Origin: Lacimicrobium sp. SS2-24
GTDB taxonomy: Bacteria > Pseudomonadota > Gammaproteobacteria > Enterobacterales > Alteromonadaceae
DNA length: 64,000 nt
NCBI RefSeq assembly: GCF_002201535.1
Contig: NZ_NIWW01000006.1
Span: forward strand, 1-64,000
Direction of reading: 5' to 3'
The first letter of the stretch is position 1; each line of letters opens with the position of its first letter. The position numbers were made by a program, and so were the translations under genes. The notes beneath the pieces are model-generated. The model saw only the letters and a list, made by a program, of their open reading frames with translations, ran no database searches and had not been told where the DNA came from. This document shows positions 1 through 64,000 of the stretch, piece by piece.

Positions 1-79
1 GACGTCTAAAGCTTGGCTGGCGCTCATTCTTCGCTAATTTTAGCCAAGCTTAATACGCCCCATATTGCGGCGTTATGAC
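1..79. repeat. attC-like imperfect palindrome, left end cut by the window
   Basis: Bases 3-18 and 42-57 form a 16-bp inverted repeat with two mismatches; its core, 9-18 against 42-51, is a perfect 10-bp match. The right side continues into GGCGTTATGAC (69-79), which looks like the L'-R' end of an integron attC site. The octamer GTCATAAC at 1398-1405, overlapping the stop codon of the following gene, is the exact complement of GTTATGAC (72-79), as R'' boxes are to R' boxes. The matching left arm of the first site would lie before base 1 and cannot be checked. I see no L'-R' pair after 1405, so the second site is incomplete or the resemblance is chance. The alternative is a simple transcription terminator of the preceding gene, but there is no T tract. 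Confidence 0.35.
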
Positions 80-93
80 TCTAGGAGGGAATT

Positions 94-1404
94 TTGAGCG
101 AGTTTTTCGAAATCGCATATGCAGCAGCAACAAATAGATTGTGCCTATTTACTGGTACTGGATTTTCTAAAGCTGTTTCCGATAATGGAGCTCCAAGTTG
201 GCAGGGGTTATTGGAAAAACTATGTGACCTATTGCCAAACCCTGATGAAATGAAGGAGTCACTATTTCCTGAAGATAAAGCAGCGCAACTTAGTTTAGAA
301 GAGGCTGCTCAGGTTATCTCAATTAAGCTTTCTGCTGTTGGTAAAAATATCCATGAAGAGATCGCTGAATTGATAGTGGAAATAGAGCTCGATGATGAAA
401 TAGAAGAAATCCAAGAGTTTTTCTCTAATAGGTCTTTTAGGGTTATCACCACTAATTATGACAAGTTAGCTGAAAAGTTAACTGGAGAGAATAGTTGTCA
501 ATCGATTACTCCTGGAAGACCCATACCTAGGTCTTCTGCTAACGTAAAGGTTTACCATGTGCACGGTTCTGTCGATTCGCCAGAGAATATGGTGGTCACA
601 TCTGAAGATTATTTTAGGTTTATAAACAGCGATTCTTATTTCTCAAGAAAGTTGAGTACAGTGCTACATGAAAATACCGTAGTAATTTTGGGTTACTCAC
701 TTGGTGACACTAACTTAAAGGCAATAATTAGTGATTACAAAGGTTTTTCAAAAAGCCATGTTATTGGTTCTAATATTTTTTTGGTTTCTAGATCTGCTGT
801 AGATCAACATGTTAAAGACTATTATTCTCATTGCTATGGCATTCGGGTTCTTGATGGACTTAACACCGAAAGGTTCTTTCGAAGGTTAAATAATGAGATT
901 CCGAAAGTCGCTAGTATCACTGAGCGTTCACTGAGGAGCATAAGAAAAGTTGTCCATGATGGCTATCACTTTAAAGATGCTTTTTTAAAGCTGGATGACT
1001 CATTCTACAGAATTATTTCCTCTTTATCGGCCGAAGGATTGAGTCTCAATGACACAAGAGTTGTCGAAATGCTGGGTGAGGTCATTGAATCAAAGAGAGA
1101 GCTAACTCTAGAGAACAACGCTTGGGAACAATACGAGCATCTTGCTGGTTGGTTGGTGTATCTTGCATCAATAATGGAGATCCAAGGGACCTCAATGGAA
1201 GAGCAGTTTTTGGAAGCAACTCTTCGGTCAATGACCACAATGAGAAAAGAATACTACATTGGATATTCTTGGCATGCTTACAAGGCTTGGAGAAAGCGTT
1301 GGCCAGCAGTTATAGCATCTAATCGTACATTGATAAAAAGGCATATAGAAGCTAATACCAGCTGGTCTGATGCCCTAGCTATTGTAAATAGCATTGAGTC
1401 ATAA
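94..1404 (+). CDS. SIR2-family domain protein, possible anti-phage defence effector
   Basis: The N-terminal half carries the NAD-binding SIR2-like fold: GTGFSKA at residues 21-27, the TTNYD motif at 119-123, HVHGS at 155-159 with the presumed catalytic histidine, and GYSLGD at 200-205. The last ~190 residues match nothing I recognise. Bacterial SIR2-like proteins of this type commonly act as NAD-depleting effectors of anti-phage systems; that role is inferred here, not shown. The start is TTG at 94, chosen because TAGGAGGG lies just upstream. The gene is clearly richer in A+T than the following cmoAB, and an attC-like palindrome precedes it, so recent acquisition is likely. No partner gene (helicase, nuclease, Argonaute) follows; one could lie before the window. 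Confidence 0.8.
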   Translation: MSEFFEIAYAAATNRLCLFTGTGFSKAVSDNGAPSWQGLLEKLCDLLPNPDEMKESLFPEDKAAQLSLEEAAQVISIKLSAVGKNIHEEIAELIVEIELDDEIEEIQEFFSNRSFRVITTNYDKLAEKLTGENSCQSITPGRPIPRSSANVKVYHVHGSVDSPENMVVTSEDYFRFINSDSYFSRKLSTVLHENTVVILGYSLGDTNLKAIISDYKGFSKSHVIGSNIFLVSRSAVDQHVKDYYSHCYGIRVLDGLNTERFFRRLNNEIPKVASITERSLRSIRKVVHDGYHFKDAFLKLDDSFYRIISSLSAEGLSLNDTRVVEMLGEVIESKRELTLENNAWEQYEHLAGWLVYLASIMEIQGTSMEEQFLEATLRSMTTMRKEYYIGYSWHAYKAWRKRWPAVIASNRTLIKRHIEANTSWSDALAIVNSIES

Positions 1405-1725
1405 CAAGTGACTGTGGTCATAAGCCAACATTTGGTCCTTGCTGAAGGTCCGCTTCTGGCACTAATCAGAAGCTAGTGGACACTAATGATGAACGACCGC
1501 TGTTTGTCTTTTGATTTTGCTGCCACTGGAAAACTCCGGAATCGACTCGTGTCTTTTGCTTCTATCAACTCCCTGAAAAAGTGAACAGCACTTATCGCGG
1601 ATTCTCGCCCCCCGCTGGGCTACCCTATGAAAATTGGATGACAAAGCTTCGACGGCATTCAGTCTTTGAACTCTCCATAGCCGTCGGCTAAAATGTGCGC
1701 CCGTTCAGTCCTTAAAGTCCCGGTC
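1405..1725. other. Gene-free stretch between the SIR2 gene and cmoA
   Basis: No convincing reading frame. It holds a 7-bp hairpin (GCTTCTG 1452-1458 with CAGAAGC 1467-1473) and two similar fragments around 1449 and 1494 (GTCCGCT, GACCGCT). These look like decayed non-coding sequence. It must also contain the cmoA promoter, which I cannot place with confidence. Confidence 0.5.
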
Positions 1726-2460
1726 ATGATCTCTTCCTCTAAAGACGCTATCTATTCTCAACCTGCTGAGCAGGTGACTGACTTTCGTTTTGACGAGAAC
1801 GTAGCGGAAGTTTTTCCTGACATGATTCAGCGTTCCGTGCCAGGTTACAGCACCATTGTCGATGCGATTGGACAGATGGCTGGCCAATACGCTGAGGCAC
1901 ACAGCAACATCTACGATCTGGGCTGCTCCCTTGGCGCTGTCAGCTTGGCGATCAGCCGCTATGTGCAGACGCCGGGGTGTAAAATCATCGCCGTGGACAA
2001 TTCTGAGGCAATGATTGAGCGCTGTCAGCGACACCTGCAAGCCTTTAAATCCCCCCTGCCCATTGAGGTTATCTGCAAAGATTTGCAGGACGTTGCGATT
2101 ACCGATGCCTCAATGGTAGTGATGAACTTTACTCTGCAATTTATCCCCCCAGAGCAACGCAGTGACCTGATCAAGCGGATTTATCAGGGCATGAAACCAG
2201 GCGGGGTGCTGGTCCTGTCTGAAAAAATCCGCCATCCGGGTGACAAAGGCAATAGCTTACTGGTGGAGTTACACCATGAGTTTAAACGGCGTAATGGCTA
2301 CTCAGAACTGGAAATCAGCCAGAAACGCTCAGCGCTTGAAAACGTGATGCTGACCGATAGTTTCAGTGAACATGAACAACGCCTGCATCAGGCGGGTTTC
2401 AGCGATGTGGTACTGTGGTTTAAGTGTTTTAACTTTGCCTCGATGGTGGCAATCAAATGA
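1726..2460 (+). CDS. cmoA: Carboxy-S-adenosyl-L-methionine synthase CmoA
   Basis: CmoA converts SAM and prephenate into carboxy-SAM, which CmoB uses to build the cmo5U34 wobble modification of tRNAs. The SAM-binding loop is [12 protein letters not shown] (about residues 63-74), followed by the conserved [14 protein letters not shown] strand. The C-terminal [12 protein letters not shown] and ENVMLTDS segments match the E. coli protein almost word for word. The start at 1726 gives 244 residues, close to the E. coli length of 247; an in-frame ATG at 1693 would add 11 residues absent from the family. Neither start has a clear ribosome-binding site. cmoB follows after 10 bases, as one operon. Confidence 0.95.
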
Positions 2461-2470
2461 GGATCGCTTA

Positions 2471-3433
2471 ATGCAGGCTTTTCGACAGTTTTTCGCGCTG
2501 CTGGCGGACTCTGAACTCAGTCACTGGCTGGAAGTTTTGCCCGCCCAGCTTGGTGACTGGCAACGACAGCACAAAAAAGACCTGCAAAAATGGCAGAAAT
2601 TGCTGGACAAGTTACCTCAGCTTGAGGCGCACCGGCTGGATTTCAAAGACAGCGTCACCGTCGGTGATGGAACCGATGTCGATGACTACACCCGTCGTCA
2701 GATTATCGGTCTGCTGATGCAGTTTAAACCCTGGCGCAAGGGGCCTTTTCATTTGCACGGTATTCACCTGGACACCGAATGGCGTTCTGACTGGAAGTGG
2801 GACCGGGTGCGTCCGCACTTAAGGTCTCTGCGCGGCAAAAAAGTGTTAGACGTTGGCTGTGGCAGTGGTTATCACTTGTGGCGGATGCACGGTGAGGGTG
2901 CCGAGCTGGCGGTGGGTATCGATCCTTTCCCACTCTTTCTTATGCAGTTTCTTGCCATCCGCCATTTTCATCCCTCACCCGCCGTGCACATGCTGCCTCT
3001 GGGTATAGAACAGTTACCGGCACTCAGGGGCTTTGATACGGTCTTTTCCATGGGCGTGCTGTATCACCGTAAGAGCCCCATCGATTTTCTGTATGAGTTG
3101 AAAGCACAGCTTAAGCCCGGAGGTGAGCTGGTGCTGGAAACGCTGGTGGTAGAGGGTGATGAACATCAGGTACTGGTACCGGGAGAACGCTATGCACAGA
3201 TGCGCAATGTCTGGTTTATTCCCAGCACCGAGGCACTCAGCGCGTGGATGCAACGGGTTGGTTTTAAAGATATCCGCACCGTGGATATCAGCACCACATC
3301 CATACATGAGCAGCGCAGTACCGAATGGATGACTAATCATTCCCTTGCTGATTTTCTCGACCCTGACGATCCAGCCAAAACCATCGAAGGCTACCCTGCC
3401 CCCAAACGTGCAGTGTTAATCGCCTCTGTCTGA
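2471..3433 (+). CDS. cmoB: tRNA U34 carboxymethyltransferase CmoB
   Basis: CmoB transfers the carboxymethyl group of carboxy-SAM to 5-hydroxyuridine at tRNA position 34. The 320-residue product has the family landmarks: PWRKGPF, then [14 protein letters not shown]-like [14 protein letters not shown], the SAM motif [24 protein letters not shown], and the C-terminal [20 protein letters not shown]. The ATG at 2471 follows GAGGAT, which itself overlaps the cmoA stop, so translation is probably coupled. An upstream in-frame ATG at 2366 lies inside cmoA and is not needed. The last 43 bases overlap the 3' end of the convergent gene on the other strand. Confidence 0.95.
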
Positions 3434-4203
3434 GCCCCTGCATTGGCGCTGACGGTCAGCCCCCAGCGCCTGAGAATAGCGTGATACCGGCCACTCTCTT
3501 TGAGCCGGCTCAGCGCCTCACTCAACCGTTTCACCACTTTCGGCGACGTCTTCAGGCCCGTCGCCAGATGCAGTTCATCAGGAAAATCCACTACGGCGTA
3601 TGCTTTTTCCACCTTGTCAGGATCAAATCCTGCCTTGGGTACTTCCACTTCCAGCCCAATGGTATTGGTAAACAACAAATCGATTCGGCCTTTAAACAGC
3701 ATTCCCCAAAGCTGGTGATATTCCACACTCAGGGCCAGGTTTTGCCGGGTTTCACTGAAGCCGTTTCGGCGCAAGTATTGTTCTGCTCCGTAGCCCCTGA
3801 TGGTTCCCACAACATAGTGTCGGGCCTGTGCCAGTGAATCAACCTGCACATCCTGACGCCGTTTAAGTTTTACAAAGAATGCTTCGGAGCGGTAAATCTC
3901 CCCGATCCACTGGAATTGCTTCTGTCTGACCGGGGTTTTGAGTACCGAAATCATGATCACATCAGATTGAGTGAGGCTCATGTCGTAGGCCCGCGCCCAG
4001 GGGGTAAAGTGCACATCAGCCTGAATATCGCTTTGTTCAATCATCGCCTTAACGATTTCATACAAGGCGCCGTCTTTTTCGCCTTGCTGATTGATAAAGT
4101 GATACGGGGGTAAATCTTCGGCCACAAACAACAATCGCTCGGCTGTGGCGGTGTGACTCATCCACCCCAGACACAACAGCAGCGATAGTGTTACAAACTT
4201 CAT
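3391..4203 (-). CDS. Periplasmic solute-binding-like protein (transporter substrate-binding fold)
   Basis: The 270-residue product begins with a Sec signal peptide ending near SHTATA. It then has the bacterial extracellular solute-binding (family 3) pattern: an opening strand [15 protein letters not shown], a [13 protein letters not shown] helix, and a middle segment resembling the cystine/amino-acid binding proteins. The start at 4203 follows GAGAGTG; a longer frame to 4332 lacks a signal sequence at its N-terminus. No ABC permease or ATPase is adjacent, so this may be a stand-alone sensor or scavenging protein, common in Alteromonadales. The ligand cannot be told. Its 3' end overlaps cmoB by 43 bases on the opposite strand. 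A related protein lies at 57047-57757. Confidence 0.75.
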
Positions 4204-4443
4204 AGCAATCACTCTCGGGCATCGCTGCGACAGCTCCTGCTGAATCCGTGGCAAACAACAATGCGGACTATATGGAAATACTACAACAGTGCCACTCGGG
4301 GCCTGGATGTCCTTATTCACCGTTGCCGACAAACCTCGAGGCAGGAGCGCAAAAAACAGCCCGCGCCTGCCTGGATTTGTTCTTTATTTGTTACACAATG
4401 TAACCCGATTCCATGAGCCTGTCATCCACGACCTTCAGCGTGA

Positions 4444-4719
4444 TTACAGGTCTTTAGCCTTAAATCTGGCAATATCTTCATTGAAGGACTGGCGCAAAGC
4501 CTGCTTGGACTTATGCACGATTTCACCGGCAGACCCGATGGTCATGTGCTCATCAGACTTCAGTACCGTGGACTGATACAACATAACCGCCTGCATACTG
4601 GTCTCGCGCTGGGCCGCAGACAGGGGCTGCCCATCGGGCCACTTTCCCGTTGCCACCGCCTCAGCCAGACGCTCATACACCTCAGGGGTCATGGTACTGA
4701 CCATTTGTTGAATATTCAT
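4444..4719 (-). CDS. yeaC: DUF1315 family protein YeaC
   Basis: A small 91-residue cytosolic protein of unknown function that matches E. coli YeaC: TPEVYERLAEAVATGKWPDG near the start, then an AVMLYQ segment and GEIVHKSKQALR. The start at 4719 overlaps the stop codon of the upstream gene as TAATG, so the two are translated together. An upstream in-frame start at 4770 would lie inside that gene and is not used. A ribosome-binding site AGGA precedes the chosen ATG. Confidence 0.85.
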   Translation of the reverse strand: MNIQQMVSTMTPEVYERLAEAVATGKWPDGQPLSAAQRETSMQAVMLYQSTVLKSDEHMTIGSAGEIVHKSKQALRQSFNEDIARFKAKDL

Positions 4720-5111
4720 TATCCTGACTTCTTGATAAAAATCATGCGAACACGATTGATGATATACCACACGAACCCGATAACGGAGCAGCTAATGGCC
4801 AGATTATACTGCATCTGACCGTGCCAGAGACACAGTGCGCCCCCGTCTTTAATCAGGTTCACTGACAACTCGCAGCCCAGCTCTCGCGAAGGCCCCTCAC
4901 CCCAGTATAGAATGGCAAACCCGGCAACGAACATCAGCATCGCCAACATCGACTGGGTCTGGATAGACTGCATACGTTTAAAACGATTAAAACGTTCTTT
5001 ACGCAGAATATCGTCACGGCTTGCCTGACCTACGGCAAAGCCGCAATGCTGACAGCTATCAGCTTTATCAGAGATTTTTTTCTTACAGGATGGGCAATCA
5101 ATCAGTGCCAT
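4719..5111 (-). CDS. Zinc-ribbon membrane protein of unknown function
   Basis: The 130-residue product opens with a zinc ribbon (CPSC at residues 6-9 and CQHC at 20-23). A basic stretch follows, then two membrane segments, roughly residues 53-70 and 104-120. This layout (ribbon in the cytoplasm, then a helical hairpin) is common to small zinc-ribbon membrane proteins without assigned function. ATG at 5111 follows a good AGGAG. It is the first gene of a two-gene operon with yeaC, with a 1-base overlap. Confidence 0.7.
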   Translation of the reverse strand: MALIDCPSCKKKISDKADSCQHCGFAVGQASRDDILRKERFNRFKRMQSIQTQSMLAMLMFVAGFAILYWGEGPSRELGCELSVNLIKDGGALCLWHGQMQYNLAISCSVIGFVWYIINRVRMIFIKKSG

Positions 5112-5251
5112 ACATACTCCTGTTATTCACAGTGTCAGAGGTTAAACGGGATTGATCCAGCACCGGCTACAGACGTCTCTTAACAGCACCGGAAAACGCA
5201 AACCGCGCGGATAATACCGCGCGGTGTTAAAAGTCAATCAGCGGCTATCGG

Positions 5252-6940
5252 CTACGATTCCGATTTACCGGAACGCTGTTTGTCATAGTCGTCCCAGTAT
5301 TCTTTCACCGTCTGCTTCATTTCTTTGCGTAACAACATAATGCCAAACAGGTTGGGTAATGTCATTACCACGATGGCTACCGCAGCAAGGTTCCAAACCA
5401 GGGTGGTATCGGAAAACGACGCCCAGAAAAAGCCGGCCACGTAGAACACCCGATAAGGCATCACTGAACGCGGCCCAAGCAAATAAGTCATGGCACGGTC
5501 ACCATAGTAGGACCAGGCTATGGCAGTTGAAAACGCAAATAGTAGCAAGCCTATGGAAACAATGTATTGACCATAGTCGCCGAAGTATCCCCGGGTAAAG
5601 GCCTGGGTGGTCAGTTGTGCCGAGTGAATCAGAGACTTCCCGGACACCACAATATTGTCTTTTTCAATGCGACCGTCCTGAATGTTCAGCGTACCGGTGA
5701 ATAAGTCTTCCCGTGATCCCACACTGAAGACCACGTCTTCTGCCACAGAGCGGGCATTGATCACGGTGAAGTCACGGTTCAGTGGTTTACCGGAAACCAC
5801 CTCAACTTTACCGTTGTAGGCCTGCACGTCGTGACCGCTGACCTCATTCAGGTACATATACAGTTGCTGCTTATCAGCGTCTTTCTGGTCGGAATAGGTA
5901 CCGGCCACAATCTGCATATCCGCACGCTCGAACACATTATCGAACTTCTCTTTCCACACACCAGAGGAGAGGATCACCAGCCCCGTCAGCGTACAGATAA
6001 TAATGGTGTCGATAAAGGGCTCGAGAATAGACACCATCCCCTCTGAAACCGGTTCATCCGCTTTTGCCGATGCGTGGGCAATTGGTGCCGAACCCTGACC
6101 GGCTTCATTAGAGAACAGACCACGGTTCACCCCACGGTTAAAGGCATAAGCAATGGTTGCACCGAGGAAGCCACCGGCCGCCGCAGAGCCGGTAAAGGCA
6201 TCAGAAATGACCGAGGAAAAAGCCGGACCGATATTTTCGATATTGTAAAAAATGACCGCCAAAGCACCAATGACATAGAGCACCGACATCAGCGGCACGA
6301 TCTTGGAGGTCACCTTGGCAATACGACGGATCCCACCAAGAATTACCAGAGCCAGCAATACGGCGAGCACCGCACCGGTGAGCATGGGCTCCAGACCAAA
6401 GGTCGCCTGCATCCCCTGGGCAATGTTATTAATTTGCGGCAGGTTACCGGTACCAAATGAGCTGATGACCGTGGCAATGGCAAACGCCACTGCCAGCCAC
6501 TTCATGTTCAGGCGTCTGTCCATGTAATACATCGGACCACCTGCCATGGTGCCGTCTTCAGTTTTGACCCGATATTTATGCGACAGGGTCACTTCCACAA
6601 ACTTGGTGGTCATACCCAGAAAAGCTGTCGCCCACATCCAGAACAGCGCAGCAGGGCCGCCCAGAAAGATGGCGAAGGCCACGCCACCGATATTGCCGGT
6701 GCCGACGGTACCGGAGAGTGCCGTGGTCAGGGCCTGAAAGTGTGTGGTATCACCGGGCATGCCCTTTCTATCCAGTTTACCGGTAACGACCAGCCAGGCA
6801 TGCTTAAAATAACGAACCTGAGGAAAGCCCAGATACAACGTGAAGAACAAACCGACACCCAGCAAGACATAAGGGAACCAAAAGGCGCCGCCAAGCATGC
6901 CATCCAGAGAGAGCAATATCTGATTAAAGAATTCCAACAC
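5252..6940 (-). CDS. Alanine/glycine:cation symporter, AgcS family, with an extra loop domain
   Basis: An inner-membrane Na+ (or H+) coupled carrier for alanine or glycine. The N-terminal two thirds carry the family signatures [22 protein letters not shown] and [19 protein letters not shown]. The C-terminus has [20 protein letters not shown] and ends in a charged cytosolic tail. At 562 residues it is about 100 longer than usual. The extra part lies at about residues 335-440, between two membrane segments, and is hydrophilic (for example [15 protein letters not shown]). GTG at 6940 and TTG at 6937 are both possible starts behind AAGGGG; the TTG has the better spacing. The neighbouring gene upstream is 70 bases away and unrelated. 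Confidence 0.85.
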
Positions 6941-7013
6941 TAACCCCTTGTTATGATTATAATTTCAGTGATTATAGGCCTGTCACACTGAGGCTTTCAG
7001 GCCATGGTTTGCA

Positions 7014-8138
7014 TTAAAGTTGGTTCATTACACCGTGAATGGCGATGAGCACGTCTTCACCGAGTCGCTTACAACGCAACGGTGACCATCCATAGGCCGC
7101 GTCCGGCAAATCCGCGTTATCTTTAAACGGCATTTCCAGCGTGTATCCCAGGCACTTGAAGCTATGCGCAATGGCATTTGAGGCCACGGTAAGATTCGCC
7201 TCACCCGGCTTATCTTTGGGATAACCATAAGTATCCTGAAATTCAGGCGTTACTGCCAGTAGCGTCTGTTTGAAGGTAGCTTCCTGGTGGGCCATTTTAT
7301 CGTTGTAATCCGGGATCCCTTCGCTGCCAGCGAGGAAATTATACGGCAGCGCTTCATCGCCATGTACATCAAGAAACATGTCCACACCGGTCTGTTGCAT
7401 CTTGTCACGCACATAGAAGACCTCAGGACTGTTCTCTTTGGAGGGGTGCGCCCATTCACGATTGAGGTTTATCCCTTTGGCATTGGTGCGCAGATGCCCT
7501 CTGACGGACCCGTCAGGGTTCATGTTCGGCACAATATAGAACACCGCTTGCTCGAGCAGTGAACGGGCCAGACCATCATCTTCATCGAGCAGCCGCTCAA
7601 GCAACCCCTCAACCAGCCATTCTGCCATGCTCTCACCAGGATGCTGACGGGCAACAATCCAGATAGCTTTTTTACCCTCATCCGCCTGACCGACAGTCAG
7701 CAAGGACATGTCCCGGCCATCCAGAGTTTCTCCCAGATGGCTCAGTTCACAATCAAAAGAGGTTTGCGCCCAGGCCAATAAATCGAGATGACGCTCGTAA
7801 CTGTAGGGAGCAAAATAGGCATAATAGGTGGTGGCATATTCAGGGGTGTGGTCGATAGTCAGCGTATCGCCGTCAAAGCTGCTTTCGACACGGAACCATT
7901 CCTGGCGATCATAAGACGCTACCGCCTGATACCCTTGCCAGCCTTCCGGGTAGGCGGACTTGGCCAAATCTTCAATATGCAGTTTATGATTGACCATGGG
8001 CGTGGATTCGAGGCGAAAATGAAACCACTGATAAAAATCTGACTGGTTGTCTTTGCGGATCTTCAGACGGATATTGTCGGCATTATCGGCACGGATAACC
8101 TCAATATTTCCGCTATCAAAATTGCAGCTAATTCTCAT
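7014..8138 (-). CDS. M14 family zinc carboxypeptidase, cytosolic carboxypeptidase-like
   Basis: The 374-residue protein has an N-terminal beta-rich domain (about 1-115) followed by an M14 catalytic domain, the layout of the cytosolic carboxypeptidase (CCP/AGBL) subfamily. Zinc ligands are visible: H166 and E169 in QHPGES, and H259 in DVHGDE. The substrate-binding NPDG (207-210) and NLNREW are present, as is the catalytic glutamate, E335, in TLEMPFKD. No signal peptide is present, so it should act in the cytoplasm, trimming C-terminal residues of peptides or proteins. In eukaryotes relatives remove tubulin glutamates; the bacterial substrate is unknown. A single gene between agcS and the thioredoxin. 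Confidence 0.85.
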   Translation of the reverse strand: MRISCNFDSGNIEVIRADNADNIRLKIRKDNQSDFYQWFHFRLESTPMVNHKLHIEDLAKSAYPEGWQGYQAVASYDRQEWFRVESSFDGDTLTIDHTPEYATTYYAYFAPYSYERHLDLLAWAQTSFDCELSHLGETLDGRDMSLLTVGQADEGKKAIWIVARQHPGESMAEWLVEGLLERLLDEDDGLARSLLEQAVFYIVPNMNPDGSVRGHLRTNAKGINLNREWAHPSKENSPEVFYVRDKMQQTGVDMFLDVHGDEALPYNFLAGSEGIPDYNDKMAHQEATFKQTLLAVTPEFQDTYGYPKDKPGEANLTVASNAIAHSFKCLGYTLEMPFKDNADLPDAAYGWSPLRCKRLGEDVLIAIHGVMNQL

Positions 8139-8238
8139 TGTTTTCTGACAAGTAATGAATGACGAGGCTAATCTACCACAATCCTTTTACATTCTCATAC
8201 TCTGAGCTGACTGCGCTGATCAGTCGCGTAAATTTCAT

Positions 8239-8757
8239 TCAGGCGCCGACAGTGAACCATTCACGCAGCTTCAATCCCAATTCCGAGCTGTACCCCATAT
8301 CACTGCCTACCACTTTGCCTTCTTTGTCGAGGATATAGTACGTCGGGTAGCCATATACGCGGAATTGCTGCTTGAGGCCCTCATGCCCCAACAACACATC
8401 ACCGCCAACCTTATTTTGCTCGACAAACTGCCATACCTTCTCGATGCTGGCATAATCCATGGCGATACGTTTAATGCTGATCTGCTCGCTATCCAGCGTC
8501 TCAAGATTACCAATACTGAAACGACAGACCTGACACCAGGGCGCAAAAAAGTAAACGAGAGTGGGCCTGCCATCTCCTTCCACGATCGGTGCACTGCCAC
8601 CATTGAGCAGTGGCAATGCGGTGGTGCTAACCTGATTGCCCCGCTCGAGTAAATCGCGGGTTTGCCACTGATAGATCCCCGCCAGTAGCAGTAACAACAA
8701 AGGCCACTGCCACCAGCCCGACATGTACTTTTTTCCAGACCTGCTCATCATCTTCAC
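8239..8757 (-). CDS. Membrane-anchored thioredoxin-like disulfide reductase (TlpA/ScsD type)
   Basis: A short cytosolic start, one membrane helix (about residues 15-30, WPLLLLLLAGIYQW), then a periplasmic thioredoxin fold. The active site is WCQVC at about residues 74-78, in the FFAPWCQVC context, with the cis-proline region YGYPTYYILD later on. Proteins of this class keep periplasmic cysteines reduced or assist cytochrome or metal-protein assembly; the partner is unknown. The start is uncertain: GTG at 8757 has no ribosome-binding site, and ATG codons at 8751, 8748 and 8724 are alternatives, all keeping the membrane helix. Confidence 0.8.
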   Translation of the reverse strand: MKMMSRSGKKYMSGWWQWPLLLLLLAGIYQWQTRDLLERGNQVSTTALPLLNGGSAPIVEGDGRPTLVYFFAPWCQVCRFSIGNLETLDSEQISIKRIAMDYASIEKVWQFVEQNKVGGDVLLGHEGLKQQFRVYGYPTYYILDKEGKVVGSDMGYSSELGLKLREWFTVGA

Positions 8758-8920
8758 GCATTGACATCAATACTGTCACCAGACCCTGAAGGTACTGATA
8801 ATCTTTCAGCAACGCAATCGCAAGTGCTGTGCGTGGCACCTTACAAATCGTTCATAATTTGCACTAAATAAATCCTCGACTACATTAATGCAGTAACCTC
8901 TGCGGCCCGGAGAAAGGACT

Positions 8921-9466
8921 ATGGCCTCCCGCGATCTCAACGATCTGGTTCCAGCAGCAAAACACAATGCCGAAAAAGTCATCCAGGCCTGTAAACAGGC
9001 CACCGATTTTGACCTGCTAATATACTGCACCCTGCGCACTTTGGAAGAACAGGCGCGACTCTATCGTCAATCCCGCTCTCGGGCCGAGATTAACCACAAA
9101 ATCGCAAAATATCAGCAGCGAGGATTTGGCTTTTTAGCCGACATTCTGGAGGCCGTAGGCCCCTGTTACGGGCCTCATGTGACCAATGCTGCCCCGGGTG
9201 AGTCCTGGCACAACTATGGTGAGGCCTGGGATGCAGTGCCACTGATAGGCGGTAAACCGGCCTGGAATTACCTTCAGGCTAAGATGTACTGGGATGCCTA
9301 CGGCGAAGCAGTGCGCCAGGTTGGCATGAACTGGGCCGGTGACTGGACAGATTTTCGGGAATATCCCCATGCACAGCTGCGGCACGGCAGTAACCCGCTG
9401 AAACTGCTGGCACCGGATGCCCTCAAAGCCTGTCTGATTGACAATAAACTGCTTTCATCCACCTAA
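8921..9466 (+). CDS. M15 family peptidoglycan endopeptidase (endolysin-like)
   Basis: A 181-residue LD/L-alanyl-D-glutamate endopeptidase of the VanY/CwlK type, expected to cut the peptide stems of the cell wall. The metal site SxHxxGxAxD is visible as S95, H97, G100 and D104, and the second histidine is H150 in EYPHAQL. There is no signal peptide, as in phage endolysins that need a holin to leave the cytoplasm. The start follows GGAGAAAGG. A holin-like gene begins 11 bases downstream. No other phage gene is present, so the pair is either a phage relic, a GTA-type lysis unit or a secretion device. Confidence 0.85.
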   Translation: MASRDLNDLVPAAKHNAEKVIQACKQATDFDLLIYCTLRTLEEQARLYRQSRSRAEINHKIAKYQQRGFGFLADILEAVGPCYGPHVTNAAPGESWHNYGEAWDAVPLIGGKPAWNYLQAKMYWDAYGEAVRQVGMNWAGDWTDFREYPHAQLRHGSNPLKLLAPDALKACLIDNKLLSST

Positions 9467-9477
9467 GGAGAACCCCG

Positions 9478-10239
9478 ATGTTGCAACTTGTTGCTGCCAT
9501 TCCCGGCATACTCAATGCAGTCAGTAAAGTATCAGAACTGTTCAGCAAAGGTAAACGTGCGGTGCAGGAGGTGACCGGTCAGCCCTCTGTGTCATCCACC
9601 GTTGAGGAATTACAAACGGAGATTCAACAACTCCCCGCTGACCAGCAAAACCGCTGGGCCGAGATCATGGCCAAAGAAGTGGATAAATACATTGCACAAA
9701 ACGAGCGTCTGGCCATCGATATCGGCCTCATCGACAAAAATATCACCCATCATCTGAGTCAGGACGCCGCCTCAGAGATTGCCTTGATGCGCATGACCAC
9801 CCGCCCATGGGCGGTGCGCTGGATGGTCTATTACGTGCTGTTTCCCTTTTTTCTGGTGCTGGTTGATCTGGTGCAGCACCTGATTGTGACCTGGCTGCCC
9901 TTTTTGAAGCGATGGATCGAACCCTTCAATGCCTTTGAATACGTTTTTGGGGTGATGCGCTTTCCTGACAACGCCTCACCCGGAGCATTAGACGCACTGG
10001 CCAGGCTCTTCACTGAAGGTCAGGGCCCTGCGACATTCGCCGGTAAACTCTATGTGGAATCCATGCCCTGGGTCGTAGGCATCATTATCAGTTACATGGG
10101 GTTGCGTGAAATTGGTAAGGCACGAGGCGTAGCGGATAAAGCCCCGGAAGGTCAGCTAAAGCAGTATTCAACCGTAAAAAGCAGTCTGCTGCAGGGAACC
10201 AGCCTGGTAGCTAATATTCGTAACTGGTTCAAAAAATAG
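9478..10239 (+). CDS. Holin-like protein, 3TM (GTA-type) holin family
   Basis: The 253-residue product has a polar N-terminal half with a helical PADQQNRWAEIMAKEVDKYI region, then TTRPWAVRWMVYYVLFPFF starting a membrane segment (about 107-142) and a second hydrophobic segment near 198-214. The TRPW motif before the first helix and the overall plan match the 'holin of 3TMs, gene transfer agent release' family. A holin would open the inner membrane to let the adjacent M15 endopeptidase reach the wall. GGAG precedes the ATG. A strong terminator follows the gene, so the unit is just these two genes. The protein is longer than most phage holins, as GTA-type ones often are. Confidence 0.7.
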   Translation: MLQLVAAIPGILNAVSKVSELFSKGKRAVQEVTGQPSVSSTVEELQTEIQQLPADQQNRWAEIMAKEVDKYIAQNERLAIDIGLIDKNITHHLSQDAASEIALMRMTTRPWAVRWMVYYVLFPFFLVLVDLVQHLIVTWLPFLKRWIEPFNAFEYVFGVMRFPDNASPGALDALARLFTEGQGPATFAGKLYVESMPWVVGIIISYMGLREIGKARGVADKAPEGQLKQYSTVKSSLLQGTSLVANIRNWFKK

Positions 10240-10266
10240 TTGGCTTAAAGGCGGTCGTCAGAAACA

Positions 10267-10297
10267 ACAAGGGCTCCTTACCGGAGCCCTTTTTTTA
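10267..10297 (+). terminator. Rho-independent terminator after the endopeptidase/holin pair
   Basis: Stem GGGCTCC (10271-10277) with GGAGCCC (10283-10289), loop of five bases, then seven T. On the other strand the stem is followed by TTGTTGTTT, so it may also stop the convergent GAPDH transcript. Confidence 0.9.
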
Positions 10298-10316
10298 TGA
10301 GAGAGTTGCGACCTTA

Positions 10317-11780
10317 TCAGGCCAGCGTTTCTGTTGAACCTGGTAGTGTCGGCACCGGCTGACCAGCCATGTCCTGCACTACGCGCATGACCTGGCAACT
10401 ATAACCAAACTCATTGTCATACCAGACATATAACGTGGCACGGTTACCCGATGCAATCGTCGCCTGTGAATCCACCACAGAGGCAAAGCGTGACCCCACC
10501 AAATCCGTTGAAACCAGTTCCGTAGACGCGGTGTAATCAATCTGATGCTGTAAATCAGAAAACAGTGCAGCTTTGTGCAGGAATTCGTTCACTTCATCGC
10601 GGCTGACTTCCTGTCCCAGATTCAGGTTGAGAATGGCCAGCGATACATTCGGCGTAGGCACCCGAATGGCATTGCCGGTGAGTTTACCAGAGAGCTTAGG
10701 ATAGGCTTTTGCTACCGCTTTGGCGGCGCCGGTTTCCGTGATAACCATATTCAGTGGTGCTGCGCGTCCGCGTCGTTCCGCTTTATGATAGTTATCGATG
10801 AGATTCTGGTCATTGGTGTAGGAGTGGACTGTTTCCACATGGCCATTTTCAATACCAAAATGCTCATCCAGCGCACGTAACACTGGGGTAATGGCGTTGG
10901 TGGTACAGCTGGCAGCAGAAAGAATATGATCTTCCGCGGCGATGTCTTTATGGTTAACGCCATACACAATATTCTTGATATCGCCTTTACCCGGCGCCGT
11001 CAGCAACACTTTTTTGGCACCTTTGGACGACAGATGCTGGCCGAGGCCATCACGGTCACGCCACATACCCGTGTTATCAATGACGATTGCATCATTGATG
11101 CCATACTGGGTGTAATCAACCTCTGTTGGGCTGTTGGCATAGATAACCTGAATGTAGGCACCGTTAGCCTTAATGGCGCTGCGTTCATGATCCACGGTAA
11201 TACTGCCGTTAAAAGGCCCATGCACAGAATCACGGCGCAACAGACTCGCCCGTTTTTCCAGGTCCCCTTCTTTACCACCGCGCACGACAATCGCCCGCAG
11301 ACGTAATTTATTGTTCCGACCATGACGCTCAATCAGTAACCTGGCCAACAAACGACCAATGCGCCCGAAACCATACAGCACCACATCCTGCGGCTTATGG
11401 TCATCGTCTTTGTCCACGACTTCTGCCAATTCATCGCGCAGATAGCTCACCACATCGCGACCGGCGGCTTTATCGGTAAAGTGATAGTTGTAGGCCAGCT
11501 TACCTAAATCAATCTGAGCCGGCGCCAGCTTCATCTCACTGAGCGCTTCGAGCAGCGGCCAGCTTTCGCGCAAACGCAATTTGTTGCCCGTGTGCAAACG
11601 CACCATACGATGAGCCTTGATAATATCGATACTGTTTGCACCCAGCAGTGGTCTGCCATACAAATTGATCTCTACCGCTTTATCCCGATATAACTTGCCC
11701 AGCAGGGGCTGCATCTTTTCTGCATATTCCTGTCTTTCCTGCCAGCTATTCAGTAATTCTTGCTCATGTTGGTGGTTCAT
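10317..11780 (-). CDS. Glyceraldehyde-3-phosphate dehydrogenase, long form with N-terminal extension
   Basis: The C-terminal ~350 residues form a complete GAPDH: nucleotide loop GFGRIGR (137-143), catalytic cysteine C292 in SAASCTTN, and HSYTNDQ with the base-acting histidine. The first ~130 residues, helical and charged, are absent from ordinary GAPDH (about 335 residues); long homologues of about 480 residues are known in Vibrionales and Alteromonadales. Whether it runs in the glycolytic or gluconeogenic direction, or prefers NADP, cannot be read here. A second, normal-length GAPDH lies at 21194. A weak HexR-like palindrome sits upstream at 11962-11976. Confidence 0.9.
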   Translation of the reverse strand: MNHQHEQELLNSWQERQEYAEKMQPLLGKLYRDKAVEINLYGRPLLGANSIDIIKAHRMVRLHTGNKLRLRESWPLLEALSEMKLAPAQIDLGKLAYNYHFTDKAAGRDVVSYLRDELAEVVDKDDDHKPQDVVLYGFGRIGRLLARLLIERHGRNNKLRLRAIVVRGGKEGDLEKRASLLRRDSVHGPFNGSITVDHERSAIKANGAYIQVIYANSPTEVDYTQYGINDAIVIDNTGMWRDRDGLGQHLSSKGAKKVLLTAPGKGDIKNIVYGVNHKDIAAEDHILSAASCTTNAITPVLRALDEHFGIENGHVETVHSYTNDQNLIDNYHKAERRGRAAPLNMVITETGAAKAVAKAYPKLSGKLTGNAIRVPTPNVSLAILNLNLGQEVSRDEVNEFLHKAALFSDLQHQIDYTASTELVSTDLVGSRFASVVDSQATIASGNRATLYVWYDNEFGYSCQVMRVVQDMAGQPVPTLPGSTETLA

Positions 11781-11961
11781 TCACTCAGCCTTTACGTCGT
11801 TACGGTTGATTAAGGATCGGTGGTGCAATGCCCGTACTGCAAATTAAAATCCACTCATGCCGCCACAGGTTTTTCCGCGTGCAGCGCCATTAAATGGATT
11901 AAGTACTTGGCATTGTCAAAAGCGGCCGCTATTTTAATGAAACACCAGGCCCTAGCCAAAT

Positions 11962-11976
11962 TGTGATAAATTTTCA
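11962..11976. promoter_or_regulatory. Weak HexR-like palindrome between the long GAPDH and the DUF2989 gene
   Basis: TGTGATAAATTTTCA agrees with 12 of 15 bases of the palindrome found upstream of zwf and pykA. It could equally be part of a CRP-like TGTGA...TCAC site. It lies in the divergent intergenic region and could serve either gene. Confidence 0.25.
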
Positions 11977-12041
11977 CTATTAGGACTAAATGCCTGTTTA
12001 GTGTCCATTTGTCGGTAATTTTTCTTCATTTTGGAGTGCCT

Positions 12042-12836
12042 ATGCACAGGGCCTTATTCCCGCTTTTACTGGTTTTACCGCTTACGGCCTGTGACGGCAT
12101 GGGCACCAAAACGGTAAAAGAGATTTGTGAGCAACAGCCTCAGATGTGCTCAGATCTGAATCCGGATAGTTGGTGTAGAGCAGAAAAGGCGCTGATCATC
12201 AAAAACCGCTTTATGCAATCACAGGCTCCCACCGATCGGCGCACCTATGAACAACTGCTTAACTTTGAAGCCTACAAAAAATGCATTGCCAAGGCGTCGC
12301 AGATAGAGCACATAAAACTTAAAGAAAGAAAGTCTGATCGCGTCAAAGGACTGTTGACAGCGGAGCGGGAATTGAAACGCCTCGCCAGAGAAACTCAAGG
12401 TGTTGATAGCCCTCACCTGCTCTACTATCACTGGTCTCGCTTTCAGAATGAAGAGGCGCTGCGGGGCTTTCTGGCCTATGAAAATACCGCGCAGATGGAG
12501 TATCCGGAGATGCAGGTTGCGCTGGCTTCCTACTACATCAAATTCGATCGGATTAAAGCCATTAACTTGCTATATCGCGCTTTGGAGCTGTATCAGGAAG
12601 ACGAGACCATCGACATCGAAATTTTCCGCAGTCTGACCAGCCTGTTTATGAAAGAAGAGCAGTTTGACTGGGCATATTTATGGGGCTACGTTGGCCGTGA
12701 CTTCGGTATTGAAGATCTTAACCTCACCAGTATTGAGGTCATTCTTCATCAACAATCCAAACAAGCCGGTCCGATAGAAGACAAAGCCGAAAACATCATT
12801 GACCAGCTCAAAGATGGGCGCTTTGAAGCGCCCTGA
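12042..12836 (+). CDS. DUF2989 family lipoprotein
   Basis: The 264-residue product has a lipoprotein signal peptide with lipobox LTAC; C17 would be the lipidated residue. The mature part is helical and cysteine-poor after two early cysteine pairs (CEQQPQMC, then WCRAEK), and includes TPR-like stretches such as PEMQVALASYYIKFDRIKA. DUF2989 proteins are restricted to Alteromonadales and Vibrionales and have no assigned function. ATG at 12042 follows TTGGAGTG; an upstream in-frame codon at 12009 would put extra residues before the signal peptide. A GGGCGC/GCGCCC hairpin overlaps its last codons. Confidence 0.75.
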   Translation: MHRALFPLLLVLPLTACDGMGTKTVKEICEQQPQMCSDLNPDSWCRAEKALIIKNRFMQSQAPTDRRTYEQLLNFEAYKKCIAKASQIEHIKLKERKSDRVKGLLTAERELKRLARETQGVDSPHLLYYHWSRFQNEEALRGFLAYENTAQMEYPEMQVALASYYIKFDRIKAINLLYRALELYQEDETIDIEIFRSLTSLFMKEEQFDWAYLWGYVGRDFGIEDLNLTSIEVILHQQSKQAGPIEDKAENIIDQLKDGRFEAP

Positions 12837-12856
12837 CTGTAATTAACTTTCAAAAA

Positions 12857-14389
12857 TTATTTTTTAATTTGTACCTGAGGCTGTCCGGGTGAGGCCCATT
12901 CCACATGGAATTTGCGCCCCTCAGGCTGATCCACTCGTTCATAGGTGTGGGCGCCAAAATAGTCCCGTTGCCCTTGCAGCAAATTAGCAGGCAACGTCTC
13001 ACTGCGGTAGGAGTCATAATAATTCAGAGCAGAAGACATGGCGGCGCAGGGAATACCCATTAATGTGGCATCGGCCACTGCCTGGCGCCAGTTGCGCTGG
13101 AAGGCCTGGATCTGGCTGGCAAAAAACGGATCCAATAGCAGATTCGCCAGTTCATCATTGTTGCTATAGGCCTGAGTGATAGACTGCAAAAAGACTGCCC
13201 GGATAATACAACCAGCCCGCCAGATTTTGGCAATTTCGGCAAAATCCAGTTTCCAGCCATGCTCTTTGCTGGCCATGTCCATCAGCTGAAAGCCCTGAGC
13301 ATAGGCACATATCTTGGAGCAATAGAGGGCATCCTGCAGGTTGGAAACAGCGTGTTGTTTCTGCTCATCAGTGAGCTTAACCGGCTCCGGCCCTTTTAAC
13401 ATTGTGGCTGCATGAACCCGCTCTTTCTTCAGGCTCGAAATACTGCGGGCAAATACCGCCTGCGCAATAGTTTGCGCCGGACTACCTACCTGCAACGCGC
13501 TGACCGCCGTCCACAATCCCGTGCCCTTTTGTCCGGCTTTGTCCATGATCATATCCACCAGCGGTTTGCCGGTGTCATCATCCTGCTTATCCAGCACTTC
13601 GGCGCTGATCTCTATCAGATAACTATTCAGTACACCCTGATTCCATTGACGGAATATGGCAGCAATATCAGACGGACTCATATCCAGCCCCTGCCTCATC
13701 ACCTGATAGGCTTCACAGATAAGCTGCATATCAGCATACTCAATACCATTGTGAACCATCTTGACGTAGTGACCGGCACCCACAGGCCCGATGTAAGTGG
13801 TGCAAGGCTCCCCTTCTGTGACCGGTTGCCCGGGTCCCTTAGGGGGAAGCGGTTTGCCCGTTTTGGCATCAACCTTCGCGGCGATGGCCTCCCAAACCGG
13901 TTTAATCCGTGTCCAGGCATAGGGGTCACCGGAGGGCATAAGCGACGGGCCAAAACGAGCGCCGACCTCACCACCGGAAACCGCCGTTGAAAAGAAAATA
14001 AACTTGCCTTTGTAATGCTGTTCCCGGGCCACAGAATCAGTCCACAGACTGTTTCCGGTGTCCACCACGATATCGTCGGCGCCAATACCGGCATCAATCA
14101 GATGGTTACAGACATGGTCTACCGGTTCACCGGCCGGCACCGACACCACAATCAGATGCGGCGCTTTAAGCCTTGAAAGCAGTTCGGTATAGGAACGACA
14201 TCCAATGATGCGCGCAGAGAGGTCGCCCCGTTCGGCGCGATCCTGTGCCAGAATGCCATCCACTTTTGTCTGATCCAGATCGAAGCAGGCGATACGATAA
14301 CCGTTGTCAGCGAGGTTCAGGGTCAGATTCTTCCCCATTACCCCTAAGCCAATAAAACCAATATCACAAAGCTGCTTATCGTCTGTCAT
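12857..14389 (-). CDS. gnd: 6-phosphogluconate dehydrogenase (decarboxylating)
   Basis: Converts 6-phosphogluconate to ribulose-5-phosphate, CO2 and NADPH. The N-terminal dinucleotide fold has GFIGLGVMGKNLTLN (about 11-25). The active-site lysine lies in GAGHYVKMVHNGIEY, about residue 208, and the C-terminal domain has the WRAGCIIR and DYFGAHTYER segments of the family. At 510 residues it is longer than E. coli Gnd (468), mainly through a loop around AKTGKPLPPKGPG before the catalytic lysine. It lies downstream of glgX on the same strand after 119 bases and probably has its own promoter. It branches from the Zwf-Pgl route encoded at 26.8-29 kb. Confidence 0.95.
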   Translation of the reverse strand: MTDDKQLCDIGFIGLGVMGKNLTLNLADNGYRIACFDLDQTKVDGILAQDRAERGDLSARIIGCRSYTELLSRLKAPHLIVVSVPAGEPVDHVCNHLIDAGIGADDIVVDTGNSLWTDSVAREQHYKGKFIFFSTAVSGGEVGARFGPSLMPSGDPYAWTRIKPVWEAIAAKVDAKTGKPLPPKGPGQPVTEGEPCTTYIGPVGAGHYVKMVHNGIEYADMQLICEAYQVMRQGLDMSPSDIAAIFRQWNQGVLNSYLIEISAEVLDKQDDDTGKPLVDMIMDKAGQKGTGLWTAVSALQVGSPAQTIAQAVFARSISSLKKERVHAATMLKGPEPVKLTDEQKQHAVSNLQDALYCSKICAYAQGFQLMDMASKEHGWKLDFAEIAKIWRAGCIIRAVFLQSITQAYSNNDELANLLLDPFFASQIQAFQRNWRQAVADATLMGIPCAAMSSALNYYDSYRSETLPANLLQGQRDYFGAHTYERVDQPEGRKFHVEWASPGQPQVQIKK

Positions 14390-14508
14390 CTGCGTATCCT
14401 GTTTATTGTCATCTGCCCCTGACGGGGCTGAAATTGCGGCGGATTATATACCTAAGCTACCTGAAAATACCAGTTTCGGCGCCATTCAATGATAGGGACA
14501 ATAGCGGC

Positions 14509-16582
<2,074 letters not shown>

Positions 16583-16590
<8 letters not shown>

Positions 16591-18787
16591 CGGCATCAAA
16601 AACAATATACAAAGTTGCCAGTGGTGGCAGGTTGAAGCAAATCGAGTGCTCGCGTCCATGCCAGGGCTGCGTATCGGCAGAGCAATGCTCATGCACCTGA
16701 TAATCACTGCCCCAGAACTCTGCCGCATCTGTGTTTAACAACAGTCGATAGCGACCGCTGTCCTCTACACCGATACGAAAATGCTCTCTGGGAACCGGAG
16801 TAAAGTTGCTGATAACATAAACTTTCTGCCGACCATTGGCTGATTTACGCATGAAAGACAGGACGCTTTGTTCAGAATTGTGATGATCGATCCATTCGAA
16901 GCCATGGGGCTGATGATCACATTCATACAAGGCCGGTGTCTGACGATACAGGTGATTCAACTGGCGGTAGAGTTTCTGCATGCCCTGATGTTTCTCAAAC
17001 TTCAGTAAATGCCACTGAACCGAACTGTCGTGATTCCACTCCGCAGACTGACCAATCTCATTGCCCATAAAGTTCAGCTTTTTACCCGGATGGGCATACA
17101 TAAAACCAGCATAGCAACGCTGGTTCGCTGCCTGTTGCCATTCATCACCGGGCATTTTTCGAAGCAATGATCCCTTGCCATGTACCACTTCATCATGGGA
17201 GATGGGCAAAACAAAATTCTCATCAAAGGCATACACCATTGAGAAGGTCATCTCATTATGATGGTAACGACGGTAGGAGGGATCTTTCGTAATATAATGC
17301 AAGGAATCATGCATCCAGCCCATGTTCCACTTAAAGCCGAAACCCAGGCCACCGTCAAATACGGGACGGGACACTTTGGCAAAAGACGTCGATTCTTCGG
17401 CGATTGTCATGGCATGGGGGAAGGCTTTATACACTTCTTCATTCATCCACTTTAACAAGCTGATGGCTTCATAGTTGTGATTGCCGCCATCGACATTGGG
17501 TACCCATTCACCTTCCTCGCGGGAGTAATCCAGATACAGCATCGATGCCACGGCATCGACTCTTAGGCCATCAATATGAAACTTGTCGAGCCAATACAGG
17601 GCATTGGCCACCAGAAATTGGCGCACCGTATCCTTACCATAGTCATAAATACAGGAGTTCCAGTCGGGGTGCCACCCCTTGCGTGGGTCTTCATACTCAT
17701 ACACATGGGTGCCATCAAACCGGGCTAAGCCATGGCCATCCTCAGGAAAATGCGCCGGTACCCAATCAATAATCACGCCAATGCCTTGCTGATGGCATTG
17801 ATCGACAAAGTATTTGAAATCATCAGGATCGCCAAAGCGACTGGTCGGGGCGAACAATCCTACGGGCTGATAACCCCAGGAGCCGTCAAAAGGGTATTCT
17901 GAAATGGGGAGCAGCTCCAGATGGGTGTAACCCATTTCTTTGACATAGGGGATCAGGCTGTCTGCCAGTTCACGGTAGCTCAGATAGACCGCTTCATCTC
18001 CCTGAATCTTGCGTTTCCAGGAGCCTAAATGCACCTCATAGATGCTCATAGGTTGCGTATATTTGTCCGATGCGGCCTGCTGGCGCCATGCCTGGTCCTG
18101 CCACTGATACTGATTATGGTCATACACCAGTGACGCATGGGAGGGATACTGATCGGCATAGAAGCCGACAGGATCCGCTTTGTGGGGTAACGCATTGCCA
18201 TAGCGGTCTTTGATCTGATATTTGTATCGCTGCCCTGCATCGACCCCGGGTACAAACAATACCCAATATCCCAGATCCGTTTTTTGCATCGGCAGAACAG
18301 AGCCATCCCACCAGTTAAATTCTCCAATCAGAGACACGGAGGATGCATTAGGCGCGTACACTGCAAACCGGGTACCGGAAACCGGCTTCGTGTTTTTCAG
18401 TTCCAGTTCAATTAACTGCGCGCCCAATTGGTTGTAGAGGTTCTGCGGCTGATGATCCACAAAATGCACGGCATGGTAGGCCTGATCACGGAACTGATAA
18501 GGATCAATGCGCCGGTAATCCCCTTCTTTGCTGGCCACCTCATAATAATAAGGCGCAGGCGGCGTTGCTGTAGACAGGGTCAGGCTAAACAGGCTGCTGT
18601 TACGCTGTGCTTTGGCGTCGCCAAGTAAGGCGTCGTCTTCCAGGCTTCTGACCTTCACGGTTTTTGCACCGGGCAACCACGCATTGATCACATAGCCGGT
18701 ATCGGCCGGTTGCGGCCCAAGACAGGCAAAGGGATCGGCACATCGAGCCTGCTCAAGTTGTTCTATTGTCGCTGCCGCCTGCACCAT
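16583..18787 (-). CDS. glgB: 1,4-alpha-glucan branching enzyme
   Basis: Introduces alpha-1,6 branches into glycogen. The 734-residue protein has two N-terminal beta domains (about 1-105 and 120-225) and a GH13 catalytic barrel. Motifs are DWVPAHFPEDGHGL, the nucleophile in DGLRVDAVASMLYLDY, the general acid region MTIAEESTS and LPISHDEVVHGKGSL. Length equals the E. coli enzyme (728). It is the middle gene of malQ-glgB-glgX: malQ stops one base before its ATG, and glgX starts inside it. No glgC or glgA (ADP-glucose synthesis and glycogen synthase) is present in the window. Confidence 0.95.
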
Positions 18788-18788
18788 C

Positions 18789-20993
18789 CTATTCTCCCTC
18801 TGCTGCTTGTTGTCTGCGTTCGGTTAATCCTCTGGCCAGGCCCTGAAGCGCCTCGCTGGAAAACACAGACTCCAGCGTCTGGGTGAGTTTACGTTGCCAG
18901 TTTGGGTATTCTGAACTGGTACCGGGTACATTTACCGGTTTCTCCATCTCCAGCCAGTCTTCCAGTTGCAGGCTAAGCAGCGCACTACTGCCTGTTGCCA
19001 TGTGCAGCTGCAGACCATGATTCAGCTCCTTACTCATTCCCACATCTTGCACATAGCGCCCCATCCAGTCTGGTACGGAGCCATGACCGTGCAGGGTATC
19101 CAGAATCCGCTGCTTATTCTGGTGACGGGTATCGTACAATTCCTGCAATATCTCATCAGAGGGGTAGAGATCCAGCTGCTTGCCCAACTCCAGATCCAGG
19201 CAATGCCAGTAACCGGTCAAAGTAGGCATGTCATGGGTTGTCAGTGTCGCCATCGACTGCTCAGGATAATGAGAAGGCGAGTAAAAGCCCCCGTCCTTTG
19301 CCTGCTCGAAAAAGAACACCCGATAAGAATAAACACCATTGGTGGCCAGAGTCTGACGGATTTCCTCCGGCACGGTACCGAGGTCTTCACCGATCACCAG
19401 CACCTGGTTTCGCTGACTTTCCAGCGCCAGAATGCCGAGCAGATCGTCCACCGGATAGTACACATAACTGCCTTGCTTGGCGGTGTTCCCCTTAGGAACC
19501 CACCATAACCGCAAAAGCGCCATCACATGGTCAATCCGCAGGGCGCCACATGACTGCATATTGGAACGGAACAGGTCGATTACAGGCTGATATTGCTGGC
19601 GAAATAATTGCCGAGGATCCATCGGCGGCAAGCCCCAGTCCTGGCCCAGCGGCCCTAAAATATCCGGTGGCGCACCAACGCTGGCATCGGTAGCATAGAG
19701 CGCGCGATTACCCCAGATTTCAGCGCTTCCTTCACTGACGCCAACGGCCAAATCCCGGTAAATACCGATACACATTTTTTTATCCTGAGCCACCTGATGC
19801 GCCTGTTCCAGTTGCATCGCTGCCTGCCATTGCAAGAACAGATAAAAGGTAATGCGTTCATTGTTTGCCTTTGCAAACTTTTTCACGGCCGGTAACGGGT
19901 ATTCCTGTAACGCTTTAGGAAACACTGGCCATCCCCAGTGCTCCTTGCCCTGATGTTTGAGGTGCTCCTGTAAAGCATCGTAACACGCCAGCGTCTGCAA
20001 GCTGTCGCCGCCCGCCTCTACAAACTCCTGAAACGCACGATGCTGACGGGTATTACCATTCAGGTATTGCTGATGGTAGTGGCCGAATAATAAGTTGAGC
20101 GCTTCCAGTTTCAGTGCCGTCACGCCCTGATAATCAACGTAATCGACGCTGCGCAGGTGACTGAGCCGACCCTGAACCTCGGCACTGTTAAACCACTGCT
20201 GAATCTCAGGATGGTCAAAGCCCTCGATTGCCGTCACATCAAGGTAAATGAAGTTCAGCCAGCGTCGCGATGATGGACCGTAGGGGCTGCATGACTCCGG
20301 GTTGGCGGGATACAAGGCATGAATGGGGTTCAGGCCGATAAACTGAGCACCTTGGTCGCTGGCTTTGTCCAGCAAATAACAAAGGTCACTAAAATCACCG
20401 ATACCCCAGTTTTTTTCAGTGCGCAGACAATAAAGCTGCACACTGAGCCCCCATATTTTCTCACCCCGTTGTATCGCGTCGGGTTTGTAACAGGCTTGCG
20501 GCGCAATGATCAGCCGCATACTGGCGATTTCGTCATTATCATCCGCCAAAAGGCGCAGTTGATGGTATCCCAGGTCAGTGGACAGGTTGACATCGACAAG
20601 GTATTCCTGGAATTCACCGTCCTCGATGTGGGTGGCATCGATAAGCTCACCGTCACTGGGTATGAAGCGCTGTTCAGACGCATCCCCCTGTTCTGTATCG
20701 AGGCGCAGGATCATCTCGTCATTGACCAGCTCAATGGGCAGACGCAGGGCGATCACCACTTTCTCGTCCTGGCGTTTCACCATCACAGGATCAAGTGGCT
20801 CCAGCCATACCTGCTGCGATTCCTGCGCAAGCTGCTGCTGTAGACCGGTCTCATCCTGAAGATCGTAACCCATGGCTTCAAGAATCCGGTGTTTGCTTTG
20901 TGACGCCACTTCCATGGGCTTACCCCAGGCATCAATATAATTGGATTCAATGCCACGAAGCTCGGCGAGTTGATCAGTTAAGGATACTTTCAT
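18789..20993 (-). CDS. malQ: 4-alpha-glucanotransferase (amylomaltase)
   Basis: A GH77 enzyme that moves maltosyl and longer units between maltodextrins and releases glucose. Catalytic segments are visible: LRIDHVMALLRLWWVP (nucleophile Asp), VIGEDLGTVPEEI (acid/base Glu) and TTHDMPTLTGYW (stabilising Asp). The 734-residue form starts at ATG 20993 with MKVSLTDQLAEL; the frame is open further upstream to 21056, but those codons give no family-like sequence. It is the first gene of the malQ-glgB-glgX operon and stands head to head with the normal GAPDH gene across a 200-base region. Confidence 0.93.
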   Translation of the reverse strand: MKVSLTDQLAELRGIESNYIDAWGKPMEVASQSKHRILEAMGYDLQDETGLQQQLAQESQQVWLEPLDPVMVKRQDEKVVIALRLPIELVNDEMILRLDTEQGDASEQRFIPSDGELIDATHIEDGEFQEYLVDVNLSTDLGYHQLRLLADDNDEIASMRLIIAPQACYKPDAIQRGEKIWGLSVQLYCLRTEKNWGIGDFSDLCYLLDKASDQGAQFIGLNPIHALYPANPESCSPYGPSSRRWLNFIYLDVTAIEGFDHPEIQQWFNSAEVQGRLSHLRSVDYVDYQGVTALKLEALNLLFGHYHQQYLNGNTRQHRAFQEFVEAGGDSLQTLACYDALQEHLKHQGKEHWGWPVFPKALQEYPLPAVKKFAKANNERITFYLFLQWQAAMQLEQAHQVAQDKKMCIGIYRDLAVGVSEGSAEIWGNRALYATDASVGAPPDILGPLGQDWGLPPMDPRQLFRQQYQPVIDLFRSNMQSCGALRIDHVMALLRLWWVPKGNTAKQGSYVYYPVDDLLGILALESQRNQVLVIGEDLGTVPEEIRQTLATNGVYSYRVFFFEQAKDGGFYSPSHYPEQSMATLTTHDMPTLTGYWHCLDLELGKQLDLYPSDEILQELYDTRHQNKQRILDTLHGHGSVPDWMGRYVQDVGMSKELNHGLQLHMATGSSALLSLQLEDWLEMEKPVNVPGTSSEYPNWQRKLTQTLESVFSSEALQGLARGLTERRQQAAEGE

Positions 20994-21154
20994 CAATTCT
21001 TTACACCTAAAAGGGGGGCTGTCGTGCATCAGGACTCGTCTAAGAAGAGATAACATAGCTCATGGCGAAGACCTTTGCACACAACCCTCATTGTAATTTA
21101 GCAACATTATTCTGACATATTTTTGCCTTATCCGGCAGTTTGATCCATAATTTC

Positions 21155-21169
21155 TGTAATTTATTTTCA
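21155..21169. promoter_or_regulatory. Probable HexR operator upstream of gap
   Basis: TGTAATTTATTTTCA keeps a perfect left half-site TGTAAT and differs at two positions in the right half from the TGTAAT-N3-ATTACA palindrome found at zwf and pykA. It lies 25 bases before the gap start codon. GAPDH genes are known members of HexR regulons in Shewanella and relatives. A poorer match, TGTAATTTAGCAACA, lies at 21092-21106. Confidence 0.45.
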
Positions 21170-21193
21170 CATAAACACAAATAAGGAGTCCAA

Positions 21194-22201
21194 ATGACAA
21201 TTAAAGTCGCTATCAACGGGTTTGGACGTATAGGCCGTAACGTATTACGCGCCCTCTACGAAGCAGAGAAAAACTACGACCTGCAAATTGTCGCCATCAA
21301 TGATCTTGGCGACGCGGCGATTAACGCCCACCTGATTAAATATGATACCGCTCATGGACGCTTCGCGGCTAAGGTTAATCATGATGATCAGGCCATTTAT
21401 ATCAATGATGACAAAATTCTTACCTTCAGCGAACGTAATCCCGCTGATTTGCCATGGAAAGAGCTGGGTATAGACGTTGTTTTTGAGTGCACCGGATTGT
21501 TCACCAAAAAAGCCGATGCTGAAATGCATATCCAGGCTGGTGCCAGAAAAGTCATTATTTCTGCCCCAGGCAAAGAAGTCGATGCCACCGTGGTATATGG
21601 TGTCAATCATGATGTGCTCAATGCTGACATGACGGTTATCTCCAACGCGTCGTGCACCACCAACTGTCTGGCGCCAATCGCCAAACCTCTGCATGACGCA
21701 CTGGGTATACAGAACGCCCTGATGACCACCATCCATGCTTACACTAATGATCAGCGTTTAAGTGATGTTTACCACACAGACGTACGCCGTGCCCGCGCCG
21801 CAGCCATGTCAATGATCCCCACCAAGACCGGTGCCGCCGCTGCAGTTGGACTGGTCGTGCCGGAATTAAATGGCAGAGTAGACGGTATGGCGGTCAGGGT
21901 GCCGGTGATCAATGTCTCTGTTGTGGATCTCAACATTGTCACCGAACGTGAGACCAGTGTAGAGGAAGTGAATAAAATCATTGCCGATGCCGCAGCGCAG
22001 TCTCCAATGAATGAAGTGCTGCAAGTGAACACCTTGCCACTGGTGTCTGTAGACTTTAACCATGTACCCTATTCTTCTATCTTCGATGCCACGCAGACTA
22101 AAGTGCAGGGCAATCTGGTTAAAGTGATGTCCTGGTATGATAATGAATGGGGCTTTAGCAACCGGATGTTGGACAATGCCCAGTACTGGCTAAGCTTGTA
22201 G
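21194..22201 (+). CDS. gap: Glyceraldehyde-3-phosphate dehydrogenase, type I
   Basis: Oxidises glyceraldehyde-3-phosphate with NAD(P) and phosphate in lower glycolysis. 335 residues, normal length. NAD loop [15 protein letters not shown] at 8-22, catalytic C154 in [11 protein letters not shown], and the histidine in TIHAYTNDQ. The residues AINDLGD after the second strand and the [16 protein letters not shown] segment lean towards the Epd-like/GapB branch, so erythrose-4-phosphate activity cannot be excluded. ATG follows TAAGGAG. A terminator ends the gene just before yeaD. Likely HexR-controlled (operator at 21155). Confidence 0.93.
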
Positions 22202-22220
22202 TACCCGCAGCTGTATCACG

Positions 22221-22244
22221 AAAGCGGCCAGTGGCCGCTTTTTT
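22221..22244 (+). terminator. Rho-independent terminator after gap
   Basis: Stem AGCGGC (22223-22228) with GCCGCT (22234-22239), loop of five, T run to 22244. It separates gap from yeaD, so yeaD would need read-through or its own promoter. Confidence 0.8.
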
Positions 22245-22283
22245 GTTATGACCTGTCTGACATTCAGGTTAAAGGAGAAATCA

Positions 22284-23123
22284 GTGAAACTTTCCACTCA
22301 TGTTACCCAGCATATCTCGGCACAGGGCATGCCCCTGATCACTGTAGCCCATCCCGCCGCCAGCCTCCGGTTATCCTTATTTGGTGGACATATCCTCAGC
22401 TACGTGCCCAACACGGATAAACGTGAACGCCTGTGGCTCAGTTCAGAGGCGGTCATGGATGGCAGCAAGGCCATCCGTGGTGGTATACCGGTGTGCTGGC
22501 CCTGGTTTGCAGCACATTCACAACCTGATCTCCCTGCCCATGGGTACTTAAGAACCCAACTATGGCAGGTTATTCAGATTGACGAGAATGTAAAAAACAC
22601 TCGCCTGGTCCTGCAACCAGAATTCACCGCCGCGCCGGGTTTCGAAGGACAGGCCGGCGTATCCCTTATCATTGAAGTCGGTGACGCGCTCAGCGTCACG
22701 CTGGTGACTGAGAACACCGGTGAACAATCCTTTACCCTATGCGCGGCACTGCACACTTATTTTCGTGTCAATGACATCGAGCAGGTTGAGCTTATGGGGC
22801 TGGAGGGAGAATACATCGATAAGCTGCAACAAAACCGTCGTCAGAACACCCCTTCCCCCTATACTATCGATGCAGAAACCGATCGTATTCATTTATGCCA
22901 AACCGGTGAGGTGGTGCTAAAAGAGCCCAGCCACCAGACTCCTGTGGGCTCTTCTGGCCACGATAGTATCGTAGTCTGGAATCCGGGTCTGGAAAAGGCC
23001 CAAGCCATCACAGACATGCCAGATAACGAGTATCAGCACATGCTGTGTATCGAGACGGCTATCACCCAGGGGATTGTCATAGCGCCCGGACACAGTCATC
23101 ATTTGACCCAGGTCATTAAATAG
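22284..23123 (+). CDS. yeaD: D-hexose-6-phosphate mutarotase (YeaD, aldose-1-epimerase family)
   Basis: Interconverts the anomers of glucose-6-phosphate and related hexose phosphates, helping entry into the Zwf route. The 279-residue product has the galactose-mutarotase fold: an early FGGHILSYVP strand, IRGGIPVCWPWF, HGYLRTQLW with a catalytic histidine, ALHTYFRV, and NPGLEKA near the end. The start is GTG at 22284, chosen because AAAGGAG lies six bases upstream; a longer frame from 22248 has no ribosome-binding site. The gap-yeaD order is the same as gapA-yeaD in E. coli. Confidence 0.85.
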   Translation: MKLSTHVTQHISAQGMPLITVAHPAASLRLSLFGGHILSYVPNTDKRERLWLSSEAVMDGSKAIRGGIPVCWPWFAAHSQPDLPAHGYLRTQLWQVIQIDENVKNTRLVLQPEFTAAPGFEGQAGVSLIIEVGDALSVTLVTENTGEQSFTLCAALHTYFRVNDIEQVELMGLEGEYIDKLQQNRRQNTPSPYTIDAETDRIHLCQTGEVVLKEPSHQTPVGSSGHDSIVVWNPGLEKAQAITDMPDNEYQHMLCIETAITQGIVIAPGHSHHLTQVIK

Positions 23124-23134
23124 CCCCTAAGAGA

Positions 23135-23161
23135 GGCGCCGCAACGCCAATCAGCGGCGCC
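23135..23161. terminator. GC-rich hairpin between convergent yeaD and eda
   Basis: GGCGCCGC (23135-23142) with GCGGCGCC (23154-23161), directly after the yeaD stop. The T tract is weak. A second hairpin, GGGCATC/GATGCCC (23334-23340 with 23350-23356), stands near the eda stop. The 272-base region between the two genes holds nothing else that I can support. Confidence 0.4.
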
Positions 23162-23395
23162 AGCTCCTTGCTGTTTTGACGCATGCCAGTTAACACTGCC
23201 ACTGCGAGCATACCGGGTGGGAAGAGAAAACAGGGTAACAAGCCTGGTGCGCACCTGCGGTGACACGAAAACGCGGTTATCGCCTGTTTCTTTTAGTAAG
23301 TGAATAGAGGGTAAAAGAACCTATCTGGAAACGGGGCATCACAAGCGACGATGCCCTTTACTCAAAAGTAGATGGCGCCCAAAGCGCCCTGGTAA

Positions 23396-24049
23396 CTAGT
23401 CAGAGACCGTGGCCGCACCTTTTACCGCCTGGCTCGCCAGTTCGGTTATTTTGCTCCAGTCTCCGGCCGCCACCACATCATCCGGTGCCAGCCATGAGCC
23501 GCCTACGCAGCGCACATTAGGCAGCGCCAGGTAGTCCAGATAATTATTGGCAGAGATGCCTCCTGTGGGGCAGAACACCACATCGGGGAATGGCCCGCCA
23601 ATGGACTTAAGGGCCTTGATGCCCCCGGACGCTTCGGCCGGGAAGAACTTAAAATGGGTATAACCCAAATCCCGTCCTTTCATCAATTCTGAAATAGAGG
23701 AAACGCCTGGGATCAGTGCAATATTGGCCTCGTTACCTGCTTCAAGCAATTCGGTAGTCAACCCCGGGCTGATAGCAAACTTGGCGCCGGCTTCTGCCAC
23801 TTCCCGCAGCTGAGCTGCATTTGTTACCGTTCCCGCACCGATAAGTGCCTCAGGGACTTTATCAGCAATCTCACGGATCACATCCAAGGCTGCCGGCGTG
23901 CGCAGCGTCACCTCCAACACCCGAATGCCGCCTTTTATCAGCGCTTCGGCCAGTGGCACCGCATGGGCAACCTCTTTTATTACCAATACCGGCACCACAG
24001 GTCCCTGATTGAAGAGTTGCTCAGAAGAAATCATCCAGTCTTTATTCAT
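23396..24049 (-). CDS. eda: KDPG/KHG aldolase (Entner-Doudoroff)
   Basis: Splits 2-keto-3-deoxy-6-phosphogluconate into pyruvate and glyceraldehyde-3-phosphate. The 217-residue TIM barrel carries [24 protein letters not shown] and the Schiff-base lysine in [12 protein letters not shown]. It also has the PTGGISANN phosphate-binding loop. Last gene of the zwf-pgl-edd-glk-eda operon, four bases after glk. Confidence 0.95.
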
Positions 24050-24053
24050 GAAA

Positions 24054-25007
24054 TTAACCTTTATAATGCTGCGTCAGATAGGCTGCAGTGCCAATCAAGC
24101 CATGTTCCGGCTCAGTGATGAGGTAAGTAGGGATACCAGCCACATATGATGCGAACCGGCCTTTGGCTTCGAAGCGGGTACGGAATTCACTCTGCACCAG
24201 AAAATCCGAAAAACGCGAAGCGATGCCACCGGCAATATATACCCCGCCGAAGGTGCCGAGATTGAGGGCCAGGTTACCGGCAAAACTGCCCATCACCCGG
24301 CAAAACTGATGCAAGGTGGCCACGCAAAGATCACAACGATTACTCAGCGCTCTCTCGGTGATATCTGACGGTTCCGTTAAATCCGCAAAGCGCCCCTGAT
24401 GTTCGGCGATGGCCTGATATATCTGCACCAGTCCACGCCCCGACAAGACCTCTTCCGCCGACGCATGACCATATTTATTGCGCAGGTACTGCCATACCAC
24501 CACATCCATATTATCTGCCGGAGCAAAATCCACATGGCCACCCTCACCGTCCAGACTGATCCAGCCTTGGGGTCCCATAACAAGGTGTCCAACGCCCAGG
24601 CCGGTACCCGGACCAAACACCGCAATGGGCTGATTTTCCACCGCGGCACCACCACCGATTTGCAGCTTCTGCTCGTCACTGAGCTCAGGCAGAGACATGG
24701 AAATCGCCGTGTAATCATTGATCACATCCAGCCAACTCAGTCCCAAATCCTGTTGCAATTGGCGCTTGGAAAACTGCCAGTGGTGATTGGTCATCTTGAT
24801 AATGTCTTTGTCTACCGGACATGCGATGGCAATACAACCGGCCTCAAACTGGCTATCCGGGTGCTTGGAAAAATAGTGTTCAATAGCATCATTGATGCTG
24901 TCAAAGTCGTTACACAAAAACTTCTGCACATCGCATAACTGGCCGTCCACGACTTTGGCCAGACGAATATTAGTTCCGCCGACATCGGCTACAAAGCTTG
25001 CGTTCAC
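24054..25007 (-). CDS. glk: Glucokinase
   Basis: ATP-dependent phosphorylation of cytosolic glucose, belonging to the Glk (not ROK) family. The 317-residue protein has the phosphate-binding [14 protein letters not shown] at residues 5-18 and [12 protein letters not shown] in the second domain. The start codon is GTG at 25007, overlapping the edd stop as GTGA. Placement inside the Entner-Doudoroff operon means that free glucose, for example released by MalQ, is fed straight into Zwf. Confidence 0.94.
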
Positions 25008-26833
25008 AGTGCCTGCTCCTGTTTTGCAAACAACGAACAGGCCCCCTGCTCTGCCCCGGTAAGGTTGTTGCGCATACCGGCAAACAACTCTCGCCCCATA
25101 CCCTGTAGGTGATGTTCGATATCAGCCGGCTGGTTTTCACGCTGAGCCAGCTCCTGCTCATCCACCAACAGATTGATTTCGCCGCTATCGGCATCCAGTT
25201 CAATCAGATCGCCATTGTGGACTTTAGCCAACAACCCGCCGTCATAGGCTTCGGGCGTCACGTGAATCGCCGCGGGGACTTTACCGGAAGCACCAGACAT
25301 ACGTCCGTCGGTGACCAGTGCCACCTTATATCCACGATCCTGCAACACACCCAGTGGCGGAGTCAGACTATGCAGCTCCGGCATACCGATGGCCTTGGGC
25401 CCCTGAAAACGCACCACAACAATGCAGTCTTTGTCCAATTCACCCGCTTTAAAGGCACGGTTAAGGTCAAACTGGTCTTCAAACACCACAGCAGGGGCTT
25501 TGATATAGGTTTTCTTTTCGCGCAGTGCCGATGTCTTTATGACCGCACGCCCCAAATTACCTTTGAGCACACTGAGGCCGCCATTGGGTTTAAACGGTGC
25601 TTTGACGGTGGCCAGCACCTCAGGATCCAACGACGCTGTAGGGCCATCGCGCCATACAAGCTTGCCCTCTTCCAGAACCGGCTCCTGGGTATAACGACGC
25701 AGGCCTTTACCACAAATGGTATTGACATCTTCATGTAGCAACCCGGCGTCTAACAGCTCGCGAATTAACAGTGATGTGCCGCCCGCTGCGGTAAAGTGAT
25801 TAATATCGGCTGATCCATTGGGATAAATGCGAGTCATCAGCGGAACCGCATTGGAAATATCAGAAAAATCATCCCAGTTAATCAGATAACCGGCCGCTCG
25901 CGCCACTGCCACCAGGTGCATCGTGTGGTTGGTAGAGCCTCCTGTCGCCAGCAGCCCGACCAGACCATTTACCACGGCTTTGGCATCCACAATATGACCA
26001 ATCGGCATATAGTTATCACCCAGATCGGTCAGACGCGTTGCCTGCACCGCAGCGGCTTTTGTCAATGCATCACGCAGCGGCGTACCCGGATTCACAAAAG
26101 AGGAGCCTGGCAGGTGTAGCCCCATGATTTCAACGACCAGCTGATTACTGTTGGCGGTGCCGTAAAAAGTACAGGTACCGGCAGAGTGATAAGAGTTTGA
26201 TTCCGCTTCGAGCAAATCTTCACGGCTGGCCTTACCTTCTGCGTATGCCTGGCGAACTCTGGCTTTTTCTTTATTGGGAATGCCAGAAGGCATGGGGCCG
26301 GCGGGGACAAATACCGTAGGCAGATGACCAAAACTGAGCGCGCCCAGAAGTAGCCCTGGCACAATTTTGTCACAGATCCCCAACATCAGCGCGCCATCAA
26401 ACATATTATGAGACAGCCCCACGGCCGCCGCCTGAGCGATGACATCACGGCTCATCAGACTCAGATCCATACCCGGATTACCCTGCGTCACGCCGTCACA
26501 CATGGCCGGCACACCACCGGCAAATTGCGCCACGCTACCCACTTCATGTACAGCTTGCTTAATCAGCTGAGGGTAAGTTTCATAGGGCTGGTGCGCGGAT
26601 AGCATGTCATTGTATGCCGACACAATGGCCAGATTGGCTTTCGTCATGCTACGCAGAGACGATTTGTCATTCTGATTACAGGCAGCAAAACCATGAGCCA
26701 GGTTACCGCATGACAGTGCCCCTCTGTGAGGCCCTTCCCGACGTGCTTTGTCAATTTTCTGCAGATACTGCTCGCGGGTCTTTTCGCTGCGCTTGATAAT
26801 CCTGTCGGTCACGTTCTGGATAATCGGATTCAT
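25004..26833 (-). CDS. edd: 6-phosphogluconate dehydratase
   Basis: Dehydrates 6-phosphogluconate to KDPG, the first dedicated Entner-Doudoroff step. The 609-residue IlvD/Edd protein carries [16 protein letters not shown] and ICDKIVPG, with the cysteines expected to hold the Fe-S cluster. The [17 protein letters not shown] segment lies near the C-terminus. It starts 17 bases after pgl and overlaps glk by four bases. Length equals E. coli Edd (603). Confidence 0.96.
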
Positions 26834-26850
26834 GGAATTCTCCTATTTTT

Positions 26851-27537
26851 TTACGGTGCCCACATCAACTCAACGTCCGTATTATCTAATACGGCTCGTA
26901 TCGGCATCTCAAATGGATCGGTACCGGCCAGCGCCTGATCCAGCACCGCTTTCTTTTTGTCGCCCTGTAAATGCAAAAACACCTGTCGGCTGTTGAGTAA
27001 AGCCGACAGCGACAATGACATACGCCAGTTCGGCGCTGTGGTTGGCTTCACAGCAAGATAGGCATCAGGGTTGTTCATATCGAGTCCCTGCTGAATTTGT
27101 TCTGAGCAGGGAAATAGTGACGCCGTATGGCCATCTTCGCCCATCCCCAGTATCACCACATCAAAGGGTGTCGGGATCTGACTGAGACGGTTAATACAGC
27201 TGGCAACACCCTCAGACGCCTCCGCTGCGGCGTTTTTCAGCCCGATAAACGTGGCTTTCTCAGCCTTGTTCTTAAGCAAATGTGCACGCACCATTTTTTC
27301 GTTGCTGGCGTCATCATCGGTATCCACCCAACGCTCATCGGCGAGACTGATGACCACGTTTTCCCAGTCCAGTTCTGCCTCACTCAATTGTGCAAACAGA
27401 GCCTGAGGGGTGCGTCCTCCTGATACAATCAGGCTGGCGCGACCATGCGCTTCAATGCCCTGCTCCAGTAAGTTAACGATGCGCTCTGCAAAGCTTTTGT
27501 TCAGTGCTTGTGCACTGCTAAAGAGATTCTGTTTCAT
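26851..27537 (-). CDS. pgl: 6-phosphogluconolactonase
   Basis: Hydrolyses 6-phosphogluconolactone made by Zwf. The 228-residue product is a DevB-type lactonase: VSGGRTPQALFAQL, LADERWVDTDDDASN, then GMGEDGHTASLFP. ATG at 27537 overlaps the zwf stop as ATGA. It lies between zwf and edd, so the three consecutive steps are made from one message. Confidence 0.94.
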   Translation of the reverse strand: MKQNLFSSAQALNKSFAERIVNLLEQGIEAHGRASLIVSGGRTPQALFAQLSEAELDWENVVISLADERWVDTDDDASNEKMVRAHLLKNKAEKATFIGLKNAAAEASEGVASCINRLSQIPTPFDVVILGMGEDGHTASLFPCSEQIQQGLDMNNPDAYLAVKPTTAPNWRMSLSLSALLNSRQVFLHLQGDKKKAVLDQALAGTDPFEMPIRAVLDNTDVELMWAP

Positions 27538-29030
27538 TTTGCCTTCCTGCCCACTTTGCTTTCATACCAGGCACGACCGTCCCGGGCCAATAGTGCAATG
27601 GATGCAACCGGTCCCCAGGTGCCAGCCTGGTATGGCTCGGGTGGCTCATTACTGTTTTTCCAGGCGTCGATGATGCCATCAACCCAGGTCCAGGCCTGTT
27701 CAATTTCATCACGGCGTACAAACAGCGCCTGATTACCCAGCATGACCTCCAGCAACAACTTCTCATAGGCATCGGCAATACGTTCATCACTGAAGGTTTC
27801 CGAGAAGCTCAGATCCAGCTTGGTCTTCTGCAGGTTCATTGAACTTGCCCCGGTTAGGCCCGGCACCTTATTCATTACCGTCACTTCCACCGCCTCATCA
27901 GGTTGCAGTCGAATGGTAAGTTTATTCGGTGGTAAAGTGGCAAAGCTGTCTTTAAACAGGTTGTGGGGCTGTGATTTAAAATAAATCACGATTTCACTCA
28001 CCTTGGTGGGCATACGCTTACCGGTGCGCAGATAAAAAGGCACCCCCGCCCAACGCCAGTTGTCCAGTTCGACTTTCAGTGCCACAAAACTCTCGGTTTC
28101 ACTTTTTTGATTGGCATCCGGCTCTTCCAGATAACCAGGCACTTCCTGCCCCCGCACAAAGCCCGAAGAATATTGACCCCGTACAGTTTTTTCAGACACA
28201 TTGGAACTGTTGATGGGACGCAATGCCTTCAATACTTTTAGCTTTTCATCACGTATGGCATCAGCATCCAGCGTGGTTGGCGGCTCCATGGCGATGAGGC
28301 TTAAGATTTGCAATAAGTGATTCTGCACCATATCGCGCATCTGACCGGCTTCATCAAAATAGCCCCAGCGACCTTCAATACCCACCGACTCCGCCACACT
28401 GATTTGTACATGATCAATACAGTTGTGATCCCAGTTTGTGGCAAAAATAGAGTTGGCAAAGCGCAGGGCAATCAGGTTCAGAACCGTTTCTTTACCCAGA
28501 TAATGGTCAATGCGATAAATTTGATTTTCCTGGAAGTAAGTCGCCACCTGCTCATTGATCACTTTGGATGACGCCAGGTCATGACCAATAGGTTTCTCCA
28601 GCACGACCCGCACGGAGGGGTCAATCACGCCTGCCTGATGCAACCCTTTACAGATATCCCCATAGATAGACGGTGGCGTAGCCAGATAGCAGACCATGGT
28701 GCGGTCCGAGTCGACATGCTCTTTAAAGACCGCGTAGGCACCGTGATCTTTCATGTCCACACAGAGATAATCGAGTTTTGCTGAAAAACGTTTCCAGACA
28801 GTCTCGTCCAGCTCATCAGACATAAATGTCTGCAGGTTCTCTTTCACCAGCTGAACATACTCTTCGCAATCCATCTGGTTACGGGCAACACCGATAATCC
28901 GTGTTTGCGGGTCAATCAGCCCGGCTCTTTCCAATTGATACAATGAGGGAAGCAATTTGCGGCGAGCGAGATCGCCCTTGGTGCCAAAAAGAACGAAGTC
29001 ACATGCTTCAACGGTATTTTCCAACGCCAT
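27534..29030 (-). CDS. zwf: Glucose-6-phosphate 1-dehydrogenase
   Basis: First enzyme of the oxidative pentose phosphate and Entner-Doudoroff routes. The 498-residue form starts at ATG 29030 (MALENTVEACDF). It has the dinucleotide motif GTKGDLARRKLLPSL, the EKPIGHD loop and the active-site RIDHYLGKE. The reading frame is open to 29132, but the extra residues are low-complexity and overlap the probable promoter. First gene of zwf-pgl-edd-glk-eda. Two HexR palindromes lie in the 246-base region shared with divergent hexR, so the operon is very probably repressed by HexR and released by KDPG. Confidence 0.96.
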   Translation of the reverse strand: MALENTVEACDFVLFGTKGDLARRKLLPSLYQLERAGLIDPQTRIIGVARNQMDCEEYVQLVKENLQTFMSDELDETVWKRFSAKLDYLCVDMKDHGAYAVFKEHVDSDRTMVCYLATPPSIYGDICKGLHQAGVIDPSVRVVLEKPIGHDLASSKVINEQVATYFQENQIYRIDHYLGKETVLNLIALRFANSIFATNWDHNCIDHVQISVAESVGIEGRWGYFDEAGQMRDMVQNHLLQILSLIAMEPPTTLDADAIRDEKLKVLKALRPINSSNVSEKTVRGQYSSGFVRGQEVPGYLEEPDANQKSETESFVALKVELDNWRWAGVPFYLRTGKRMPTKVSEIVIYFKSQPHNLFKDSFATLPPNKLTIRLQPDEAVEVTVMNKVPGLTGASSMNLQKTKLDLSFSETFSDERIADAYEKLLLEVMLGNQALFVRRDEIEQAWTWVDGIIDAWKNSNEPPEPYQAGTWGPVASIALLARDGRAWYESKVGRKAK

Positions 29031-29136
29031 AAGTTTCAACCTGAATAAAAAAATTCGAAAATAATTACCAAAACGCGGTAAATTTACTAAATAACGCTCG
29101 GCTGACTTGGTAAACTTGCTATTAGTTAACATTAAA

Positions 29137-29151
29137 TGTAATAAAATTACA
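29137..29151. promoter_or_regulatory. HexR operator upstream of zwf
   Basis: TGTAATAAAATTACA, a perfect TGTAAT-N3-ATTACA palindrome. The identical 15-mer occurs at 30250-30264 in front of pykA and nowhere else I noticed. It matches the HexR consensus described for Shewanella and other Gammaproteobacteria. It lies 107 bases upstream of the zwf start. Confidence 0.9.
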
Positions 29152-29221
29152 AGATTACCCCGGATTTTTTCTCTGCAATGAAAAAAATCTGCCGAATTTG
29201 CGGGTAAACTGTCCTAGGATC

Positions 29222-29236
29222 TGTTAAAAAATTACA
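29222..29236. promoter_or_regulatory. Second HexR operator, hexR-proximal
   Basis: TGTTAAAAAATTACA agrees at 13 of 15 positions with the zwf and pykA sites, with an intact right half ATTACA. It lies 41 bases before the hexR start, where it could mediate autoregulation. Confidence 0.6.
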
Positions 29237-29276
29237 GATACTGATTTACACATTATAAGTAGAAGCTGTCATTACT

Positions 29277-30125
29277 ATGAACATTTTAGAAAAAATTACC
29301 CAGAGTCAGGCGGTTTTCAGTAAATCTGAGCGCAAAGTGGCGGAAGTCATTCTCGCCGATCCGCAGACAGCCATTCATTCGAGCATTGCTACCTTAGCCA
29401 AACAATCCAATGTCAGCGAGCCTACTGTAAACCGCTTTTGCCGTCGCCTGGATACCAAAGGTTTTCCGGACTTTAAACTGCACCTGGCCCAGAGCCTGGC
29501 AAACGGTACTCCCTATGTGAATCGGCATGTGGAGGAGTCTGACGGCCCACAGGAATACACCAAAAAGATTTTCGAATCGACCATGGCGTCTCTAGAAGTG
29601 GCGCGCCAGTCACTCGATATCAATATCATTAACCGGGTCGTCGATCTGCTCACTCAGGCACAAAAGATTTCCTTTTTCGGATTGGGGGCATCCGCGTCCG
29701 TTGCCCACGATGCACTGAATAAGTTTTTCCGCTTTAATGTGCCAGTGATCTACTTTGATGACATTCTGATGCAGCGCATGAGTTGCATGAACAGTTGTGA
29801 GGAAGATGTGGTCGTCCTCATATCGCATACTGGCCGTACCAAGAGTCTGGTTGAGATTGCGCAGATTGCCAGAGGCAATGACGCCACCGTGATTGGCATT
29901 ACCTCAAAAGACAGTCCGCTGGCGAAAGAATGTTCTTTGGTTATCTCACTGGATGTGCCTGAGGACACCGATATGTACATGCCAATGGCCTCTCGCATTG
30001 CACAGCTGACACTAATCGACGTACTTGCCACCGGCTTCACCCTGCGTCGGGGCACGAAATTCCGTGAAAACCTGAAACGGGTTAAAGATACCCTGCGTGA
30101 ATCCCGCTATGACAGAAAATCCTGA
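29277..30125 (+). CDS. hexR: HexR, RpiR-family transcription regulator
   Basis: A 282-residue regulator with an N-terminal helix-turn-helix (about 1-77; VSEPTVNRFCRRLDTKGF is the recognition region). A SIS sugar-isomerase domain follows (about 120-255; FFGLGASASVAHDA and SHTGRTKSLVEIA). HexR represses central carbon genes and responds to KDPG. It stands head to head with zwf, with pykA downstream on the same strand; both targets carry the same operator. This arrangement is typical of Alteromonadales and Pseudomonas. Confidence 0.95.
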   Translation: MNILEKITQSQAVFSKSERKVAEVILADPQTAIHSSIATLAKQSNVSEPTVNRFCRRLDTKGFPDFKLHLAQSLANGTPYVNRHVEESDGPQEYTKKIFESTMASLEVARQSLDINIINRVVDLLTQAQKISFFGLGASASVAHDALNKFFRFNVPVIYFDDILMQRMSCMNSCEEDVVVLISHTGRTKSLVEIAQIARGNDATVIGITSKDSPLAKECSLVISLDVPEDTDMYMPMASRIAQLTLIDVLATGFTLRRGTKFRENLKRVKDTLRESRYDRKS

Positions 30126-30249
30126 CGTCAGGGGTCAGGCCAGCGCAAAATCGGGCTGCCGGTATACTGAAGCCGCAGCGCCTTGCTGACGGTTTCGATT
30201 TTCTTTTCGTTAAAATATTTCACATCCTTCGCCTTTTTAGCTAGAATTT

Positions 30250-30264
30250 TGTAATAAAATTACA
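30250..30264. promoter_or_regulatory. HexR operator upstream of pykA
   Basis: TGTAATAAAATTACA, identical in all 15 bases to the zwf operator, 72 bases before the pykA start. The site is flanked by extra T and A, extending the palindrome. Confidence 0.9.
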
Positions 30265-30336
30265 AAACAATGTATCCTTCCTGTACTCTAATCGGAAGCT
30301 GATATTCCGTGAACTGTGACAAGAGAGACATCGCAC

Positions 30337-31773
30337 ATGCTAAGAAGAACCAAAATCGTCGCAACGCTGGGACCATCCACAGATACTGAGCAAGCCATAG
30401 AAGCGGTTATTGCTGCGGGCACCAATGTGGTCAGAATGAACTTTTCTCACGGCACGGCTGAAGATCATATTGAACGAGCCAGGAAAGTGCGCAAAGTCGC
30501 GCAAAAGCTGGGAAAATATGTGGCTATCCTGGGTGATCTGCAAGGACCTAAGATCCGCGTTGCCAAATTCAAAAACGGCGCTATCGAGTTGGCCGTAGAT
30601 GACAGTTTTACCCTTGATGCCGATATGGACAGCAACAGCGGTGATCAGCACGCGGTAGGAATTGACTATAAAGCGCTTCCCGCGGATGTCAGTGCCGGGG
30701 ATATTTTGTTGTTAGATGACGGTCGCATTCAACTGCAAGTCACCAGTGTCGATGGCAATCAGGTCAAAACCCGTGTCACCGTAGGCGGGAAACTGTCTAA
30801 TAACAAAGGCATTAATCGTCTGGGTGGAGGTTTGTCTGCTGAGGCACTGACAGACAAAGACAAGCAGGACATAAAAACAGCCGCCGCGATGGAAGTCGAT
30901 TATCTGGCCGTTTCCTTTCCTCGTAATGGTGATGATCTTCGTTATGCCAGACAGTTGGCAGAAGCAGCCGGGTGCAACGCCAAAATCTGCGCAAAAGTAG
31001 AGCGGGCCGAAGCAGTGGCCACCGATGAAGCCATGGACGATGTGATCTCTGCCAGTGACGCGGTCATGGTGGCACGCGGCGATTTGGGTGTGGAAATTGG
31101 TGATGCTGAGCTTGTTGGCGTGCAGAAAAAGCTCATTTCCCGTTCACGTCAGCTCAACAAAGTCGTCATTACCGCCACACAGATGATGGAGTCGATGATC
31201 TCCAGCCCGATGCCAACGCGGGCCGAAGTGATGGATGTGGCCAATGCGGTACTCGATGGTACCGATGCGGTGATGCTCTCTGCGGAAACCGCTGCAGGGC
31301 AATATCCCGTGGAAACAGTAAAAGCCATGGCCAGGGTATGCGAAGGGGCAGAAACCCATCCCAGTGTACAGATTTCTAAGCACCGCATGGACGAGCACTT
31401 TACCTCAATCAGCGAAACCACAGCGCTGTCAGCCGTTTATGCCGCCAATCACCTGTCCACCATCAAAGCCATTGTGGCACTAACAGAAAGTGGCGGTACT
31501 GCCAGACTGATGTCCCGTATTACCAGTTCACTGCCTATTTATGGCCTGTCCCGCCACCAAAGCTCGCTAAATGTAATGGCCTTATACCGTGGCGTTAAAC
31601 CGGTCTATTTCGATTCCACCCAATGTCCCCCGGGCAGCCTGAAGCAAAGCGTCATTGACTGTTTATCTGATCTTGGCCTGGTGCAATCCGGTGACCAGTT
31701 TATCATGACCTATGGTGACGAAATGGAAACCGAAGGTGCAACCAATGGGTGTAAGATTGTTACGGTACCCTGA
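30337..31773 (+). CDS. pykA: Pyruvate kinase II
   Basis: Last glycolytic step: phosphoenolpyruvate and ADP to pyruvate and ATP. The 478-residue product follows E. coli PykA closely: [40 protein letters not shown], the catalytic region [22 protein letters not shown] and [15 protein letters not shown] at 30337 fits the family N-terminus; a GTG at 30316 is in frame but adds residues not seen in PykA. HexR operator upstream. The 3' end faces the GGDEF-EAL gene with only eight bases between the stop codons. Confidence 0.95.
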
Positions 31774-31785
31774 GTACAATCTTAC
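31751..31785. terminator. 10-bp inverted repeat spanning the convergent pykA and GGDEF-EAL stop codons
   Basis: GTAAGATTGT (31751-31760) is the exact complement of ACAATCTTAC (31776-31785). The hairpin includes both stop codons but has no T tract. It could be a weak bidirectional terminator or protect both mRNA ends. Confidence 0.45.
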
Positions 31786-33539
31786 GAGTCCGTACAATGT
31801 GTCTGAATATATGCCGGCATCTTATTTGCCGGCATCGGTCTGGCGTAAAGAAACCCCTGAGCTAAGTCACAGCCTAAGTTTTTGACCAGCTGATGTTGCT
31901 CATCCGTCTCAACGCCTTCGACCACAACGCTCAGCCCTAGCTGATGACCCACCGTAATCATGGCTTGCATGATGGCCATATCACCATCATTCTCCATAGC
32001 ATGATGTAAAAACCCCCTGTCTATCTTCAGACTGCACACAGGCAATCTACGCAAATACACCAGTGAAGAATATCCGGTTCCGAAATCGTCGATGGAGATA
32101 TGCACGCCAGATTGCTTTAGCTTTTCCAACTGGCCAATCTGTACTTCATCACCACCAATAACCTCATTCTCTGTCAGCTCCAGACCCAATTGATTCGGCT
32201 TTAGGTCATAATCATCAAGCGTTTTCAGGATGTGATCGGCAAGGTGGGGATTAATCAGCTGGCGGCCCGAGAGGTTAATATCAACCCGCGTGTTTGCAAG
32301 TGATGTCCCCTGCCAGGCTTTGAGCTGTTTACAGGCGGCTTCAAGTACCCAATCCCCAATCCGGTTGATCAGACCTGACTTTTCCGCAACAGGAATAAAT
32401 ACGGCTGGCGACACAGGCTCGGCCTGATCATTAAAGCAACGCAACAACGCTTCGCAGGACTGCATGGTGCCACTCATCAAATCGATTTGTGGCTGGTAAT
32501 GCAAATGCAATTGGTCATTGGCGATAGCGCGACGTAACATCGCTGTGATGCCTTGATAGGCAACCAGGCGGTCATTGATATCTGAGGTATAAAAACAAAC
32601 GCTGTTTTTGCCCTTTTCTTTTGCCTGATACATCGCAGCATCGGCATTTCCCATTAGCTCTGTAACATTGGTGCCGTCTTCGGGAAACAAACTGACGCCG
32701 AAACTTGCGGTAACCTGATAACAATCCCCGTCCAATTCAAATCCACCTTCCAGTGCATTGATCAGACGTTGGAGCAGCTCATGAATGCCCTCGACCCCAT
32801 CGAATTCCGGCAGTAACAGGACAAATTCATCGCCACCAAAGCGAGTCAGTAAATCACAATCACGAATCTCAGCCCTCATCGCCTCAGCAACGGCTTTTAA
32901 CAGCTGATCACCAAAATGGTGACCCAGAGTGTCGTTAATCAGCTTAAAGTTATCCAGATCAATAAACACCACGGCCAGCTCTCGCTTAAAGCGTCTGCAT
33001 TCGGCCAGCCTTGAAGCCAACTCTGCTTCCATCATACGACGATTGGGTAACTGGGTAAGGTCGTCGAAACTGGCCATTTTGCGCAGCGCTTCGCGCGCCT
33101 TTTTCTGCTCTTGTAAGCTGATATCAATACAAAACATTTCACAGTCACCACTTTCCTGCTTAATCATCACGTGACTGGAATAAACCGGTACCAGGTGGCC
33201 GTCTTTATGTTGTAACTCAATTTCTTCTGCAGGAATACTGATGCCTTTGTCCACCCAGTTAAAATGGGCTCTGATGACATCCTGGCGCATAAAATCAGGA
33301 ATAATTAGATCTTCAAGCAGCTTACCTTGGGCTTCTTCGCGAGTGTAACCATAGAGTCTGCGGCTGGCTTCATTCCAATAGATAACCTGTCGTTTTTTAT
33401 TGTACCCCTGTACCGCGACCATAGGCAGGCTTTCTATAAGCTCATAGAATTTTTGCTCGCTACGCATCACCGCAAATTGCAACGGATTCGTCGTTTTCGG
33501 GGACAAGTGGGACATTATAAGGCTCTGCTTTTCTGTCAC
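31782..33539 (-). CDS. PAS-GGDEF-EAL cyclic-di-GMP turnover protein
   Basis: Domain order in 585 residues: PAS sensor (about 30-145), GGDEF diguanylate cyclase (about 155-320) and EAL phosphodiesterase (about 330-575). The cyclase signature RFGGDEF (233-239) is intact, and the product-inhibition I-site RxxD is present as RDCD five residues before it. The EAL side has EALLR (363-367), LTENEV and DDFGTGYSSL with the metal-binding acids, so both activities may be present. There is no membrane segment, so it is cytosolic. The start is GTG at 33539, because GGGAGG lies eight bases upstream; ATG at 33515 lacks one. Signal and target process are unknown. Confidence 0.9.
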   Translation of the reverse strand: MTEKQSLIMSHLSPKTTNPLQFAVMRSEQKFYELIESLPMVAVQGYNKKRQVIYWNEASRRLYGYTREEAQGKLLEDLIIPDFMRQDVIRAHFNWVDKGISIPAEEIELQHKDGHLVPVYSSHVMIKQESGDCEMFCIDISLQEQKKAREALRKMASFDDLTQLPNRRMMEAELASRLAECRRFKRELAVVFIDLDNFKLINDTLGHHFGDQLLKAVAEAMRAEIRDCDLLTRFGGDEFVLLLPEFDGVEGIHELLQRLINALEGGFELDGDCYQVTASFGVSLFPEDGTNVTELMGNADAAMYQAKEKGKNSVCFYTSDINDRLVAYQGITAMLRRAIANDQLHLHYQPQIDLMSGTMQSCEALLRCFNDQAEPVSPAVFIPVAEKSGLINRIGDWVLEAACKQLKAWQGTSLANTRVDINLSGRQLINPHLADHILKTLDDYDLKPNQLGLELTENEVIGGDEVQIGQLEKLKQSGVHISIDDFGTGYSSLVYLRRLPVCSLKIDRGFLHHAMENDGDMAIMQAMITVGHQLGLSVVVEGVETDEQHQLVKNLGCDLAQGFLYARPMPANKMPAYIQTHCTDS

Positions 33540-33720
33540 AGTCTGTACCTCCCTATACGCTTACAGAAGATCAATGGGTCACGACACTATGACAATGACT
33601 CATTAATCAGCTTAACAGTCAAACTCCATTTTAGATAACTTTTTGATAAAAATAGAAATAGAGCAAACCAAGAAGAGGTGCACTGAAGTCAATGCAATAT
33701 AATCAGAGAATCAGAAAATA

Positions 33721-33751
33721 AAAAAGCCTGTTCATTTCTGAACAGGCTTTT
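33721..33751 (-). terminator. Terminator of the tRNA-Ala/Glu operon
   Basis: On the minus strand a GCCTGTTC/GAACAGGC stem (33726-33733 with 33740-33747) is followed by five T. It stands right after the last tRNA-Glu of the operon. Confidence 0.88.
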
Positions 33752-33756
33752 CAATA

Positions 33757-33832
33757 TGGCGTCCCCTAGGGGATTCGAACCCCTGTTACCGCCGTGAAAG
33801 GGCGGTGTCCTAGGCCTCTAGACGAAGGGGAC
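33757..33832 (-). tRNA. tRNA-Glu (anticodon TTC)
   Basis: 76-base cloverleaf including the encoded CCA. The acceptor GTCCCCT pairs with AGGGGAC, and the anticodon loop CTTTCAC carries TTC. The sequence is nearly the same as E. coli tRNA-Glu. Last gene of the five-tRNA operon; two other identical-looking copies stand at 34020 and 34203. Confidence 0.97.
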
Positions 33833-33871
33833 AAGGACTGTCATATTTTGCCAAAGCAAAATATTAAATCT

Positions 33872-33947
<76 letters not shown>

Positions 33948-34019
33948 GATATTACACGACTGACGGGGCTGGCCCCGAGTGAGCAACCTAAATCGATACT
34001 CACACTCAGCTCTGGAATA

Positions 34020-34095
34020 TGGCGTCCCCTAGGGGATTCGAACCCCTGTTACCGCCGTGAAAGGGCGGTGTCCTAGGCCTCTAGACGAAGGGGAC
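34020..34095 (-). tRNA. tRNA-Glu (anticodon TTC)
   Basis: Same 76-base cloverleaf as the copy at 33757, including encoded CCA; the middle gene of the operon. Confidence 0.97.
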
Positions 34096-34202
34096 AAGGA
34101 CTTTCAACGTTATTTTACAACGTGCTTGTGAACAACAAGCCTCGTTGGCAGACAACCCAGGGCTGGCTTTTGAACCGCACCCGAATTAGTCAGTCTGCAA
34201 TA

Positions 34203-34278
34203 TGGCGTCCCCTAGGGGATTCGAACCCCTGTTACCGCCGTGAAAGGGCGGTGTCCTAGGCCTCTAGACGAAGGGGAC
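34203..34278 (-). tRNA. tRNA-Glu (anticodon TTC)
   Basis: Third copy of the same 76-base tRNA-Glu. Its spacer to the following tRNA-Ala copy is almost the same as that of the 33757/33872 pair, which marks a tandem duplication. Confidence 0.97.
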
Positions 34279-34317
34279 AAGGACTGTCATATTCTGCCAG
34301 AGCAAAATATTAAATCT

Positions 34318-34393
<76 letters not shown>

Positions 34394-34422
34394 GACATTG
34401 CCGTTGTGTGACAGCGGGGCGC

Positions 34423-34451
34423 ATTCTAGGCACCCCCCCTTTTTATGTCAA
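34423..34451 (-). promoter_or_regulatory. Sigma-70 promoter of the tRNA-Ala/Glu operon
   Basis: On the minus strand TTGACA (34446-34451), a 17-base spacer, and TAGAAT (34423-34428), followed by a GC-rich discriminator GCGCCCC of the stringently controlled kind. It sits between the gltX stop and the first tRNA. Confidence 0.85.
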
Positions 34452-34459
34452 CGCTTTTT

Positions 34460-35863
34460 TTAAGAATTTTCTCTGTTTGCTATATAATTGAGCGCTTTGT
34501 CTAAACGCTGTTCAACTTGCTCAATAGTCAACAAATTCAAGGTGATATCTAAAGAAGGTGAGTTACCAGAACCGGTGACCGCCACCCTCAATGGCATACC
34601 TACTTTGCCCATCCCGACGCCGAGTTCTTCAGCCGTTTCATTGATGGCCTGATGCAACATCTCTGGTGACCATGTCTCAATGGATAGCAGCTTGGTTTTT
34701 ACCGTTTCCAGAGCTTCTCTTGCCACCGGACGCAAGTGTTTTTTAGCCGCCTTGTCATCAAACGCTTCAAAGTCCTCATAGAAATAGCGACTCACCTCAG
34801 CCAATTCTTTGAGGGTTTTAATACGATCCGCTTGAATCGCTATCACCTTTTCCAGTGCCGGCCCCGTGCTGGTATCAATGCCCTGTTGCTGGAAATGCCA
34901 CTGTGCATGCTTGGCCACCTCTGTTGCAGGCAGTGACTTTATATAATGCTGATTAAGCCAGATGAGCTTTTCGGTATTAAAGGCCGACGCCGATTGACCA
35001 ATATCATCCAGACTGAAATGTTCAATCATTTCTTCAACACTAAAGATTTCCTGATCACCGTGTGACCAACCCAGCCTCACCAGATAGTTGAGCAGCGCCT
35101 GGGGCAAAAAGCCGTCATCACGGTATTGCATCACACCGACAGCACCATGACGTTTTGACAGCTTCTTACCATCGTCCCCTAAAATCATCGACACATGGGC
35201 ATATTCAGGAATAGGAGCGTCCAGAGCCTTAAGAATATTTATTTGTCTGGGGGTATTATTGATGTGATCTTCACCACGTACTACATGGGATATCCCCATA
35301 TCCCAATCATCCACCACAACGCAAAAGTTATAGGTGGGTGTACCATCGGTACGCTGTATGATGAGATCATCCAGCTCATTGTTACTGATTTCGATGCGGC
35401 CGCGGATATGATCTTCAATCACCACACTCCCCTGCTGCGGATTTTTAAAGCGAATAACATAGTCACCCGCCTGCTCCGCAGCATCACGACACTTACCATC
35501 GTACTTAGGCTTCAGTCCTTGCTCCATCTGAGCTTCACGAAGTTTTTCCAGTCGCTCCTTGGAGCAATAGCATTTGTACGCTTTACCTTCGTCCAGTAAC
35601 TTCTGGATGACTTCCTTGTAACGGTCAAAACGCTTGGTTTGATAATAAGGCCCCTCGTCCCAACACAAACCCAGCCATTCCATTCCCTCGAGGATGGCAT
35701 CAATGGCAGCCTGAGTAGAACGCTCTATATCTGTGTCTTCAATTCTCAGAACGAATTTTCCGCCCTGGCTTTTTGCATAAAGCCATGAATAGAGTGCTGT
35801 TCTTGCACCGCCTACATGAAGATAGCCGGTTGGGCTGGGTGCGAAACGGGTAACCACTGTCAT
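34460..35863 (-). CDS. gltX: Glutamyl-tRNA synthetase
   Basis: Charges tRNA-Glu. 467 residues, class I fold: the HIGH-type motif appears as [16 protein letters not shown] at the N-terminus and the KMSKS-type loop as [12 protein letters not shown]...KYDGKC cluster (about 98-125) matches the zinc-binding insertion of E. coli GltX. The gene stands directly upstream of an operon with three tRNA-Glu genes, so the enzyme and its substrate are encoded side by side. The gltX stop lies next to the tRNA promoter, so transcripts may also read through. Confidence 0.96.
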
Positions 35864-36010
35864 TGTTTGTTCATTCCTGATTAATAATATTTGTTGTACT
35901 GCTGACGCATTTTACCAGCCTTACCCGCCGCAATACAGGACAACAAGAGCATGCTTTTTAGTCGCCTTGTGTGCTTTTTACCCACTTGGTCGTTATTTTT
36001 AAAAATAGAG

Positions 36011-36038
36011 TTGACAGCTTTCACTGCCTCCCTATAAT
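36011..36038 (+). promoter_or_regulatory. Sigma-70 promoter of the tRNA-Val pair
   Basis: TTGACA (36011-36016), 16-base spacer, TATAAT (36033-36038), both hexamers perfect; GC-rich discriminator follows. The first tRNA-Val begins 46 bases downstream of the -10 box. Confidence 0.88.
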
Positions 36039-36084
36039 ACGCCTCCACTTGCCGAGGATAACAACGCAAGATAACGCTACGGAC

Positions 36085-36160
36085 GGATGGTTAGCTCAGC
36101 TGGGAGAGCACCGCCCTTACAAGGCGGGGGTCACTGGTTCGAACCCAGTACCATCCACCA
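36085..36160 (+). tRNA. tRNA-Val (anticodon TAC)
   Basis: 76 bases with encoded CCA. Acceptor GGATGGT with ACCATCC, and anticodon loop CTTACAA reading TAC. Confidence 0.96.
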
Positions 36161-36290
36161 ATCTCCGGGCTTGTTGTGATACAAAAAGTGAATATTGCCT
36201 ACAATGGTCACTTTCATTACAACAAAGGCTACTGACGACAAAACAGTAGCATCCCGTAAGTGCCGTAATGTTAAAAACGATTCTTTCCCT

Positions 36291-36366
36291 GGATGGTTAG
36301 CTCAGCTGGGAGAGCACCGCCCTTACAAGGCGGGGGTCACTGGTTCGAACCCAGTACCATCCACCA
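36291..36366 (+). tRNA. tRNA-Val (anticodon TAC), second copy
   Basis: Identical to the copy at 36085 over all 76 bases, 130 bases downstream, presumably in the same transcript. A CGGTGCCGGCACCG palindrome at 36405-36418 may end it. The rest of the region up to 36648 shows no feature I can support. Confidence 0.96.
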
Positions 36367-36648
36367 CTTCCTGTATATTACCTAATTAGACTCGATGCGT
36401 TCTTCGGTGCCGGCACCGCCCGTTCTCTTTAGTTACACCGTGCATAAACTCCATACAGGGTCATACGCTCTTTTCATTGCCGACTAAATACCGGTTTTCA
36501 CACAGCTCAGAATCCCCATGTAATGCCGACTTCAACCATTCATCTACCCTGAAAAACAGCTAATTCGCGGCTAATTTCGTCTTTTTCCTTATTTCCCCGG
36601 CGCAATCTACGATAAACTAGCTAAAGCATTGTGATTTTTAGACGAGTT

Positions 36649-38271
36649 ATGGACGCGAAACTGGCTTCATCATGTAAGGTATTGATCGTTGATGATCAGG
36701 CTCTGGCACAGGGATATATGAAATATGCACTGGATGAGCTGGGTCTGCGAAACGTGATTTATGCCGATAAAGCCACCAGTGCCCTTAAATATGTTGAAGA
36801 AGACCACTTTGATCTGATTATCTGCTCTTACAACCTGAAAAAAGATCAGGATGGCTACTACCTCTACGACCAGTTAAAAAGCACCAATGCCCTCCCCTTA
36901 AGCACAGCATTTGTATTTATCAGTGCCGATACCAGCTCTGAATTAGTCCACAGCATTATCGAATTGCAGCCTGATGACTTTCTCGCCAAACCATTCAGCG
37001 TCAAAGACCTCGATAAACGCCTGAGTCGGGTACTCAAGCGTAAGCGTGCTTTGCGTAAGGTCTATCAGTTGATGGAAAAAGATGAGCTGAATCAGGCACT
37101 GGATGAAGTCGAAGAATTTCTGATGACGCCCGCCAATGCAGAGTTTTTCCCACTGGCATTAAAAACTAAAGGCGAGCTGTTACTCGCCTGTGGCATGAAT
37201 GAGCAAGCCAGAGAATTTTATCGAGCCATCATCAACGTGCAACCCTTTACCTGGGCGCAGTTGGGCCTGGTGAATGCCTTGATCAAGCTTGATGAAGATG
37301 ACGAGGCAGAGAAATTGATTCTACAACTGGCCTTCAAGCCCGATTCTCAGCTAATGGCTTATGATCTCCTCTACGGTCTTAACGTGAAACAAGAAGACTT
37401 CGAGTCGGCCCTGGAGACGGTGCTGATGGCTGCTGAGATTTCACCGCGAAATTTGCGTCGTCACAATGCTGCCATTGCACTATCGCGGCTGACTCATGAT
37501 TACGAAATCCAGTTTGAAGCCGCCAAGCGTATCGTCAAGTTTGCCAAGCACTCCATTCATGATAAACCGCAGAATTATATCAATGTGGCCAGGGCCGGCA
37601 TTGATTACGCCATGACCGCCGACGACAAAGACACCGCCAACCTGTTAAAGCAAGCTAACGATTACATTCGCCAGTTCAAAGTGGCCTTCCCAAAGGCCGA
37701 GTTACAAGAACAGATGAAAGTGATCAACGCCAGGCTGCTCTATATTCAGGATGAGAAAGAAAAAGCACGGGCCTTAGTCGAACAACTCAGTTCAGACTCC
37801 CTTGAAACCGATGACTTTGAAGATCTGTTGGATAAAGCCAAAGTCTTTCACGCACTGGGTATGCATGAAAAAAGCCTGCAGGTACTGGATGAGATAGAGC
37901 AGCGGTGTCAGCGTCACCCTGAGCAAGGCGAACTTTTCCTGCGTTACATAAAGCAAGAGAAGAAAGAAAAAGCCACGATTAAACAAACTCCCAAAGAACT
38001 CAACAACAGCGCCGTGGAATACTATCAGACGGGTGAACTCGATAATGCCATGCGCAGCTTCCGCCAGGCCTACACACTGATGCCAAAGAATGCGTCCATT
38101 GCACTGAATCTACTGCAGGCCATTGTCATGAAAGCCAAAGAGCAGGGCATTTCCGAAAGTGCCAATACCGTCGTCAAACGCTGTATCAGCACCATCGAGA
38201 ATGGCGCCCTTAACGAAGAGCAGGAACAACGTTACCTCAGGGTAAAGTCGTTTTTGCAGGAAGTGGTGTAG
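36649..38271 (+). CDS. Receiver domain (degenerate) fused to TPR repeats
   Basis: The 540-residue product opens with a CheY-like receiver (residues about 9-130): the acidic pair is present in VLIVDDQ (15-16), and the conserved lysine in FLAKPF. The phospho-accepting aspartate is missing: at the end of the third strand (DLIICSYNL) there is a serine, S60. The rest is helical with TPR-like repeats, the clearest being ALKTKGELLLACGMNEQAREFY and the C-terminal AVEYYQTGELDNAMRSFRQAY. Similar REC-TPR proteins occur in Shewanella and Vibrio without assigned function. ATG at 36649 is preferred; GTG at 36631 is in frame. Output probably by protein-protein contact, since no DNA-binding domain is present. 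Confidence 0.8.
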   Translation: MDAKLASSCKVLIVDDQALAQGYMKYALDELGLRNVIYADKATSALKYVEEDHFDLIICSYNLKKDQDGYYLYDQLKSTNALPLSTAFVFISADTSSELVHSIIELQPDDFLAKPFSVKDLDKRLSRVLKRKRALRKVYQLMEKDELNQALDEVEEFLMTPANAEFFPLALKTKGELLLACGMNEQAREFYRAIINVQPFTWAQLGLVNALIKLDEDDEAEKLILQLAFKPDSQLMAYDLLYGLNVKQEDFESALETVLMAAEISPRNLRRHNAAIALSRLTHDYEIQFEAAKRIVKFAKHSIHDKPQNYINVARAGIDYAMTADDKDTANLLKQANDYIRQFKVAFPKAELQEQMKVINARLLYIQDEKEKARALVEQLSSDSLETDDFEDLLDKAKVFHALGMHEKSLQVLDEIEQRCQRHPEQGELFLRYIKQEKKEKATIKQTPKELNNSAVEYYQTGELDNAMRSFRQAYTLMPKNASIALNLLQAIVMKAKEQGISESANTVVKRCISTIENGALNEEQEQRYLRVKSFLQEVV

Positions 38272-38295
38272 TGCCCCAGCCAATCAGCGGTTTGT

Positions 38296-40110
38296 ATGCG
38301 TCGTAACAAATTCCCCGTCGATCCTGATCAACCCGTTCCCTGGTCCGTTATCTGGCAATTATTGCCCTATCTTCGCGAATTCAAAGGCCGAATTGCCCTC
38401 GCCCTGTTGTGTCTGGTCGGGGCAAAACTGGCCAGTGTCGGTATGCCATTCGTGCTCAAACATGTGGTCGATGACCTTAACCTGGAGCGTACCGCAGACG
38501 CCATTCTGGCCGTGCCGTTAATGCTGATCCTGGCCTATGGCCTGCTACGGTTGTTCAATGTGTTGTTTGGTGAAATTCGCGACACCCTGTTTGGCCGCGT
38601 CACAGAGCGGGCCATGCGCAGGATTGGCCTGCAGGTATTCCAGCATTTGCATCGGCTTGATCTCGACTTCCACCTCAACCGCCAGACCGGCGGACTCTCC
38701 CGTGACATTGAACGTGGCACCACGGGCATCGGCTTTTTGATGCGTTTTATGGTGTTTAACATTGTGCCCACGTTGCTGGAAATAGGCATGGTAGTGGGCC
38801 TGCTGTTTTATCATTATGGCGTCAGTTTCGCGGTGATCATCCTAAGCGCGGTCATTTTCTATGTCGGTTTTTCGGTAAAAGCCACACACTGGCGTACTCA
38901 ATATGTCCGCGAAGTCAATCAGGCTGACTCATCCACCAATTCCCGAGCCATTGACAGCTTACTCAACTATGAAACCGTTAAATACTTCAATAATGAGGCG
39001 TACGAAGCCCGGCGTTATGATCAGGACTTAGCCGGGTGGGAGCAGGCCAGACGCAAGAATCGCCTGTCGTTATTCGTGTTAAACGGTGGTCAGGCTTTTG
39101 TCATCGCCAGTGCCATGACCGCCATGATGTTAATGGCAGCAAACGGCGTGGCCAATGGCACCATGACAATCGGTGACTTCGTACTCATTAACGCCTTCAC
39201 TATGCAGATTTTTATGCCCCTTAACTTTCTCGGCTTTGTGTATCGTGAAATTCGGGGGGCACTGGCCAATATCGAAAACCTGTTTAAGCTGATGGACAAA
39301 CACCCTGGCATTGATGATGTTGAAAATGCCCCAAAACTCAAGGTTACAGATGCCGAAATTCGCTTTGAGCATGTGCACTTTGGCTACCGTTCTGATCGCA
39401 CCATTCTTAAAGATATCAGCTTTACCGTTCGCTCAGGACAGAAAGTCGCCATTGTAGGGGAATCCGGCGCCGGCAAGTCCACCCTGATAAAATTGCTGTT
39501 TCGCTTCTACGATCCCAACGAAGGGCAGATACGCATCGACAATCAAAATATCAAAATGGTGTCACAACATTCGCTCAGGCAGGCCATTGGTATCGTCCCT
39601 CAGGACACCGTGCTGTTTAATGACAGCATTTTCGAAAATATACGTTACGCGCGGCCCGATGCCAGTGAACAGGAGGTGCTTGAGGCGATTAACATGGCAC
39701 ACCTGGATCATTTTATTGCCTCTTTACCCGAAGGACATCAGACCCTGGTTGGTGAGCGCGGCCTGAAACTCTCTGGCGGAGAGAAGCAGCGTGTTGCCAT
39801 TGCCCGGGTAATCCTAAAACGCCCACCCATATTGTTGTTTGACGAAGCCACCTCCTCTCTCGACAGTCAGTCAGAACGTGCCATTCTCGATGCTTTTAAA
39901 GCTGTATCCAGCGGCCATACCAGTCTGGTGATCGCGCACCGGTTATCCACCGTAATAGATGCAGACAATATTCTGGTGATGAGCGATGGCAAAATAGTGG
40001 AGCAAGGAGATCATCAGTCACTGCTTATGCAAAATGGCTACTACGCCCGCTTATGGCATGCTCAGCAGCATCAGCGACAGCAGCGCAACGAGAGTGAGGA
40101 GCAGCCATGA
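38296..40110 (+). CDS. ABC transporter of the Atm1/ABCB7 type (fused permease-ATPase)
   Basis: 604 residues: six membrane segments (about 33-320), then an ATPase. TMD residues NSRAIDSLLNYETVKYFNNE and the YDQDL segment are typical of mitochondrial Atm1 and its bacterial relatives, which export glutathione-linked sulfur, Fe-S or heavy-metal conjugates. Walker A GESGAGKS (388-395), signature LSGGEKQR and Walker B ILLFDEATSSLD are intact. The next gene starts inside its last four bases (ATGA). Substrate cannot be told from the sequence. Confidence 0.88.
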   Translation: MRRNKFPVDPDQPVPWSVIWQLLPYLREFKGRIALALLCLVGAKLASVGMPFVLKHVVDDLNLERTADAILAVPLMLILAYGLLRLFNVLFGEIRDTLFGRVTERAMRRIGLQVFQHLHRLDLDFHLNRQTGGLSRDIERGTTGIGFLMRFMVFNIVPTLLEIGMVVGLLFYHYGVSFAVIILSAVIFYVGFSVKATHWRTQYVREVNQADSSTNSRAIDSLLNYETVKYFNNEAYEARRYDQDLAGWEQARRKNRLSLFVLNGGQAFVIASAMTAMMLMAANGVANGTMTIGDFVLINAFTMQIFMPLNFLGFVYREIRGALANIENLFKLMDKHPGIDDVENAPKLKVTDAEIRFEHVHFGYRSDRTILKDISFTVRSGQKVAIVGESGAGKSTLIKLLFRFYDPNEGQIRIDNQNIKMVSQHSLRQAIGIVPQDTVLFNDSIFENIRYARPDASEQEVLEAINMAHLDHFIASLPEGHQTLVGERGLKLSGGEKQRVAIARVILKRPPILLFDEATSSLDSQSERAILDAFKAVSSGHTSLVIAHRLSTVIDADNILVMSDGKIVEQGDHQSLLMQNGYYARLWHAQQHQRQQRNESEEQP

Positions 40111-40319
40111 TGCAAAGCCGTGACCTGCTTGATGCCATAAATCAGACCATGCCCTTTGGCAAATATGCGGGCCGTAAACTGCTTGAGTTGCCGGAGCCCT
40201 ATCTGGTCTGGTTTGCCAGTAAAGGCTTTCCTGAGGGAAGACTAGGAGAACAGCTGGCGCTCATCCATGAGGTTAAAGTTAATGGTCTGGAGACCATGCT
40301 TCGTCCTCTGCTCCGATAA
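40107..40319 (+). CDS. DUF3820 family small protein
   Basis: 70 residues with the family core MPFGKYAGRKLLELPEPYL, whose Pseudomonas member was described as a quorum-sensing-regulated virulence factor. Whether it has a role here is unknown. The start overlaps the upstream ABC gene (ATGATG; either ATG may be used), so it is co-translated with it. Confidence 0.8.
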   Translation: MMQSRDLLDAINQTMPFGKYAGRKLLELPEPYLVWFASKGFPEGRLGEQLALIHEVKVNGLETMLRPLLR

Positions 40320-40351
40320 ACCATAAACTCTGACGTCACAAGTGTTTTATC

Positions 40352-40741
40352 ATGCCAAGCCATTCACGAAGACCCTATCAGATTCGTAAAAGCGGTATTA
40401 AAGACAAGAATATCGATCGCCAGATTCTTGTTTTGCACAAGGCCATGCTGGATAAGCTGGTCAAGCAACCTGCATTACTTGAGCAGGTCATCTCGACGCT
40501 GGAACAACGCAAACAATCCGGCCGACTGCGACATGGTGCCTATCTGACCTGGTATTGCGCATTGGAGCAGATTGATCGTGATCCTGCTCTTATGTATCGC
40601 ACCTTGCTCGAAGACAGTCCGCGCATGCGAAAGCTCAGACGCAGCACACCACTGGTAGGGATCCTTAACGAGACAGAAAGACAGCAGGCACTGGCGGAAA
40701 GTGCCTGCGGCATCCTGGATATCGACGCGCTGCTCAGTTAA
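40352..40741 (+). CDS. Conserved hypothetical protein, basic, helical
   Basis: 129 residues, no recognised domain. The N-terminus is strongly basic (SRRPYQIRKSGIKDK), the rest alpha-helical with no membrane segment. I recognise no family. It begins 32 bases after the DUF3820 gene and ends just before the stop of the convergent permease gene, so it is probably the third gene of the ABC operon. Codon usage looks like that of its neighbours. Confidence 0.65.
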   Translation: MPSHSRRPYQIRKSGIKDKNIDRQILVLHKAMLDKLVKQPALLEQVISTLEQRKQSGRLRHGAYLTWYCALEQIDRDPALMYRTLLEDSPRMRKLRRSTPLVGILNETERQQALAESACGILDIDALLS

Positions 40742-40746
40742 CTCGC

Positions 40747-42093
40747 TCAGGCACTGACGCTTAACCCCCGGACAAGGGCCCGGCGATAGGACAGCCATGC
40801 TGGAATCAGGGCCAATACGGCGGCCAGTAACACGATTAACCCCAGATACCCAAGCGTAGAAAGGGAAAACGGTAAGGCACTGATAAACAACCCATACTGA
40901 CTGACAAGCCAACCATCCAGACCGACCAGCACGGCCGCCAACACAAGGTATCCCAGCACGGCCCCGGACAGGGCAATCAAGATCGCCTCAAGCTCAATGA
41001 TCAGCACCACAAAACTGGCGTGAGCCCCAATAGCGCGCAACACCGCAATCTCTCTTTCCCGCTCACGCATTGAAGCCAACAGCATCGTCGTCATCCCCAA
41101 CATGCTGGCAATCAGCACCAGCAGGGCAATCAACGCTAACGCCCGCTCGACCATCCCCATCATCTGCCACAACTGCGATAATGCCACTCCGGGAATGATT
41201 CCCAGCAGCGCTTCCTGCTCGTACTGGTTCACTTTACGCTGAAACGTCAGCACACCAATCCGTGACGTTAATCCTACCAGTACCGCACTGACAGATTCCG
41301 GTTCCAGCTCTTCATGCTCACCAGAGTGGTTCGTCTGAGACGGTGCAGTGTCATGCTGATCGTGGTCGTGATCATGGTCATGAGACGGTCCATGATCATG
41401 TTGATGTTCCTCAGGTGCCGGTTTAGATGACAACCCACGCGTTAAGGACGGCCTCGCTGGCTGTTGATGTATCGCTTCAATAGCGCCCAGTGACACATGC
41501 ACAGTCTGATCAACTGGCGTGCCGGTCGCCGCAAGAATGCCGGAGACAGTGAACGGATGCGCATCATGATGGGTAAAACTGACATCACCGGTGCCATGAG
41601 AAATAACAATTTCGTCACCCACCTTATAGCCAAGTCGTGCGGCTACCTCAGCCCCTACCACCGCCTGCATTGTCGTTTCAAACACGCCACCACGTTGAAG
41701 TTTAAGCGGCTGTGACTGACCATATTTAAAATGCTCAAAATACTCAGCGGTGGTGCCCATTACCCGGTATCCCTTGTGAGAATCCCCCAGAGAAATCGGC
41801 ACTGTCCATGCTACTTCAGGAGAAGTTTTCAATTGCTGATAACTGCTCCAGGAAATATTGTTGGTCGGATTGCCAATACGAAACACGGAATACAGCAATA
41901 GATTGGTGGGACCTGTTCTGGCGCCTACGATCAAATCGACACCGGATACTGTGCGGCTAAAGCTGGTTTTCATCTCATTTTTAAGGTGGTCCACACCCAG
42001 AATAATAAAGGTGCTGACAGCAATAGAGATAACCGTCAGCAGCACCGTCAACCTGCGACTGAATAAACTGGCCTTTGCGAGACTGATTAACAT
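40747..42093 (-). CDS. FtsX-type ABC permease with a His-rich periplasmic loop, Zur-linked
   Basis: 448 residues in the MacB/FtsX plan: one N-terminal membrane helix (about 12-34), a large periplasmic domain, and three C-terminal helices (about 320-440). Residues 230-260 form a dense histidine/aspartate stretch (DHGPSHDHDHDHDQHD) in the periplasmic part, which points to binding Zn or another divalent metal. It is translated with the ATPase (7-base overlap), and a Zur box precedes that gene. It resembles the zinc-regulated Zrg-type ABC systems of Vibrio, which is an inference; direction of transport is not known and FtsX-type permeases often act as mechanical transducers. Confidence 0.8.
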   Translation of the reverse strand: MLISLAKASLFSRRLTVLLTVISIAVSTFIILGVDHLKNEMKTSFSRTVSGVDLIVGARTGPTNLLLYSVFRIGNPTNNISWSSYQQLKTSPEVAWTVPISLGDSHKGYRVMGTTAEYFEHFKYGQSQPLKLQRGGVFETTMQAVVGAEVAARLGYKVGDEIVISHGTGDVSFTHHDAHPFTVSGILAATGTPVDQTVHVSLGAIEAIHQQPARPSLTRGLSSKPAPEEHQHDHGPSHDHDHDHDQHDTAPSQTNHSGEHEELEPESVSAVLVGLTSRIGVLTFQRKVNQYEQEALLGIIPGVALSQLWQMMGMVERALALIALLVLIASMLGMTTMLLASMREREREIAVLRAIGAHASFVVLIIELEAILIALSGAVLGYLVLAAVLVGLDGWLVSQYGLFISALPFSLSTLGYLGLIVLLAAVLALIPAWLSYRRALVRGLSVSA

Positions 42094-42761
42094 GTTGCCA
42101 CCTCGTCATGTTGACTCAGTTGCAACAAGCTTTGCTGTTGGTCAAAGTGCCCTGCCAGGGTTTTGTCATGACTGACAAACACCACTGTGGCCTGATTTTT
42201 TTCACAACACTGCAATAACAAATCAACGAATTGATCGCGCAGTTCAGTGTCCAGTGCAGAGGTTGGCTCATCGGCAATAATAATTTCCGGGTGATTGAGC
42301 AGTGCCCTGGCAACCGCAACGCGTTGTTGCTGCCCCACACTTAACTCGCCTGCGGGTCGCGCCAGCACCGCTGAATCCAGCTCAAGCTGTGCGGTAATCT
42401 GCTCAAGGTGCCCTGCCCCCGGAGCGCTGCCACCGAAGTAGGCGGCCAGCAAGATATTCTGTCGGACGGACAAGTAAGGCAACAGGTTAAACTGCTGAAA
42501 AATCACCCCGATATGTCGCGCACGAAAGCGATCCCGCGCTCCCGGCTTAAGACAGGTCAGATCTTCAGATAACACCCTGACGTGACCTCGCTGAGGCACC
42601 AGAATGCCACACAGCAGATTCAATAAGGTGGATTTACCACTGCCGGATGGTCCATATAAGAAAACTTTCTCCCCTTTATTAACCTGCCAGTGATGAATAT
42701 TCAGAACCGGTTGTTGTTGCCAGGCAAACTGTACCTTGTCGAGTTGGATTACCGCTGTCAT
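42087..42761 (-). CDS. ABC transporter ATP-binding protein (LolD/MacB type), Zur-linked
   Basis: 224 residues: Walker A GPSGSGKS, Q-loop near IFQQFNLLPYLS, signature LSVGQQQRVAVARALL and Walker B IIIADEPTSALD. It is the partner of the FtsX-type permease downstream (7-base overlap). The PYLSVRQN segment is typical of the LolD/MacB/FtsE class. A Zur box, GTTATAATATAAC, stands at 42785-42797, 24 bases upstream of the start, so the pair should be derepressed when zinc is low. Confidence 0.88.
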   Translation of the reverse strand: MTAVIQLDKVQFAWQQQPVLNIHHWQVNKGEKVFLYGPSGSGKSTLLNLLCGILVPQRGHVRVLSEDLTCLKPGARDRFRARHIGVIFQQFNLLPYLSVRQNILLAAYFGGSAPGAGHLEQITAQLELDSAVLARPAGELSVGQQQRVAVARALLNHPEIIIADEPTSALDTELRDQFVDLLLQCCEKNQATVVFVSHDKTLAGHFDQQQSLLQLSQHDEVATC

Positions 42762-42784
42762 TGCATCTCGCTACCCGTTAATTT

Positions 42785-42797
42785 GTTATAATATAAC
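42785..42797. promoter_or_regulatory. Zur box upstream of the ABC operon
   Basis: GTTATAATATAAC, a perfect 13-base palindrome matching the core of the gammaproteobacterial Zur operator (GTTATA-N-TATAAC). A similar site is in front of the TonB receptor gene. Confidence 0.8.
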
Positions 42798-42923
42798 CTT
42801 AATACCCAGCCAAAGGTCAATACAGAACAGCAAACACGGCGCATTATCATCAAAAACAAAAAAAGGGGAGGACAGAAGCATGTTAGCGGGGAGAGGAAAA
42901 ACGTTGCGTTGGCTGAAAAAACA

Positions 42924-42951
42924 AAAAGCCGCTGAAATCAGCGGCTTTTTT
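42924..42951 (-). terminator. Terminator after the cold-shock gene
   Basis: GCCGCTGA/TCAGCGGC stem with A tract on one side and T tract on the other, so it works in either direction. It ends the csp transcript on the minus strand. Confidence 0.88.
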
Positions 42952-42990
42952 CGTATTCGTCATTTGGCTTGTAAACAAGCCTGTCAGAAT

Positions 42991-43200
42991 TTACTGGGGT
43001 ACTACGTTAACGGCCTGAGGACCTTTTTGACCTTGTTCTACTTCAAAAGAAACAGATTGGCCTTCTACCAGAGTTTTGAATCCTTCACCAGAGATAGCGC
43101 GGAAGTGTACAAACACGTCCTTGCTGCTGTCAGCAGGAGTAATGAAACCAAAACCTTTATCTTCGTTAAACCACTTAACGGTACCAGTTGTTTTTGACAT
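42991..43200 (-). CDS. CspA-family cold-shock protein
   Basis: 69 residues, a single cold-shock (OB-fold) domain binding single-stranded RNA and DNA. RNP1 is seen as KGFGFI and RNP2 as VFVHF. ATG follows GGAGA. The roughly 240 bases upstream (43201-43444) hold no gene and probably form the long 5' leader usual for csp mRNA; I could not identify a classical cold box in it. Which of the Csp paralogues it is cannot be told. Confidence 0.93.
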
Positions 43201-43444
43201 TTAAGTCTCCAAAAAACATATATATATAACTAACGCTCACCACGTAATGTGATGAGTAATAATGCCTGCGAATCGGATTAATTATTTGGGCAACACGCAA
43301 AGACTTAATGACAAAAACGTTTGAGGTAAATGTAGCAATAGATCTTAAAGCATAACTATGTTGTAAATAACAGGTCTGACGCTGCAGGCCGGGATATACA
43401 ATAACAGCTTTTCCCCCGTTGTACAGCTTTAAATAGCAATTCCA

Positions 43445-44455
43445 CTAAATACTTCGGGGCTTAATCAGACTTTGCAGCGCCCCCTGAAGGCTGTCAACAT
43501 CACAGGCGTGTTCACTGATGCATTCGACACGACTATCAAGCCCTTCAGAAAGCGCATTTGTACTGAGCACACCATCGGCCTGATTAAACACATACCAGCC
43601 CTTATCTGTCAGCAAAATCGCTTTGACACGCTGTACATCTAATCCCATAAAAAACGACATCACGCCGTTAAAATCAAAGCAGCTACCAAGGGAAAATATC
43701 CAACCAAAAGTGTAAAAACCATCACTTTGGCGCTGACGACAAATGACCCCCTGGGCTGGCGCCTGAAGTGTCTCCAGTAGTGCTTGTGCTGGCTCTGCGT
43801 CTGCTGGAGCAGTTTCGAACAGCCGTTGCTGAAACTGTGCTTTAGGCACTAACCAGTCGAGTTTTACCTCTCCCTGCACCACCCGGTTAATTTCCCCCTG
43901 ATAGCCCAGTTCCTGAGCGAGCTGTGCCAAAGAGGCAAAATCGCCCTCTGTACAAACATCCGCTTTATTGGCAACTAAGCAGTCAGCGACCTCAATCTGC
44001 TGGCGAAAAATGGGATGTTCGGTATAACGTGAATCTGATACTTTTCGCGCATCAACCAGCGTCAGTGTCTGGCGCAGTTCCAGAACGCCTCGATAATGCG
44101 CTGCACTTAAGCTTTGTAAAATCTCCAGCGGATGGCCGAGTCCGGTGGGCTCAATGAGCAGCCGATCAGGCTGACTTTGTGCCAGCAACAGATTGAGTGC
44201 AATTTGCATTGGCAAACCGGACGTGCAGCACATGCAGCCCCCGGGCACTTCCTTGATATATAACTGCTTGTTGTCACCACTCTCTCTGAGCAGACTGCCA
44301 TCGATACCCACCTCACCGAATTCATTCACCAGCACCGCCCAGGTTTCACCCTCGGGTTTCGTAGTCAGTAAATGACGTATTGCCGTTGACTTCCCCACTC
44401 CCAAAAAGCCGGTAATAATATTCGTGGGTACGGCCTTCTGTATAATTTTCATCAT
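43445..44455 (-). CDS. COG0523 GTPase, CobW/ZigA-type metal chaperone
   Basis: 336 residues in two domains: an N-terminal G3E GTPase with the P-loop GFLGVGKST (16-24) and the metal-binding CxCC motif GGCMCC (C74, C76, C77). NKAD provides base recognition, and a CobW_C domain makes up the last ~100 residues. Members insert metal ions (Zn, Co, Fe) into target proteins. The start lies eight bases after the phoX stop, so it is co-transcribed with phoX rather than standing behind a Zur box as many COG0523 genes do. There is no histidine-rich segment. Its target could be PhoX itself or a shared metal need. Confidence 0.85.
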   Translation of the reverse strand: MMKIIQKAVPTNIITGFLGVGKSTAIRHLLTTKPEGETWAVLVNEFGEVGIDGSLLRESGDNKQLYIKEVPGGCMCCTSGLPMQIALNLLLAQSQPDRLLIEPTGLGHPLEILQSLSAAHYRGVLELRQTLTLVDARKVSDSRYTEHPIFRQQIEVADCLVANKADVCTEGDFASLAQLAQELGYQGEINRVVQGEVKLDWLVPKAQFQQRLFETAPADAEPAQALLETLQAPAQGVICRQRQSDGFYTFGWIFSLGSCFDFNGVMSFFMGLDVQRVKAILLTDKGWYVFNQADGVLSTNALSEGLDSRVECISEHACDVDSLQGALQSLIKPRSI

Positions 44456-44463
44456 TGTCCCTG

Positions 44464-46359
44464 TTAACTGCCTACCCGACCGCCGCCGTCTTTTGTTATC
44501 ACCACCACAGAGGGCCTTGGTGGCATATTGGGGTCATAATCGGGCCAGCGGGTGGTCGGTTTCTCAAAACTGCTTTTGTCTCCGGGATGCTGCACCGAAC
44601 AAAATAAATTCTCAGAGTCAGGGGTAAAAAAGGGCCCGCACAATTCTGCACCTACCGGTGTGCGTAAAAAGCGCTTGGTCAGTGCCCGGCGCTCCCCCTC
44701 TACCTCACAAGCCCAGATGCCATCGGCTACCTGGTGCTGCTCTGCACCGTCTGTGGCTATCCACAGATTTCCCAGCTTATCAAACGCACAGTTATCCGGG
44801 TTGGCCAGCCAGCCATTTTCACTGATATCCGGGTGGTACTGGGTACCCGGTGCACCTTTGCGACCCGCAATCAAAAACATCTCCCAGCTAAACCGCTCGG
44901 CACTATGATCGCCATCCGGGGGGATAAGCTCCAGAATCTGACCATCGCGGTTCTTCGCCCGGGGGTTGGGTCCGTCTGTCTGCGCCGCGGTACGCCGACT
45001 GTTATTGGTTAACATGACATAAACCTGTCCATTGGCCGGATTTACTTCCACATCCTCTGGCCTGTCCATGGGCGTGGCGGCTAATAAATCCGCTGCTTTT
45101 CGACAATCCAGCAACACATCGCCCTGACTGTTAAAGCCATTTTCAGTAGTCAGCGGGCCTTGTCCAAAGACCATGGGCAGCCAGGTTAGCGTGCCGTCAT
45201 CTGAAAAGCGCGCACAATAAAGGGTGCCATCATCCAGCAGATCCATGTTGGCCCGGCGATTATCCTGCTGATACTTACCCTTGCTGATAAATTTATACAG
45301 ATATTCAAACTGTTCATCATCACCACTGTACGCCACAACATGGCCGTCATGATTGATGAATACGTATGCTCCCTCGTGTTTATAGCGGCCCAGTACCGTG
45401 CGCTTCTTTGGCACAGATTGAGGGTCAAACGGGTCAATTTCCACTACCCAGCCCACATGCAATGGCTCTGCGGGTGTCTGGCGCATATCCCAGCGTTCAA
45501 AATGCCGTGACCAACTGCCTCGATGCTCAGTTTTCATGCCAAAGCGCTGGTAATTTTCCTGCTCGCCTGAATCGGTGAAATCTCCTGCAAAGTAAAAATC
45601 CACGTTTTCTTCGCCGGTCAGGATTGTGCCCCAGGGCGTAACACCGCCGGCACAGTTGCCATAGGTACCCAATGTGCGCACCCCATCTGGGCTGTCGGAA
45701 GTAATAAGACGGGAACTACCGGCAGCGGGGCCGGTCATCTGCATTTCGGTTAAAGGTGTAATACGACGGTTATATGCCGAATCGAGCACGGGCTGCCACT
45801 GACCATCGGCCTTTTTGCGAATTTCCACCACACTCAGGCCATGGGCCATCATGTCATTCAGGCTTTTTTCTTTATCCAGTTGATGGCGCCCCGGTGACCC
45901 GGGGTACATCATACTCGGACGGGTGTACTCATGATTAACCACCAACAGTCCCTGATCGGAATGATCACTTCCTAGTGGCAACGGCACAAACCCAATAAAG
46001 TCATTGTTATAGCCAAATTGTTTGCTCTGACGATCAGGGGTTTGTGCATAAGGGTCAAATTCTGGTACATCACTGAAAAGTGGATCACCCCAGCTTAGCA
46101 GTACCTGCGCGTTGTAACCCTGGGCCACAGCCAGGTGCGGATCCAAACCGTGGGGCAATTCCTTAAATGTTAATGAGCCTGCGGCGACATCATTCTTGCC
46201 AGCGACATTATTACCGCCTGGTATTCCACACCCGGCCAGCATTAACGCAGAGCCGCCAAGTCCCAGGCCTTTGAGCGCCTGTCGCCTGGAGATTCTGGCG
46301 GCAAGAATATCGGCAAAAATCAATGCAGTATTCTTCTGTTTAGGCTGTTTTTCTGACAT
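44464..46359 (-). CDS. phoX: PhoX-family alkaline phosphatase
   Basis: 631 residues of the DUF839/PhoX family, a secreted Ca2+/Fe3+-dependent phosphomonoesterase that releases phosphate from organic esters. It carries a Tat signal: SRRQALKGLGLGGSALMLAGC (shown in part), with the twin arginines at about 24-25. Downstream the protein has the family strands KTEHRGSWSRHF and DVEVNPANGQVYV. ATG at 46359. A Pho box lies at 46421-46438, 62 bases upstream, so induction by phosphate starvation through PhoB is likely. A COG0523 GTPase follows in the same operon. Confidence 0.88.
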   Translation of the reverse strand: MSEKQPKQKNTALIFADILAARISRRQALKGLGLGGSALMLAGCGIPGGNNVAGKNDVAAGSLTFKELPHGLDPHLAVAQGYNAQVLLSWGDPLFSDVPEFDPYAQTPDRQSKQFGYNNDFIGFVPLPLGSDHSDQGLLVVNHEYTRPSMMYPGSPGRHQLDKEKSLNDMMAHGLSVVEIRKKADGQWQPVLDSAYNRRITPLTEMQMTGPAAGSSRLITSDSPDGVRTLGTYGNCAGGVTPWGTILTGEENVDFYFAGDFTDSGEQENYQRFGMKTEHRGSWSRHFERWDMRQTPAEPLHVGWVVEIDPFDPQSVPKKRTVLGRYKHEGAYVFINHDGHVVAYSGDDEQFEYLYKFISKGKYQQDNRRANMDLLDDGTLYCARFSDDGTLTWLPMVFGQGPLTTENGFNSQGDVLLDCRKAADLLAATPMDRPEDVEVNPANGQVYVMLTNNSRRTAAQTDGPNPRAKNRDGQILELIPPDGDHSAERFSWEMFLIAGRKGAPGTQYHPDISENGWLANPDNCAFDKLGNLWIATDGAEQHQVADGIWACEVEGERRALTKRFLRTPVGAELCGPFFTPDSENLFCSVQHPGDKSSFEKPTTRWPDYDPNMPPRPSVVVITKDGGGRVGS

Positions 46360-46420
46360 GCAAATTCTCTATTTATAAAATGGTACCTGGCTTACACCAA
46401 TCTCAGTCTGAGGTCAGATA

Positions 46421-46438
46421 GTGACACCACCGTGACAG
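46421..46438 (-). promoter_or_regulatory. Pho box upstream of phoX
   Basis: On the minus strand CTGTCAC, four bases, GTGTCAC: two direct repeats at an 11-base period, the PhoB layout. It ends 62 bases upstream of the phoX start. The second repeat deviates from the consensus CTGTCAT. Confidence 0.65.
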
Positions 46439-46510
46439 GCATAAAGTCTGCTGAGCTTATCTGACCTGCACCCAGTCGCATTGGTTTGGTATTAACGTAT
46501 CCCTGACGCA

Positions 46511-47710
46511 TCAATGCCAGCCCAGCCCTGCCGCAATCGCACAAAACAGCACCACCAGATAGGGCGGCACTTTCCAGAACATCAACATGACAAACGCCAG
46601 CAATGCCAGAGAAAAATCCAGCGCCGTGAGTATTCCGCTTTGCCAGACTGGCTGATAAAAGGCCGCCAGCAGAATGCCAACCACGGCCGCATTAATCCCC
46701 TTAAGCGCCTGCTGTACCGCAGAAAAGTGGCTAAGCGCTGACCAGAAAGGTAACGCCCCAAACACTAATAAAAATGCAGGAACAAATATGGCGATCAGTG
46801 CCACCGATGCGCCGACCAGGCCGGAAACCGGTCCATCAGAGGCACCACCGAGAAAGGCCGCAAAGGTAAATAATGGTCCGGGTACGGCTTGTGCAGCGCC
46901 ATATCCGGCCAGAAAAGTGTCATTGCTGACCATACCTGTTGGTACCACTTCGGCCTGTAACAGTGGCAACACCACATGCCCTCCACCGAAGACCAGCGCC
47001 CCGGCGCGGTAAAAGCGATCGATCAACTCCAGTATTGGGGAGCTGGTACTTGTTGCCAACAGCGGCAGCAATCCCAAGAGCAAAAAGAACATCAGCAAAA
47101 AGATGCCACCGGCCCGTTTACTCAGTGGCACGGTCAGAACATCATGTTGCTGATGATGACTGGCACCCCCCAATAACCACCATCCTGCCAGCCCGCCAAT
47201 GGCAATGAGTATCATCTGAGCCCCCACACCCGGTGCTATCAGTAACACCACCGCCGATAGCACGGCGATGCTGATACGGGGTCGATCCGGACACAGATTA
47301 CGGCTCATACCCCAAAGCGCCTGTGCGACCACCGCCACGGCCACCACTTTGAGACCATGCAGCCAGTCGCTGCCAAGGTATTGCGTGATCTGTCCTGAAT
47401 AAAGCGCAAAAAGCAACATCAATACAGCGGATGGCAGGGTAAAACCCAGCCAGCATGCGAGGGCTCCGCGTATGCCTCCCCACTGCAGCCCCAAACCTAT
47501 CCCCACCTGACTGCTGGCAGGACCGGGCATAAACTGACACAGGGCGACTAGCTCTGCATAGGCCTGCTCACTCAGCCACTTTCGCTTCTCAACAAATTCG
47601 TGCCGAAAGTAGCCCAGGTGTGCCACCGGGCCACCAAAGCTGGTCAGTCCCAGACGCAAAAAAACGCCCAGCAATGTAAAAAAGCCAACCTTTACCTGTC
47701 GTTCAGACAC
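46511..47710 (-). CDS. chrA: Chromate transporter, CHR family (long form)
   Basis: 399 residues with two homologous CHR halves, each with several membrane helices. The N-terminal half has LGLTSFGGPVAHLGYFR, WLSEQAYAELVALCQFMPGP and SSQVGIGLG; the C-terminal half has ALVFGGGHVVLPLL and GYGAAQAVPGPLFTFAAFLG. These are the hallmark FGG and PGP motifs. CHR proteins export chromate, though some members are not shown to do so. The start is GTG at 47710, because AGGA lies six bases before it; the TTG at 47716 abuts that site and is unlikely. It is a single gene. Confidence 0.88.
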   Translation of the reverse strand: MSERQVKVGFFTLLGVFLRLGLTSFGGPVAHLGYFRHEFVEKRKWLSEQAYAELVALCQFMPGPASSQVGIGLGLQWGGIRGALACWLGFTLPSAVLMLLFALYSGQITQYLGSDWLHGLKVVAVAVVAQALWGMSRNLCPDRPRISIAVLSAVVLLIAPGVGAQMILIAIGGLAGWWLLGGASHHQQHDVLTVPLSKRAGGIFLLMFFLLLGLLPLLATSTSSPILELIDRFYRAGALVFGGGHVVLPLLQAEVVPTGMVSNDTFLAGYGAAQAVPGPLFTFAAFLGGASDGPVSGLVGASVALIAIFVPAFLLVFGALPFWSALSHFSAVQQALKGINAAVVGILLAAFYQPVWQSGILTALDFSLALLAFVMLMFWKVPPYLVVLFCAIAAGLGWH

Positions 47711-47783
47711 GTCCAATCCTATATCTTGTTAAGATCTGCTGATGAATAGACTAAGGCAGTCTTCTGAGGAAAGGCAAGGGACA

Positions 47784-47810
47784 AAAAAGGTGGCCTGGGC
47801 CACCTTTTAT
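47784..47810 (-). terminator. Terminator after the TonB receptor gene
   Basis: AGGTGGC/GCCACCT stem with A and T tracts on its two sides. It lies about 85 bases past the receptor stop. Confidence 0.8.
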
Positions 47811-47895
47811 AACGTTACACATTTAACCGCTACACTACCGGCTTATGTGTCGCCCGGAAAACGCTTCGTCATCCCTATGCAGCGTCTTTTCAGGC

Positions 47896-50394
47896 TTAAA
47901 AATAACCCCGTACGCCCACAGCCAATGACCTGCCAGGTAAGGGGGCAATATCTTTTAAGAAGGACGTGTGCACGCGCGCCTCTTCGTCGGTAAGGTTGCT
48001 ACCTTTAAGATAAAATGCCAGCTCATTCCCACCAACAGGCACATGGTAGGTGACATTTGCATCCAGCAGCGTATAACCGCTTGTTTCGCTCTCCAGTTCA
48101 GCGGTCTTATCCTGCTTGAAATAGCGTGTCAGACCAATATCCGCACTCACCTGTTCATATTCATAATTCAGCCTGGCGGCCAGTCGTAAAGGTGGAATTC
48201 GCGGCAGGTCTCCTCCCTGCTTCAGGCGCGCACGAATATAATCGCCCTGCACCACCAGTTTAAGCGGTGCACTGATTTGCCAGTTAACCTGCGCTTCAAA
48301 TCCGTGTAAGACAACGTCTTCCTGTGCGAATAAATAGACCGGCAACTCGTCGGCATGCAGCTCCTCTTCAGCGCCATGCTCTTCTTCCTCATGAGCGTGC
48401 TCTTCCTCTTCGTGCTCATGTCCGTCACCGGCAAACAGCCCCGTGGCCTGCTGGTAATAAAAGTCATCGGCCTGGTTATAAAACGCATTTAAGACAAAGC
48501 CTAAATCACCACTGACCTTGCGCAAACTGATATCCAGGTTGGTGGATGTTTCAAGCTCCACATCGTTGTCACTGACACTGAGAAAACGTTCACCCTCTTC
48601 TTCCACTAATTCGAAAATCGCACCCACTTCAAAGCTATTGGTGCCAATATGAGGACCAAACGAGAATAATTCCGCTGCCGATGGCGCCCGTTGAGAACGG
48701 GATAAGGACACTGCCATGTTATAACCCGGATGAAAATCCCAGACTAACCCTGCCGACAAACTATAGGGGGTGAAATCCTTCGATGAGGTAAAGAATTCTG
48801 CGACTTCATCGCCGTGCTCGTCCTCATGACCCGGTTCATCTTCATGAACCTCATCATCATGATGCACCTCATCGCCGTGCACAGCAGACTCAGGGAAACG
48901 CACCTGGTCTGCATTGATTTCAACGTGCTCAATTCTGGCACCTAGCTGTACCAGCACATCACCGAAATGCCGTTCTTCCATCCATCCAAGTGCTAACATT
49001 TCGGTGTCAGAGGGCGGAGAGAATGCCTCATCGCCCTGCGCCTCAAAGTCACTTTGCTTATAATGCAGACTCAGGCCACCACGCCAGTTGTGATAATGCT
49101 TATGCAGCAGCTCAATTCTGGCCTCTTTACTGGTGTTTTTGAATAAGGTCCCTATCTGACCATCTTCTACTTCTGCGTGTTGATAGTCGGTGTAGGCAAA
49201 CTTACTGTTGATGCCACTGATAAAAGCATGATCGAAGCTCAGCTCACTGAGAATCTGTACTCTATCCTGCTTCATATCGGCATACACTGACTCCTCCATC
49301 TCGTCAGTATGGCCATGTTCGTCTTCATGATCTTCTTCATGTCCGTGCTCTTCACCGTGAGCATGGCCGGGAATACCGTACTCACGCTCGAGACGACCGT
49401 ACGAGAAACCCACAAAACCATTGTCTAACAGGTAGCTGCTACCTAAGGTGAACCCCTTGGATTCTGATGCCGTATTCTCTACCGTGCCATAGCCACCTTC
49501 TTCGTCATGATGCTCGTGCTCATCATGTTCTGATTCGGTTTCTGCGTGTCCGGGGATGCGGTAATCATCGTTTTCACGCCAGAAGCCATCCACATACACC
49601 CCCACATTGTCGGTGCCGGTATTCAGTGATGCTGACATCAGCTTCTGATTATTGACAGAATCTCGTTCCAGAGTTGCTTCGCCGCGGGTCAGGGTATCTT
49701 TAGGTACGCGGTTATCCACCACATTCACCACACCACCGATAGCGCCACTGCCATAGAACAGCGTTGATGGACCACGCAGTACTTCAATCTGTGTCGCCGT
49801 GCTGGCTTCAGCAGCTGTGACATGATCCGGACCCACTCTGGAGGCATCTCCTGCCCCCAGACCGTTTTGCGTAATCATAACTCTGGGACCGTCCAGTCCA
49901 CGAATGATGGGGCTGCTGGCCACTGACGCATAAAAGTTGCTGTGCACGCCGACTTCATTTTTCAGCGTATCTCCCAGTGTGGCCGCCTGACGCATTCTCA
50001 GGTTATCTCCGGCGAGCACACTAACAGGTATGGAAGATTCCAGTGCCGATGAATGAAAAGGGGTGGCGGTCACATCCACCACTTCCATACTGGTATTGAT
50101 CATCGTCAGATTGAGGTTGCTCAGTCCCGTTTCAGGTACCTCTACATCCGTATTTAAGTGTGCGAAACGGGGGGCTGACAGATGCAACTCGAGTGTACCG
50201 CTGCGCACCTTATCAAACTGGAAGCGCCCCTGGTTATCGGTGGTTTGCGTCAGGTTAGTGCCCATAATCTGCACTTTGGCCCCCACTACCGGTAAGCCAT
50301 CGGCATCACTAATTTTCCCCGCCAGAGTCTGTGCCAATGCATAAGGCGTTAACAGCGTACCCAGGGTGGCCGCCAATACGGTTAGCTTTTTCAT
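47896..50394 (-). CDS. TonB-dependent receptor with His-rich loops (ZnuD-like)
   Basis: 832 residues. Signal peptide to about residue 21, then a carboxypeptidase-regulatory-like domain (about 24-100), the plug (LRGPSTLFYGSGAIGGVVNV at 206-225) and an outer-membrane beta barrel ending in phenylalanine. Four histidine/glutamate-rich loops stand out at about 283-297, 343-366, 506-529 and 658-680 (for example HEEDHEDEHGH). Such loops are typical of zinc receptors of the ZnuD type. Two Zur boxes lie upstream, one (50501-50513) perfect, so uptake of zinc, energised by TonB, is the likely role. No inner-membrane partner is adjacent; the FtsX-type ABC pair at 40.7-42.8 kb shares the Zur motif. Confidence 0.85.
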   Translation of the reverse strand: MKKLTVLAATLGTLLTPYALAQTLAGKISDADGLPVVGAKVQIMGTNLTQTTDNQGRFQFDKVRSGTLELHLSAPRFAHLNTDVEVPETGLSNLNLTMINTSMEVVDVTATPFHSSALESSIPVSVLAGDNLRMRQAATLGDTLKNEVGVHSNFYASVASSPIIRGLDGPRVMITQNGLGAGDASRVGPDHVTAAEASTATQIEVLRGPSTLFYGSGAIGGVVNVVDNRVPKDTLTRGEATLERDSVNNQKLMSASLNTGTDNVGVYVDGFWRENDDYRIPGHAETESEHDEHEHHDEEGGYGTVENTASESKGFTLGSSYLLDNGFVGFSYGRLEREYGIPGHAHGEEHGHEEDHEDEHGHTDEMEESVYADMKQDRVQILSELSFDHAFISGINSKFAYTDYQHAEVEDGQIGTLFKNTSKEARIELLHKHYHNWRGGLSLHYKQSDFEAQGDEAFSPPSDTEMLALGWMEERHFGDVLVQLGARIEHVEINADQVRFPESAVHGDEVHHDDEVHEDEPGHEDEHGDEVAEFFTSSKDFTPYSLSAGLVWDFHPGYNMAVSLSRSQRAPSAAELFSFGPHIGTNSFEVGAIFELVEEEGERFLSVSDNDVELETSTNLDISLRKVSGDLGFVLNAFYNQADDFYYQQATGLFAGDGHEHEEEEHAHEEEEHGAEEELHADELPVYLFAQEDVVLHGFEAQVNWQISAPLKLVVQGDYIRARLKQGGDLPRIPPLRLAARLNYEYEQVSADIGLTRYFKQDKTAELESETSGYTLLDANVTYHVPVGGNELAFYLKGSNLTDEEARVHTSFLKDIAPLPGRSLAVGVRGYF

Positions 50395-50409
50395 CGCGCT
50401 CCCAACAAT

Positions 50410-50422
50410 GTTATATCGTAAC
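50410..50422. promoter_or_regulatory. Secondary Zur-like box near the TonB receptor start
   Basis: GTTATATCGTAAC departs from the 13-base palindrome at one position and lies 16 bases before the receptor start codon, where binding would block the ribosome-binding region or promoter. Confidence 0.45.
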
Positions 50423-50500
50423 GATTAAAGTTTTCCTTTGTTACCAACGTGGCGCAGGCGTGCCAGTCAGGCATAAGGAAAGGGTTTAGAATGCGATGAT

Positions 50501-50513
50501 GTTATATTATAAC
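50501..50513. promoter_or_regulatory. Zur box upstream of the TonB receptor
   Basis: GTTATATTATAAC, a perfect palindrome; flanking bases extend it to ATGTTATATTATAACAT (50499-50515), the full gammaproteobacterial Zur operator. Confidence 0.85.
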
Positions 50514-50632
50514 ATTCCGGTAATTCAACCGTTTTTTGCCAAATCTGATAAAAAGTCGAAATACGGGGATGGATGACTCAAAACGAATGGATATGAGTAA
50601 AAATGAGCTGCGTGAATATCAGCGCATTAACA

Positions 50633-50660
50633 AAAAAACGGCGCTCACTGGCGCCGTTTT
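50633..50660 (-). terminator. Terminator of carA-carB-greA
   Basis: Minus-strand stem ACGGCGC/GCGCCGT (50638-50644 with 50652-50658), loop of seven, followed by a run of T. It ends the carAB-greA operon. Confidence 0.85.
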
Positions 50661-50681
50661 GTCATTAACTCCGAGACGAAA

Positions 50682-51158
50682 TCAGACGTATTTCACATCA
50701 ATAATCTCAAATTCCACCATACCGGCCGGGGTTTTAATTGGCACCACATCGTCAAGTTCTTTACCAATTAAGCCCCGTGCGATGGGCGAGTTCACTGAAA
50801 TCATATTCTGCTTCAGGTCAGCCTCATCATCGCCAACGATCCGATAAGTGGTTTCTTCATCTGTATCCACATTCAACAGCGTGACTGTGGTTCCGAAGAT
50901 CACCTTACCGGTATTAGGCAATTTCGTGACATCAATGATCTGCGCATTGGACAGCTTGCCCTCAATGTCCTGAATGCGCCCTTCACAAAACGCCTGCTGT
51001 TCACGGGCGGCATGGTACTCAGCGTTCTCTTTGAGATCACCATGTTCGCGCGCCTCGGCGATCGCCTGAATAATTTGCGGTCGCTTGACCGATTTCAGTT
51101 CGTTCAGCTCTTTGCGCAACATGTCTGCGCCTTTCGCTGTCATAGGAATGGATTGCAT
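50682..51158 (-). CDS. greA: Transcription elongation factor GreA
   Basis: 158 residues; rescues backtracked RNA polymerase by stimulating transcript cleavage. The N-terminal coiled coil carries the acidic tip in [21 protein letters not shown], where the conserved D and E residues coordinate the catalytic Mg2+. The C-terminal globular domain ends with [12 protein letters not shown]. It overlaps carB by one base (TAATG), and the order carA-carB-greA matches many Gammaproteobacteria. Confidence 0.96.
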
Positions 51159-54100
51159 TAACGGGTTACTCTCTCATGTAGTTCTTGTAATGAATTAACA
51201 CGTGCCCGGTCATCGGCCTCCTGTGCATTCATCGTGGCAAATGCTGCGTTCATTGTGGTGGTATATGCCACTTTATTCAATAACGCTTCACGCCTGATAT
51301 ACACAGAGTCATTGATGGCCTGTCGGCCTTCCGTCGTATTAATAATGTAGCAGTACTCACCATTTTTGATCGCATCAACGATGTTCGGGCGTCCTTCTGC
51401 CAATTTGTTTACCACCGCACAATCGAGTCCGGCTTCGTTGAGCACTAATGCTGTGCCCTTGGTGGCCTCCAGCTTAAAGCCTTTTGCCTGCATGGCTTTG
51501 GCCAGCTCAATCACACGACGTTTATCTGTCTCACGCACCGACAGCAGGGCCTTGCCCTGTCTTGGCAAAGGTGCGCCAGCACCCAGGTTCGCCTTGGCAT
51601 AGGCTTCTTCAAAGCTTTCGCCAACGCCCATGACCTCACCGGTACTGCGCATTTCAGGACCAAGCAGCGGATCCACGCCCTGGAATTTCGCGAAGGGAAT
51701 CACCACCTCTTTTACCGAGTAATACGGTGGGATCACCTCGTCTGTCAGACCTTGTTCCGCCAGGCTCTGACCGGCCATGGCCCGGGCAGCAATTTTTGCC
51801 AGTGGCACACCCGTCGCCTTGGATACAAACGGAATGGTACGGGCGGCACGGGGGTTTACCTCAATCAGATAGACTTCGCCGTCTTTCACCGCAAACTGCG
51901 TATTCATCAGGCCCACAACGCCAAGCTCCAGAGCCATAGCCCGCACCTGGTCACGCATCTTGTCCTGAATTGCCTGAGGTAACGAATAAGGCGGTAATGA
52001 ACAGGCGGAGTCACCGGAGTGCACACCGGCTTGTTCAATGTGCTCCATGATACCACCCATGACCACGGTCTTACCGTCACTGACCGCGTCAACATCCACT
52101 TCGATGGCGTCATCCAGGAAACGGTCTAACAGCACCGGGGATTCATTAGACACTTTAACGGCCTCATTGAGGTAACGTTTTAAGTCTTTGACATCATAGA
52201 CAATTTCCATGGCCCGTCCACCCAATACATAAGAAGGGCGAACCACCAGCGGAAAACCAATGGTTTTGGCCTGCTCAATGGCTTGATCAATATTGCTGAC
52301 CGTCGCATTCGCAGGTTGCTTAAGGTTCAGTTTGTGCACCATCTGCAAAAAGCGCTCGCGATCTTCAGCCCGGTCAATGGCATCTGGCGTTGTGCCGATA
52401 ATGGGTACACCATTGGCTTCCAGCGCACGGGCCAGCTTCAGCGGTGTCTGACCGCCATACTGAACGATGACGCCTTTGGGTTTCTCAACCCGCACGATTT
52501 CCAGCACATCTTCCAGTGTCACCGGCTCAAAATATAAGCGATCTGAGGTGTCATAATCGGTTGAAACGGTTTCCGGGTTACAGTTGACCATAATGGTTTC
52601 ATAACCGTCTTCGCGCATCGCAAGCGCGGCATGCACACAACAATAGTCAAACTCAATGCCCTGACCGATACGGTTCGGACCGCCACCGAGCACCATAATC
52701 TTGTCACGGTTGCTGGGGTCGGCTTCGCACTCTTCATCGTAAGTGGAATACATATAGGCGGTACTGGTGGCAAACTCAGCCGCACAGGTATCCACACGTT
52801 TATAAACCGGATTTATACCCATGTCATGACGCTGACTGCGTACATCGGCTTCAGCCACACCGAGAATATCGGCGAGTCGCTCGTCAGAGAACCCTTTACG
52901 TTTGAGGGTACGCATCATGTCGGAATCAATACCAGACAGACCTAGCTTTTCGACTTGCTCTTCGAGTCGCACCAGCTCCTCAATCTGCACCAGGAACCAG
53001 GGATCGATATTGGTAAGTTCGAACACCTCCTGCACGCTCATTCCCATACGGAAAGCGTCGGCCATATACCACAGACGCTCTGCACCGGCTTCGCGCAGCT
53101 CCCGTACTATCTTCGTGCGGGCGTCGGAGTCGGACAAATCCACGACCGGGTCGAAGCCAGACACACTCAGTTCGAGTCCACGAATTGCCTTTTGCAAAGA
53201 CTCCTGCTGATTACGTCCAATGGCCATCACCTCTCCCACAGATTTCATCTGCGTGGTGAGGCGATCATTAGATCCGGCGAACTTTTCAAAATTAAAACGA
53301 GGAATTTTGGTAACCACATAATCGATGGCCGGCTCAAAGGATGCCGGTGTAAGACCGCCTGTGATTTCATTCGACAATTCATCCAGCGTATAACCCACGG
53401 CAAGTTTCGCCGCCACTTTGGCGATGGGGAAACCCGTGGCTTTTGAAGCCAATGCCGAAGAGCGTGACACCCGTGGATTCATTTCAATGATCACCAGACG
53501 TCCGGTTTCAGGATCCACACCAAACTGTACGTTGGAACCACCGGTTTCTACGCCGATTTCACGCAACACCGCTAGCGCTGCATTACGCATGATCTGGAAT
53601 TCTTTGTCGGTCAGGGTCTGTGCAGGCGCAACGGTAATCGAATCACCGGTGTGAATACCCATCGGATCGATGTTTTCGATGGTACACACGATAATACAGT
53701 TATCGTTCTTATCCCGCACCACTTCCATTTCGTACTCTTTCCAGCCGATTAACGACTCATCAATGAGCAATTCTTTGGTGGGCGACAAGTCCAGACCACG
53801 ACGACAGATTTCTTCAAACTCTTCAACGTTGTAGGCAATACCGCCACCGGTGCCGCCCATGGTAAACGAGGGGCGGATAATACAGGGGAAGCCTATACGA
53901 CTGAGCACGTCGTGCGCCTGTTCCATGCTTTGCGCGATCTCTGCTCTGGGGCATTCCAGGCCGATGGCTTTCATGGCCTGATCAAAACGGTCACGGTCTT
54001 CAGCTTTATCGATGGCATCGGCCGTGGCACCAATCATCTCAACATTGAATTCTTCCAGTACACCGTGTTTATCCAGTTCCAGCGCACAGTTAAGCGCCGT

Positions 54101-54379
54101 TTGCCCGCCCATTGTCGGCAGCACCGCATCCGGGCGCTCTTTTTCAATGATTTTCTTCACCACTTCCCAGTGAATAGGCTCGATGTAGGTGGCATCAGCC
54201 ATTTCCGGGTCAGTCATGATAGTGGCCGGGTTAGAGTTAACCAGTATCACCCGGTACCCCTCTTCACGCAGTGCTTTACAGGCTTGCGCCCCGGAATAGT
54301 CAAATTCACAGGCCTGGCCGATAACAATGGGACCAGCGCCTAAGATAAGAATACTTTGTATGTCTGTACGTTTTGGCAT
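51158..54379 (-). CDS. carB: Carbamoyl-phosphate synthase large subunit
   Basis: 1073 residues, the full length of the E. coli protein. Two ATP-grasp halves: in the first [17 protein letters not shown], in the second [18 protein letters not shown]. The oligomerisation and C-terminal MGS-like allosteric domains follow; the latter (about 935 on) contains [13 protein letters not shown] and EGRQAINDS. Works with CarA to make carbamoyl phosphate for arginine and pyrimidines. It starts 12 bases after carA; greA overlaps its stop. Confidence 0.97.
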
Positions 54380-54391
54380 GCTCTTCCCCGG

Positions 54392-55522
54392 TTACTTGCT
54401 TGCTTGGATAAGTTCGATGAAATGATCAAACAGTGGTGCGGCATCGTGGGGACCCGGACTGGCTTCGGGATGCCCCTGGAAACTGAAAGCCGGCTTATCG
54501 GTGCGGTGAATGCCTTGTATTGAATCATCAAACAGTGACACATGGGTCACTTTAAGGGTCTCTGGCATACTCACTTTTGCCACGGCAAAGCCATGGTTCT
54601 GACTGGTGATCATCACCCTGTCGTTGGCAATGTCTTTTACCGGATGGTTCGCACCATGATGGCCAAACTTCATCTTTTCTGTTTTTGCACCACTGGCCAG
54701 TGCCAGCAGCTGATGGCCCAGACAAATACCAAAAATGGGCAGGTCTTTACTCAACAGCGTTTTAATGGCCTCAATGGCATAGGTACAGGGCTCAGGGTCG
54801 CCCGGGCCATTAGATAAAAACACGCCGTCAGGGTTCATCGCCAGTACCTCTTCAGCACTGGTTTGTGCCGGCACCAATGTCAGTCTGCACCCCCGGTCCA
54901 CCAACATCCGCAAAATATTGCGTTTGGCACCAAAATCATAGGCTACCACGTGATAAGGCAAGTCCTGACGGTTTTCATCATGCCCTTTGCCCAATTGCCA
55001 GCTACCGTGGTTCCACTCATACGCTTTGTCTGTGGACACCACTTTGGCGAGATCCATACCTTTTAACCCGGGAAACGCTTTCGCTTCTTCCAGTGCCCTG
55101 GCCTGATCTAATGAATCTCCTGCCATAATACAGCCATTCTGCGCGCCAGTTGTGCGCAGAATGCGCGTCAGACGACGCGTATCAATGTCGGCGATACCAA
55201 GAATATTGTGTTGTTTCAGATAGTCAGACAACCCCTGCTGATTGCGGAAATTGCTGGCAATAAGCGGCAAATCTCGGATCACCAGGCCTTTAGCCATGAC
55301 TTGGTGTGATTCGGTGTCTTCTTCGTTAGTACCGGTATTGCCGATGTGGGGATAAGTGAGGGTTACGATCTGCTCGGTGTAAGAGGGGTCGGTCAATATT
55401 TCCTGATAACCTGTCATGGCAGTATTAAATACCACCTCCCCAACTGCGACACCTTCAGCTCCGATGGCGGTACCTTTAAAGACAGAACCGTCTTCAAGGA
55501 CCAAAAGGGCGGATTTAGTCAA
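54392..55522 (-). CDS. carA: Carbamoyl-phosphate synthase small (glutaminase) subunit
   Basis: 376 residues; hydrolyses glutamine and passes ammonia to CarB. The class I amidotransferase site is [20 protein letters not shown] (nucleophile Cys) with the histidine in [11 protein letters not shown]. The start codon is TTG, with AGGAGG five bases upstream; E. coli carA is also reported to start with TTG. A hairpin with a U tract in the leader (55577-55629) suggests transcription control. First gene of carA-carB-greA. Confidence 0.97.
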
Positions 55523-55576
55523 GTCAACCTCCTATTCGCTGCCCCTGCGGCAAACGGCAGGGGGAGACTGGCAACT

Positions 55577-55629
55577 CAAAAAAAACGGGCGTAATCAGTT
55601 TCAGAATCTGAAAGCTGGCTACATCCCGT
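55577..55629 (-). terminator. Attenuator-like hairpin in the carA leader
   Basis: On the minus strand ACGGG (55625-55629) pairs with CCCGT (55585-55589) around an inner TTTCAG/CTGAAA stem (55608-55613 with 55599-55604), followed by eight T, 60 bases before the carA start. A second hairpin, CCCCTGC/GCAGGGG, lies at 55542-55564. This looks like a leader terminator; neither an anti-terminator nor a leader peptide was found, so the mechanism is open. Confidence 0.45.
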
Positions 55630-56129
55630 CTACTTGTTTTTGCTGACTATACAAGCCGGACACTCCGGTCAAATGCAAAAATTTGGCAAATTCTGGCTAG
55701 TCTATATTAAAACCCTTTTTTCGTCCATTATGATTTGCTAAACAATGTAAAATAGACGTTACTGGTGCTTTTTAACGCCAAATAGCTAAAACTTGTGGAT
55801 TTATCGATCTGCAGAAGTTTATTGCTTTACACTTTTGCAGCTGGCCTGGCCATCTGGACTGTGTCGTAATGCAAGCACTAAAGACACGGTAATACACGCC
55901 ACCGTGCTGTTTTATGCTATTCGGCGCAGGATTAGGCGATTGACTTTGCCAAGCGGACACTGTGCTTGCTGGTTGTTGATCCAAACCGCATCATTACCTG
56001 ATTTTTTCTGCCGCAACAAAGACGGCACTCCCCTACCCCCCTAATAATCGGAATAGTTGTCATGATGGGTAACAAAGTGTGAAAAAACAGGTACGCCAGC
56101 ACACCGGCTTTATCCGCCGGCGCGTTTGT
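55630..56129. other. Gene-free region between carA leader and dapB end
   Basis: No frame here resembles a known protein. It must hold the carAB promoter. CTGCAGAAGT and ACTTTTGCAG (about 55811-55845) form an imperfect inverted repeat. I see no arginine-repressor or PurR site that I could defend. The dapB transcript ends here, but no clear terminator was seen. Confidence 0.5.
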
Positions 56130-56930
56130 TTACTCCAGTCCCAGCACTTGCTGCATGGAATACAAGCCCGGCGGCTTGTCCTTGAGCCAGGTGGCTGCCC
56201 GGACTGCGCCCTTGGCAAAGGTCAGGCGGCTGCTGGCTTTGTGGGTCAGCTCAAGACGCTCACCTATATCGGCAAACATGGCAGTATGTTCACCCACGAT
56301 ATCCCCTGCCCTGACGGTGGCAAAGCCTATTTGCTGCTGAGGTCTCTCTCCGGTATGACCTTCACGCCCATACACAGCGTCTTTGTTTAAATCTCGATCC
56401 AGTTCATCGGCAATCACCTCTCCCATGGCCACGGCGGTACCCGAAGGGGCATCGACTTTGTGCCTATGGTGAGCTTCTAGTATTTCAATATCACAGCTGT
56501 GTCCCATCACACGGGCGGTCTGACGTAAAAGGTTTAACAACAGGTTCACGCCTACGCTGTAGTTAGCGGCAAACACCACGGGGATCTGCTGAGCAGCCTG
56601 ATTAAGCAAGCCTTTTTGTTTATCGCTCAGTCCGGTCGTGCCTATGACAACAGGTTTATTATGTGCGATACACCAGTTCAGATTGCCCTCAAGGGCCTCT
56701 GGCAAGGTAAAATCTATCATCACATCTATGCCATCGGCCTGGTGTTCAGGCGTATCGGTCACACTCAGGCCTTGCTCACCAATACCGGCAAGTTGTCCGG
56801 CATCCATCCCTATCCAGTGAGATCCCGAGCGCACGATAGCAGCACCGAGTTCTACCTCGGGCACAAGATTGACTGCTTCAATGAGTACCCGGCCCATACG
56901 ACCGTTGGCGCCAAAAATTCCGGTTTTCAT
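56130..56930 (-). CDS. dapB: 4-hydroxy-tetrahydrodipicolinate reductase
   Basis: NAD(P)H reduction step in the diaminopimelate/lysine route. 266 residues: [14 protein letters not shown] (8-21) forms the nucleotide site, and [18 protein letters not shown] holds the catalytic histidine and lysine. It precedes carA, as in many Gammaproteobacteria (dapB-carAB), though separated here by 607 bases. Confidence 0.96.
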
Positions 56931-57046
56931 TAGGCTTTTTTTCTGCGTGAAATCATGTCAGGCATTGTGCCCTAAAAGCGCACCAAAAATCAGCCTCCAA
57001 TTCATCAGATAGCTCTGCTAATTAGGCTGTTTGGCTATATTTCATA

Positions 57047-57757
57047 TCAGGGGCGGGTTTGGCTGTGGAATTGTGATAGCAGTCCCGAGCGTTTCATCTT
57101 ATCCAGTTCTTTGTTGAATGCCTCAGCCAGGGAAGCCTCCCAGAACACGCCCGGATAGCTGGTGTGAGGAAAAACATTGTGGACATTAAGCTGGTCCTTG
57201 CCGTAGTTCTTGTGGCTGAAATACTCCAGCACTTTCCTGTCGCCAACCACCACATCTACCTTGAAGTTTTTCAGCAGATCCAACTGCCTTTCCCGATCGG
57301 CCATTTCCATATAGGCATCTTGCTCCAACACACTGGCAAAAACAGGCCCCAGCACATCACTGGCTTTTTGATATGCCACGATAGACTTCCCTTTCAGATC
57401 CGCTATGTCATCGATGGTAAAATCAGTTTGTATCGAGGTCACCGCTACGTCCTGGATTTCCAGATAGGGATCGGTCAGGTAAGCATCCGGTAAATCAAAG
57501 GCCATGGGGCTGATGTAATCGAGCTCTTTTTGACGAAATTTTTGGATAAGACGCTCGTAGGCATAAAGCTCGATTTGCACCTCAACATCCAATTGCGCGA
57601 AGATATGCCTGAGGATGTCATAATCAATGCCCATCAGCTCACCTTGCTCGTTGGCATAAGCCCAGGGCGCAGAATAGTGCAGACCAACCCGCAGCTTTTC
57701 TGGTTGCGCCGATGCCGCCATGACAACCCATGCCAGCAGAAAAACAAAAATTCTCAT
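57047..57757 (-). CDS. Periplasmic solute-binding-like protein (family 3 type)
   Basis: 236 residues. Signal peptide MRIFVFLLAWVVMAASAQ, then LRVGLHYSAPWAYANEQGELMGIDYDIL, the classic first half of amino-acid binding proteins, and a second lobe with DLKGKSIVAYQ. The ATG at 57757 lies seven bases after the stop of the upstream esterase gene. No transporter genes are adjacent, as with the protein at 3391-4203. The C-terminus (SGLLSQFHSQTRP) fits the family's end. Confidence 0.78.
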   Translation of the reverse strand: MRIFVFLLAWVVMAASAQPEKLRVGLHYSAPWAYANEQGELMGIDYDILRHIFAQLDVEVQIELYAYERLIQKFRQKELDYISPMAFDLPDAYLTDPYLEIQDVAVTSIQTDFTIDDIADLKGKSIVAYQKASDVLGPVFASVLEQDAYMEMADRERQLDLLKNFKVDVVVGDRKVLEYFSHKNYGKDQLNVHNVFPHTSYPGVFWEASLAEAFNKELDKMKRSGLLSQFHSQTRP

Positions 57758-57764
57758 CAAAACC

Positions 57765-58553
57765 TTATGCCCCTTTTTGCTGTGCAAACAGCCAGGCGAG
57801 TAACTCTGGCTCTGCAAAAGCCTTGTCCCAGCTGTTATGTCCGGTCTCACTGTAAAGCGTCAGTTTGGCGTTACCACCATGCTGATTAATCGCCTCTACC
57901 ATTTGCACAGAAAGACTCGGCGCCACAACCTTATCTTCTTCACCATGGAATGCCCATAACGGTAAGCCCTTGCGATAATACGCCGCATTGTCGGGGTTTC
58001 CGCCCCCACATATGGGAATGGCGGCGGCAAACATCTCTGGCCGCCGGGCGAGGATCTCATAGGTTCCCATGGCGCCCATAGACAGTCCGCCTACATAGAT
58101 ACGCTGTTTATCCACGTAAGTCCTGGCGCTGAAATCTTCGAGCAAGGCGAGCACCCCCTGCATGGCTATGGTCGGTGGAGCATTGACCGATGCAAACTCC
58201 AGCGCTAAAGGCTGAGTGTCGCGGGTCACGTTAACCTTAGCCCAGTCATCATTTGTGCTGGCCTGAGGAAAGATGACAATGGCAGGATAGTCACGCCGGC
58301 TAGCGCTATCGGCGAACAGGGCCGCGCCATGAGTAAGCTGAGCCTGATTATCCTCACCCCGCTCCCCGGAGCCGTGCAGAAAAAGAACCAGAGGATAGCG
58401 CTTTTCGGAGTTGAAATCGTGAGGATACATTATCCTGTAGGACAACGTTCCTGCGCTATGTTGCAGGCGTTTCGCCTGATAAAACTGTTCGGGCTCAGCC
58501 TGGACCATGTCCATCATCAACACTCCGAGTATAATTGCCAGAATCCTTTTCAT
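57765..58553 (-). CDS. Secreted alpha/beta-hydrolase esterase
   Basis: 262 residues with a signal peptide MKRILAIILGVLMMDMVQA. The fold is that of the prolyl-oligopeptidase/feruloyl-esterase group: oxyanion region LFLHGSGERG, nucleophile S158 in GGLSMGAMG, D207 in HGEEDKVV and H239 in TGHNSWD. It is probably exported and hydrolyses an ester of a carbohydrate or lipid; substrate not predicted. It is followed after seven bases by the solute-binding protein, which might bind the product, though this is speculation. Confidence 0.8.
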   Translation of the reverse strand: MKRILAIILGVLMMDMVQAEPEQFYQAKRLQHSAGTLSYRIMYPHDFNSEKRYPLVLFLHGSGERGEDNQAQLTHGAALFADSASRRDYPAIVIFPQASTNDDWAKVNVTRDTQPLALEFASVNAPPTIAMQGVLALLEDFSARTYVDKQRIYVGGLSMGAMGTYEILARRPEMFAAAIPICGGGNPDNAAYYRKGLPLWAFHGEEDKVVAPSLSVQMVEAINQHGGNAKLTLYSETGHNSWDKAFAEPELLAWLFAQQKGA

Positions 58554-58768
58554 TTTTATCCCTTTGTCTTTACCACTTCGTTATTCAAGCATGAGTCGCG
58601 GCGGTTTGAAAGAAATTTGAAAGGCCTTTCACGCTCATTAACCGTGCAGCTGCGTACCAGAAAAATCTGCTGATGATGACGTTGTTTGCGATTAAGGTAG
58701 CGATAGATTGCAGTAAAAATAGACATTACAAACTGGCATGTCATCGGCTCTGCTCTTCCATCAGACAC

Positions 58769-58801
58769 AAAAAAAGCCCCGCCAAATGACGGGGCTTTTT
58801 T
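58769..58801 (-). terminator. Terminator of dnaJ
   Basis: Stem AGCCCCG/CGGGGCT (58775-58781 with 58790-58796) with A and T tracts on its sides, just past the dnaJ stop. Confidence 0.9.
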
Positions 58802-58822
58802 AAATGCACGACAGGCTGGCTG

Positions 58823-59956
58823 TTAGTTGGTCAAATCATCAAAGAACTTCTTCACGCCATCGAAAAAGCCTTTCTCTTTAGGGCGGTATTTGGCGGCTTC
58901 ATCGCCGGTGCCCATAGACTTATCCAACTCTTCTAACATTTCCTTCTGCTTCGCGTTCAGGTTCACCGGGGTTTCCACCACCACTTTGCACATGAGGTCG
59001 CCGACGGCGCCGCTGCGAACCGATTTCACGCCTTTACCGCGCAAACGGAACATGCGTCCGGTTTGTGTTTCCGGTGAGACTTTGAGCTTCACCTTACCGT
59101 CCAGCGTGGGCACATGGATCTCCCCGCCTAAGGCTGCCCGGGTAAAGCTGATGGGCACTTCACAGTAAAGATTATTGCCATCACGCACGAAGATGGGGTG
59201 GTCTTTGATGTGTACCTGTACATACAAATCACCCGCCGGACCGCCCATTTCACCGGCTTCACCTTCACCAGAAAGACGGATTCTGTCACCGGTGTCCACA
59301 CCGGCTGGGACTTTAACAGACAGGGTTTTGCTTTTCTCTACGCGGCCCTGACCATGACATTTGCGGCACGGATCAGAGATGATTTTGCCGCGCCCGGAGC
59401 AGGTCGGACAGGTTTGCTGTACGGCAAAAAAGCCCTGACGCATCTGTACCTGGCCCTGACCGTGACAGGTAGGACAGGTTGTCGGGCTACTGCCTTTCTT
59501 CGCACCGGAACCATCACACTCATCACAGCCGACCAGGGTGGGAATACGGATCTCGACATTCTTTCCGCGAACCGCTTCTTCAAGGCTCAGTTCCAGGTTA
59601 TAACGTAAATCAGACCCCTGACGGGCGCGGGATTGCTGACGGCGACCGCCACCAAAGATGTCACCAAAGACATCACCGAAAATATCTCCGAAGTCAGCAT
59701 GGCCACCGCCATGCCCTCCTCCCCGATTAGGATCCACTCCCGCATGACCGTATTGATCATAGGCGGCGCGCTTTTGGGGATCGGTTAATACTTCATAGGC
59801 TTCCTGCGCTTCCTTAAACTTTTCCTCAAGTTCTTTGTCCCCTTTGGTCCGGTCAGGATGGTATTTCATGGCCATGCGCTTGTAGGCCTTTTTGATATCG
59901 CGCTCAGAGGCGTCTTTAGCAACCCCTAGGGCTTCGTAATAATCTCGCTTCGACAT
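58823..59956 (-). CDS. dnaJ: Chaperone DnaJ (Hsp40)
   Basis: 377 residues. J domain with HPD in [10 protein letters not shown], Gly/Phe-rich region ([20 protein letters not shown]), four CxxCxGxG zinc repeats ([32 protein letters not shown]) and C-terminal substrate domains. ATG at 59956 gives the E. coli-like MSKRDYYE; codons upstream to 59986 are not family-like. A palindromic repeat and a hairpin lie in the 208 bases between dnaK and dnaJ. Confidence 0.96.
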
Positions 59957-59977
59957 ACTGTTTGCTTGCTCCCCATG

Positions 59978-60031
59978 TATACCCAAATCATCTCAGCAAC
60001 GTGGCATGCACTTCGAGGTCATTTGGGTATA
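59978..60031. repeat. 54-bp palindromic repeat between dnaK and dnaJ
   Basis: TATACCCAAAT (59978-59988) and ATTTGGGTATA (60021-60031) are an exact 11-bp inverted repeat enclosing 32 bases. It has the size and layout of the small palindromic units scattered in marine Gammaproteobacteria. No second copy is in the window that I can see. Confidence 0.5.
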
Positions 60032-60070
60032 AAAACTCGGGCGCAAAAAGGAATTTCCCTATGCGCCCGA
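60032..60070 (-). terminator. Terminator-like hairpin after dnaK
   Basis: On the minus strand CGGGCGCA (60062-60069) pairs with TGCGCCCG (60038-60045), then AGTTTTTA. It could separate dnaK from dnaJ or reduce dnaJ expression. Confidence 0.55.
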
Positions 60071-60164
60071 TGTTACCGGCAATCACCATGTGACCGCATT
60101 AAACCTGGCTTTGGCAACATCGCATGTTTGCGAAAATGTGCTGCCAATCCAGGTAATCGATGAC

Positions 60165-62105
60165 TTAAGAGGACTTTTTATCGTCGTCTTTCACTTCTTC
60201 AAATTCAGCATCGACCACATCGTCGTCGGCTTTGCCGGAAGAGGCTTGCTCTTCTCCAGCCGCGGCACCTTCAGCGCCTTCGGCTGCTGCTTTTGCCTGC
60301 GCCACTTCCATCAGTTTGGAAGAAGCCTGGATAAGCTCCTGGGTCTTGGCTTCGATTTCAGCTTTGTCATCGCCTTTAATGGCGGTTTCAAGTGCAGAGA
60401 CTGCGGCTTCGATTTGTGACTTATCGTCATCACTGAGCGCGTCACCGGCTTCTTCAACCTGCTTGCGGGTGGAGTGCACCAGTCCGTCAGCCTGGTTGCG
60501 AGCCTGCACCAGTTCCTCAAACTTCTTGTCCGCTTCGGCATTGGCTTCGGCGTCCTGTACCATTTGATTCACTTCATCTTCAGACAATCCGCTGGACGCC
60601 TGAATGGTGATCTTCTGCTCTTTACCTGTGTCTTTGTCTTTCGCTGACACGTGCAAAATACCGTCCGCGTCCAAATCGAAAGTGACTTCAATCTGAGGCG
60701 CACCGCGCATGGCCGGGCGAATACCTTCAAGGTTAAACTGACCCAGCGACTTGTTACCGGCAGCCTGCTTACGCTCCCCCTGCATGACATGCACAGTCAC
60801 CGCTGACTGGTTGTCTTCTGCTGTCGAGAACACCTGAGATTTCTTGGTTGGAATCGTGGTGTTTTTCTCAATCAGCTTGGTCATTACACCACCCATGGTC
60901 TCAATTCCCAGAGACAGCGGGGTAACGTCCAGCAGCAGAACATCTTTCACATCACCGGCCAGTACACCACCCTGGATAGCCGCACCTACGGCAACCGCTT
61001 CGTCAGGGTTAACGTCACGACGTGGCTCTTTACCAAAGAACTCGGTCACATACTTTTGTACCAGTGGCATGCGGGTCTGACCGCCCACCATGATGATGTC
61101 CTGAATATCAGAAACAGACAGGTCGGCATCTGCCAGGGCCTGCTTGACCGGTCCCAGAGACTCTTTCACCATGTCTTCCACCAGTGACTCCAGCTTGGCG
61201 CGGGTAACTTTGATGGTAAGGTGCTTAGGACCTGAGCTGTCGGCAGTAATATAAGGCAGATTCACTTCTGTCTGCTGTGCAGAAGACAGTTCAATCTTGG
61301 CTTTCTCAGCCGCTTCTTTAAGACGCTGCATCGCCAGTGGATCTTTACGCAGATCCATACCCTGATCTTTCTTGAATTCGTCAACCAGGTAAGTGATCAG
61401 ACGGTTATCAAAGTCTTCACCACCGAGGTGGGTATCACCATTGGTCGCCAGTACTTCAAAGGTGTGCTCACCTTCCACTTCATCAATTTCGATGATAGAG
61501 ATATCGAAGGTACCACCACCTAAGTCATACACTGCCACCACGTTGTCGCCTTTTTTCTTGTCCATACCATAGGCAAGGGCGGCAGCTGTGGGTTCGTTGA
61601 TAATACGCTTCACTTCAAGACCGGCGATGCGACCGGCATCTTTGGTTGCCTGACGCTGAGAATCGTTAAAGTAAGCAGGAACAGTGATAACTGCAGCCGT
61701 TACTTCTTCGCCCAGGTAGTCCTCGGCGGTCTTTTTCATCTTCTTCAGCACTTCAGCTGACACCTGAGGAGGCGCCATCTTCTTGTCGTTCACTTCAACC
61801 CAGGCATCGCCATTGTCGGCCTTGATAATGCCAAATGGCATGATGTCGATGTCACGCTGAACTTCTTTGTCTTCCCAGCGACGACCAATCAGACGCTTGA
61901 TGGCGAACAGGGTGTTTTTAGGATTGGTTACCGCCTGACGTTTAGCAGGCTGACCAACCAGGGTTTCACCGTCTTTAGTGAATGCGATAATTGAGGGGGT
62001 GGTACGGTCCCCTTCCGCGTTTTCAATAACGCGAGGCTTATCGCCATCCAGAACGGCAACACATGAGTTTGTTGTACCTAAGTCAATACCAATGATTCTG
62101 CCCAT
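60165..62105 (-). CDS. dnaK: Chaperone DnaK (Hsp70)
   Basis: 646 residues with the ATPase start [28 protein letters not shown] and the substrate-binding domain ending in a charged EEV-like tail ([15 protein letters not shown]). Works with DnaJ and GrpE in folding and heat response. A sigma-32-like promoter lies at 62146-62173 in the dnaK leader, in addition to the one ahead of grpE. Confidence 0.97.
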
Positions 62106-62145
62106 TAGTCCACTCCAAAATATTCGTTAATTCCAGTTGCTACTT

Positions 62146-62173
62146 TTGTGGGGATGGCTGTGCTTGTTTTCAA
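62146..62173 (-). promoter_or_regulatory. Sigma-32-like promoter ahead of dnaK
   Basis: TTGAAA (62168-62173), 14-base spacer, CCCCAC (62148-62153) on the minus strand, near the sigma-32 consensus CTTGAA-N13/14-CCCCAT. It allows dnaK to be transcribed separately from grpE. Confidence 0.55.
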
Positions 62174-62219
62174 TAACAAGGGCAAAAAAATCCCCAGTAA
62201 ATTTGTGTCTTTTTTGCGA

Positions 62220-62834
62220 TTACGCCTCTGTGTCGACACCGGCTTCCGGTGCACGAGACACCATGACCATGGCCGGACGCAGTAAACGGCCGTTGAGCTG
62301 ATAACCTTTTTGCATTACCGCCAGCACAGAGTTTGGCTCCACGTCTGCGCTCTCCTGCATCGACATGGCCTGATGCAGATCCGGGTTGAAGGCTTCACCC
62401 TGTGGATCAACCACCTGCATGCCGAATTTCTCGATGGTGGCAATAAAGGACTTATGCGTCAGCTCTACCCCTTCAATCAGCGGCTTGACCGCCTCGTTGC
62501 TGGCATCTGCCACTTGCAGTGCGCGCTCAAGGTTATCGATAACGCTAAGCAATTCGCCGGCAAAACGTTCTAAGGCAAACTTTCTGGCCTTATCAATTTC
62601 CGCTTCGGCCCGTTTGCGGGCATTATCTGCGTCCGCTCTGGCGCGCAGCACCGCGTCTTTCTGGTCTCTGATGGTGGCTTCAGCCTGTGCCAGTGACGCT
62701 TCAAGCTCAGCAATACGCTGCTGCTCTTCGCTGTTCGCGACCTCTTCCTGGCTGCTATGTTCAGCCTGGGTGTCTTGTTGATTTTCCGCTTCCGGCTGCT
62801 GCTCGTCTTGTTTTGGCTGCTGCTCGTTGCTCAT
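62220..62834 (-). CDS. grpE: Nucleotide exchange factor GrpE
   Basis: 204 residues; releases ADP from DnaK. An acidic Gln/Glu-rich N-terminus (1-40), a long coiled coil (about 41-110; [20 protein letters not shown]) and a C-terminal beta domain with [13 protein letters not shown] and [21 protein letters not shown]. First gene of the cluster on this strand, 115 bases before dnaK. The sigma-32 promoter is at 62878-62907. Confidence 0.95.
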
Positions 62835-62877
62835 TCGGCTCTCCGTCTATCTGAGTCTGTCATTCGGGTTGCAGCAG

Positions 62878-62907
62878 TAAATGGGGTTGGATTGCAACGA
62901 TTCAAGG
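62878..62907 (-). promoter_or_regulatory. Sigma-32 (heat-shock) promoter of grpE
   Basis: On the minus strand CTTGAA (62901-62906), a 14-base spacer, and CCCCATTTA (62878-62886), an almost exact sigma-32 promoter, about 45 bases before the grpE start. Confidence 0.85.
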
Positions 62908-63065
62908 TTTTTTTGCAACTTTGTGTCGAGCTTATGGCTCTTGCATTATTTATGGCGACAGTTACCCTCTTTGTGATTAGGATAAAAGGCGTTATTTGAT
63001 AACAGGTTTCCCGCGCCTGATCCCCTTTTACACACTTTGCGGCAACTGAAACTGGGCCTGTAGCC

Positions 63066-63947
63066 ATGCACGAGCGCTTTAAAACCATTGGATTAATTGG
63101 CAAACCTGACCATCAGGGGGCAAATGAGAGCCTCAGGGCGATCTACAACTACCTGACCCAGAATCAATACCGGGTGCTGATAGAGCAACAGGTGGCGGCA
63201 AAATTTGATGACGACAACCTTGAAGTGCTGGACATTGTTGGCATTGGCAAAGTGGCCGATCTGGCGATTGTGGTAGGTGGTGACGGCAATATGCTGGGTG
63301 CAGCAAGAGTGTTGTCGCGCTTCAACGTCGGTGTTGTGGGCGTCAACCGCGGTAATCTGGGGTTTTTAACCGATATCCATCCGGATAATATTGAAGCCCA
63401 GCTTGATGACATTTTCTCTGGCAATTACGTGACCGAGCAGCGCTTTTTGCTGGAAGTGGAAGTGTACCGTCACGACCAGCTTAAAAGTAGCAACGCAGCA
63501 GTAAACGAAGCGGTCGTGCACCACAGTGAAGTGGCCCACATGATGGAATTTGAAGTGCACGTGGATGACCAGTTTGTTTTCAGTCAGCGCTCCGATGGCC
63601 TGATCATTGCCACACCGACCGGTTCAACCGCCTATTCTCTGTCCGGTGGTGGCCCAATTCTTACCCCGAATCTGGACGCGCTGACCCTGGTGCCCATGTT
63701 CCCTCATACCCTGAGCAGCCGTCCGCTGGTGCTGGATGCCAACAGCGAGATACGACTGGTTATATCTCAGGACAACACCGAAACCCTGCAGGTGAGCTGC
63801 GACGGACATGTAGTATTAAGCGTGTCGCCCGGCGATGAGATACGCATTCGCAAAAACCCCTACACCCTGCGCCTGATCCACCCCAAAAGTTACAACTACT
63901 TTAGTGTACTAAGGGCTAAACTCGGCTGGGGCAGCAAGCTGTACTAA
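63066..63947 (+). CDS. nadK: NAD kinase
   Basis: 293 residues; phosphorylates NAD to NADP. The GGDGN motif is in [15 protein letters not shown] (about 75-79), followed by [12 protein letters not shown] and the NEAVVHH and [23 protein letters not shown] core. The N-terminus [14 protein letters not shown] matches the E. coli enzyme. It diverges from grpE, as in many Gammaproteobacteria. recN would be expected to follow outside the window; the last 53 bases hold no gene. Confidence 0.96.
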
Positions 63948-64000
63948 AGAGGCTGAAGCGCCCCCTGAATGGCTGCACACTTTAAGAGACTGACACAGGG

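Follow-up and report, generated by a model that had tools for sequence, protein, structure and literature searches.

A ZrgBC-type ABC transporter pair behind a Zur-type box in Lacimicrobium sp. SS2-24, with a histidine-rich permease loop and no detectable ZrgA

An adjoining ATPase and permease gene in a 64,000-nucleotide stretch of Lacimicrobium sp. SS2-24 (the whole stretch analysed, hereafter the window) are the ZrgC and ZrgB core of Zrg, a known system under Zur control that is represented by ZrgABCDE in Vibrio and PA4063-4066 in Pseudomonas. We favour, at a probability of about one half, the reading that the pair is a ZrgA-free variant of Zrg, in which a His/Asp-rich loop of the permease does part of the metal capture of ZrgA and which probably serves zinc acquisition. 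The features of the locus are as follows.

40747 to 42093, minus strand: ZrgB-type MacB/FtsX permease, 448 aa (open reading frame; Pfam MacB_PCD and FtsX above cut-off)
41311 to 41457, minus strand: permease codons 213-261, predicted disordered loop with the His/Asp-rich run (pLDDT <50; His at 230-260)
42087 to 42761, minus strand: ZrgC-type (LolD/FtsE-like) ABC ATPase, 224 aa (open reading frame; Pfam ABC_tran above cut-off)
42785 to 42797, no strand assigned: Zur-type box, exact 13-mer, palindromic except at its centre (exact match; kept in both same-genus genomes)
42790 to 42820, minus strand: possible promoter, TTGACC, 19 bases, TATATT within the box (motif count)
42923 to 42950, minus strand: terminator-like stem and T run between the pair and the upstream gene

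Both the permease and the ATPase of the initial annotation were found as open reading frames, the start of the former overlapping the end of the latter by 7 bases, and the Zur-type box that it had placed 24 bases upstream of the ATPase was recovered as an exact 13-mer: GTTATAATATAAC occupies 42785-42797, its near edge 24 bases upstream of the ATPase ATG with 23 bases intervening. Two occurrences of GTTATAWTATAAC were counted in the 64-kb window, as against none in 100 shuffles, and across the 3.71 Mb genome the exact 13-mer is found three times (the ATPase-permease pair, 50501-50513, and contig C19). Sites with up to two mismatches number 42 genome-wide, fewer than the 76 obtained with the reversed pattern as control; hence only the exact sites carry weight, and the weak ones were dropped as evidence. 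In the two same-genus genomes found (G362 and G331), the box recurs unchanged, lying 24 and 21 bases ahead of the ATPase, within a block that is conserved around it, the leader further up having diverged. Both also carry a promoter-like motif (CTGACA, 17 bases, TATATT); the TTGACC/TATATT pair of the window is absent from the list returned by a consensus promoter scan. The terminator-like stem (42950-42923) sets the pair apart from the upstream gene. Two FUR-family genes are encoded in the genome, and among the NCBIfam models Zur fits the one on contig C16 best, at 144.9 bits and thus below the cut-off of 167, for which reason it is termed Zur-like. Zur is predicted to bind at the box, and the exact and conserved box, together with a Zur-like regulator in the same genome, speaks for the ZrgA-free reading.

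A zinc-controlled MacB/FtsX permease had been regarded as unusual in the initial annotation, a view that is not upheld by the literature, in which permeases of the ZrgB / PA4065 type are reported to be Zur-controlled in Vibrio and Pseudomonas (PMC9817125, PMC11481552) and the ZrgBC / PA4064-4065 pair is reported in five papers (PMC9817125, PMC11481552, PMC9820375, PMC8561739, PMC6103462). Since the pair is the core of this known system, zinc control of such a permease is not new. The suggested kinship with Vibrio Zrg was borne out by a homologous Aliivibrio permease with 44% identity and by the locus itself, where a LolD-like ATPase gene is followed by a homologous MacB/FtsX-type permease gene with a Zur-type box at the promoter. 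Identity to the permeases of named Aliivibrio, Pseudomonas, Ferrimonas, and Nitrincola loci ranges from 41 to 47%, which likewise argues for a Zrg variant; in all four the permease adjoins ZrgA and a DUF3299 gene is included in the locus, and the window permease falls among ZrgA-linked permeases in trees. With ZrgABCDE of V. cholerae and V. parahaemolyticus the locus shares the Zur-type box, the LolD-like ATPase, and the four-TM MacB-like permease, but it has neither zrgD nor zrgE adjacent and no ZrgA detected in its genome, and its His-rich loop is located on the permease whereas theirs is on ZrgA. Separate ATPase and MacB-type permease genes under Zur control are likewise found in PA4063-PA4066 of P. 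aeruginosa (the P. juntendi permease is 44% identical to that of the window), which, unlike the window locus, also encodes PA4063, homologous to ZrgA, and PA4066, of the DUF3299 type.

The assignment of the permease to the FtsX/MacB type agrees with its MacB_PCD and FtsX domains, both above the Pfam cut-off. An AlphaFold model built from 10 sequences (mean pLDDT 81) was placed by Foldseek and VIA-align with LolCDE, MacB, HrtBA, and a pneumococcal relative. Like LolCDE and MacB in predicted fold and domain order, the pair nevertheless scores far under the corresponding NCBIfam cut-offs, at 23.6 bits against 966 for the MacB model NF007826 and 42.6 against 362.45 for the LolC/LolE model TIGR02212; ATPase and permease are moreover separate genes, which in MacB they are not, and the pair is accordingly classed as neither. 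The single long stretch of the model with pLDDT <50 spans residues 213-261, predicted to lie between TM1 and TM2 on the periplasmic side by MacB topology, and includes the periplasmic His/Asp-rich stretch pointed out earlier at 230-260, in which 10 His and 7 Asp/Glu were counted among 31 residues (20 His in the entire protein). A LolCDE/MacB fold with this loop as its one long disordered stretch speaks for the ZrgA-free reading.

As had been noted, the usual partner genes are not adjacent, neither a DUF2796 nor a DUF3299 gene lying next to the pair. The proposed partner lipoprotein was sought elsewhere in the genome and was not found: the ZrgA profile (PF10986) gave 0 matches in the window genome, compared with 46 of 76 genomes of relatives, 33 of 78 in a second set, and 0 of 14 control genomes. 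The designation of ZrgA as a lipoprotein found no backing in the portions available of the Zrg literature (among it PMC9817125, PMC11481552, and PMC9820375), which describe a periplasmic protein and make no mention of a lipoprotein. No match in the genome was obtained for ZnuA, the cluster A-I binding protein (PF01297; 11 of 14 control genomes positive), for ZIP (8 of 14 controls positive), or for an AztD-like query (32 of 80 relatives positive), in searches that score only candidates from a loose first look and could miss a very diverged copy. Given that no ZnuA or ZIP importer is detectable, zinc acquisition is the likeliest purpose of the pair. The DUF3299 gene is present as a single copy outside the locus, at C12:328103. 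Across the family of the window organism, ZnuA scored above the cut-off in 5 of 70 genomes (a sixth gave a weak match), compared with 9 of 9 genomes from other families.

The relation between loop and partner was followed through an alignment of the window permease with 157 relatives, of which 155 loci were counted after three rows had been dropped (L088 at a contig end, L098 with the permease in two frames, and L125 with a run of N); L022 was left out for an X in its frame. In a first sampling, the permease was found in 105 of 295 genomes including its own, and of the other 104, 72 were fetched (73 loci) and 32 were not; in a second, 149 of 196 genomes contained it, and the 80 places retrieved were mainly those that ranked highest by E-value. 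Loci were called His-type with at least 5 His in the permease insert and ZrgA-linked with ZrgA within 12 kb. Not one of the 69 ZrgA-linked loci (median insert 28 aa) reaches 5 His, the highest count being 4, whereas 68 of the 86 loci without linked ZrgA do so, with up to 77 His in 270 aa, although the His-type fractions are not population estimates because the top of the E-value list favours full-length matches and hence His-type inserts. Beyond what the initial annotation had remarked for the single locus, the His-rich stretch and the missing partner therefore go together across relatives, and this split, alongside the missing ZrgA, ZnuA, ZIP, and AztD matches, argues for the ZrgA-free reading. 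Five distant His-rich homologues (L023-L027) were excluded as loop evidence, since one of the search patterns used was HDHDHDHD itself.

In ZrgA-linked loci it is ZrgA and not the permease that bears the His run, with a median peak of 12 His per 30 residues over 65 ZrgA proteins as against 3 over 69 permeases, and in a genome with two copies of the permease (G282) the ZrgA-linked copy has 0 His in its insert and the other 6, both of which favour a loop that stands in for ZrgA. So does a prediction set beforehand for 20 further loci, in which ZrgA was judged by local HMM within the fetched 13-14 kb only: none of the 7 ZrgA-linked loci is His-rich, and no counterexample with both traits occurred. 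The same loci also weigh on the other side, in that 13 have no ZrgA and 4 of these are His-rich, leaving 9 with neither trait, as are 18 of the 155 counted loci. ZrgA was not found in the genome for 69 of the 86 unlinked loci (60 His-type), lies elsewhere in the genome for 16 (7 His-type), and survives as a fragment in the same-genus G331 (His-type); that 8 of the 17 loci with unlinked or broken ZrgA are His-type, among them the same-genus G362 and G331, counts against the ZrgA-free reading.

Ancestry weakens the link further. A 75-row tree calls for 7 changes of the His-insert group, of which supported branches force at least 5; a 154-row quick tree, from which the distant row L142 was also omitted, calls for 11, at least 7 of them forced. 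Among seven supported independent pairs, some three to four differ in linked ZrgA as well, always in the same direction; with so few pairs differing in both traits, a sign test, which takes no fewer than six, cannot reach significance, and when ZrgA absence anywhere in the genome is considered instead, one pair goes the opposite way in some pairings. A claim of correlated evolution was accordingly rejected, as the Fisher test over loci (p 2e-27) ignores ancestry and the independent pairs are too few. The mutual exclusion of loop and ZrgA, as judged from sequence comparison, would best be described as a strongly regular pattern whose two sides have not been proven to change together, and is not significant after ancestry is taken into account. 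The nearest kin of the window permease in the first tree (G292) has neither ZrgA nor loop, which would fit loss of ZrgA first and growth of the loop later.

A box with at most one mismatch, tallied over the 200 bp upstream of the ATPase, accompanies just 15 of 69 His-type relatives (0 in shuffles), which also tells against the ZrgA-free reading; 12 of the 15 belong to one genus (f11 g25) and 2 to the genus of the window, and the idea that His-type loci are generally Zur-controlled was set aside as unsupported. Within f11 g25, 12 of 13 genomes are His-type and all 12 His-type loci possess the Zur-type box with no more than one mismatch. L140, L141, and further loci of this genus have inserts of 85-270 aa with 20-77 His and repeats such as HDEHDHED, and their lengths vary between close relatives in a way that hints at rapid growth and contraction of the repeat. 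At L263 (G449), an extended (EQ)n run stands in place of the (EH)n of relatives, the insert containing 4 His; codon change may have removed His there.

Under the ZrgA-free reading, ZrgC and ZrgB would form, without ZrgA, a two-component ABC machine that is repressed by Zur and works by mechanotransmission in the manner of MacB/LolCDE. As zinc falls, Zur would come off the box that overlies the promoter, allowing the pair to be made; the disordered loop on the periplasmic domain would bind zinc loosely, and perhaps other divalent metals, holding it near the moving domain and thereby performing in cis part of the role that the His-rich ZrgA plays in trans in Vibrio. ATP hydrolysis would then move the periplasmic domain via the four helices and, with it, the metal or a metal complex. 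A precedent is offered by UreG, reported to carry a His stretch in genomes without UreE (PMC2770081), where too a partner bears the His-rich stretch when the separate metallochaperone is absent, albeit UreG is a GTPase of urease maturation and not a membrane transporter. Against such a division of labour stands the report that ZrgA is needed in V. cholerae and its His loop dispensable (PMC9820375). The wider proposition, that several lineages independently dropped ZrgA by growing the permease loop and so arrived at a zinc ABC transporter without a separate binding protein, which here would be the main high-affinity zinc system, is put forward tentatively and at less than even odds.

Transport in the other direction has to be weighed as well, since PA4063-4066, the P. 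aeruginosa homologue, has been described as a cobalt-pyochelin exporter of the MacB type (PMC11481552), a proposal that runs counter to the import reading of the window pair, and since solved relatives of the fold include the exporters MacB and HrtBA. The pair might by analogy expel a chelator, cobalt, or a mis-imported complex under zinc starvation, with the loop sensing or stripping the metal. Vibrio mutants, however, are reported to point to zinc acquisition (PMC9817125, PMC9820375), and no MacA-like adaptor was evident by eye among the open reading frames beside the pair; we regard it as unlikely that the pair exports a metal complex or metallophore. It is likewise rather unlikely that a different periplasmic partner (DUF3299, MerC-family, AztD-like, or unrecognised), whose gene lies elsewhere, serves the pair, the loop being an accessory metal store. 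The unlinked DUF3299 gene, the MerC-family gene behind an exact box on C19, and the AztD-like gene that both same-genus genomes have near the ATPase (about 3.8 and 5.6 kb away) would lend themselves to that role, but homologues of AztD, ZrgA, and ZnuA were not found in the window genome, and the DUF3299 protein of V. cholerae, ZrgE, reportedly cannot replace ZrgA (PMC9820375).

The loop could finally have no metal role at all, as a neutral stretch of low complexity inserted where the surface tolerates it and held short for other reasons where ZrgA docks. Insert lengths of 12 to 270 aa among relatives and the His-poor (EQ)n run of L263 accord with this; the recurrence of His with Asp/Glu in many lineages (the 68 of 86 loci above) and the position of the window loop behind a conserved Zur-type box do not, and a neutral loop is accordingly thought very improbable.

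The other boxes of the genome were surveyed alongside. The exact box at 50501-50513, with a 2-mismatch box at 50410-50422, precedes the gene of a TonB receptor that contains 42 His and has ZnuD as its best NCBIfam match (387 bits against a cut-off of 950). Behind it, a same-direction run on the minus strand (43445-50394) encodes this ZnuD-like receptor, a chromate transporter, a PhoX phosphatase, and a COG0523 GTPase; ChrA-PhoX-COG0523 is kept in the same-genus G362 and AztD-ChrA-COG0523 in G331. PhoX needs no zinc, and its placement under Zur, of which the literature searched makes no mention, would if true suggest a zinc-sparing phosphate supply. The exact box on C19 (153616-153628, L003) stands 9 bases upstream of the MerC-family gene (PF03203). 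A MerC-like gene also occurs in the fetched stretch of 14 of 69 ZrgA-linked relatives and adjoins the pair on a Catenovulum plasmid, and MerC may be an unrecognised zinc-starvation transporter. Of the 1-mismatch boxes, that at C18:100286-100298 (L005) precedes a gene named by eye as LysR-type, and that at C12:391313-391325 (L004) lies inside, not upstream of, an open reading frame recognised by eye as folE-like.

No description of a ZrgA-less, His-loop permease was found in the literature searched, which is not proof of its absence in print; ZepA was set aside as a comparison, the available part of its report featuring no ABC permease in the system (PMC10957091). What is new here is the lack of any ZrgA, ZnuA, ZIP, or AztD match in the genome combined with the exclusion between loop and ZrgA, the principle itself having its precedent in UreG (PMC2770081). 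The part played by a MacB/Lol-type machine in zinc supply is unsettled, both import and export having been proposed in print. A variant that dispenses with the partner essential in V. cholerae, and bears its loop in cis, would allow a clean test of the role of ZrgA and of the direction in which the metal travels. Given that ZnuA is so rare among the genomes of the family that were examined, zinc economy may depend on the pair more heavily there than in Vibrio.
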